Shown in pieces: positions 1-35,680 of a DNA stretch of 35,680 nt (the stretch's first letter is position 1; each line of letters begins with the position of its first letter). The notes under the pieces were generated by a model. That model was not told the DNA's origin and searched no databases. It saw only the letters and a list, made by a program, of their open reading frames with translations. Both the position numbers and the translations under genes were made by a program. Source of the DNA: an uncultured Anaerolineaceae bacterium (GTDB lineage: Bacteria > Chloroflexota > Anaerolineae > Promineifilales > Promineifilaceae); the NCBI GenBank assembly GCA_937967805.1, contig CALBTC010000366.1, forward strand, positions 1 through 35,680, in the 5' to 3' direction.

Positions 1-2
1 TG

Positions 3-3000
3 AATTTGGCACTGTATGAGTTGGGTCTGCCGCTTAACTTGTTGAATCGGCCGTATGACGTGGTTGATTACCGCCCGGCGGCTGCACCTGTGCGTACCTG
101 GTCGCTGCCGCAAGAGACGCCGCGTGACGAAGTGGGCACGGCCGTAATCCCCTTAGCCGGCGAAGGCGGCGGCGCTTTAGCCCCCGGCGTCTATCTGCTC
201 ACGCTCGACGCGCCGGAAACCAATGAGGAGGTGCGCTTCTGGCAAAATCAGCGCAACCTGCTGGTGGTGGCCGACACCAACATCGTGGTCAAAGAGATGT
301 TTGGCGCGGTGCACGTCTGGGTAACCGACTTGCAAACCGGGCAGCCGGCCGCTAACCGCAATTTAACGCTGTACAGTGAGCAGGGCGTGTCGTTGGGCAC
401 GGCCGTTTCCGACAACAGCGGGTTTGCCCAATTTGACTACAATCCAACCAACGGCTTCCTGGAAGGCGTTACCGTCGTCAGCGGCCGTCCGGGGCAGGCG
501 GGCTTTGGCATCGGCAGCAGCTTGTGGGATGAGGGTGTGATGCCCTGGCAGTTCGACATCCCGGCCACCAGTGGCGACGAAATTGAAACGCTGGCCTACA
601 TCTACACCGACCGGCCCATTTACCGCCCCGGCGATACGGTCTACTTCAAAGGCATTGTGCGCGACACGAATTACGGCCGTTACACTCCACCGTCCGTCAC
701 CAGCCTCGACCTGCGCCTGGGCAGCTTCTCCTTCTTCGGCGGCGAGTCGTTTGAACGCACCATCCCCGTGGAAGTTAGTCCTGACGGCACCTTCAGCGGC
801 GAGTACCAGCTTCCTGAAGATTTAGGGCTCGGCTCTTACCAATTCTTCGTGCAAAGCGGCACCGTCGAAGCGTTCCGCCAGTTTACCGTGGCCGAATACC
901 GCACGCCGGAATTCCTGGTGACCATGACGCCTGACGAGCCGGAGCAGCTGCGCGGTGAAACCGTTTCCGTTGAGCTAAGCGCCGAATATTTCTTTGGTGG
1001 TCCGGCGACTGATTTGCCGGTGGAGTGGACGGTTTATGAAGAAGCTTACCAACCCACGCCGGAAGGTGGACCCTATTACAGTTTTGGTGATGCGGCCCGC
1101 TTTTTGTATAAAGACCCCGGCCTGTTTGGCGGCTTTGGCGACGGCAATGCCTTTGGCAGTTTTGTGATCAACGGCAGCGGCCGTACCGATGAAAACGGCC
1201 GTCTGCTTATCGAACTGCCCGCCACACTGCTGCAAGAGGTAGACGAAGGCAGCCGCGCCATCACCGTAGAGGCGATGGTGCTTGATCTGTCTGAGTTCCC
1301 CGTCACCAGCCGCACCGAAGTTGTGCTGCACGCTGCCGAAACGTACGTAGGCGTTGCGCCCGACGACTTCATTGGCCGGGCCAACAGCGAATCCATCGTA
1401 AATTTGCAAACGATTGATTGGGACGGCCGTGCCGTGCCCAACCAGCAGGTAGACGTTGTCTTTTACCGGCGCGACTGGATTCCCAACCGCAGCCAGGATT
1501 ACGGCATGTACTACACGCGTTGGGAGACGGTTGATACCGAAGTGGCCCGCGCCGGCGTCACCACCGATGCCCAGGGGCGTGCCGCCGCTAGCTTTACGCC
1601 GGAAGAGGGCGGTACCTACATCGCTGTAGCCACCGTTACTGACGATGCCGGGCGCGCGCAGTTTAGCAGCACTACCATTTGGGTGGCTGATGCCGGGCAG
1701 ATAGGCTGGCAGATCGACCCGCGGGATAAAACGATGCCGCTCACGCCCGACGATACCAGCTACGCCCCCGGAGACACCGCCCGCGTGCTGATCCAGTCGC
1801 CGTTTAACGAGCCGGTGCAGGCGTGGCTCACCATCGAGCGCGGCCAACTGCTGGAGCAGCGGGTCATCACCGTAGACGGCAGCAGCGACGTGCTGGAGAT
1901 TCCCATCACCGCCGAAATGTCGCCCAACGCCTTTGTCACCGTCACGGCTATCAAAGGGGTGGATGACAGCAATAATCCGTATCCTGAAATGCGGCTGGGC
2001 ATTGCCGAACTGCCGGTTTCCACCGAGCAGCAGGCGCTGACCGTTACGTTAACGCCGCAGCAGGATACGTTTGGTCCGGGAGAAACGGCCGTTTACACCA
2101 TCAGCGTCACCGACTACCAGGGCCATCCCGTGCAGGCAGATGTCTCCCTGGCGCTGGTGGACCTGGCCGTGCTCACCCTGAAAGATGACAACGCCCCCCA
2201 CATTTTGGAAGCGTTCTACGCCGAACAGCCGTACCGCAGCCGCATCGGCTCCGGCCTGGTTTTCTCCGGCGAGGGGTACCCTATCGAGATTCCGGTGGAG
2301 CAGCTCGGTCTCGGCGGTGGCGGTGGTGGTGAAGCGGCCGATTCGGCCCTGGCGCGCAGCACCCGCGACGAAGACGGCGTGCGCCAGGATTTCCCCGACA
2401 CGGCGTTCTGGCAGGCCAGCCTGACAACTGACGCCGACGGTCAGGCCACGGTGGAAATTCCGCTGCCGGATAACTTGACTACCTGGCGCTTGAGCAGCAA
2501 GGCGGTCACGCCAGTCACGCTGGTAGGACAAAGCTCGGTTGATATCGTCACGACGCTGCCGCTGCTGGTGCGCCCTGTCACGCCACGCTTTTTCACGATG
2601 GGTGATGAGGTAGAGCTGGGAGCGATTGTGAATAACAATACAGGGGTGGAAATGGAAACGGCCGTCAGCCTCGAAGCCACCGGCGTTGTTTTGAATGGTC
2701 CCGAAACACAAACCGTCACCGTGCCCGCCAATGGGCAGAGGCTGGTGCGCTGGCCCGTCACCGTGGGAAACGTGGATGGCGTTGATCTGACATTCCGTGT
2801 GGAAGGCGGCGAATACACCGACGCCACCAAGCCGACCTTCAGCGATGGCGGTGACATCCCGGTGTACCGTTACACGGGCGACGATGTGGTGGCCACTGCC
2901 GGCCAACTGGACGAAGCAGGCAACCGTGTGGAGGCCATCTTACTGCCTCCCGGCGTCGATCCGGCGCAGGGCGAAGTGGCCATTACCCTCAGCCCGTCCC

Positions 3001-4544
3001 TGGCGGCGGCGCTGGTAGACAGCATTGAGTTGAACAATGAGCTGGACTACTCAACCCTGTGCGCCTACGCCGTCACCGACCGGCTGCTGCCCAACGCTGC
3101 CTTGCTAAATCTGGCGCAGCAGCTACCCGCAGCCGACCTGGACGCCGCCGATGTAGCCGAAGCGGAGGCCATCGTTAAGTCCTCCGTGGCCCAACTGGAA
3201 GAGCTGGTTTTGGCCGATGGCGGCTGGGGTTGGTGCAGCAGCGTGGATAGCGATCCCTGGCTGACGGGGTATGCTCTGTTTGGCCTGGCGCAGGCGCGCG
3301 AACTGGGCTACCCGGCGCGGGCCAGCGTTCTGGAAAACGCGGCCAACTATCTGGTGGCTCAACTGGTAACGCCGTCGCCGCAGGTGACTGCTTTTGAGGT
3401 GAACCGGCAGGCGTTTTTCCTTTACGTGCTGGCCCAGCTAGACGCCGGCATCGTGCCCGACCTGGACCGGCTGGTGGAAGAAAACCGCAGCTTGCTGGAC
3501 CCGTACGCCCGGGCGCTGGTGGCACTGGCTTATGCCGACCTGAGCGTGACGGATGATCGCGTGACTACACTGCTGAACGACCTGAACGACAGTGCCGTGG
3601 TCAGCGCCACCGGTACCCATTGGCAAGACGCCAGCCACGACATCCGCAACCTGAACAGCGACGTGCGCGGCACGGCCGTCGTGCTGCAAACGCTGGCGCA
3701 GCTCGATCCGGAGAATCCGCTGCTGCCGGGAGCAGTGCGCTGGCTCATGAGCAGTCGCTCAGCCCAGCTTTGGGCTACCTCGCACGAAACGGCCTGGACC
3801 ATCTTCTCGCTGACGGAGTGGATGGTGGCCAGCGGCGAGCTGGATGCCAATTATGAGTACAACCTGGACGTGAACTTGCAGGAGGTGACAGACGGCCGTT
3901 TCACCACCAGCACCGTCACCGACAGCCGCAACATTTCCTTGCCGATTAGCGATTTATTGCTGGAAGATGCCAACTTCTTTGAATTTGGTCGCGGTGAAGG
4001 AGACGGCCGTCTCTACTACACCATGCACTTAGAGAGCGCCATCGACATGAACTTTGTCTCGCCGGTAAACCGGGGCGTCTCCGTGGAACGCGTCTACTAC
4101 GATGCCGAGTGCGATCCGGAAAGCGAAACCTGCGAGCCGATCACCGAGATTGAAGCCGGGCAGCAGGTGCGGGTGGTCCTTACCATCATTGCCGAAAACG
4201 ATCTGGTCTACCCCATGATCGAAGACCCGATTCCAGCCGGAACCGAGGCGCTTGATCCGGGGCTGAACATCAATTCGCCCACGCAAGGCGGCGAAGTGGA
4301 CCGGGTTGATGAAGAGTACCGTTACGGTTACTGGGGCTGGTGGTTCTTTAACCAGATTGAATACCGCGACGAGCAGGTGGTGTTCTTATCAAACTTCTTG
4401 CCCGCCGGCACCTACCAGTACAGCTACTTCCTGCAAGCGACCATTCCCGGCGAGTACCAGGTGCGCCCCACCTTTGCCCGCCAGACGTTTTTTCCGGAGG
4501 TGAACGGCCGTTCGGCCGGCATGGTCTTCACGATTACCCCATAA
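3..4544 (+). CDS. Alpha-2-macroglobulin family protein, 5'-truncated by window edge
   Basis: Large extracytoplasmic macroglobulin-type protein, thought in bacteria to trap proteases at the cell surface or in the envelope. The frame is open to the left edge, so the N-terminus and any signal peptide are missing. About 1,512 residues are visible (numbered from nt 6). The MG2 signature TDRPIYRPGDTVYFKG lies near residue 200, followed by an MG3-like F-T-V-A-E-Y-R-T-P-E-F. The alpha-2-macroglobulin core motif (DTAFW, then LPDNLTTWR) lies near residues 800-830 after a Gly-rich stretch. The helical thioester domain spans about 1000-1290 and a C-terminal domain follows to FTITP. The thioester site is abnormal: a Cys at nt 3060-3062 sits in STLCAYAVTDRLLP, where the family normally has Cys-x-Glu-Gln, so the thioester is probably not formed. 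The gene ends in a heptad hairpin acting as terminator. Confidence 0.9.
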   Translation, partial: NLALYELGLPLNLLNRPYDVVDYRPAAAPVRTWSLPQETPRDEVGTAVIPLAGEGGGALAPGVYLLTLDAPETNEEVRFWQNQRNLLVVADTNIVVKEMFGAVHVWVTDLQTGQPAANRNLTLYSEQGVSLGTAVSDNSGFAQFDYNPTNGFLEGVTVVSGRPGQAGFGIGSSLWDEGVMPWQFDIPATSGDEIETLAYIYTDRPIYRPGDTVYFKGIVRDTNYGRYTPPSVTSLDLRLGSFSFFGGESFERTIPVEVSPDGTFSGEYQLPEDLGLGSYQFFVQSGTVEAFRQFTVAEYRTPEFLVTMTPDEPEQLRGETVSVELSAEYFFGGPATDLPVEWTVYEEAYQPTPEGGPYYSFGDAARFLYKDPGLFGGFGDGNAFGSFVINGSGRTDENGRLLIELPATLLQEVDEGSRAITVEAMVLDLSEFPVTSRTEVVLHAAETYVGVAPDDFIGRANSESIVNLQTIDWDGRAVPNQQVDVVFYRRDWIPNRSQDYGMYYTRWETVDTEVARAGVTTDAQGRAAASFTPEEGGTYIAVATVTDDAGRAQFSSTTIWVADAGQIGWQIDPRDKTMPLTPDDTSYAPGDTARVLIQSPFNEPVQAWLTIERGQLLEQRVITVDGSSDVLEIPITAEMSPNAFVTVTAIKGVDDSNNPYPEMRLGIAELPVSTEQQALTVTLTPQQDTFGPGETAVYTISVTDYQGHPVQADVSLALVDLAVLTLKDDNAPHILEAFYAEQPYRSRIGSGLVFSGEGYPIEIPVEQLGLGGGGGGEAADSALARSTRDEDGVRQDFPDTAFWQASLTTDADGQATVEIPLPDNLTTWRLSSKAVTPVTLVGQSSVDIVTTLPLLVRPVTPRFFTMGDEVELGAIVNNNTGVEMETAVSLEATGVVLNGPETQTVTVPANGQRLVRWPVTVGNVDGVDLTFRVEGGEYTDATKPTFSDGGDIPVYRYTGDDVVATAGQLDEAGNRVEAILLPPGVDPAQGEVAITLSPSLAAALVDSIELNNELDYSTLCAYAVTDRLLPNAALLNLAQQLPAADLDAADVAEAEAIVKSSVAQLEELVLADGGWGWCSSVDSDPWLTGYALFGLAQARELGYPARASVLENAANYLVAQLVTPSPQVTAFEVNRQAFFLYVLAQLDAGIVPDLDRLVEENRSLLDPYARALVALAYADLSVTDDRVTTLLNDLNDSAVVSATGTHWQDASHDIRNLNSDVRGTAVVLQTLAQLDPENPLLPGAVRWLMSSRSAQLWATSHETAWTIFSLTEWMVASGELDANYEYNLDVNLQEVTDGRFTTSTVTDSRNISLPISDLLLEDANFFEFGRGEGDGRLYYTMHLESAIDMNFVSPVNRGVSVERVYYDAECDPESETCEPITEIEAGQQVRVVLTIIAENDLVYPMIEDPIPAGTEALDPGLNINSPTQGGEVDRVDEEYRYGYWGWWFFNQIEYRDEQVVFLSNFLPAGTYQYSYFLQATIPGEYQVRPTFARQTFFPEVNGRSAGMVFTITP

Positions 4545-4619
4545 ACGGTAATCCGTTATCTGTAATCGGTAATCCGTTAACGGATTACCGATTACCGTTC
4601 ACCGTTTTGTTAATTTTTT
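4545..4619 (+). terminator. Heptad-period hairpin terminator after the A2M gene
   Basis: Directly after the stop codon, degenerate 7-nt units (acggtaa, tccgtta, tctgtaa, tcggtaa, tccgtta) run into their own inverse (accgatt, accgttc). Positions 4564-4593 are a perfect 30-bp palindrome centred on TTAA. A T-rich run (4604-4619) follows, so this should work as a factor-independent terminator. It belongs to the same element family as the gaps after the hydrolase, radical SAM, methyltransferase, nuoK and nuoM genes. The rest of the gap up to 4781 shows no gene. Confidence 0.75.
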
Positions 4620-4781
4620 AACAGTTCCATATTTTTTCACGTCGCCTTAACTTCCTATTGCTCTGGAATGTTTAATATAGCAAGGTAGCAGAAATTTCGT
4701 TAGAAGTAAGCAATAGTATGGTAGGATGTAAGATACGGCCGTATCGTTCGGTGCAATGTATTGTTAGGCAAGGTGGCGTGT

Positions 4782-6206
4782 ATGGAAGCGTATACAGAAG
4801 GTCATTTCACCGTTGGTGAACAGCAAATTCATTATGTAGAAGCCGGCAAACAAGGGCGGCAAATTGCCCTCCTCATTCATGGCTGGTCCAGTTCCTGGTA
4901 TGCCACTTCGCCGCTTTTAGGCCAGTTGGCCCAACGCTTTCACGTCATTGCCATTGACCTGCCCGGTTACGGGCAATCTCCCCCGTTAGCCGAAACTACC
5001 ACCATTCCCAAATATGCTGACCTGTTGGCCGATCTCATCGGCCAGATTAGCGACGGTCCCGTGGTGCTGGTGGGGCACTCGATGGGCGGCATGATCAGCC
5101 TGACGCTGGCCCTGAGCCATCCCGTTTTAGTGGAGCGCATGGTTTTGTTGAGTCCCACGATTAGCGGCCGTTTGTCCACCGCCATCAACTTATTTATCAG
5201 TCCTATCACCATGCTGGAGCGCTTCGGCCTGGGCAGTTTGGTGGTGACGGCCACCGAGCGGGCCTTTGTGGGGTTAACGGACCGGCTAATGCGGCCCGTT
5301 TCGTTTGCCGAGCGCACCGGCATCACCAAAGCCGATTATGAGCGGCTGCGCATGGACGCGCGGCGGCCGGGCCAGGGACGGGTGCGGGCTGAATGTTACC
5401 AGGCGATGTTGGACAATGATTTAAGCGGCCGTTTAAGTAAAATCGAAACGCCTTCACTCGTCATTTGGGGCGCGGAAGACAACACCGTGCCGCTGCGCGA
5501 CGCTGGTGTCGTGGCTGACGAATGGCCTGCCGCCGATTTGCGCATTCTGCCCAAGGCCGGGCATTGGCCCCAATTTGAATCCCCCGACGTCACGCGCCGC
5601 ATGGTGGCTGCTTTCCTCGGCCTACCACTGCACAGCAGCGCCCTCTTTAAGCCGGTGGAAGAAGATGAGCTGGCCCAGATCAATGAGATTGCTCAATTTC
5701 TGGTCAATTCCGATGTAGGCAACGATTTAACATTGCCGCAGCGTACCCGCCTGGCCGCCCAATGCCAGGTGCGCGTTTTTGAACCGGGTGATCTGATTGC
5801 AGAAGCCACCGAGACCAGCGATGAGTTGTTCATAATTCAGAAAGGATACGTGGAGGTCTGGAAAGACACCGAAAGCGAATCCGGCACGCATAATCATGAC
5901 AAGATTGAGCATGTAGCCAACTTGCGCGCCGGGCAGATTACAGGTGAGCTGGCCATGCTGGACCGGGGCGGGCGCAGCGCCGACCTGATTGCCGGCAGCG
6001 AGGGAGCCACGCTGCTGGTGCTGAGCCGTCAACGGCTGCTGGCGTTGGTAGAGGACGATTCGGAGCTGGGCGCGCGCTTCTTGTGGAATATGTCTACGGC
6101 GATGTCTACCCGCGTGCGTTTTGTGCTGTGGCAGCTTAACCAGGAGCGGCGTCAGGGGGTGGCGGAGCAGGAAGCGGCGTTTGGCAAGCTGCCAGTGAGG
6201 GGCTAG
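4782..6206 (+). CDS. Alpha/beta hydrolase fused to a cyclic nucleotide-binding domain
   Basis: 474 residues. Residues 1-290 are an alpha/beta-hydrolase fold: oxyanion-hole region LIHGWSSSWY (31-40), nucleophile elbow GHSMGG (Ser100), acid in GAEDNTVPL (Asp233) and catalytic His261 in AGHWPQFESP. Residues about 305-450 resemble the cNMP-binding (CAP effector) fold, with FEPGDLI, the LFIIQKGYVEVW beta strand and the GELAMLDRGGRSADL phosphate-binding-cassette-like segment. A hydrolase joined to a cNMP sensor suggests an esterase or lipase-like activity gated by cAMP, cGMP or another small ligand; the substrate is unknown. ATG 4782 is chosen over the in-frame TTG at 4761 because AAGGTGG (4770-4776) sits 5 nt upstream. 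There is no signal peptide, so it is probably cytoplasmic. Confidence 0.85.
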   Translation: MEAYTEGHFTVGEQQIHYVEAGKQGRQIALLIHGWSSSWYATSPLLGQLAQRFHVIAIDLPGYGQSPPLAETTTIPKYADLLADLIGQISDGPVVLVGHSMGGMISLTLALSHPVLVERMVLLSPTISGRLSTAINLFISPITMLERFGLGSLVVTATERAFVGLTDRLMRPVSFAERTGITKADYERLRMDARRPGQGRVRAECYQAMLDNDLSGRLSKIETPSLVIWGAEDNTVPLRDAGVVADEWPAADLRILPKAGHWPQFESPDVTRRMVAAFLGLPLHSSALFKPVEEDELAQINEIAQFLVNSDVGNDLTLPQRTRLAAQCQVRVFEPGDLIAEATETSDELFIIQKGYVEVWKDTESESGTHNHDKIEHVANLRAGQITGELAMLDRGGRSADLIAGSEGATLLVLSRQRLLALVEDDSELGARFLWNMSTAMSTRVRFVLWQLNQERRQGVAEQEAAFGKLPVRG

Positions 6207-6221
6207 AGAAAAGAACGAAAT

Positions 6222-6299
6222 TTAGTGTGAAGCGTAAAGCTTTGACCCGTTGAGTGTCACGTTTCAACCTTCACGTTTCATTATCCGTTTGTCACTTTT
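6222..6299. repeat. Heptad-period intergenic element (cacgttt type)
   Basis: Between the hydrolase stop (6206) and the CBS gene. Units of 7 nt can be read as gtgtcac-gtttcaa-ccttcac-gtttcat-tatccgt-ttgtcac, preceded by partly complementary units gtgtgaa-gcgtaaa-gctttga. The period is the same as in the 4545 element but the unit sequence differs. A T-rich tail (cactttttcctt) follows, so it may terminate transcription. The remainder of the gap to 6440 shows no gene. Confidence 0.6.
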
Positions 6300-6440
6300 T
6301 CCTTACCTGAATATCACCCCATATCAATGACATTTGCCACCCGAATTTTCTCGCCAAAATGATTACACTTTAGCCTAACTTGGGAGAAAAAATCATTTAA
6401 ATTCCCCGGCCTAAACTGGCAAATTCTCAGGAGAGACGCC

Positions 6441-6860
6441 ATGTTAACCACAGATGATCTAATGACAATTGATCCGGAAACCGTTACTCAGGATACATCA
6501 CTGCGCGAAGTGGTCACGGCCATGAACCGCGCCAACGTCCGCCAGATTTTGGTTGTTGATGGTAAGAAGCTGGTTGGAATTGTGACTGACCGCGATGTGC
6601 GCCTTGCCGTCAATTCGCCATTGACTGCTGAAGAGCCGCTGGAACGACTTGAACTGTTGAATGATTTCTCCGCGCAAGATTGTATGACGCCAAATCCACG
6701 CTGCGTCACGCCGGAAACACCTATTCACAAAGTGGCCGAGCTGCTGAGCATGTATAAATTTGGCGCGCTGCCCGTGGTGAAAGATGACGAGCTGGTTGGC
6801 ATTATCACCGTCACCGATTTGCTCAACCAGATGGCGTTGATACCTGAACCAGAAAAATAG
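6441..6860 (+). CDS. Two-CBS-domain protein
   Basis: 139-residue stand-alone CBS pair. The first CBS repeat (about 1-65) contains VTAMNRANVRQILVVDG and GIVTDRDVRLA; the second (about 72-135) contains DCMTPNPRCVTPETPIHKVAELL and GALPVVKDDELVGIITVTDLL. Such pairs bind adenosine nucleotides or SAM and usually regulate a partner protein; no partner is identifiable from the neighbours. The ATG is preceded by AGGAGAG (6430-6436) at good spacing. It is closed downstream by a strong terminator, so it is probably monocistronic. Cytoplasmic. Confidence 0.9.
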   Translation: MLTTDDLMTIDPETVTQDTSLREVVTAMNRANVRQILVVDGKKLVGIVTDRDVRLAVNSPLTAEEPLERLELLNDFSAQDCMTPNPRCVTPETPIHKVAELLSMYKFGALPVVKDDELVGIITVTDLLNQMALIPEPEK

Positions 6861-6920
6861 ATATCCTCCTTACGTTTACGCATTTTGCGTACGCATTTTG
6901 CATAGAGAGTTCTAAGAGAG

Positions 6921-6954
6921 CACCGGGTGCCAACACGCCCGGTGTTTTTCTTTT
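6921..6954 (+). terminator. Rho-independent terminator after the CBS gene
   Basis: The stem CACCGGG (6921-6927) pairs with CCCGGTG (6938-6944) and is followed directly by TTTTTCTTTT. Just upstream, a 13-nt unit (tacgcattttgcg) is repeated in tandem at 6877-6902. The T-run overlaps the TTG that could open the next frame, which argues against that TTG as a start. Confidence 0.85.
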
Positions 6955-7036
6955 GGGGTCGTGGTCTGGTGAGTATTTGCTTAGCAGCGGTTTAGTTTAT
7001 GCTGGTTATTCACTGGTTAATCCTTACAATGGAATC

Positions 7037-8128
7037 ATGTCTAGATTGAACTTTTTCAGTTCCGTGCCCAAAGCACCATCTAAAACACCCCAATCTTTTA
7101 TCCTGCCACTGCAGGAACCTGTTACCGTTACGCGCTCTGAAGATGATATTTTGCTCTTGCAGTGGCAAGAAATGGCGGAGCGTACTGTGGTTTATGTAGG
7201 GGTTGATCCCCAAGCAGTGGTGGAGATGGTTCCAGTGGTGACGGTGGGGCAGGCGCGGGAGGCGATGGTGGCCGGATTGAACTCGGCCGTTCGTCACTAC
7301 TTCCGCTTAGAATTCCAGGGTGGCGCGTGGGACGGCCGTTCCCTAATAGCCGCCGAACGCGTGCTGCCCCTGCAAAAAGGCGTGAACCTGCGTGACGCCG
7401 GCGGCTACTACACCAAAGAGGGCCAGATGGTGCGCTGGGGCCGACTTTACCGCTCCGGTAGCTTATCTCGACTAACCCAGGCTGACCTGGCGTATTTGCA
7501 GCGGTTGAACATTAAGCTGGTTAGCGATTTGCGCACGGTGGATGAGCGGTTGAAGCAGCCTGATCGGTTGCCGGACGTGCCTGGGTTGGTGGAACGGCCG
7601 TTGCCCATGGAAAGTGTCGATCGCTGGGAAAGGCTGCGTGGCGCATTCACCGTCTTCTTCCGCAAGGGGCGAATTGATGATTATTTGCTTGGCGGCTACA
7701 AGCGGGTGATGATTGATGGCAACGCCCACGTGATCGGCGAGATTTTCCAACGGCTGGCCGACCCGGCGCAGACCCCGGCACTTATTCACTGCACCGCCGG
7801 CAAAGACCGCACCGGGTTGGTGGTGGCCCTGCTGCTGCTCACCCTGGGCGTACCGGAAGAAACGGTGCTGGCCGACTACACTTTGAGCAACCTGTTTTAC
7901 ACGCATTTTCGTGCCGATCTTGCCGCCGATCTGAAGCAAATTGCCCCGTGGGGCGTCTCGATGGATGATTTGCAGGATTTGTACCTGGTGAAGGCCAAGA
8001 CATTGCAAGGCGCGCTGAATCATTTGCGACAAACGTATGGCTCGCTGGACAATTACTTGCAAGATCAGGCCGGTGTGTCCGACGAAACCATAGCCCAACT
8101 GCGACAAAACTGGCTGGTAGACGGCTGA
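7037..8128 (+). CDS. Protein tyrosine/serine phosphatase (Y_phosphatase3 type) with N-terminal extension
   Basis: 363 residues from ATG 7037. The phosphatase domain (about 120-360) shows NLRDAGGYYTKEGQMVRWG, the substrate-recognition strand LYRSGSLSRL, VSDLRTVDERL and the P-loop HCTAGKDRTG with nucleophile Cys252 and Arg258. This is the tyrosine-specific/dual-specificity Cys-x5-Arg mechanism. Residues about 15-110 look like a beta-rich Ig/fibronectin-type domain (EPVTVTRSEDDILLLQWQE; HYFRLEF) of unknown role. No clear signal peptide is seen, so location is uncertain. An in-frame TTG at 6953 would add 28 residues but lies in a terminator T-run; the ATG itself has only a weak ribosome site. Confidence 0.85.
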   Translation: MSRLNFFSSVPKAPSKTPQSFILPLQEPVTVTRSEDDILLLQWQEMAERTVVYVGVDPQAVVEMVPVVTVGQAREAMVAGLNSAVRHYFRLEFQGGAWDGRSLIAAERVLPLQKGVNLRDAGGYYTKEGQMVRWGRLYRSGSLSRLTQADLAYLQRLNIKLVSDLRTVDERLKQPDRLPDVPGLVERPLPMESVDRWERLRGAFTVFFRKGRIDDYLLGGYKRVMIDGNAHVIGEIFQRLADPAQTPALIHCTAGKDRTGLVVALLLLTLGVPEETVLADYTLSNLFYTHFRADLAADLKQIAPWGVSMDDLQDLYLVKAKTLQGALNHLRQTYGSLDNYLQDQAGVSDETIAQLRQNWLVDG

Positions 8129-8157
8129 TATGATTTTCAAAACATCGTGTGACTTGT

Positions 8158-8763
8158 ATGGAAGAAACAAACTGGAATGTACTCCAAGTTTTACCTGAAG
8201 CAATTGTTATCGTTGATGATGCGCATAATATTCAATTTATGAATTCAGCAGCGATTGCGCTTTTCGGCGTTTCTGATGTCGCGGAATTTATTAGCAAACC
8301 ACTCTCAAATTTACCTGGTGCTGCGGGTCTAATGACTTATGAAAAACGAGTTGAGTTGGTTAATGAGGTAAATAAGTCAGCACTTAACAAAGTTCCTGAT
8401 CCTGAGCCAGACGATGAGCAAAGGTGGATTGGTGGGCCAAAAGGTAAGCAATTCTATTTCTTTGCCATACCATTTCATTATGCTGACCATTCAAAAACCG
8501 GTTTTGTCATCCGGATCAATGATATGACTAATGAGCGGAAAGCCATCAGTTACCTAGCGGGTTTGCCATCAGATATGTTTGCACCTTTGGAAGGCATTCG
8601 AGGTTTTGCGGAACTTCTCTTGTTGGAAGAATCCTTAACGAAGGAACAACGTGAATTCGTAATGCATATAAGCATGACAGCCATAAGCTTTTTGAATTGC
8701 GGAATGACATTCTTGATTTCAATGAGCAAGTCAATGCTGAAGACGAAAATTCGATCTAGTTGA
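8158..8763 (+). pseudogene. PAS / HisKA-like sensor fragment, frameshifted near its end
   Basis: A PAS domain (about 1-125 from ATG 8158: VLPEAIVIVDDAHNIQFMN, then FYFFAIPFHYADH and VIRINDMTNERKA) is followed by a HisKA-like helical hairpin (APLEGIRGFAELLLLEESLT, then EFVMHISMTAISFLN). The phospho-acceptor His of the usual S-H-E-L-R-x-P-L is absent (PSDMFAPL here), and no HATPase domain follows. At about nt 8697 the frame changes: the other frame from 8697 reads LRNDILDFNEQ and stops at TAG 8757, which is the expected end of the HisKA second helix. A single missing T would explain this, so the annotated C-terminus (NCGMTFLIS...) is probably an artefact or mutation. Codon use is more A+T-rich than in the neighbours and the gene lacks ACGGCCGT, suggesting recent acquisition. 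A GTG at 8149 is an alternative start. Confidence 0.65.
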
Positions 8764-8783
8764 GCTGCCCATAATATTCCATT

Positions 8784-10193
8784 ATGTTCCACGTTACTCT
8801 CATTTCTACCTATGATTTAGGCCACCAGCCGTTTGGGTTGGCGTCGCCGGCTGCATGGTTGGCAGAGGCGGGGGCGGAGGTGACGTGTGTGGATGTGTCG
8901 TTACGGCCGTTCTCCCCCCAAACCGTGCAAAACGCCAACCTCGTTGCCTTTTATCTGCCCATGCACACCGCCACCCGGTTGGCCGTAGGGCTCATCAAGC
9001 GGGTGCAGCGGATCAATCCCGAAGCCCACATTTGCGCTTACGGTCTGTATGCGCCCGTCAACGAGGCGTATTTGCAGCAGCTCGGCGTGCAAACGATTTT
9101 GGGCGGTGAATTTGAGCAGGGATTGGTTGATCTGGTAACGGCGCTGCGCGACGGTCAATCGCTGCCCAGCCTGCCTTCGGTTTCGTTGTCACGGCAGCAG
9201 TTTAAACGGCCGTCTCGCCAAACCTTGCCACCCCTCACCGAATACGCCTACCTGGACACGCCCGCCGGACGGCGCATCGTCGGCTATACGGAAGCAACGC
9301 GCGGCTGCAAACATCTGTGCCGCCACTGCCCGATTGTGCCGGTGTATAACGGCCGTTTCCGCATCGTGCAGCCGGAAGTGGTCCTGGCCGACGTGCGCCA
9401 GCAGGTGGCCGCCGGGGCGCAGCACATCACCTTTGGCGACCCCGACTTTTTGAACGGCCCCGGCCACGCCTTGCCGCTGATACAGGCGCTGCACGACGAA
9501 TTCCCCGATCTCACTTATGACGTCACCATTAAAATTGAGCATCTGCAAAAGCAAGCCGATGCCCTGCCCCTGCTGCGCGATACCGGCTGCCTCTTTGTAG
9601 TCAGTGCGGTGGAGGCGGTGGATGATGGCATCCTGGACATTTTGGACAAAGGACACACACGCGAGGATTTTGTCCAGGTGGCCCAGCGTATGCGCCAGAT
9701 TGGTTTGCCACTGACGCCCACCTTTGTCACCTTCACGCCGTGGACCACGCTGCGCGGCTATGCCGATTTTCTGGCGTTGATGGCCGAGCTGGACCTGGTT
9801 GAAGCGATCAATCCGATTCAGTACGCTATCCGGCTGTTGATTCCTGAGGGGTCGCGGTTGTTGGAATTGGATGAGGTGCGGGGGTTGGTACGGCCGTTCG
9901 ACGAAGCCGCCCTTGTTTATCCCTGGAGCCATCCGGACCCGGCGGTGGACGCGCTGTACGAAACGGTTTTCAAGCTGGTGAAAGCTAGCCAAAGCGCCGG
10001 CGAATCGCGCCAGACGCTGTTCAGGCGCATCTGGCAGGCGGTGATGGATTTACTGCCGGAGGCGGAGCGGGCGTTTTGGGCCGAACGGCAGCCCGTCCTT
10101 AGCAAAGCCGTCCGAGCCGTGCCCACCCTCAGCGAAGATTGGTACTGATGAGCGGAGCCCTTTACGGAGCAGTTTGCTTCCGACCTGGTATAA
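8784..10193 (+). CDS. B12-type radical SAM protein, probable selenoprotein with tandem Sec (UUAEP) tail
   Basis: 454 residues to the first TGA; 469 if both TGA codons are read. Residues 1-115 resemble a cobalamin-binding-type N-terminal domain (LISTYDLGHQPFGLASPAAW). The radical SAM core follows, with CKHLCRHC placing cluster cysteines at 175, 179 and 182 (Cx3Cx2C), and then a C-terminal helical domain. The reaction is unknown. The protein resembles, from memory, the family called 'CUAEP/CCAEP-tail radical SAM (seleno)protein', which carries Cys-Cys or Cys-Sec before Ala-Glu-Pro. Here the frame reads D-W-Y, TGA (10146), TGA (10149), A-E-P-F-T-E-Q-F-A-S-D-L-V, TAA (10191). The tail motif is present exactly where expected, with both thiol positions as TGA. 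A SECIS-like hairpin lies just downstream. If Sec is not inserted the protein ends at Tyr454. Confidence 0.7.
10146..10182 (+). promoter_or_regulatory. Tandem UGA codons and SECIS-like hairpin
   Basis: In-frame TGA-TGA (10146-10151) is followed by a small stem: CGGA (10165-10168) pairs with TCCG (10179-10182), and GC (10169-10170) pairs with GC (10176-10177). There is a single bulged T (10178) and the loop is AGTTT, with an apical G-T. A short helix, a GU in the apical loop and a bulged U are bacterial SECIS traits. The loop starts about 20 nt after the second TGA. The bulge is on the 3' side, unlike the E. coli fdhF element, so this is a candidate only. Confidence 0.45.
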
Positions 10194-10227
10194 AACGGTA
10201 ATCGGTTATCGGTGAACGGTAAACCGA
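10194..10227. repeat. Heptad-period intergenic element (acggtaa type)
   Basis: Units acggtaa-tcggtta-tcggtga-acggtaa-accg start 2 nt after TAA 10191-10193, the end of the extended radical SAM frame, rather than after the first TGA 45 nt earlier. Other elements of this family also start right at stop codons. This copy is one-sided (no inverted half). Confidence 0.65.
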
Positions 10228-10230
10228 GGG

Positions 10231-10258
10231 AGGGAGGCAGCCTCTTGGCTGCCTCCCT
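10231..10258. terminator. Bidirectional hairpin between convergent genes
   Basis: A perfect 12-bp stem, agggaggcagcc (10231-10242) with ggctgcctccct (10247-10258), and a TCTT loop. It lies between the radical SAM gene (+) and the giant exoprotein gene (-), 8 nt beyond the latter's stop. T-tracts are short on both sides, so termination strength is uncertain. Confidence 0.7.
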
Positions 10259-10266
10259 GTTCCAGT

Positions 10267-13200
10267 TTATTTGCCGTCGTGGATTTTGATATTGCCGCCG
10301 CCGATCACCTGGTCAAACCCGTTGTCATAGACAACAATTTCGTTGCCACCATCCTCGTACCAAATTTTGATTCTGAAGGTATCCTCTTCGGACGGATTCT
10401 TGTTATTGCCATCTGTTGCCCAAATCATAAATTGGAACGATTCACCATTAGGCGCCAAAGCACCGTTGATGGTGCCGGACCCTTTGTATTGGGCATTGGC
10501 GCCGCCCTGGTTGACGACCAGCCATTCATAGCTGTCTGAATGGAAATTCAGGTTACCGGCGGAGAAGTTAAACTCTGTGTTGCCTGTAGGCACGTTGGCG
10601 CCTTTTTTATATTTGGAGACAAAACCAAAGTTTGCTTTACCTTCCGCTCCGGCACAAAGGGCATCCAGCTGGCACCAACCAGGCTCTGACCAAATCCAGC
10701 CGCCGCCGGTGACAAATCCACCTGAGGGATCGTAAATCACGATGAAATCTTCGGCCGTATTTGAGCCAGTGTCACCATCTTTGTCGGTTACGGCGACCCG
10801 GACAGTATAGACGCCCGGCTCTGTGTAATTGAGCGGTGTGCTGCAACTGGTTCCGGTCACGTTGGTGATGGTTACATCAACAGCGAAGGTCACGCCATCG
10901 TAATCCAGGTCGAATTCGCAGGTGTAAAACTCATCCAACGTTCCGGCCGGATCGCCAAAGGTGACAGCGACAGTGTAGGATGATTGATCATCTAGTTCGA
11001 CTGGGGCGAGAGGCACTGTGATAGTGTCTACGGTGGGGGCCACATTGTTAACCGTGAGGGCAAAGCTGGCCTGAGCCGTATCCTGGCCATCATCGACAAA
11101 AATGGTGACGGTCTGGCTTTGCGCCGGGCCGTCTGTGGTGTTGAAGCTCCAGGAGTAGGTGCCATCGTTATTGTCGTTGACAATGCCCACGGAAGCGGTT
11201 AGCGTGACGCTGCCGCTGTCGATATCGCTAAAGGAGCCGCTATTAACGGCCGTTTGTCCCTCATCCACAACCACAGCTGCCTGATCGACGGTGATTTCTG
11301 GTGGATCGTTGACGCAAACCACATCGATCGTCACGTTAGCGATGTTGGAGTCATCGGTGCCGTCGTTGGCGTGGTAGGTGAAGCTGTCGCTGCCGCAGAA
11401 GTTGGGGTCGGGTGTATAGTCGAATGAGCCGTCGCCGTTGAGGGTGAGGGAGCCATTGGAGGTTGTGGAGTCGAGAACGGCCGTTAACCCATCCCCGTCC
11501 GCATCCGTATCCCCATTCAGCACGCCGGGAGCCGGTTCGTTCAGCGTCGTGTCTTCGTTGGTGCTGAATAAATCATCATCCGCGACCGGTGCATCATTGA
11601 CGCAAACCACGTTAATCGTCACGGTGGCGATGTTGGAGTCATCGGTGCCGTCATTGGCGTGATAGGTGAAGCTGTCCGTCGCGCCGCAGAAGCCGATTGC
11701 CGGCGTGTAGCTAAAGGAGCCATCGGTATTGAGAGTGAGCGCGCCGTTGCTCGTAGTCGTATCGAGAACAGCCGTCAGGGTATCTCCCGTGTCCACATCG
11801 TTGTCGCCGTCGAGCACACCCGGTGCTAAGACGTTAAGCGGCACGTCCTCATCGGTGCTGTAATTGTCATCGTCAGCAACCGGTGCGTCGTTGATACATG
11901 CCACGACAATCGTTACAGTGGCGACGTTCGAATCGGCCTGACCGTCGTTGGCGTGGTAAGTGAAGCTCTCCTCGCCACAGAAGTCGGCATCAGGAATGTA
12001 GTCGAAGGAGCCGTCGCTGTTGAGTGATAGAGAGCCGTTGCTGGTTGTGGTGTCGAGAACGGCCGTTAGCGCATCCCCATCTGGGTCGGTATCGTTGCCC
12101 AACACCCCAGGAGCTGCCACGGTCAAGGCGGTGTCCTCGTCGGTAGTGTAAATGAGAACTTCGTTTGGTGGTGTGTACTCCTCCAAGATATCCAGAATAG
12201 GGACACCAAATCCTCCCATAGCATAAATCTTCCCATTGGTTGCTGCAGCCACCGCAGGGGTGCGTGCGGTAGGCATGCTGGCCCGGGCAATCCAAGTGTC
12301 CGTCGCAGGATCGTATTCCTCCACAGTTCCAAGAGAGCTGCCGTTGAATCCACCGATGGCGTATATCTTCCCATTACTTGCTGTAACTATGCCCGGCACA
12401 TTGCGAGCAGTCGGCATGCTGGCCCGGGTGGTCCAAGTGTCCGTCGCAGGGTCGTACTCCTCCACCGTAGACAAAAAGCTGCCATTGGTTCCACCAATGA
12501 GATAGATCTTTCCGTTACTGGCTGTAGCCGCTCCCGCCCCCACACGCGCAGTAGGCATATTGGCTCGGGTTACCCAGGTGTCGGTTGCAGGGTCGTATTC
12601 CTCTACGGTAGCCAAAAAATCGGAGCCAGTTGTTGTTCCACCAAATACGTAGATCTTGCCGTTACTTGCTACCGCTGCCGCGACGGCATTCCGCGCAGTA
12701 GGCATATAGGCCCGTATCGTCCAGGTGTCCGTTGCAGGGTCGTATTCCTCCGTCGCAGCAAACACAGTCCCACTCGCTTGTCCACCGATCACATAGATCT
12801 TTCCATTCATAGCCTCTACTACACCCGGGCTATTCCGCGCAGTAGGCATGTTGGCCCGTATTGACCAGGTGTCGGTTGCAGGGTCGTATTCCTCTACTAC
12901 AGCTGAATAAGTTGGGCCATTGCTAATCCCACCGATAGCGTACACCTTGCCGTTGCTCGCCCCAACGGCTGCCATACTGTACCGTCCTGTGGGCATATTG
13001 GCCCGAGTCGTCCAGTTGTCTCCTTCGTCTGTGGTTGCAGGATCATTCACCGCCACCGGCGCGTCGTTGACGGCGTTCACGGTGAGGGTCACCGTGGCGA
13101 TGTTGCTGTCTGCCGTGCCATCATTGGCCATGTAGGTAAAGGAGTCGCTCCCGTTGAAGTCAGCAGCCGGAGTATAGCTGAAGGATCCATCAGTGTTCAG

Positions 13201-16200
13201 GGTCAGAGACCCATTGCTCGTGGTCGTGTCGAGAACGGCCGTCAGCGCATCGCCATCGGCGTCGAAATCGCCGTCAAGCACGCCGGGCATCGCGACGTTC
13301 AACGTAGTATCCTCGACCGTGCTATAGCTGTCGTCGTCGGCTACCGGCGGTTGATTGGGCACCGTGGTGGCAAAGCAGGCTGAGAATTCCGATGTGTTGT
13401 TGTTGACATCCGTCGCTGTTGCCGTAACGGTATCACCAGGCGTTGCTGGCGGGAATGTCACCGAAAAGGATGCATTACCACTAGCATCCGTCGCCACGTT
13501 TGTGGTGCCCATCACTAGTTCGCCTTCGCCAAAGCCAGATGGATCGCAGCTACTGTTGCTAAAGAATTGTAGAGTAAAGGTGCTGTTGGGAACACTGTTC
13601 AGTGTGCCAATGATAGTCAAGCCGGAGGCATCGTTGTTAACCGAAGTAATGACAGGAAAGTTCTGTAAGTCATTAGCACCGGTATCACCATCATCGACAT
13701 CGTTGGTCGTCACACCGCCAGTACCCAAATCAATGCCCAGCCCCACGTTGTTGTAAATGTCATTGCCAAGAATTAGGTTATTCGTAGAGGTTGAACTTGG
13801 TATGGCGATGCCAGCGGCTCCACTGTTGGCGATAATATTGCCCGCACCAGTGGATGTTCCGCCGATGATGTGATTGCTGCCTGAAGAAATGCGTATCCCG
13901 TCGCCGTTGTTGCCCATGGCTACCGTGCCGGTGGCATCCGTGCCAATGTAGTTGCCGGACACGGTCGCCCCGGATCCAGAAACAAGTACGGCCGAGACGA
14001 AACTAAACGTCGAGCCATTGCCGCTGATGACATTACGCTCGGCCGCGTCGTTTAAGCCATCGGCGTTGGTGCCCAAACGCACATCACCATTAATTTGCAG
14101 ACCCCATTGCAGATTTCCTAACGGGACAGAGCCGGTTATATCTGTGCCTACAAAGTTGCCGGCAATAACGACGTTGGTGGCGTTGGTGGCATTGATGCCG
14201 TTTACCGTATTGCCGCTGATGACGTTTCGCTCTGCCACATCGCTGAGCCCGTCACCGTTTGTGCCCACGAGCTTGTCGGCACCGGAGAAACTCAATCCGC
14301 TGCCATCATTCGGCAGAACGGCCGTGCCGCTGGCATCCAGCCCGATAATATTGCCTGCGATAACGCCAGTGACGCCAGATTGTAGTGAAACACCGCCTAG
14401 ATTATTTCCGCTTATTAAATTACCTTCAGCCCCATCACCAGTGCCATCTCCATTGGTTCCCACGGTAACATTTGCACCGCTGAGACCAAGCACACCAGTT
14501 TCGTTCGCTAATGCCGTTGCGCCGGTGACGTCTGTGCCGATATAGTTGCCGGCAATCAAGGCATCATCGCCCCCGTTAATGGTAATACCGCGGAAGTTGT
14601 TGCCGCTAATGATGTTGCGTTCGAGCGCGTCACTGAGGCCATCACCGTTCGTACCAATGAGAGCGTTGTCGCCCCCCAAATAAATACCCGCTGTAAAAAC
14701 ATCATTGAAGGTTGCATTGCCAACGGCCGTTGTGCCGCTTATGTCCGTGCCTATATAGTTGCCAGCCATAATTGTGCCATCTGGCCCGCTGACGTAGATG
14801 CCGGCCCCCGGATTGCCGCTAATGATGTTTCGCTCTTCAACATCACTGATGCCATCCCCGTTGGTGCCAATACGTGTATTATCGGCACCGAAGAGCAGCA
14901 TAACACCGGCCTGACCCAAATTTGGTAGGGCACTGGTGCCCGCAGCGTCGATCCCAATATGATTGCCCGCTACAACATTCCCTGTCGCGCCTGTGCCCGT
15001 GATAGAAATGCCACGGCTGCTATTGCCGCCAATGACATTGCCTTCGAGGGAGTCGTCAATGCCGTCTCCATCCGTACCGATAATATTGTTCGGCGCGCCA
15101 TCAATATATACGCCTATCGCCGTATCGGCCGCCAAACTGCCATCGTTCCCCAGGTAGCTGCGCGTGATCTTGTTGCCGGACGCGCCGGCTCCTTCGAGCA
15201 GAATGCCCCAAGAAAAATCCTGGATCTGCAGCGCGCGCACTTCATTTTCTGCCGACGTAATTTTAAGCCCGCGCACAAAGCTGCCGGTCCCTGGACCGTC
15301 GAGGACGATGACCGGCGCGCCGGCGTAGCCAGGGGCAGTTGTGCCGTCAATCAGGGTTCCCCCTGAGGAGTCAGTCAACGTTGGCAGTTGAAATGATTGA
15401 TTGATTGTCCCTGCCACCTGGAAGGTGATAGTGTCCGGCCCAGGATTATTGTTGGCGCAGACGATCGCTGCGGCCAGCGAACCTGCACCAGCATCGTTCA
15501 GATTTGTCACCGTACAAGGCAGGCGAATCTTAGCCAAGAAACCATCCGCAGTACCACCCCCGTATGTCTGTTCAAAAGCACCGGACGTTACCGGAAAGTC
15601 AGTTGAGTTAGTGGCACCGGCTACATAGACTTCATTGTTGTCACCAACGGCAATCGCTCGACCAACTTCAACAGCAGCACCGCCATTACCACCGAGGAAA
15701 GTCCCATAGATAATATTCGTCCCGACAGTATTCATCACCAGGAGGTAGGCGGAGTGCCCGTTTAGATCTGATTGAAAAGCATCACTTGTGATTGGTAGAT
15801 TCGAAGAAAAGGTCTGGCCCGTGATGTAAGCGTTTCCTGCACTGTCGACGTCAATTGCAGTTCCATAATCATTACTTGTTCCTCCTACAAAGGTTGAATA
15901 GCTAACGTTGCCTGTGGGGTCAAACTTGGTAATGTAGGGATCGTGTCCGCCATTGTAAGTTGTGTCAAACGCGCTCGCGGTTGTCGGAAAATCTGTGGAA
16001 GTGGTAAGCCCTGTCACATAGGCGTTGCCAGCAGCGTCCACGGCCACACCGCCGGTTATTGGCGAACTCGATTCATAATTGTTGCCTCCAAGATAAGTCC
16101 CATAAACAAGCGCGGTACCGGAAGAATTGAGCTTGACTAAAAACGCATCAGTTGCGCCGGCAAAGGCGGATTGGAAAGCTCCGGAAGTTACTGGAAAATC

Positions 16201-17718
16201 CGGTGAATCTGTAAAACCATTAATCAGGATGTTACCTGATGAATCCAAATCGGCTGAATAGGTGTAGTCGAGACCGCTACCGCCGATAAACGTTCCATAT
16301 AAAAGTGAGCTACCAGTGGCATCAAATTTTACCGCGAATAGATCTTGACAGACTGTACAACCAACCGAGTTAAACGTTGGATCAAAAGCACCAATTGTCG
16401 TAGGAAAATCATTGGAACTTGTATGGCCTACTACGTGTGCTTGCCCAAGCCCATCAGCTTTTACGGACCATGCCCGTTCGCTGCTGCTACCTCCCAAGAA
16501 GCTAGCATAAACAATGCTTGACCCACTGGATGAAAGCTTGAGGACAAAACTGTCGCCACCAGCAGAAGTTACATCAAATGCACCAGTCGTGACCGGAAAA
16601 TCAGAGGAGGAAGTAAAGCCTGAAACGTAGACATTACCGGCTGCATCCACATCAAGTGCGTCGCCTGCCTCTTGGCCGGCACCACCGATGTACGTCGCAA
16701 AAACAAGGCTTGTACCCGAACTGTCAATCTTCGCGACATAGATGTCATCTGAACCGTCTAAAGTAGTGTCTAAAGAACCAGCAGTAACAGGAAAATCAGT
16801 ACTGGAGGTCTGACCCGTAACGTATGCGCTTCCGGTTGAGTCTACATCCAATCCAAATAGCTGCTCTTGGTTGATGCCGCCAAGGTAGGTTGCGTAGACA
16901 AGTATGGGATCGATAATGAGCGGAAGATTTTTATTATATTCCCCAAGAGCAAAACCAACTTCTCTCTGGCCATAGAATATGTAATGCCCTATGACTTCTA
17001 CCCGTTCTCCCGCAATTTCCTGGTATATGATTGGTGCCTGCTGAATCACTTTTTCGTGGCCTACTGACAGAACGATATTCCCTTCCTTATCAATCTGTAG
17101 ATCATCGACGCCGTCAAACCTCAGACCAATCAATCCAGGATCCGCACCTGGTTGGACGACAAAATCATATTCAAGCTGGCCCTGGTTGCCGTAATAAACT
17201 AGGTCTATGCCGGGGTAGACTTCCTCATAGCGCACTTTGGCGTAGGTGGGAACATCAGTTTGCCACTTGGCTGGATCGTTCCCGATAAAGTAATTTATTT
17301 TTCCGGGGAGTTCTTCCTGGCCCAAGGCTTGTGGGTTGGGGTTTGCGCCGATGAGCTGTAAACGGACAACGCTGGCGGCGCCGGATTCACCTTCTAATGG
17401 CTTGTTTAAAACCATCACAGCTTCGTCGCCGGCGAGGTACATGGTGTAGCCATTGCCGCGCGACAAAAACGTCACGTCGCTGTCTACCTGACCTTGATTC
17501 ATCTCAAAACTTAAGGGCAGATTGCCAAAATTGTCCACAAGTAGGGAGGATCCTGCCGATGATGCGAGCAGGCTGCTGGCTGCGTGCTCGTGGTTAAAAT
17601 AAGACCAATGTGAGGAAGTGAAAAATATTAAGGTTGTGATTATGAGCATCAGCCCTAAAAATAATGTGAAGAGCTGCTTATTCATCGATTTGGTTGGTTT
17701 ATATTCTGGCACGTACAT
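10267..17718 (-). CDS. Giant secreted mosaic protein: DUF7948/SBBP, beta-helix, tandem Ig-like and Kelch repeats
   Basis: 2,483 residues. An N-terminal hydrophobic segment (LFTLFLGLMLIITTLIFF, about 15-35) acts as signal or anchor. Domains in order: DUF7948-like (LSFEMNQGQVDSDVTFLSRG, about 68-270); SBBP beta-propeller repeats (YATYLGG...AYVTGQT...DFPVT, about 272-730); a right-handed beta-helix region with RNIISGN/GNYIGTD repeats (about 735-1340); an Ig-like segment; an Ig/cadherin-like tandem repeat (D-G-S-F-S-Y-T-P, about 1460-1560); a six-blade Kelch propeller (YDPATDTW...MPTAR, about 1567-1854); three more tandem Ig-like repeats (about 1855-2145); PKD-like domains (about 2145-2330); and a C-terminal domain opening GGFVTGGGWIWSEPG that resembles the post-COAP-1 type. 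Probably a surface adhesin or matrix protein. GGGAGG stands 9 nt before ATG 17718; an ATG at 17685 is an alternative. No LPXTG-like sorting motif was seen. Confidence 0.9.
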   Translation of the reverse strand: MYVPEYKPTKSMNKQLFTLFLGLMLIITTLIFFTSSHWSYFNHEHAASSLLASSAGSSLLVDNFGNLPLSFEMNQGQVDSDVTFLSRGNGYTMYLAGDEAVMVLNKPLEGESGAASVVRLQLIGANPNPQALGQEELPGKINYFIGNDPAKWQTDVPTYAKVRYEEVYPGIDLVYYGNQGQLEYDFVVQPGADPGLIGLRFDGVDDLQIDKEGNIVLSVGHEKVIQQAPIIYQEIAGERVEVIGHYIFYGQREVGFALGEYNKNLPLIIDPILVYATYLGGINQEQLFGLDVDSTGSAYVTGQTSSTDFPVTAGSLDTTLDGSDDIYVAKIDSSGTSLVFATYIGGAGQEAGDALDVDAAGNVYVSGFTSSSDFPVTTGAFDVTSAGGDSFVLKLSSSGSSIVYASFLGGSSSERAWSVKADGLGQAHVVGHTSSNDFPTTIGAFDPTFNSVGCTVCQDLFAVKFDATGSSLLYGTFIGGSGLDYTYSADLDSSGNILINGFTDSPDFPVTSGAFQSAFAGATDAFLVKLNSSGTALVYGTYLGGNNYESSSPITGGVAVDAAGNAYVTGLTTSTDFPTTASAFDTTYNGGHDPYITKFDPTGNVSYSTFVGGTSNDYGTAIDVDSAGNAYITGQTFSSNLPITSDAFQSDLNGHSAYLLVMNTVGTNIIYGTFLGGNGGAAVEVGRAIAVGDNNEVYVAGATNSTDFPVTSGAFEQTYGGGTADGFLAKIRLPCTVTNLNDAGAGSLAAAIVCANNNPGPDTITFQVAGTINQSFQLPTLTDSSGGTLIDGTTAPGYAGAPVIVLDGPGTGSFVRGLKITSAENEVRALQIQDFSWGILLEGAGASGNKITRSYLGNDGSLAADTAIGVYIDGAPNNIIGTDGDGIDDSLEGNVIGGNSSRGISITGTGATGNVVAGNHIGIDAAGTSALPNLGQAGVMLLFGADNTRIGTNGDGISDVEERNIISGNPGAGIYVSGPDGTIMAGNYIGTDISGTTAVGNATFNDVFTAGIYLGGDNALIGTNGDGLSDALERNIISGNNFRGITINGGDDALIAGNYIGTDVTGATALANETGVLGLSGANVTVGTNGDGTGDGAEGNLISGNNLGGVSLQSGVTGVIAGNIIGLDASGTAVLPNDGSGLSFSGADKLVGTNGDGLSDVAERNVISGNTVNGINATNATNVVIAGNFVGTDITGSVPLGNLQWGLQINGDVRLGTNADGLNDAAERNVISGNGSTFSFVSAVLVSGSGATVSGNYIGTDATGTVAMGNNGDGIRISSGSNHIIGGTSTGAGNIIANSGAAGIAIPSSTSTNNLILGNDIYNNVGLGIDLGTGGVTTNDVDDGDTGANDLQNFPVITSVNNDASGLTIIGTLNSVPNSTFTLQFFSNSSCDPSGFGEGELVMGTTNVATDASGNASFSVTFPPATPGDTVTATATDVNNNTSEFSACFATTVPNQPPVADDDSYSTVEDTTLNVAMPGVLDGDFDADGDALTAVLDTTTSNGSLTLNTDGSFSYTPAADFNGSDSFTYMANDGTADSNIATVTLTVNAVNDAPVAVNDPATTDEGDNWTTRANMPTGRYSMAAVGASNGKVYAIGGISNGPTYSAVVEEYDPATDTWSIRANMPTARNSPGVVEAMNGKIYVIGGQASGTVFAATEEYDPATDTWTIRAYMPTARNAVAAAVASNGKIYVFGGTTTGSDFLATVEEYDPATDTWVTRANMPTARVGAGAATASNGKIYLIGGTNGSFLSTVEEYDPATDTWTTRASMPTARNVPGIVTASNGKIYAIGGFNGSSLGTVEEYDPATDTWIARASMPTARTPAVAAATNGKIYAMGGFGVPILDILEEYTPPNEVLIYTTDEDTALTVAAPGVLGNDTDPDGDALTAVLDTTTSNGSLSLNSDGSFDYIPDADFCGEESFTYHANDGQADSNVATVTIVVACINDAPVADDDNYSTDEDVPLNVLAPGVLDGDNDVDTGDTLTAVLDTTTSNGALTLNTDGSFSYTPAIGFCGATDSFTYHANDGTDDSNIATVTINVVCVNDAPVADDDLFSTNEDTTLNEPAPGVLNGDTDADGDGLTAVLDSTTSNGSLTLNGDGSFDYTPDPNFCGSDSFTYHANDGTDDSNIANVTIDVVCVNDPPEITVDQAAVVVDEGQTAVNSGSFSDIDSGSVTLTASVGIVNDNNDGTYSWSFNTTDGPAQSQTVTIFVDDGQDTAQASFALTVNNVAPTVDTITVPLAPVELDDQSSYTVAVTFGDPAGTLDEFYTCEFDLDYDGVTFAVDVTITNVTGTSCSTPLNYTEPGVYTVRVAVTDKDGDTGSNTAEDFIVIYDPSGGFVTGGGWIWSEPGWCQLDALCAGAEGKANFGFVSKYKKGANVPTGNTEFNFSAGNLNFHSDSYEWLVVNQGGANAQYKGSGTINGALAPNGESFQFMIWATDGNNKNPSEEDTFRIKIWYEDGGNEIVVYDNGFDQVIGGGNIKIHDGK

Positions 17719-17735
17719 TTAGGAGGTCCTCCCTT
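17719..17735 (-). promoter_or_regulatory. Shine-Dalgarno inside a self-complementary segment
   Basis: On the minus strand the leader of the giant exoprotein reads GGGAGGACCTCCTAA followed by ATG. The ribosome-binding GGAGG is followed after one base by its complement CCTCC, so it could be hidden in a tight structure or arise from a tandem palindrome. It sets the chosen start. Confidence 0.4.
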
Positions 17736-17780
17736 CCTTAAGGAATAAAGATGATTACATTCTAAAAAGCACCCCCTCTC

Positions 17781-17822
17781 CTAAAAAACAATGAGGCTCA
17801 CAAATTTTTGTGAGCCTCGTTG
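17781..17822 (-). terminator. Rho-independent terminator of the beta-helix gene
   Basis: 16-bp stem (17789-17804 with 17807-17822, one G-T wobble, core gaggctcacaaa/tttgtgagcctc), followed on the minus strand by TTTTTT (complement of 17783-17788). It lies just past the stop at 17835, between the two secreted-protein genes, so they are likely separate transcripts. Confidence 0.85.
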
Positions 17823-17834
17823 TGAAACATTTGA

Positions 17835-18821
17835 TTATGGTGAATGTTGTGGGCCAGGGATGACCTTGTTGTTGCCGTCTGTTACCCCATCATAAGGTAT
17901 ATCATAGCCGCGCACCTTGTTGTTGGTGACGCTGTTGCCACTGCCCCAATCACCAATTCCGTAATCATACGCACTGTTGGGATGATCTGCGCCTTCATCA
18001 AAAACGCGGTTGTTATGAACAACACCGTTATTGGCGAAGAAGTAGATACCGATGTCGGCATTGCCGCGAATATTGTTCAGGCTGACGTCTGCGTCATCGG
18101 CAAGATACACTAGCACGGCCGTTGCCGCAAAATTACTTGTGCCCATCCACTGGTTGCCATCTATGTGATTATGCTGCACGCTCCCCGTCGCGCCGAAGCC
18201 TAATTGTACCGAATTGGCTGCCAGGTTGGCCTGCGTAGCTGAGGCGCCGACGTCATTGTGGTGGATGTCAACATTTACATCACCATTGGCGACAATTCCG
18301 GTCTTTTGGTAATCTGCCAGCTCATTGTGAGCGATTTCTACGAACTGTGTGTTGGGATGTGTGCCGTCAAACGGTGCATTTCGCACCTCGATGGCAATTC
18401 CTTCCTGGCAGCCGCTGGCACCCTGGTTCAACCCCATGACGGAGCTGTGCTTGATTGAGCCGGAAGCGCCTTCAAACATGATACCCCTCAGGCGGTCAGC
18501 CCCGCCGTCGCACACGTTTGCCAGACCGCTGACTGTAACATTCAAATTGATCACATGCGCTGTTGCACCGCCATTGGCGACCACAGCACCCTTAAAGTGA
18601 TCCGCCGGGGGATCAACGGCCGTTATTGTATTCCCGGCCCCATCCAGTGTAAAACCGTCTGGAATGGCAATCGTGCTGTCTGTTGTGCAGTCACCATCCA
18701 GCGTCATGGTGCTCCCTGTGATTGTAAACGTACAGCTTGTAGCAGCCCCTGCCTGACTTACGCCAAACAGCCCTGTCAGGGCAATAATCAATAACAATAC
18801 AACTACTTTTTTACGGTTCAT
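17835..18821 (-). CDS. Secreted parallel beta-helix protein
   Basis: 328 residues from ATG 18821. A classical signal peptide (MNRKKVVVLLLIIALTG, cleavage probably after SQAGA near residue 26) precedes a short N-terminal segment (CTFTITGSTMTLDGDCTTDS). A NosD-type right-handed beta-helix follows, with N-x-V/I repeats such as VEIAHNELADYQKTGIVANG, VDIHHNDVG, GSVQHNHIDGNQ and NVDIHHN. Such folds occur in carbohydrate-active enzymes and surface proteins; no catalytic residues are identifiable. The start at 18821 is preferred over ATG 18833 because GAGAGA lies 4-5 nt upstream. Beta-helix units resemble in style those in the adjacent giant protein. The gap from 18834 to 19119 shows no gene. Confidence 0.85.
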   Translation of the reverse strand: MNRKKVVVLLLIIALTGLFGVSQAGAATSCTFTITGSTMTLDGDCTTDSTIAIPDGFTLDGAGNTITAVDPPADHFKGAVVANGGATAHVINLNVTVSGLANVCDGGADRLRGIMFEGASGSIKHSSVMGLNQGASGCQEGIAIEVRNAPFDGTHPNTQFVEIAHNELADYQKTGIVANGDVNVDIHHNDVGASATQANLAANSVQLGFGATGSVQHNHIDGNQWMGTSNFAATAVLVYLADDADVSLNNIRGNADIGIYFFANNGVVHNNRVFDEGADHPNSAYDYGIGDWGSGNSVTNNKVRGYDIPYDGVTDGNNKVIPGPQHSP

Positions 18822-19119
18822 TTTTCTCTCCATGCATATGCTACTGCGATCAACTACATTCTGATAATTGGGGAAGGTTTTATCAAAAACAGAGCCTCCT
18901 TTCGCCTATGGGATAGAGAACAACAATCACATCTGCGAATAACCGTAATGAATGCAAAAGAAAGTACAGTTATGAGTAAAAACTATTCGGTTTAGTCAGG
19001 ATGATTTCAAGGTTATCGGCACTTTGGCAATTACACAAAGAGTCACTTGATGTTTCACTTTAACATATCGGCAGGAGGATTTCAATACTTTTGGCAAACC
19101 AATTTGCTAACTCGGTGGT

Positions 19120-20352
19120 TTATCCGTTACCATCGGCAAGTTTTTGCGCAGCCGGGGAGTGGCGTAAGCGGAACATGGCCCATATGCCCACGACTGGCCC
19201 GATGGCCAAAAAGGCAAAGGCGTAGCGCCAGGTCACGGCCGTTTCCAGCGGCGGCACCATACGAATCGTAAACAATGTCAGCAAAAAGCCCAGGCTGGTT
19301 TGCAGCGTCAGGGCCGTGCCCACGTATTCGCGTGGGGCCAGCTCGCTGACGGCGGCGGAAAATTGGGCCGAATCGGCCACGATGGCCAGGCCCCACACCA
19401 GGCAGACTATAGCCAGCAGCAGCGGATTGCCGCCAAACAAAAAGCCCACGCCCACGGCACAGGTGCCGGAAATAAGCAGTGAAGTGATGGTGATGGTGGT
19501 ACGGCCGTAGCGATCGGCCAACTGTCCGGCCAGTAAGCTGCCCAATCCACCAATAGCAATCACGCCAAATGCCGTCAGGCTGGCCCAAACAGGTGAAACG
19601 TTGACGGCCGTATAGCTGGCCAGCAAAAAGAGCGACACCCAGGACCACATGGCGTACAGTTCCCACATATGCCCCAGGTAGCCCAGATTGGCCAGCAGCA
19701 CCTCTCGCTGGCGTAAAATGTGGCCCACCTGCCGCCAGTTAAACGGCGGTGATGGGCTGCGATACGGTCCTTCGTGCACAAACAGCGCGCCAAGCAGCCC
19801 GCCAAACAGCGCCAATCCGCCGGCCAGATAAAGCACCGGCTGCCACGCCTCCACGCCGCCAAAGACGTTGAGCAGATGCGGCACGGCGGAACCAACCGTC
19901 AATGCCCCTACCAGCAGGCCAATGCCCAGGCCGCGATCTTTTTGCGTCCAGGTGGCCATGATTTTCATGCCCACCGGATAGACGCCGGCCAGCAGCACGC
20001 CGGTGAGAAAGCGCAGCAGCAGTGCCAGGGCCAGGCCATTGGCCAGGAGGGGGATGAGCAGCGTCGCCAGCCCGGCCAGCAGAGCAGAGCCGGTAAACAG
20101 CCAGCGGGCAGGCAGCCGGTCCGCCAGGTTGAGCGTGGCGGAGCCGAGCGCGCCCACCACAAAACCAATCTGCACCGACATGGTGAGCCAGGCGCGGCCG
20201 CCTTCGCTCAAGGTCCACGCTTCAGTGAGGGCGGGCACCACGGCCGAAGCGGAAAACCAGACGGCCATTGCCAGCAGCTCGGCCAGGGAGAGCAGCAGCA
20301 GGGTGCGCCATTTTTGGCGGAAACCAGGGGTTGAGGCGGTTTGCGAGATCAT
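19120..20352 (-). CDS. MFS transporter
   Basis: 410 residues, about 12 hydrophobic segments. The first (LLLLSLAELLAMAVWFSASAV) follows a short cytoplasmic N-terminus. The loop between TM2 and TM3 carries a degenerate MFS motif (LADRLPARWLFTGSA), and the second half repeats it (GQLADRYGRTTITITSLL), matching D-R-x-G-R-R/K. TM4-5 carries RFLTGVLLAGVYPVGMKIMATW. The substrate is not predictable; family resemblance is to drug or small-anion permeases. ATG 20352 is chosen over GTG 20361 because AAAAAGG lies at proper spacing before the ATG. It is divergent from the VKOR gene. Confidence 0.88.
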   Translation of the reverse strand: MISQTASTPGFRQKWRTLLLLSLAELLAMAVWFSASAVVPALTEAWTLSEGGRAWLTMSVQIGFVVGALGSATLNLADRLPARWLFTGSALLAGLATLLIPLLANGLALALLLRFLTGVLLAGVYPVGMKIMATWTQKDRGLGIGLLVGALTVGSAVPHLLNVFGGVEAWQPVLYLAGGLALFGGLLGALFVHEGPYRSPSPPFNWRQVGHILRQREVLLANLGYLGHMWELYAMWSWVSLFLLASYTAVNVSPVWASLTAFGVIAIGGLGSLLAGQLADRYGRTTITITSLLISGTCAVGVGFLFGGNPLLLAIVCLVWGLAIVADSAQFSAAVSELAPREYVGTALTLQTSLGFLLTLFTIRMVPPLETAVTWRYAFAFLAIGPVVGIWAMFRLRHSPAAQKLADGNG

Positions 20353-20496
20353 GGGATTCACCTTTTTGCGTTATTGGCTTGTATTGTAGCTGGAAACGGC
20401 CGTTTTTGTTGGGAGCGGCACTTACAACCGTTAATGATTGGTCAATAAGCGACCGTTGTAAGGCTAAAAGCAGATGTTTTAGGCTAGAATAGCAGC

Positions 20497-21183
20497 ATGT
20501 CTGATTTTTGGCGGCGTAAGGAACTTTATTGGATTGTTGGCAGCCTGGGGTTTCTGGCTGCGATGCTGCTTGCCTGGGAGTGGGCTGTTTTTGAGGCGTC
20601 GGTGTGGCAGGAAGGGGTGGGGGGAACGGCCGTGCTCGACCGCCTTACCATGGACCCCATCGGCAACACGCTGGCCATCATTGCCCTGGTGAGCATGGTG
20701 TGCGTGGTGGCCCTCACCGTTTACCGGCTCAATAAAAAAGCAACGATTCCGGTTTCTGGCTGGTGGGCCATTCCCCTGCTGGCGCTGATTGGGTTGGGCA
20801 TTATGCTTCACCTCTCATCTATCCCCGAAACCAACATTTGCTACCCCAATGGGGCCTGCCAGATTATTCAGCAGAGCGAGTACGGCGAAATTTTAGACGT
20901 TCCGGTTGGTGTGTGGGGTGCGCTGGGTTACCTGGCCATCCTGCTAACCTGGAGCGCCAGCTTGCTTGGGTCATCCCGATTGTTAAGCGTCATCCCCTGG
21001 GTGCTGCTGGCCCTGACGCTGCTGGGCGTGCTGTTCTCTCTTTACTTCACCTTTTTGGAGCCGTTTGTTATTGGCGCAACCTGCCCCTGGTGCCTCACCT
21101 CCGCCATTTTGATGACCATTTTGTTTTGGCTGAGCGCGGAAACGGTGCAGAGCTTGCGGTTGGAACAATTGCTTTTCGGTTGA
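20497..21183 (+). CDS. Vitamin K epoxide reductase (VKOR) family protein
   Basis: 228-residue integral membrane thiol oxidoreductase. Bacterial VKORs reoxidise a DsbA-like partner and pass electrons to quinone, driving disulfide formation outside the membrane. Visible active-site cysteines: loop pair Cys115/Cys121 (ICYPNGACQ, CX5C) and the quinone-proximal pair Cys196/Cys199 (TCPWCL), with the conserved VPVGVWGALGYL between them. There are about five hydrophobic helices and an N-terminal extra helix (about 10-30). There is no fused thioredoxin domain, so a separate partner is needed; none is nearby. A TAGAAT (20485-20490) only 6 nt before the ATG could be a -10 box, implying a leaderless mRNA, but no good -35 is visible. 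Confidence 0.88.
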   Translation: MSDFWRRKELYWIVGSLGFLAAMLLAWEWAVFEASVWQEGVGGTAVLDRLTMDPIGNTLAIIALVSMVCVVALTVYRLNKKATIPVSGWWAIPLLALIGLGIMLHLSSIPETNICYPNGACQIIQQSEYGEILDVPVGVWGALGYLAILLTWSASLLGSSRLLSVIPWVLLALTLLGVLFSLYFTFLEPFVIGATCPWCLTSAILMTILFWLSAETVQSLRLEQLLFG

Positions 21184-21248
21184 GCGAAGGAAATCCTTGC
21201 TTTAAACTGGCTGTGATGAAGCGTTCAGGAAATATCCAAGAGAGTAAA

Positions 21249-22043
21249 ATGCCAATCGATTGGAAAAAAGATAGCCAGAGTTTTGATGGGGTCGCTGAAC
21301 TTTACGAAACTTATCGTCCTAGCTATCCTGTTGAGTTGATTAATGATGTTGTTACTTTGTCCGGCATCCAGCCAGATGGGGAGATTCTGGAGGTTGGCAG
21401 CGGTACCGGCAAAGCCACGCGCCTGTTTGCCCAACGAGGATTTTCAATTCTGTGCCTGGAACCAGGCCAAAACCTGATTGACATAGCCAAGGCGCAGCTC
21501 AACGACCACCCACAGGTGCGGTTTGAGCGGAGCCGATTTGAAGAGTGGGAAGCCAGACAAAGAAAATTTGATCTGCTCATATCGGCGCAGGCGTTTCATT
21601 GGGTGCCACTGGAAGTGCGCTTTGTGAAAGCAGCCAGCGTCTTGAAACCTCAAGGCCACATTGCTCTCTTTTGGAATATGTATCCTGGAGTGGATGGGCC
21701 CATCAGGCATGATTTAGATGAGATTTACCGCCAACACGCTGCCGAATTGGCTAAAGAACATGTTCCACCCGAACAACTGATTCAGGAGCGGACTGCCTCA
21801 TTGAAAGCGGAGAAACAGTTTGAAAACGTAATTGTCCGTACCTATCGTTGGGCAGTCCAATATAAAACGGAGGCGTATTTGGGCCTGTTAAATACGTATT
21901 CGGATCATCTTCGGCTGCCTGAGCAGCGGCGTCGGGCACTTTTCGGGGCGATTGCAGAGCTGCTTAAACAGCACGATGGCCTGATTGAAAAGCCGTATCT
22001 GGCAGTTTTGTACATGGCGCGCAGAAAAAGTGGAGATGCGTGA
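21249..22043 (+). CDS. Class I SAM-dependent methyltransferase
   Basis: 264 residues. SAM-binding motif I EILEVGSGTGKATRLF (about 45-60), acidic motif II end LCLEPG (Glu71), motif IV region DLLISAQAFHWVP and post-motif LKPQGHIALFWNMYPG match the Methyltransf_11/25 type. The substrate is unknown. ATG 21249 has AAGAGAG upstream; ATG 21216 in frame would add 11 residues. It starts 65 nt after the VKOR stop, so cotranscription is possible. The open frame extends much further upstream (to about 20763), but that part overlaps the VKOR gene in another frame and is not real coding. Confidence 0.88.
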   Translation: MPIDWKKDSQSFDGVAELYETYRPSYPVELINDVVTLSGIQPDGEILEVGSGTGKATRLFAQRGFSILCLEPGQNLIDIAKAQLNDHPQVRFERSRFEEWEARQRKFDLLISAQAFHWVPLEVRFVKAASVLKPQGHIALFWNMYPGVDGPIRHDLDEIYRQHAAELAKEHVPPEQLIQERTASLKAEKQFENVIVRTYRWAVQYKTEAYLGLLNTYSDHLRLPEQRRRALFGAIAELLKQHDGLIEKPYLAVLYMARRKSGDA

Positions 22044-22080
22044 CGAGAACTGAATCACGTTTCACGCATCACGTTTCACT
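22033..22080. terminator. Heptad-type hairpin between convergent genes
   Basis: GATGCGTGA (22035-22043, including the methyltransferase stop) pairs perfectly with TCACGCATC (22062-22070). The sequence can be parsed into 7-nt units (cacgttt-cacgcat-cacgttt-cac). It resembles the element at 6222-6299 in unit sequence. Confidence 0.6.
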
Positions 22081-22503
22081 TGTTTGAGCAACGGCCGTTC
22101 TTATCTTCGTCTCGCTGGTAAGCGTGCGATGCACCGGGCAGCGATCGGCAATTTCCGCCAGGCGTTTAATTTGCACTTCGTCTAACTCCCCTGCAAAACT
22201 GATTTCACATTCGATAATATCGACCGGAGACTTGCCCTCTGTTTGGCAATCTTCACATTCATCCGCCGCCACTTTGCGGTGGTTCATGGTGAGCGTGACG
22301 GTTTCGACGGGCCACTTTTTGCGCCGGGCGTACAGGTGGACGGTCATCACTTTGCAGGCGGCCAGCGAGCTGAGCAGCAGGTCGTAGGGGCTGGGGCCTT
22401 TGTCATCGCCACCGGCGCTGAGCGGCTCATCGGCCAAAATGTGGTGGTTGCTGGCCTGGATTTCTACTTGAAGGTTCTCCAGGCTGCGGGCGGTTACGGT
22501 CAT
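22069..22503 (-). CDS. OsmC family protein
   Basis: 144 residues, usual OsmC/YhfA-like size. The fold's signature SPYDLLLSSLAACKVMTVHLY carries the first reactive Cys50, and DRCPVHRTL carries Cys122. OsmC/Ohr proteins reduce organic hydroperoxides with this cysteine pair; the YhfA-like subgroup is less well defined. An extra pair Cys83/Cys86 (ECEDC) lies in the middle loop and is a common variant in this subgroup. ATG 22503 is preceded by AAGGAG at 6 nt. Cytoplasmic; 80 nt separates it from the phosphogluconolactonase gene start side. Confidence 0.9.
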   Translation of the reverse strand: MTVTARSLENLQVEIQASNHHILADEPLSAGGDDKGPSPYDLLLSSLAACKVMTVHLYARRKKWPVETVTLTMNHRKVAADECEDCQTEGKSPVDIIECEISFAGELDEVQIKRLAEIADRCPVHRTLTSETKIRTAVAQTSET

Positions 22504-22584
22504 GAAGGTCTCCTTGAAAAAAGATGTAGACGAGGAGGCTGCTCCTCACTTTGGCGCTTGGTTGGTCAATTTTTAAAAATTGAC

Positions 22585-23331
22585 CTACGTTAGTTGGCTA
22601 AGGTGCTGGGCTGCGGCCGTATCGGTGAGCCAGGTAAGCGTGCCGTTGACCGGCTGAATGCGCTGGGCGGGCAGCATCTCCGGCCGGTGCGGGCCGTACA
22701 GCACTTTTTGCAGTGTGTCAGCCTTGCTGCTGCCGCTGACCAGGAAGATGACGTGCCGGGCGCAGTTGATCACGGTTGGCGTGAGGCTGATGCGCTGGGC
22801 GGGACGGCCGTCATAATCTGCCGTCACGCCAACGACCCAGTCCGGCTGCTGTACGGACGAACTAGGGAAAAGCGAAGCGGTGTGCCCGTCGCTGCCCATG
22901 CCCAGCAGCACAACGTCCAAAACCGGCGTTTCCCCATTGCCGGCAAACGCTTGCAGCTGGTGGGTGTAGTCGGCAACGGCCGTTTCCATGTCCAGCTCAC
23001 CACAGGCACGATGAATGTTTTGCGGCGGGATCGGCACTTTCTCAAGCAGTACCTCGGCCACCTGACCATAGTTGCTGCCGGGATTATCTGGCGGCACCAG
23101 CCGTTCATCCCCCCAGAATAGGTGGGTTTGCTGCCACGGTATTCGGTCACAAAACGGCCGTTCTGCCAAACGTTTATACACGCCGGTTGGCGTGCTCCCG
23201 CCACAAAGCGCCAGACTAAAACGGCCCTCCTGCCCTACTGCTTCTTGTGCCAGGGTGGTCAATAACCAGGCCGCGGCCTGGTTGAAGGACGCACCGTCTT
23301 TGTAGATGTGCAAGGTAAAGGGCTTACTCAT
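22585..23331 (-). CDS. pgl: 6-phosphogluconolactonase
   Basis: 248 residues, typical for the Pgl/DevB type. It hydrolyses 6-phosphoglucono-delta-lactone to 6-phosphogluconate in the oxidative pentose phosphate pathway. Visible motifs: LALCGGSTPTGVYKRL (40-54), HLFWGDERLVPPDNPGSN (70-87) and VLLGMGSDGHTASLFP (141-156), which hold the substrate phosphate and catalytic residues of the family. Its start overlaps the glucokinase stop by 8 nt (ATGAGTAA), implying translational coupling. The pair supplies glucose 6-phosphate and processes its oxidised product; glucose-6-phosphate dehydrogenase is not in the window. Confidence 0.93.
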   Translation of the reverse strand: MSKPFTLHIYKDGASFNQAAAWLLTTLAQEAVGQEGRFSLALCGGSTPTGVYKRLAERPFCDRIPWQQTHLFWGDERLVPPDNPGSNYGQVAEVLLEKVPIPPQNIHRACGELDMETAVADYTHQLQAFAGNGETPVLDVVLLGMGSDGHTASLFPSSSVQQPDWVVGVTADYDGRPAQRISLTPTVINCARHVIFLVSGSSKADTLQKVLYGPHRPEMLPAQRIQPVNGTLTWLTDTAAAQHLSQLT

Positions 23332-24316
23332 GCAGCAAGTCCAGTCCGCCCCAGGCCGCCCCCAGCAGTGCCGTTTGTGGATTACAGATCACTTGCAGCG
23401 GCATCTTGTGCAGCAGGTTGGTAAAGCGTCCCTTGTCGGCAAACCTGGCAATAAAGCGATCTGTTTGCAGCAGATTGAGCATACGGGGTGGAATGCCGCC
23501 ACCTAGAAAAACGCCGCCGGTGGCCAACACTTTGAGGGCCATATTGCTGGCTTCGCCGGCCAAAATATCGACAAACATCTGCACGGTGACGGTGCAAATT
23601 TCGGCGGTCTTGGCCAGTCCTGCTTCCACAATGACGGGCGTTGGGTCCTCGGCCTGCTCAATTTGCTCGCGCAGCCAGTCGGGTTCCGGGAAACGGCCGT
23701 CTTGCCGCCAAAACGCATACAAATTGGGAATGCCGCTGCCGGAACAGACGCGCTCGAAGCTGACGTGTTTGTATTTTTTCTGTAAAAAGGCCAGCAGAGC
23801 GCATTCATCCGGGGTGGTGGGGGAGAAAGAGGCATGCCCTCCTTCGGAGGGATGGGCCTGGTAGCGCTGGCCGTCCCAAATGAGGAATGCTTCACCCAGG
23901 CCGGTGCCGGGGGCTATCACGGCAATGGCGCCGCCGGCTTCAGCCTGGCCTTCATTGATGGTGGCCAGATCATCGGCTTGCAGATGGGGCACGGCATTGG
24001 CGATAGATTCCAGGTCATTCAGGAGGCGCACCTTGTTGATATGGTGCGCTTTGCCAATTGTGGCCGAGTCGATCAACCAGGGTAAGTTGGTAATTTGGGA
24101 ACGGCCGTCCACAACCGGTCCCGCGACGCCAAAGCTGGCCGCCTCAATGTCCACATCTTTGTCTTGCAGAAATTTCGCGATGATCGCTTCCAATGAGGGA
24201 AACTTGCCGCTGGGGAAGGTGTGCAAATGCAGCGGATGCAGTGGCGCATCGGAAACTGCAGTGGAAAAGAGCGCCAGCACCGTTTTGGTGCCGCCGACAT
24301 CACCAGCTAACAACAT
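23324..24316 (-). CDS. glk: Glucokinase
   Basis: 330 residues, the length of the bacterial Glk family (distinct from short ROK kinases). It phosphorylates glucose with ATP to glucose 6-phosphate. Visible are the phosphate-1 loop LLAGDVGGTKT (2-12), FGVAGPV, the catalytic-region LPWLIDS and LLNDLESIANAV, IAPGTGLGEAF (adenosine/glucose binding), SEGGHASFSP and the C-terminal ATGGVFLGGGIPP. A GGGGGAG lies just before ATG 24316. It is the middle gene of a tight operon: DUF427 ends 8 nt upstream, and pgl overlaps its stop downstream. Confidence 0.93.
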   Translation of the reverse strand: MLLAGDVGGTKTVLALFSTAVSDAPLHPLHLHTFPSGKFPSLEAIIAKFLQDKDVDIEAASFGVAGPVVDGRSQITNLPWLIDSATIGKAHHINKVRLLNDLESIANAVPHLQADDLATINEGQAEAGGAIAVIAPGTGLGEAFLIWDGQRYQAHPSEGGHASFSPTTPDECALLAFLQKKYKHVSFERVCSGSGIPNLYAFWRQDGRFPEPDWLREQIEQAEDPTPVIVEAGLAKTAEICTVTVQMFVDILAGEASNMALKVLATGGVFLGGGIPPRMLNLLQTDRFIARFADKGRFTNLLHKMPLQVICNPQTALLGAAWGGLDLLHE

Positions 24317-24324
24317 TGCTCCCC

Positions 24325-24609
24325 CTAGGATTCAACCTTGACGCCACGCCAAAAAGCCACATGATCTTTGATGTTGCTGGCAGCCGCTTTGGGAGAGGGA
24401 TAGTACCAGGCGGCATTTTCATTTTTTTGTCCTTCTACTTCAATCGTGTAGTAGCTGGCTGTTCCTTTCCAGGGACAGACGGTCTGGTGATCGCTTTCTT
24501 TAAAATATTGGCGATTAATTGATTTCTGAGGAAAGTAATGGTTGCCTTCGACCACTTCAGTTTGATCACTTTCGGCCAGAACAACATCGTTCCAGATTGC
24601 TTTTGCCAT
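24325..24609 (-). CDS. DUF427 domain protein
   Basis: 94 residues, a complete single-domain DUF427 protein: MAKAIWNDVVLAESDQT, VEGNHYFPQKSI, VCPWKGTASYY and NAAWYYPSPKAAA match the family's conserved strands. The fold is a small beta-tent; the function is unknown. Located first in the operon with glucokinase and 6-phosphogluconolactonase, it may have a sugar-metabolism role, though DUF427 genes occur in many contexts. Strong ribosome site AAGGAG before ATG 24609. Confidence 0.88.
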   Translation of the reverse strand: MAKAIWNDVVLAESDQTEVVEGNHYFPQKSINRQYFKESDHQTVCPWKGTASYYTIEVEGQKNENAAWYYPSPKAAASNIKDHVAFWRGVKVES

Positions 24610-24627
24610 TTTTTCTCCTTGTTTCGT

Positions 24628-24727
24628 GCTGAAGCAGCTCTTTTACATTAATCAATCAACGGGGAGTTTGCTTCAGCCTGGCTGTTTCGCCGCGTCTATT
24701 GCAAATGGCTGCTATTTGGCGAAACAG
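24628..24727. repeat. Two adjacent inverted repeats upstream of the DUF427-glk-pgl operon
   Basis: gctgaagca (24628-24636) matches tgcttcagc (24669-24677), and ctgtttcgcc (24682-24691) matches ggcgaaacag (24718-24727). Both are perfect inverted repeats with 26-32-nt spacers, in the gap between the anti-sigma gene end and the operon start. They could form a terminator for the sigma operon or operators for the sugar operon. No clean T-tract decides. Confidence 0.5.
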
Positions 24728-24802
24728 GGGTTTGTTAAGGGTGGATAAGTAAGGGAAACAGCCGAACGTTCCAGATTCCAGAAAGGAAGGATTGCCGTAT
24801 TT

Positions 24803-25123
24803 TCATTCAGTTTCGGCCGTTTTTAGCACATGCAGTAAAGCGTCATATGCCTCATGACAATCCTGACAAATATCGAGATGGTTCTTTACAAGAGGCATTA
24901 ACTGCTTGGCTTCTTCATCATCGGCAACCAGTTCTACATATTCATCCAGCAGAGCAAATACCTCGTCGCAGCAGTAGGCATCTTCAGTAGTTTTTTCCAG
25001 GCGCTGCATCAGCTCAACCAGGCGTTCCTGGGTGAGCGATTCCGCGGATACTGCCTGGTCCGGTTCAGCCACGGTTTGCCGGGAACGGCTAAATAAATTT
25101 TTGATCTGGTTCCAAATAGTCAT
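24803..25123 (-). CDS. Zinc-finger-type (ZAS-like) anti-sigma factor candidate
   Basis: 106 residues from ATG 25123 (a TTG at 25129 is the longer option). The C-terminal part holds a ZAS-like pattern: CCDEVFALLDEYVEL (Cys51/52) and HLDICQDC (His82, Cys86, Cys89, H-x3-C-x2-C), as in zf-HC2 anti-sigma factors. An N-terminal coiled-coil-prone stretch (LTQERLVELMQRLEK) precedes it. There is no transmembrane helix, so it would be a soluble regulator, perhaps redox- or zinc-sensitive. It lies 100 nt downstream of a sigma factor gene on the same strand, the standard arrangement of a sigma/anti-sigma pair. Confidence 0.75.
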   Translation of the reverse strand: MTIWNQIKNLFSRSRQTVAEPDQAVSAESLTQERLVELMQRLEKTTEDAYCCDEVFALLDEYVELVADDEEAKQLMPLVKNHLDICQDCHEAYDALLHVLKTAETE

Positions 25124-25224
25124 AATCAATGCACATATGTCTTATTCTAAAGGTGATTCGCTCTCTTTGATGGTTTTGTTGCGGTAGTTCTTACCTCAAT
25201 GTCCCTTTTGCCGCGGCGTCCCGG

Positions 25225-25860
25225 TTAGTCGAACACTTGTAAGATGTCGGCCGGCGTGTAGCCATCTTGGGCCAGGCTTTTTTTCAACTTTACACGGGCG
25301 TCGTGCAGCAGTTTGTAAACGGCATTGGGCTTCATCTGTAGCTTATCAGCTATCTGATTGGTCGATCTGCCACGAATGACTGAATCGACCAGGGCCGTGC
25401 GCTGCCGCTCAGTTAAATCGTTTTCAATTAACTTTTGCACGTATTTCAGCAGTTCGGCACGAGCGGTTCTGTTTTCTGGTGTGGGCGCGTCATCGGCTAC
25501 GAAGCTGGGGGTATAGTCGCCGCTTTCTGTTTCGGTCAGGCTGTTTAGAGAGCTGTCTTGCCATCGCTTGCGCCGCAGCTCGGTGAGGGCAACGGAGATA
25601 GCAATTTTATGGGCCCAGGTGGTAAATTTGCTGCGCCCGGCGAACGTGTCGATATTATCCAGCACTTTTAATACTGCTTCCTGAGCAAAATCTTCTGCCT
25701 GGGTGTCAAATTCCGGAGCGGGGGTTTTGACCTGGGCAAGTAAACCACGGCGGAGCCCATTGGTTAATAGCTGGCTCAGGTCGGCAACGGCCGTTTCATA
25801 TTGGGGATGTTCTGGCCGAAGCTCAACCAGCCATTGTTCATTCGTTCTTTTGGTAGTCAC
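25225..25860 (-). CDS. RNA polymerase sigma-70 family factor (ECF type)
   Basis: 211 residues. Region 2 (about 55-100) shows EDFAQEAVLKVLDNIDTFAG and SKFTTWAHKIAISVALTELR, the core-binding and -10-recognition helices. Region 4 (about 148-196) shows LTERQRTALVDSVIRGRST and a helix-turn-helix NAVYKLLHDARVKLKKSL. A 45-residue linker replaces region 3, as in ECF sigmas. The GTG start at 25860 has no ribosome site but lies just after a perfect TATAAT, suggesting a leaderless mRNA. It is followed by a zinc-finger anti-sigma gene and is divergent from a mycoredoxin-like gene, so a redox-stress regulon is a reasonable guess. Confidence 0.88.
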   Translation of the reverse strand: MTTKRTNEQWLVELRPEHPQYETAVADLSQLLTNGLRRGLLAQVKTPAPEFDTQAEDFAQEAVLKVLDNIDTFAGRSKFTTWAHKIAISVALTELRRKRWQDSSLNSLTETESGDYTPSFVADDAPTPENRTARAELLKYVQKLIENDLTERQRTALVDSVIRGRSTNQIADKLQMKPNAVYKLLHDARVKLKKSLAQDGYTPADILQVFD

Positions 25861-25867
25861 GTCACTT

Positions 25868-25873
25868 ATTATA
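25868..25873 (-). promoter_or_regulatory. -10 box of the sigma factor gene
   Basis: Minus-strand TATAAT ends 7 nt before the GTG start of the sigma gene. The -35 position carries only CAGCCA, so the promoter may be activator-dependent or an alternative-sigma type. The predicted +1 coincides with the start codon. Confidence 0.5.
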
Positions 25874-25969
25874 CAGATATTTTGGGTATGTGGCTGGTAG
25901 GTACGCCGATTCTAGTTATTATATTGCTGCTTATGTTACCAACATTCAACGGTGTTAGGAGAGACAAAG

Positions 25970-26236
25970 ATGACCAACAAAGAAAACAATGACGCGTCAA
26001 TCATCATGTACACGACAAGCTGGTGCTCTGACTGCTACCGGGCCAAATATTTGCTCGATGAATATGGAGTGCCTTATGTCAATATTGACGTTGAGGAAAA
26101 TCCTGAAGGCCTGGCGTTTGTGTTGGGGGTGAATAATGGCAAACGTATCGTGCCTACGATTGTTTTTCCGGACAAGACCATTTTGGTAGAACCCTCAAAT
26201 GCGCTTTTGGCAGAGAAAGCAGGCATTGAGCTATAA
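25970..26236 (+). CDS. Glutaredoxin / mycoredoxin-like protein
   Basis: 88 residues, thioredoxin fold. The active site WCSDC (Cys19, Cys22) follows the first strand SIIMYTTS; the cis-Pro strand IVPTIVFPDKTILVEPS closes the glutathione/mycothiol pocket region. CxxC with W before it matches the small mycoredoxin-like group that reduces mixed disulfides. GGAGAG lies 6 nt before ATG 25970, which is preferred over the earlier in-frame TTG-type start at 25952. It shares a 109-bp divergent gap with the sigma factor gene, so both may answer to redox stress. Confidence 0.88.
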   Translation: MTNKENNDASIIMYTTSWCSDCYRAKYLLDEYGVPYVNIDVEENPEGLAFVLGVNNGKRIVPTIVFPDKTILVEPSNALLAEKAGIEL

Positions 26237-26318
26237 AATAGCTGCAAAATGGCTACAAATATAATGTAAACTGCAAGGTTTTGGTCAAAATGACAGTGTG
26301 ATCGTAAGTCAGTTTCGT

Positions 26319-26324
26319 TATAAT
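26319..26324 (+). promoter_or_regulatory. -10 box upstream of the Trp-rich peptide gene
   Basis: Perfect TATAAT in the context cgTTATAATacc. The -35 region (about 26296) has only a weak match. A second TATAAT lies at 26260-26265. If 26319 is used, transcription starts near 26331 and leaves a leader of about 120 nt before the peptide. Confidence 0.45.
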
Positions 26325-26346
26325 ACCCGGCATTATTCAGGCTTTT

Positions 26347-26422
26347 ACTATCATGTGCCGGAGAGACTTTTTAACAAGGCGTAGGCACCTGGAGTTTCCG
26401 ACCGACTCACAGATGATGGTAT
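26347..26422 (+). promoter_or_regulatory. Possible structured leader of the peptide gene
   Basis: TACTATCATGTG near 26347 can pair, with small bulges, with CACAGATGATGGTA (26409-26422). Inside, GTGCC pairs with GGCAC. No known riboswitch consensus was recognised, so this is only a candidate cis-regulatory structure. Confidence 0.3.
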
Positions 26423-26454
26423 AGCTCAGTAGTTCGCAGGAGATATGACCGAAA

Positions 26455-26619
26455 ATGAAAGAGTCTATGTCGATCCAAAAGTTCAACGAGTTGTTAAAAG
26501 CCGGTAAGCCCGAAGATTCCTTGCTGGCCACCTTGCTTCAATTGACAAAAGTAACCGATCACAAAGATTTATCCGAACTTCGTAAGACAGAAGTTTGGGG
26601 CTGGTATTGGGACTGGTAG
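26455..26619 (+). CDS. Trp-rich small peptide, candidate prenylated-peptide (ComX-like) precursor
   Basis: 54 residues from ATG 26455 (50 from ATG 26467). The first 45 residues are a hydrophilic, helix-prone leader (SIQKFNELLKAGKPEDSLLA, then LTKVTDHKDLSELRK). The last eight are V-W-G-W-Y-W-D-W, with Trp at 48, 50, 52 and 54, a composition very unusual for a cytosolic protein. Leader plus short aromatic core is the shape of a RiPP precursor. The next gene is a polyprenyl-synthase-like enzyme, the arrangement of Bacillus ComX (55 residues, prenylated on a C-terminal-region Trp) and ComQ. No sequence identity to ComX is claimed. AGGAG (26438-26442) lies 12 nt before ATG 26455, a longish spacing, so the exact start is uncertain. 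Confidence 0.7.
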   Translation: MKESMSIQKFNELLKAGKPEDSLLATLLQLTKVTDHKDLSELRKTEVWGWYWDW

Positions 26620-26682
26620 TCAATTGATGAGGGGGGATTGGTTTTACCGCCGTATCCCCTTCCCTTTTTCCCTTCTCTTCCT

Positions 26683-26724
26683 GATTGTGTGCAGGGGTCG
26701 GCTGCACACAATCGAGCATTTTTC
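26683..26724 (+). terminator. Intrinsic terminator/attenuator between peptide and prenyltransferase genes
   Basis: Perfect 12-bp stem: gattgtgtgcag (26683-26694) with ctgcacacaatc (26702-26713), a 7-nt loop, then gagcATTTTT. It ends 4 nt before ATG 26728. Partial readthrough would give much more peptide than enzyme mRNA, as is common for precursor peptides. Confidence 0.75.
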
Positions 26725-26727
26725 CTC

Positions 26728-27699
26728 ATGACTGATGATACCCAAATTGGAACCTACTTTTTGCAGCAGCCGGAGGTTGCCGCCTGGCCCGAATTAGTCG
26801 AAGTGTGGCACCATTATGCGCAAAACGCGCGTTCCTGGCGGCTGCCGGAATTGGCTTGCCAGGCCGTTGGTGGGGTGGTGGATAGCGTAGTACCGGTGGT
26901 GACGGCCGTTGGCTGCTGCCATATCAGCATTGTGCTGGTGGATGATATTTTGGATGACGATCCCAAGGGATTGTACCGGCGGTTGGGAGCCGGCGTGGCG
27001 GCCAACCTCGGACTGGCCTTTCAGTCGGTTGCGTACCAAATTGTGCAGCAAGCGGCTGAGGATTTGGGGTGGGAAACGGCCGTAAAACAACACATGCTGG
27101 CCGAACTGAGCCGTCTCAACCTTAAAACCGCCCACGGCCAGCATCTGGATGTCCAGGAGATTCTTAGCGAAGAACATTATTGGGCTACGATTGAGGCGAA
27201 AAGCACACCGTATTACGGTGCCGGTTTTTACCTGGGCGCGCTGGCAAGTGGTGCCGGTGCAGAACTTGCGGCCCAACTACGCCAGTTTGGCCGCCTGATT
27301 GGCAAAATCATTCAAATCAGCGACGATCTGGCAGATGTATACCAGACGCCTGCCTCGCCCGACTGGCAGCGCGGAACGGGAAACTTAGCCATTTTGTATG
27401 CGCGTTTGGCGACCCATTCAGACAAAGTTCGGTTTGAACAACTACTGCCGCAGATTGATGATTTGGCAGCATTGGAAGAGGCGCAGCAGATATTGCTGCA
27501 ATGTGGCGCTGTGAGTTACTGCATCTACCATTTGTTACAGACGGCCAGGGAAGCCCGAGGGATTTTAAATAAGTGTGGCCTGGAAAACCGGCTGGTGCTG
27601 CAACAATTTTTAGCCGAGCGCATTGCTCACCTGTTTGAGCTAATGGAAACCAGCAACATGCCTTTACCGGCAGAACTGGCCGCCGAACTGCTGGATTAA
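26728..27699 (+). CDS. Polyprenyl-synthase-family prenyltransferase (ComQ-like candidate)
   Basis: 323 residues, all-helical trans-isoprenyl diphosphate synthase fold. The first Asp-rich motif is DDILDDD (72-78), the second ISDDLADV (Asp199, 200, 203); GQHLDV (137-142) and EAKST (156-160) are further conserved elements, so Mg-diphosphate chemistry is probably intact. The N-terminal IPP-binding G-G-K-R-x-R-P is not visible; SWRLPELACQAVGG stands there instead. That fits an enzyme that uses a different acceptor, for instance a peptide Trp, though an ordinary prenyl diphosphate synthase is possible. The in-frame start at 26638 is rejected because a terminator hairpin lies between it and ATG 26728. 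It has no evident ribosome site. Confidence 0.8.
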   Translation: MTDDTQIGTYFLQQPEVAAWPELVEVWHHYAQNARSWRLPELACQAVGGVVDSVVPVVTAVGCCHISIVLVDDILDDDPKGLYRRLGAGVAANLGLAFQSVAYQIVQQAAEDLGWETAVKQHMLAELSRLNLKTAHGQHLDVQEILSEEHYWATIEAKSTPYYGAGFYLGALASGAGAELAAQLRQFGRLIGKIIQISDDLADVYQTPASPDWQRGTGNLAILYARLATHSDKVRFEQLLPQIDDLAALEEAQQILLQCGAVSYCIYHLLQTAREARGILNKCGLENRLVLQQFLAERIAHLFELMETSNMPLPAELAAELLD

Positions 27700-27723
27700 G
27701 TTACATCTGGTGGTAGGAATTTA

Positions 27724-28443
27724 CTAAGATGATTCGGTTACGGCCGTAAATCGATACCCGGTGCCACGTTCCGCCACAATATAAGTTGGCTCGTTGGGAT
27801 TCACTTCGATTTTGCGCCGCAGCCGGTGGACGTGTACGTGGAGCCGGTCTTCCTGGGCTTCTTCCATGGGCCAGATGCGATTGAGCAAAAAATCTGTGGT
27901 CACGATGCGACCCGCATTGCGTACTAAAATGTACAGCAGCTTCGTTTCTGTGGGGGTGAGCGAAACGGAGTCTCCATCCACTAAGGCTTCCCGATTAGGA
28001 AAGTTCACCATGAGCCGGTCATCAATGCGGGTGGTGGATTCAAGCGTGTAGCTGTAGTCACCCATGCGGCGCAAAACGCGGCCTACCCGAGCTTTGAGCT
28101 CTTCCGGGTTAAACGGCTTGACGATGTAATCTTCGGCGTACTGTTCCAATCCCTCGATGATGGTTTCTTCGGTGTTAACGGCCGTTAGCATAATAATCGG
28201 CATATCGCTAAATTCCCGCACTGCGTGACAAAACTCAAAGCCGCTCATGATGGGCATATGCAGGTCCACAATAGCCAGGTGGGGCATGCCATACCGATTG
28301 ATAAGCTTGAGCGCATCTTGCCCAGAAGCGGCCGTCATCACCTCGTAGCCCGCCTGTTCCAGCGTATGCTGCACAATGCGTAAGGTGAAGGCATTATCAT
28401 CCACGGCAATGATTTTTTGCGATTCAATTGGGGAGTCTATCAT
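27724..28443 (-). CDS. OmpR/PhoB-type response regulator
   Basis: 239 residues. Receiver domain about 10-125: acidic pair Asp15/Asp16 (IIAVDDNAF), phospho-acceptor Asp60 (LAIVDLHMP), Thr87 and Lys109 (YIVKPFNPEEL). The C-terminal winged-helix DNA-binding domain (about 135-235) shows LVDGDSVSLTPTETKLLYIL, HVHVHRLRRKIE and YIVAERGTGYRF. No histidine kinase is adjacent, so it is an orphan. It is convergent with the prenyltransferase gene (24-nt gap) and thus not cotranscribed with it; a link to the peptide system cannot be claimed from position alone. Confidence 0.92.
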   Translation of the reverse strand: MIDSPIESQKIIAVDDNAFTLRIVQHTLEQAGYEVMTAASGQDALKLINRYGMPHLAIVDLHMPIMSGFEFCHAVREFSDMPIIMLTAVNTEETIIEGLEQYAEDYIVKPFNPEELKARVGRVLRRMGDYSYTLESTTRIDDRLMVNFPNREALVDGDSVSLTPTETKLLYILVRNAGRIVTTDFLLNRIWPMEEAQEDRLHVHVHRLRRKIEVNPNEPTYIVAERGTGYRFTAVTESS

Positions 28444-28722
28444 AGGTAGTTTCTTTCTTGTTTGGTCAGATGTTTATTCTTTCTCTTTGTCAGAATTGCA
28501 GAAAGTATAACTGAAGACGGCCGTAAGATAAAGGCAAAAAAGGTGTGAATAGTACTAATATGGCCCTTGCTTTTCGAATCGTTGCTCCGCGCCCCATTTC
28601 TGTTAGAATTTTATATAGCTGTAACCATTTGCAGTTATTCGGTGTATGAAGCACCTGTTTAGCGACGAAAAATCAAATATTATTCCCATGATTTTCGCCC
28701 GAAAAAGAACCCTTTTCCAGAG

Positions 28723-28752
28723 TTGACATACCGTTGTGGAATATGTTCTAAA
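28723..28752 (+). promoter_or_regulatory. Predicted sigma-A-type promoter of the nuo operon
   Basis: TTGACA (28723-28728), an 18-nt spacer, then TCTAAA (28747-28752), predicting transcription from about 28758. The rest of the gap 28444-28720 holds one ACGGCCGT (28517) and no gene. A 200-nt leader to nuoA follows. Confidence 0.55.
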
Positions 28753-28817
28753 ATTGATAGCTAACTTTGCCCTTGTTATCTGCATGTGTTATAACAGAGA
28801 TGGTAAATGGGAACTAT

Positions 28818-28836
28818 TTCACAAACAGTTTGTGAA
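28818..28836. promoter_or_regulatory. 19-bp palindrome, operator-like
   Basis: TTCACAAAC-A-GTTTGTGAA, a perfect 9-bp inverted repeat with one central base, about 60 nt past the predicted nuo transcription start. It could be a repressor operator or an mRNA hairpin. Half-sites face outward compared with Rex (TTGTGA...TCACAA). Confidence 0.5.
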
Positions 28837-28859
28837 CATTAAAAGATAACTTCAACAGG

Positions 28860-28910
28860 AACCCACAGACGGTGTCAAACGGTTCAGCGGCGCTGTTCTG
28901 TCGGGTTTTT
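28860..28910 (+). terminator. Terminator-like attenuator in the nuo leader
   Basis: AACCCACAGA (28860-28869) pairs with TCTGTCGGGTT (28897-28907) with one bulged G, and a small inner hairpin (cagc-ggc-gctg) lies near 28885-28895. TTTTT (28906-28910) follows. It sits 60 nt before the nuoA start, so it may attenuate the operon. Confidence 0.55.
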
Positions 28911-28970
28911 ATTATCGGCTGTAAACGAATCCCTTTACATCCCATCTTATCGAGTGGAGGAAGGACACCT

Positions 28971-29327
28971 GTGCAAAGTGAATGGCAATTTATCGTCTTG
29001 TTTGTGCTGCTGGCTCCCATATTCCCGGCGGCACCAATCATCATTAACCGCCTTCTTGGCCCACAAAAACCAAACCCGATTAAGCAGCAAACCTATGAAT
29101 GTGGAGTAGAAACGGTAGGCGATGCCTGGGTACAGTTTAAGGTCCAATACTACATTTACGCCCTTGTTTTTGTCATTTTTGATATCGAAGCCGTCTTTCT
29201 TTTTCCCATTGCTGCCGCCTACGACCGTTTAGGTCTGTTTGCCGTGGGGGCCGCCATTTTGTTCATCATCCTCCTGGCAGATGGCCTGGCCTATGCCTGG
29301 GGTCGTGGCGTTTTGGAATGGGTTTAA
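28971..29327 (+). CDS. nuoA: NADH-quinone oxidoreductase subunit A
   Basis: 118 residues, the usual NuoA length, starting at GTG 28971 after GGAGGAAGGA. Three hydrophobic helices; the conserved loop YECGVETVGDAWVQFKVQYY with the family Cys is present, followed by FVIFDIEAVFLFP. The subunit lies at the joint between membrane and peripheral arms and helps form the quinone-site channel. An upstream in-frame start (28872) would run through the attenuator hairpin and is rejected. It is followed after 12 nt by nuoH; nuoB, C and D, which usually come next, are absent. Confidence 0.93.
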   Translation: MQSEWQFIVLFVLLAPIFPAAPIIINRLLGPQKPNPIKQQTYECGVETVGDAWVQFKVQYYIYALVFVIFDIEAVFLFPIAAAYDRLGLFAVGAAILFIILLADGLAYAWGRGVLEWV

Positions 29328-29339
29328 GGGGAGTAAACA

Positions 29340-30650
29340 ATGAGTTTTGACCTTCTTGAGTTTTTATCAAGTATTTTTGATTTCACTGCCGGAGAATATT
29401 TAGCCGGCGTTTGGGGTGATGCTCCCTGGGTAAGCGTCGTCCTAGATATTATTGGCATCTTGCTAGTGGCTACCGGTCCTTTGCTGGCCGTTTTTGTGGT
29501 TGGCTGGGTAGAGCGCAAGGTGTTGGCCCGAATGCAAGACCGCATTGGCCCCAACCGGGTAGGCGGCAAATATGGCCTGCTGCAAATGGTTGCCGATGTG
29601 GTTAAGATGATGACCAAGGAGCTTCTTGTGCCGGCCGGGGCCGATAAGATTGCTTACTTCCTGGCACCTGGTTTGGCCGTTGTGACTTCTGCACTTTTAT
29701 TTGCTGTTTTACCGTTTGCCCCTGGTGTGATTGGGGTCGATCTGAACGTGGGCCTGTTTTATGTTTTGGCTATAAGCTCTGTTTCGGTTGTGGCTATTTT
29801 GCTGGCCGGTTGGGGCTCAAACAATAAATATGCGTTGTTGGGCGCATTTCGGGCCGTGGCCCAGCTGGTTAGTTATGAAGTGCCCATGATTCTCTCTTTG
29901 CTGGTGCCTATCATTTTGGCCCGCTCTCTCTCCACTGTGGATTTGGTCGAAGCCCAAACAATCCCCTTTATTGTCTTTGCCCCCATCTCGGCCCTTATCT
30001 TTTTTGTCTCGTCTCTAGCAGAAACGGGGCGTTCTCCCTTTGACCTGTTAGAAGCGGAATCTGAAATTGTAGCCGGTTTTCATACCGAATATTCCGGTAT
30101 GGTGTTTGGTCTATTTATGGCCGGTGAATATATGGCCATCATGTTTATGTGCGCCCTGTTTTCTACGGTTTTTCTGGGCGGTTACCAGTTCTTTGGTCTG
30201 GAAGATCTGGTGCTGGCCAACGGTTTTGCCATCGGTCGCGGCCTGGGGCTTCTCTTTTTGCTGCTTAAGTCGGCGGTTATCTTCTTCCTCTTCATGTGGA
30301 TACGGGGCACGCTGCCGCGTTTCCGCATTGATCAATTGTTGAACTTTAACTGGAAGTTCATGGTGCCCTTGACTTTGGTTCTGTTGCTGTCGGTTGCTTT
30401 GTTGGATCGCCTGATTGTGGACTATCTACCGGGTGTTGGCGAGGCGGGCCGAGCCGGCATTCATTTTGCCAGCAACGTTGTGATTGGCTTTGCCGGGTTG
30501 GAAGTAATGCGCCGTGTAGCGCGGCGGCAGCGGCAGCAGCAAACGGGCAACAGGTCTGTTTTGGCATTTACCGAGGATGAAGGGGCACCCTTCACGGCAG
30601 CCGAAACAGAGCCAGAGCATGATTCTCATGAACCGGTGCCGGCCCATTAA
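29340..30650 (+). CDS. nuoH: NADH-quinone oxidoreductase subunit H
   Basis: 436 residues, longer than the usual 320-350. Canonical signatures: VERKVLARMQDRIGPNRVGG (quinone-site loop, near residue 60), LLQMVADVVKMMTKE and the loop ETGRSPFDLLEAESEIVAGF. About eight membrane helices form the E-channel adjoining the quinone cavity. The extra length includes a charged C-terminal tail (RRQRQQQTGNRS, then Glu/His-rich to VPAH) that looks cytoplasmic. ATG preceded by AAGGGGAG. Confidence 0.95.
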   Translation: MSFDLLEFLSSIFDFTAGEYLAGVWGDAPWVSVVLDIIGILLVATGPLLAVFVVGWVERKVLARMQDRIGPNRVGGKYGLLQMVADVVKMMTKELLVPAGADKIAYFLAPGLAVVTSALLFAVLPFAPGVIGVDLNVGLFYVLAISSVSVVAILLAGWGSNNKYALLGAFRAVAQLVSYEVPMILSLLVPIILARSLSTVDLVEAQTIPFIVFAPISALIFFVSSLAETGRSPFDLLEAESEIVAGFHTEYSGMVFGLFMAGEYMAIMFMCALFSTVFLGGYQFFGLEDLVLANGFAIGRGLGLLFLLLKSAVIFFLFMWIRGTLPRFRIDQLLNFNWKFMVPLTLVLLLSVALLDRLIVDYLPGVGEAGRAGIHFASNVVIGFAGLEVMRRVARRQRQQQTGNRSVLAFTEDEGAPFTAAETEPEHDSHEPVPAH

Positions 30651-30677
30651 CGAGCTTTTACAAACAGGAGTAGGCTT

Positions 30678-31217
30678 GTGACTCTTGAGCAAGTAGTTTT
30701 TATTCTGGTCAGTTTACTGACATTGGGAACAGGGCTTATTGTGGTAACCAACCGCAATCTGTTTCATGCCGCCCTGGCGATGATGGCTTCGTTTTTTGGC
30801 GTGGCCGGGCTGTACATTTTGCTGGACGCCGGTTTTTTGGCGGCGGCTCAGCTGCTGGTGTACATCGGGGCGATTTCGATTTTAATCATCTTTGCCATCA
30901 TGTTGACGCGGCGGATGATGCAGGCGCGGGAAGCACCGTTTAATTCGCAGAGTGGGTTGGGGTTGTTTACGGCCGTTGCCACCTTTGCCCTCCTAACTGC
31001 CGTCATTACCCGCTGGTGGGGGGTGGAAGCTGTAAGCGGCCGTCCCGATGTGCCTGATTCTGTTTTGCAGGGTGCCGTGGTTGCGCTGGGCGAAGCGTTT
31101 GTCAGCGCGGGCGGCTACGTCATTCCGTTTATCATGGCTTCCGTTTTGCTGCTGGCGGCGCTGATAGGCTCCATTTACATTGCCTGGCCCACTGAAGCTG
31201 CGGAGGATGAAGCATGA
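30678..31217 (+). CDS. nuoJ: NADH-quinone oxidoreductase subunit J
   Basis: 179 residues, about five helices. The conserved LLDAGFLAAAQLLVYIGAISILIIF block (TM3 with the pi-bulge region of the family) is present. Starts with GTG 30678 after AGGAG at 7 nt; its stop overlaps the nuoK start as ATGA. Subunit J carries part of the central hydrophilic axis of the proton path. No nuoI precedes it, although H-I-J is the common order. Confidence 0.93.
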   Translation: MTLEQVVFILVSLLTLGTGLIVVTNRNLFHAALAMMASFFGVAGLYILLDAGFLAAAQLLVYIGAISILIIFAIMLTRRMMQAREAPFNSQSGLGLFTAVATFALLTAVITRWWGVEAVSGRPDVPDSVLQGAVVALGEAFVSAGGYVIPFIMASVLLLAALIGSIYIAWPTEAAEDEA

Positions 31218-31534
31218 TTCCTTTATCCTGGTACCTTATTGTTGCTGCCCTTTTGTTTTGTATCGGTTTGTACGGCGTTGTGGCCCGGCGCAATGCGGTT
31301 GCCATTTTGATGTCGGTGGAATTGATGTTAAACGCCGTCAACATTAATTTGGTGGCGTTTTGGCGTTACGGCTCGGTGCTCAACCCAGATGCACCACCGA
31401 TTGGTTGGGCCTGGGCTATTTTTGTGCTGACTGTGGCTGCGGCGGAAGCGGCCGTTGGCCTGGCCCTAATCATCTCTATTTACCGCCGCCGAGATTCAGT
31501 TATTGCGGAAGAGTTGGATCTATTAAAGAACTAA
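31214..31534 (+). CDS. nuoK: NADH-quinone oxidoreductase subunit K
   Basis: 106 residues with three helices. The MSVELMLNAVNINLVAF segment carries the conserved membrane Glu of helix II, and VAAAEAAVGLALIISIYR carries the second Glu of helix III; both take part in proton transfer. Translationally coupled to nuoJ (ATGA overlap). Confidence 0.95.
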   Translation: MIPLSWYLIVAALLFCIGLYGVVARRNAVAILMSVELMLNAVNINLVAFWRYGSVLNPDAPPIGWAWAIFVLTVAAAEAAVGLALIISIYRRRDSVIAEELDLLKN

Positions 31535-31536
31535 GG

Positions 31537-31617
31537 ACGGTAATCGGTGAACGGTAAACCGTGATCGGTAATTTTGTTAAGTTTTTACCGATTACCGAAT
31601 ACCGACTACCGCTTGCC
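31537..31617. repeat. Heptad-period hairpin between nuoK and nuoL
   Basis: Starts 2 nt after the nuoK stop. Units acggtaa-tcggtga-acggtaa-accgtga-tcggtaa run to a loop (ttttgttaagttttt), then inverse units accgatt-accgaat-accgact-accgctt. A large imperfect hairpin inside the operon may modulate downstream mRNA levels or stability. Confidence 0.75.
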
Positions 31618-31642
31618 GAAACAACGGGAAGAGTTTCGCCTT

Positions 31643-33943
31643 ATGTCACAAGAAACATTACAAACTTTAACCTGGCTGATTCCGGCTGGTCCCCTGCTCG
31701 TGTTTTTCTTGATTGTGTTGTTTACCAGGAATAATCGTACCTTGAGCTGGATGCTGGCCTGGGCCGGTGTCATTGGCGCGCTGGTATTAAGCTGGTTTGT
31801 GGCTTTTGACTTGATTGGCACATACCTGAGTGACGACATCAGTCATCCTCATGAGCTGCTTGAGCATCCGGTGCAAATTGCTGACACAGTTGATTGGTTG
31901 CCTATTGGCGATTTTGCCAATGGCACCTGGCTGGAACTAGGCGTTTCGGTGGATCCGTTTACGGCCGTTATGCTCATTATGGTGCCGCTGGCTGTCTTCA
32001 TGATCTTCATCTACAGTGTCGGTTACCACAATTATGGCAAGCCACGCGGCACGGTGCTGGGCACGCCCAATCACGGCAAGGAAGAGCCGCTGTTCTCCCG
32101 CTTCTTCGCCCTAATGAGTTTGTTTGCCGGGGCGATGCTGCTGTTGGTCGTGTCAGACAACCTGCTGCTGCTCTTCATCGGCTGGGAAATTATGGGCTTC
32201 TGCTCTTACTCGCTCATCGGCTTCTGGTATGCGCGTGACTATCACCTGAAGCCGGGAGATATTCCCCATATCTCCCCGCGCCGGGCAGCGATCAAAGCGT
32301 TTATGACCACCCGCGTAGCCGATGTGATCATGCTGTTGGGCATCGTTTACTTTTACAGGGTTTTTGGTACGTTGAACTTTAGCGAGGCGCTCAGCACCGA
32401 AAGTTTAGCAATGGCCGCAACGTCGGCAAAGGTTGGTCTAAGCGGGCTGGGCATCATGACCTTGCTCATTTTTGCCGGCACGGTGGGTAAATCGGCTCAG
32501 TTCCCCCTGCACGTCTGGCTGCCGGACGCTATGGAAGGCCCAACGCCCGTTAGCGCCACCATTCACGCCGCGGCCATGGTTTCTGCCGGCGTCTACCTTA
32601 TTGTGCGCATTTTCCCCCTAATTTCTGTGGCTATTGAGGGCACTGGGGTTGGCTGGGTGATTGCTGGAATCGGCGCGTTTACGGCGTTGATGGCGGCAAC
32701 GATTGCCGTGGCTCAAAATGACGTCAAGGGCGTGCTGGCCTATTCCACCATTTCGCAGCTTGGCTTTATGGTGGCAGCGATTGGCATTGGCGCGTACATT
32801 GCCGCCGCATTCCACCTCATTACCCATGCATTTTTCAAGGCGCTGCTTTTCCTGGCGTCTGGCTCGGTGATTCACGGCATGGAGCATGGGGCAGAGCACG
32901 TGCATGACCACCATACGGACCCGCAGGATATGCGCTACATGGGTGGTTTGCGTAAAAAGATGCCCATCACTTTTTGGACGTTTCTGATCGGCGGCATGTC
33001 GCTTTCTGGTTTGCCGCTGATAACTGCCGGCTTTTGGTCTAAGGATGAAATTTTCGCAGACGCCTGGTTTGTTTGGAATAATGACGGCAAGGTGATTGGC
33101 CTGATTGTGCTGATCATGCTGGCTGTAGCCGCATTTTTAACGGCGTTCTACACGATGCGCCAGATTAGCATGACGTTTCTGGGCAAGCCGCGCACGCCGC
33201 TGGCGGAGCATGCCCATGAGAGCAATGGCTTTATGACCTTTCCTCTCGTCATACTCTCTATTTTTGCAGTCGCAGCCGGCTGGTTTGGAATCCCCGACAA
33301 TTTTTTGGGTACAGAAAAGTACACTGTGTTTGTCAACACCTTTAAACATTTTGTCGGCGCAACAATTGATGAGCAGATTGCCGGACTTTATGATTTGGAT
33401 TTGGTAGCACACAAAATTGAGGCGCTGCCGTGGAGCTGGGTGCCGCTGATTGTTTCGGTCACTGTGGCTGTGGGTGGACTTGTGGTCGGGTATTTGGTTT
33501 ACGGCCGTAAACCGCTAGAAAAAGAGCAACAAGACCCGTTGATACGGCCGCTTGGTCCCCTGCACACCTTCCTGCAAAATAAATGGTATTGGGATGAGCT
33601 GTATCAACTCGTCTTCATCCGTCCTACGGTTTACTTCTCCGAGGTGGTGGTGTTTGAGGTGATGGACAAAGGCATCATCGACGGCATTTTGCACCTGGTG
33701 GCCCGCGTCTTTTACGGCATTGGCGAATATGCCCGCCGCTTTGAGCTGGTAGTCATCAGTGGCGGCGTCGATTGGGTGAAAGATCAATTCCTGGCCATGA
33801 CCAAAGAAGTGCGGCAGTTGCAAACCGGTAAAGTACAGGAATACGTACTGGTTTCCGGCCTCATTGCCGCGGCCCTGGCCTTTATGATTATCTTCTTGAT
33901 CAACTTTGGCTGGTCGGAACAAATCATGAGCTGGTTCCAATAA
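31643..33943 (+). CDS. nuoL: NADH-quinone oxidoreductase subunit L
   Basis: 766 residues, longer than the E. coli subunit (613). The antiporter-like core contains GWEIMGFCSYSLIGFW, the GKSAQFPLHVWLPDAMEGPT block with Lys and the conserved WLPDAM, ISQLGFMVAAIG, the His-rich loop GAEHVHDHH and MRYMGGLRKKMP. The C-terminal part holds the lateral amphipathic helix expected in NuoL and a final membrane helix. Proton translocation at the distal arm end. ATG 31643 is preferred (GGAAGAG upstream); the open frame begins earlier, inside the heptad element. Confidence 0.95.
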   Translation: MSQETLQTLTWLIPAGPLLVFFLIVLFTRNNRTLSWMLAWAGVIGALVLSWFVAFDLIGTYLSDDISHPHELLEHPVQIADTVDWLPIGDFANGTWLELGVSVDPFTAVMLIMVPLAVFMIFIYSVGYHNYGKPRGTVLGTPNHGKEEPLFSRFFALMSLFAGAMLLLVVSDNLLLLFIGWEIMGFCSYSLIGFWYARDYHLKPGDIPHISPRRAAIKAFMTTRVADVIMLLGIVYFYRVFGTLNFSEALSTESLAMAATSAKVGLSGLGIMTLLIFAGTVGKSAQFPLHVWLPDAMEGPTPVSATIHAAAMVSAGVYLIVRIFPLISVAIEGTGVGWVIAGIGAFTALMAATIAVAQNDVKGVLAYSTISQLGFMVAAIGIGAYIAAAFHLITHAFFKALLFLASGSVIHGMEHGAEHVHDHHTDPQDMRYMGGLRKKMPITFWTFLIGGMSLSGLPLITAGFWSKDEIFADAWFVWNNDGKVIGLIVLIMLAVAAFLTAFYTMRQISMTFLGKPRTPLAEHAHESNGFMTFPLVILSIFAVAAGWFGIPDNFLGTEKYTVFVNTFKHFVGATIDEQIAGLYDLDLVAHKIEALPWSWVPLIVSVTVAVGGLVVGYLVYGRKPLEKEQQDPLIRPLGPLHTFLQNKWYWDELYQLVFIRPTVYFSEVVVFEVMDKGIIDGILHLVARVFYGIGEYARRFELVVISGGVDWVKDQFLAMTKEVRQLQTGKVQEYVLVSGLIAAALAFMIIFLINFGWSEQIMSWFQ

Positions 33944-33963
33944 ACCCTATAACTATACAGGTG

Positions 33964-33992
33964 CTGCGGCCGGTTTACTGACCGTGCCGCCA
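33964..33992. repeat. Hairpin between nuoL and nuoM
   Basis: gcggccggt (from about 33966) faces accgtgccgc around the loop ttactg, an imperfect stem in the 76-nt gap. No T-tract follows, so it is probably an mRNA processing or stability element rather than a terminator. It is not heptad-type. Confidence 0.4.
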
Positions 33993-34019
33993 GAATCTAA
34001 ACATTATTAGGTATCTCAC

Positions 34020-35558
34020 ATGGATTTTATTCTAGATAACCTGCTGAATTTAATCATCTTCTTTCCCACGTTGGCAGCATTACTCATTTTCCTGCTGCCT
34101 GAGGATGAAAAGAACCTGATTCGCCGCCTGGCCTTTGTGCTGAGCCTGGTGCCCATCGTGCTGGTGCTCATCATGTGGTTTAACTATGATCGGGCCGCCG
34201 CCGACATCCAGTTTGAAGTAATGGCCGAATGGTTCCCGGCAATTGGGGCCAGTTATCACATCGGCATAGACGGCATCAGCCTGCCGCTTTTCTTCTTGAC
34301 GGTCATTTTGACGCCGCTGGCCATTCTGGCCTCCTTTAGCATCGAAGAGAAGGTGCGGATGTACATGGTGCTGTTCCTCATCATGGAAACGGCCATGCTG
34401 GGCCTGTTTGCCGCGCTGGACCTGATGATCTTCTTTGTTTTCTGGGAGTTTGGCCTGGTGCCCATGTATTTCCTCATCAAGCTGTGGGGTGGCAAGGACC
34501 GGGATTACGCCTCGTTTAAATTCTTTATTTATACGATGGCCGGCAGTTTGGGTTTGCTGCTTTCGATTCAGGTGATTGGCTTGTCGATGGGGACGTTTGA
34601 CATTCCCACGCTGATGGACACCTGGGTGAACACCACCAGCGGCACGCTGGCCGGCACCGGGCTGGACGTGGGGTTGGTGAAAACCATTGCTTACTGGGCG
34701 TTCTTTATCGCCTTTGCCATCAAAGTGCCCATCTGGCCATTCCACACCTGGCTGCCGGATGCCCACACGCAGGCACCTACGGCCGGCTCGATGATTTTGG
34801 CCGGTGTCTTGCTGAAGCTGGGGGCTTATGGCTTTATCCGGTTGGTGATTCCGCTTTTTCCGCAGCAGGCCAACCAAACGGCCGTTGTCCTGGCCTGGCT
34901 TGGCGCAATTAGCATTGTGTTGGGTGGCTTTGCCGCTTTTGGCCAATGGGACTTCAAACGATTGGTGGCTTACTCCTCGATTAACCATATGGGGTTTGTG
35001 GTGCTGGGCATTGCGGTGATGGCTTTTGCTTACGGCCGTTCCTTCGCAGAACTCGGCCCCACGACCGACGCCATCATGGCCACCAGCGGCGCCGTCTTCC
35101 AGATGGTGAATCATGGGCTGTCTGCGGCGGGCATGTTCTTCCTGGTCGGCGTTATTTATGACCGGGCGCATACACGCGATCTCAAGCAGTATGGCGGCAT
35201 CTGGTCAATCATGCCTGTGTTTGGCACCATTCTCATCTTTACCAGCATGGCCTCGTTGGGCCTGCCCGGCCTGAACGGTTTTGTCAGCGAATTCATGATC
35301 GTGCGCGGCAGTTGGAACTTCTTCGCGGTGCAGTTAGCCATCTCTATGCTGGGGCTGCTCATGACCGGCGCTTACATCCTAAAAGGCATTGGCGAAACAT
35401 TGCATGGTCCCATCAAGCAAGAATGGGCCAGGCTTCCGGACATGACCCTGCGCGAACATTTGGTGATCTGGCCGCTGATGGCCCTGATGCTCAGCCTGGG
35501 TATCTGGCCGCAGTGGATTTTAGTCTTTATCAACGACACGATTACAAAACTATTTTAG
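34020..35558 (+). CDS. nuoM: NADH-quinone oxidoreductase subunit M
   Basis: 512 residues, usual length, about 14 helices. Signatures: YHIGIDGISLPLFFLT, WEFGLVPMYFLIKLWGG with the conserved Glu, KVPIWPFHTWLPDAHTQAPT with helix-VII-type Lys and the family's HTQAPTAGSMILAGVLLKLG, and YSSINHMGFVVLG. It is an antiporter-like proton-pumping subunit. Followed by a heptad element and nuoN. Confidence 0.95.
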   Translation: MDFILDNLLNLIIFFPTLAALLIFLLPEDEKNLIRRLAFVLSLVPIVLVLIMWFNYDRAAADIQFEVMAEWFPAIGASYHIGIDGISLPLFFLTVILTPLAILASFSIEEKVRMYMVLFLIMETAMLGLFAALDLMIFFVFWEFGLVPMYFLIKLWGGKDRDYASFKFFIYTMAGSLGLLLSIQVIGLSMGTFDIPTLMDTWVNTTSGTLAGTGLDVGLVKTIAYWAFFIAFAIKVPIWPFHTWLPDAHTQAPTAGSMILAGVLLKLGAYGFIRLVIPLFPQQANQTAVVLAWLGAISIVLGGFAAFGQWDFKRLVAYSSINHMGFVVLGIAVMAFAYGRSFAELGPTTDAIMATSGAVFQMVNHGLSAAGMFFLVGVIYDRAHTRDLKQYGGIWSIMPVFGTILIFTSMASLGLPGLNGFVSEFMIVRGSWNFFAVQLAISMLGLLMTGAYILKGIGETLHGPIKQEWARLPDMTLREHLVIWPLMALMLSLGIWPQWILVFINDTITKLF

Positions 35559-35617
35559 TAATTGGGTAATTAAGTAATTGGGCAATTAATTACTCAATTA
35601 CCCAATTGCCCAATTAC
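35558..35617. repeat. Heptad-period hairpin between nuoM and nuoN
   Basis: Begins at the nuoM stop. Units gtaattg-ggtaatt-aagtaat-tgggcaa turn into inverse units ctcaatt-acccaat-tgcccaa-ttac. An A+T-rich unit with the same 7-nt period and inverted layout as other elements in the window. Confidence 0.7.
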
Positions 35618-35642
35618 ACTCCTTTAAGCGGGAAGAGAATTT

Positions 35643-35680
35643 ATGGAATTTCCCTTTTTATCAATCATTGCGCTGTCGCC
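35643..35680 (+). CDS. nuoN: Start of NADH-quinone oxidoreductase subunit N (partial)
   Basis: Only 12 codons are visible (M-E-F-P-F-L-S-I-I-A-L-S, then P) with ribosome site GGGAAGAG. Position after nuoM and the hydrophobic start ending A-L-S-P fit NuoN, which usually begins in this way before a Glu-rich first helix. The identity rests mainly on operon order. Confidence 0.6.
   Translation, partial: MEFPFLSIIALS

What the first reader, a model, noticed from the sequence alone, without database searches (positions are those of the whole stretch)
26455..27699. Candidate new prenylated-peptide system: Trp-rich 54-residue peptide plus ComQ-like prenyltransferase
A gene too short for ordinary ORF calling encodes a hydrophilic leader ending in V-W-G-W-Y-W-D-W, followed by a polyprenyl-synthase-family enzyme with both Asp-rich motifs but without the visible IPP-binding G-G-K-R-x-R-P. 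Bacillus ComX/ComQ is the known precedent: a small peptide, Trp-prenylated by a synthase-like enzyme. Such a pair in a Chloroflexota-like genome would be a new signalling or RiPP system. No receptor kinase lies next to it; an orphan OmpR-type regulator is convergent.
Basis: partly seen in the sequence, partly recalled or inferred. Interest (0 to 1): 0.93.

Follow-up and report, generated by a model that had tools for sequence, protein, structure and literature searches.

The report
Tryptophan-peptide prenylation pair in Chloroflexota
A DNA fragment whose closest relatives are uncultured Chloroflexota bacteria carries a tiny gene for a peptide ending in tryptophans beside an enzyme gene that likely attaches a greasy isoprenoid chain to that peptide; because most known relatives of the pair sit next to a sensor-kinase gene, such bacteria would talk with lipid-tagged peptides much as Bacillus does.

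Summary
A 54-codon gene (26455-26619...VWGWYWDW) precedes an enzyme (26728-27699) with a high-confidence trans-prenyl-synthase model (pLDDT 94.4). The family keeps both Asp-rich motifs but GGKRxRP occurs in 0 of 117 members and the His before the first motif is lost. The peptide is under purifying selection (pN/pS 0.14). In 53 of 58 distinct enzyme loci a short ORF with a late Trp lies upstream; three of the other five are cut by contig ends and two hold divergent enzymes. A hairpin often follows the peptide gene (37 of 54). These are ComQXPA-like cassettes in Chloroflexota; a 2014 census found none outside Firmicutes (PMC4008528). The window's own clade (5 loci) lacks the kinase and has an OmpR-type regulator instead. 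Best reading: a Trp-prenylated peptide system derived from a quorum-sensing cassette, receptor lost or moved. Prenylation is inferred, not shown. New variant of a known kind.

The parts
26384..26454 (+). Conserved 5' leader of the peptide gene, with ribosome-binding site AGGAG at 26438-26442; possible RNA element or operator
   Evidence: Nearly invariant over window and L001-L004; the RNA fold is only weakly supported (2 of 36 pairs with a double change, covariation term +1.32, several pairs broken); core 18-mer found once in each of the 4 window-type genomes and in none of the 51 others searched in the order; no Rfam family
26455..26619 (+). Precursor peptide gene, 54 aa: leader (residues 1-46) plus Trp-rich tail
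   Evidence: 28 close homologues, 53-row family alignment with invariant Phe10 and Trp50 columns, pN/pS 0.14
26593..26616 (+). Putative core VWGWYWDW; Trp at residues 48, 50, 52, 54 (acceptor residues inferred)
   Evidence: G49 and W52 invariant, W50 and W54 at least 90% in 29 sequences; pN/pS of the last 8 codons 0.05
26682..26714 (+). 13-bp stem-loop with T-rich tail between peptide and enzyme genes; would favour excess of peptide over enzyme message (inferred)
   Evidence: stems of at least 10 bp within 130 nt after 37 of 54 peptide genes; 5.7% of dinucleotide shuffles, 2 of 54 upstream and 5 of 52 coding controls. Only 18 of 54 have a stem of at least 7 bp plus a T-rich tail
26728..27699 (+). 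Trans-prenyl-synthase-like enzyme, 323 aa; predicted peptide tryptophan prenyltransferase
27724..28443 (-). Convergent OmpR-type response regulator; candidate output partner, in the place where relatives have a LuxR-type regulator
   Evidence: Response_reg + Trans_reg_C; present in 5 of 5 window-type loci, but the neighbours there are syntenic more widely, so linkage is not independent evidence

Best explanation
Window 26455-27699 holds a conserved two-gene unit, a 54-residue peptide ending in WGWYWDW followed by an enzyme that keeps both Asp-rich motifs of prenyl synthases but not their GGKRxRP motif or the histidine before the first Asp motif, and it likely makes a tryptophan-prenylated lipopeptide, predicted to be released as a ComX-like extracellular signal. 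Shown: the pair, its selection, its conservation, the frequent hairpin between the genes, the enzyme's own clade, and the adjacent kinase and regulator genes in most relatives. Inferred steps: (1) the enzyme binds the peptide's leader (Phe10 and the LL..L pattern); (2) it ionises an allylic diphosphate (GPP, FPP or GGPP) with Mg2+ at DDILD, held by Lys158 and DDLAD; (3) with the usual isopentenyl diphosphate site impaired, the indole of one or more C-terminal tryptophans attacks the cation, giving a C3-prenylated, probably ring-closed tryptophan as in ComX and PalX; (4) a protease and exporter encoded elsewhere release the tail; (5) in relatives the PDZ-like loop and membrane bundle of the neighbouring kinase sense it and a response regulator answers. 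In the window's clade the kinase is not at the locus, so its receptor is unknown; the convergent OmpR-type regulator is the best local candidate for the output.
For: Peptide upstream of 53 of 58 distinct enzyme loci found by enzyme alone; spread over Chloroflexota, Acidobacteriota, Myxococcota (titled Deltaproteobacteria) and Bacteroidota MAGs. 42 of 54 peptides carry WxxW, 5 WxWxW, 2 WxW, 5 a single late Trp; L031 has three tandem peptide genes and L029 one precursor with three WxxW repeats. pN/pS 0.14 and 0.27 in two subfamilies. FARM, SARM and the KTA-type Lys kept in 28 of 28 enzymes while the HDD His is Val in 28 of 28 and the first Arg of RRG is missing in 28 of 28; GGKRxRP in 0 of 117. 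Eight genomes holding the family also hold other synthase-like genes, 7 of 18 with GGKRxRP, so this enzyme is extra. Kinase sensor within 900 nt in 43 of 58 loci, most with TM1, a loop of about 100 aa and 6-9 further TM segments (22 inspected); PDZ_2 at 6.6e-6 in L020, just under Pfam's cut-off; Foldseek top hits mostly DegS/DegQ/HtrA PDZ domains, though at E 0.1 and above. In the order of L001's genome the strong sensor (E<1e-50) occurs in 10 of 13 enzyme carriers and 0 of 42 others. One ORF (L105, 1070 aa) fuses an enzyme-like domain to the sensor kinase. All characterised trans-IDS-like peptide enzymes are said to target Trp (PMC13290415, section 9 read).
Against: No chemistry was tested. 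The window's clade has no adjacent kinase, and two of its genomes (G434, G435) show no such sensor anywhere at E<=1e-20, so signalling in the window rests on relatives. Its core is nearly invariant, unlike the highly variable ComX (PMC4008528); and in the second group tested the last 8 codons are less constrained than the leader (pN/pS 0.35 against 0.26). The column of the second Arg of RRG is Lys or Arg in 27 of 28, so the acceptor site is not wholly erased. The Gln before the SARM, said to read the indole in PalQ, is equally present in 18 of 18 other paralogues here. The Pfam ComX model does not match. None of the immediate neighbours scanned is an exporter or protease. In the window the spacer before the enzyme is about 100 nt shorter than in L001/L002 and has no clear ribosome-binding site.
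Confidence: 0.67

Rival explanations
1. The peptide is prenylated on tryptophan, but in the window's clade it no longer signals: a non-signalling lipopeptide (RiPP), for example acting on the envelope or on competitors.
For: No ComP-like kinase in 5 of 5 window-type loci (L003 holds only 1.15 kb downstream) and none genome-wide in G434 and G435 at E<=1e-20; nearly invariant core; the window-type clade lies among kinase-bearing loci in the tree with moderate support (91/94 and 87/92), fitting loss.
Against: No immunity or further tailoring gene was seen among the neighbours scanned; a response regulator is adjacent in all five loci, although synteny is broad there.
Confidence: 0.2
2. The enzyme is a specialised isoprenoid diphosphate synthase or terpene cyclase, and the small peptide is a partner or regulator, not a substrate.
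For: Trans-prenyl-synthase fold with both Asp-rich motifs; a basic residue remains at one RRG position in 27 of 28.
Against: GGKRxRP in 0 of 117 and His before the first motif lost; separate clade; the peptide's fixed point is a late Trp, as in ComX and PalX; link to ComP-like kinases.
Confidence: 0.09
3. The small ORF is a transcription-attenuation leader peptide with a run of Trp codons and a terminator hairpin controlling the downstream gene.
For: Trp codons followed by a stem-loop before the enzyme gene.
Against: Selection acts on the whole amino-acid sequence, leader included (pN/pS 0.16 for the first 46 codons); the leader pattern is conserved across phyla; some peptides have a single Trp; the downstream gene is not for Trp synthesis; precursors with repeated cores or tandem genes occur; only 18 of 54 hairpins have a T-rich tail.
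Confidence: 0.03

Closest known systems
Bacillus ComQXPA (ComX prepeptide, ComQ, ComP, ComA)
   Same: Short precursor with Trp near the C-terminus next to a trans-prenyl-synthase-like enzyme; in most relatives a kinase with TM, PDZ-like loop and many TM (HisKA_3 or HisKA plus HATPase_c), and in many a LuxR-type regulator. Published ComP: ten TM, first loop residues 27-111 of PDZ fold (PMC9620489, passages).
   Different: Peptide gene precedes the enzyme gene; the precursor is not matched by PF05952; enzyme keeps a full second Asp-rich motif, which ComQ lacks (PMC10853753); kinase is divergent or co-directional, or absent as in the window; not Firmicutes.
Paenibacillus PalQ/PalX (with kinase PalP)
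   Same: Trans-prenyl-synthase-like enzyme, both Asp-rich motifs, acceptor Trp at the very C-terminus as in the window's ...DW, and a kinase gene in the cluster (PMC10853753, parts 1-3 of 4 read)
   Different: PalX has an NHLP (nitrile hydratase-type) leader; here a 46-residue leader without a Pfam family and one to several Trp in the tail
ChrPC, a prenyltransferase-cyclase fusion acting on a ribosomal peptide
   Same: Trp prenylation by a trans-prenyl-synthase-like domain (known here only through the review PMC13290415; the primary paper PMC11484575 is not held; its host, a Bacteroidota, is recalled)
   Different: Two domains (P and C); here a single domain; no kinase link is described in what I read
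Canonical trans-isoprenyl diphosphate synthases (GGPP, FPP, polyprenyl)
   Same: Fold, FARM, SARM, KTA Lys
   Different: GGKRxRP and the His before the first motif missing, separate clade, peptide partner

Membership tests
ComQXPA quorum-sensing system | Short precursor with a Trp near its C-terminus, adjacent to the enzyme gene | tested here: met
   Window 54 aa; 53 of 58 loci; lengths 48-87 aa
ComQXPA quorum-sensing system | Precursor matches the ComX family (PF05952) | tested here: inconclusive
   No match, but the model also rang in none of 14 control genomes, so its sensitivity is unproven
ComQXPA quorum-sensing system | Adjacent ComP-type kinase (TM, PDZ loop, many TM, HisKA_3, HATPase_c) | tested here: not met
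   Not in the window or its clade; a kinase with the shared sensor is adjacent in 43 of 58 loci, some with HisKA instead of HisKA_3
ComQXPA quorum-sensing system | Adjacent LuxR-type regulator (ComA) | tested here: not met
   Window has an OmpR-type regulator; LuxR-type within 200 nt in 17 of 58 loci
ComQXPA quorum-sensing system | Gene order comQ-comX-comP-comA on one strand | tested here: not met
   Peptide precedes enzyme; kinase divergent (18 loci) or co-directional (25 loci, one of them upstream)
ComQ protein family | FARM present, second Asp-rich motif absent (as described in PMC10853753) | tested here: not met
   SARM complete in 28 of 28
Trans-IDS-like peptide tryptophan prenyltransferases (ComQ, PalQ, ChrPC) | Isoprenoid-synthase fold with FARM | tested here: met
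Trans-IDS-like peptide tryptophan prenyltransferases (ComQ, PalQ, ChrPC) | Gln directly before the SARM | tested here: met
   28 of 28, but also 18 of 18 other paralogues, so not diagnostic
Trans-IDS-like peptide tryptophan prenyltransferases (ComQ, PalQ, ChrPC) | Transfers a prenyl group to Trp of the partner peptide | not testable with these tools
   Needs an assay
Canonical trans-isoprenyl diphosphate synthases | Acceptor (IPP) side residues: GGKRxRP, His before FARM, RRG | tested here: not met
   GGKRxRP 0 of 117; Val for His in 28 of 28; first Arg of RRG missing in 28 of 28, second column Lys/Arg in 27 of 28
Family 2 encapsulin cargo prenyltransferase (NF041169) | NCBIfam curated cut-off 450 bits | tested here: not met
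   69 bits, the best NCBIfam match
Trp attenuation leader peptide | Controls a Trp biosynthesis or transport gene; only the codon run matters | tested here: not met
   Downstream gene is a prenyl-synthase relative; leader codons under selection

The most novel reading that the evidence does not exclude
The window's clade shed its ComP-like receptor and kept a frozen WxWxW tail because the enzyme prenylates several of the alternating tryptophans, giving a multiply prenylated lipopeptide with a new role, while its Chloroflexota relatives run full ComQXPA-like quorum sensing by tryptophan-prenylated WxxW peptides, with two or more parallel precursor families.
Probability: 0.25. Interest if true: 0.92.

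Novelty: new variant of a known kind. Interest (0 to 1): 0.8.

Why it matters
Tryptophan-prenylated peptide pheromones are known from Bacillus and its kin; the published census found no comQXPA-like locus outside Firmicutes (PMC4008528, passages). Here the precursor, enzyme, kinase and regulator recur together in Chloroflexota, with precursor-enzyme pairs also in Acidobacteriota, Myxococcota and Bacteroidota MAGs. That gives mostly uncultured bacteria a candidate cell-cell signalling system, a new enzyme family that would attach prenyl chains to peptides, and a natural series (WxxW, WxWxW, single Trp, triple-core) for learning how such enzymes choose their tryptophan. A MAG titled Litorilinea aerophila carries peptide, enzyme and kinase (L024), which may allow a test in culture.

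Tried and rejected

Dropped rows: the L056 motif hit is not a precursor (distant membrane-protein ORF), so 47 mechanical hits plus six read by eye (L006, L057, L058, L061, L063, L064) give the 53. L058's peptide ORF runs on past ..AASWDTLRF and was left out of the alignment of 53 and of the 54-peptide counts; L029 was left out of alignment A5 only. L032's enzyme is in pieces. L033 and L034 are partial; L032-L034 were left out of the tree. The order sample was 56 genomes and 55; all 13 carriers are in both.

Literature: PMC10853753 parts 1-3 of 4 read; PMC13290415 section 9 and passages; PMC4008528, PMC9620489, PMC13107220, PMC12715784 passages only; PMC11484575 not held. That this family is unreported rests on search listings in an open-licence library only; subscription papers are unseen. 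The roles of GGKRxRP, the His and RRG in IPP binding are recalled knowledge, as is that Litorilinea aerophila is cultured. The ComX-like look of the L104/L109/L110 leaders is recalled and untested.

Full report
What is there. The peptide ORF (26455-26619) and the enzyme ORF (ATG 26728 to 27699) are as described. The peptide has 28 database relatives at 65-94% identity, aligned over the full query in all but one; a profile of the wider family finds 75, none with a precomputed Pfam domain, those named being 'hypothetical protein'. The enzyme has 184 relatives at E<=0.001 among the 7999 scored candidates. The closest named relatives come from Chloroflexota; the window's own genome is not held.

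Is the pair real. I searched by the enzyme alone and then looked upstream. After removing identical enzymes there are 58 distinct loci; 53 have a short ORF with a late Trp before the enzyme. The five without it are L010 (484 nt upstream), L030 and L055 (contig ends) and L042 and L056 (divergent enzymes, 143 and 224 bits; L056 has a different Trp-ended ORF on the other strand). 47 of 54 peptide genes have a strict Shine-Dalgarno core within 20 nt; the seven without include the three of L031. Aligned, 53 peptides share an invariant Phe column and an invariant late Trp column. pN/pS is 0.14 in the window's group and 0.27 in a second group; the tail is tighter than the leader in the first (0.05 against 0.16) but not in the second (0.35 against 0.26). 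Prevalence is patchy: 7 of 400 genomes of the phylum sample, 13 of 56 of the order, 25 of 396 of the class sample, E<=1e-40 (samples overlap).

Hairpin. Right after the peptide gene, stems of at least 10 bp occur in 37 of 54 cases against 5.7% of shuffles, 2 of 54 upstream and 5 of 52 coding controls. In the window it is 26682-26714 and is followed by a T run; only 18 of 54 have a stem of at least 7 bp with a T-rich tail, so many may be processing or stability elements and not terminators. Partial termination between precursor and enzyme genes is common in ribosomal-peptide operons (recalled), and would raise peptide over enzyme; this is inferred.

The surprise: kinases. Of 15 long neighbours scanned, ten were histidine kinases and five were not; five of five short convergent neighbours were response regulators, four with a GerE match at E<1e-4, close to Pfam's cut-off. 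With a sensor profile, 43 of 58 loci have such a kinase within 900 nt (lowest score 196 bits): 18 divergent upstream and 25 co-directional, one of these (L007) upstream; 17 have a LuxR-type regulator within 200 nt. Of the 15 without, five are the window's clade, four are cut by contig ends (L019, L022, L034, L064), and six are L029, L031, L042, L050, L052, L053; L052 has a sensor about 1.4 kb upstream. The sensors are homologous across both kinase types: typically one TM, a loop of about 100 residues, then 6-9 TM segments by hydropathy. ComP is described with ten TM and a PDZ-fold first loop of 85 residues that may bind ComX (PMC9620489, passages). PDZ support here is one Pfam hit (L020, 6.6e-6, just under cut-off) and weaker ones in four others of ten, and weak-E Foldseek hits to DegS/HtrA PDZ domains. 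In the order tested, strong sensors occur in 10 of 13 enzyme carriers and 0 of 42 non-carriers; five non-carriers have weaker sensors, of which L101, L103 and L104 sit by more distant enzyme-like genes and L105 is fused to one. L105 carries an enzyme-like domain (29-239), the sensor (298-757) and the kinase core (814-1069) in one 1070-aa frame, though its first Asp motif is degenerate.

The window's clade. Window and L001-L004 form one clade (100/100) placed among kinase-bearing loci with moderate support (91/94, 87/92), have no adjacent sensor kinase and share a convergent OmpR-type regulator. G434 and G435 (L002, L004) have no sensor at E<=1e-20 anywhere; these are MAGs and may be incomplete. 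The tail is nearly invariant over 29 sequences. The 5' leader 26384-26454 is as conserved as the coding part and unique to these loci in the order searched; it may be an RNA or operator element.

Membership and novelty. It works like ComQ/ComX and PalQ/PalX, but I do not file it as ComQXPA: gene order, kinase and LuxR-type regulator tests are not met in the window, and the enzyme has the second Asp motif that ComQ lacks. The relatives with kinase and regulator are ComQXPA-like in content. The class of trans-IDS-like peptide prenyltransferases is known (PMC13290415); this family, its leader and its Chloroflexota cassettes were not found in my searches. Verdict: new variant of a known kind.

What is not shown. 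No prenyl group, no export, no signal. The choice of acceptor Trp, the donor length and the receptor in the window's clade are open.

Noticed in passing
window 26384-26454; L001-L004: Near-invariant 5' leader of the peptide gene with a possible (weakly supported) folded RNA; its core occurs once per window-type genome and in none of the 51 others searched in the order.
   Followed up: partly
window 26715-26727: The spacer between hairpin and enzyme ATG is about 100 nt shorter than in L001/L002 and lacks their ribosome-binding region; the window's hairpin has more T in its tail than theirs.
   Followed up: partly
L029 7607-7867; L031 1605-2356: L029 (titled Deltaproteobacteria) precursor with three WxxW repeats; L031 (Cytophagales) with three tandem precursor genes.
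   Followed up: partly
L105 232-3441: Single 1070-aa frame fusing an enzyme-like domain (first Asp motif degenerate) with a multi-TM sensor and HisKA_3-type kinase core.
   Followed up: partly
L110 62-289, L104 3829-4044, L109 3855-4091: A second precursor family (MxxLHEVVYQIVSNP...W) beside more distant synthase-like genes that also adjoin the sensor kinase.
   Followed up: partly
L075 1223-1432, L078 197-409: A further Trp-ended small ORF type (..CAWAE..SAWAD) directly before another synthase-like gene.
   Followed up: partly
L056 2350-2475 (-): Small ORF ending NAVWPFGWY on the opposite strand between a divergent enzyme and its sensor kinase.
   Followed up: no
L012, L015 and others, between kinase and peptide genes: Shared box AAAGGAGGTGGTT..ATTATAGCG; its reverse complement holds TATAAT and may be the divergent kinase promoter.
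   Followed up: no
L027 3214-5067, L028 5633-7618: ABC transporter genes (membrane plus ATPase domain) divergent from the pair, possible export partner.
   Followed up: no
L032 around 7844-8873: The enzyme gene appears broken into frames.
   Followed up: no
window 8149-8763 and 8784-10148: A short PAS-domain ORF and a radical-SAM protein in tandem, 16-18 kb from the pair; an MFS transporter gene lies at 19123-20361.
   Followed up: no
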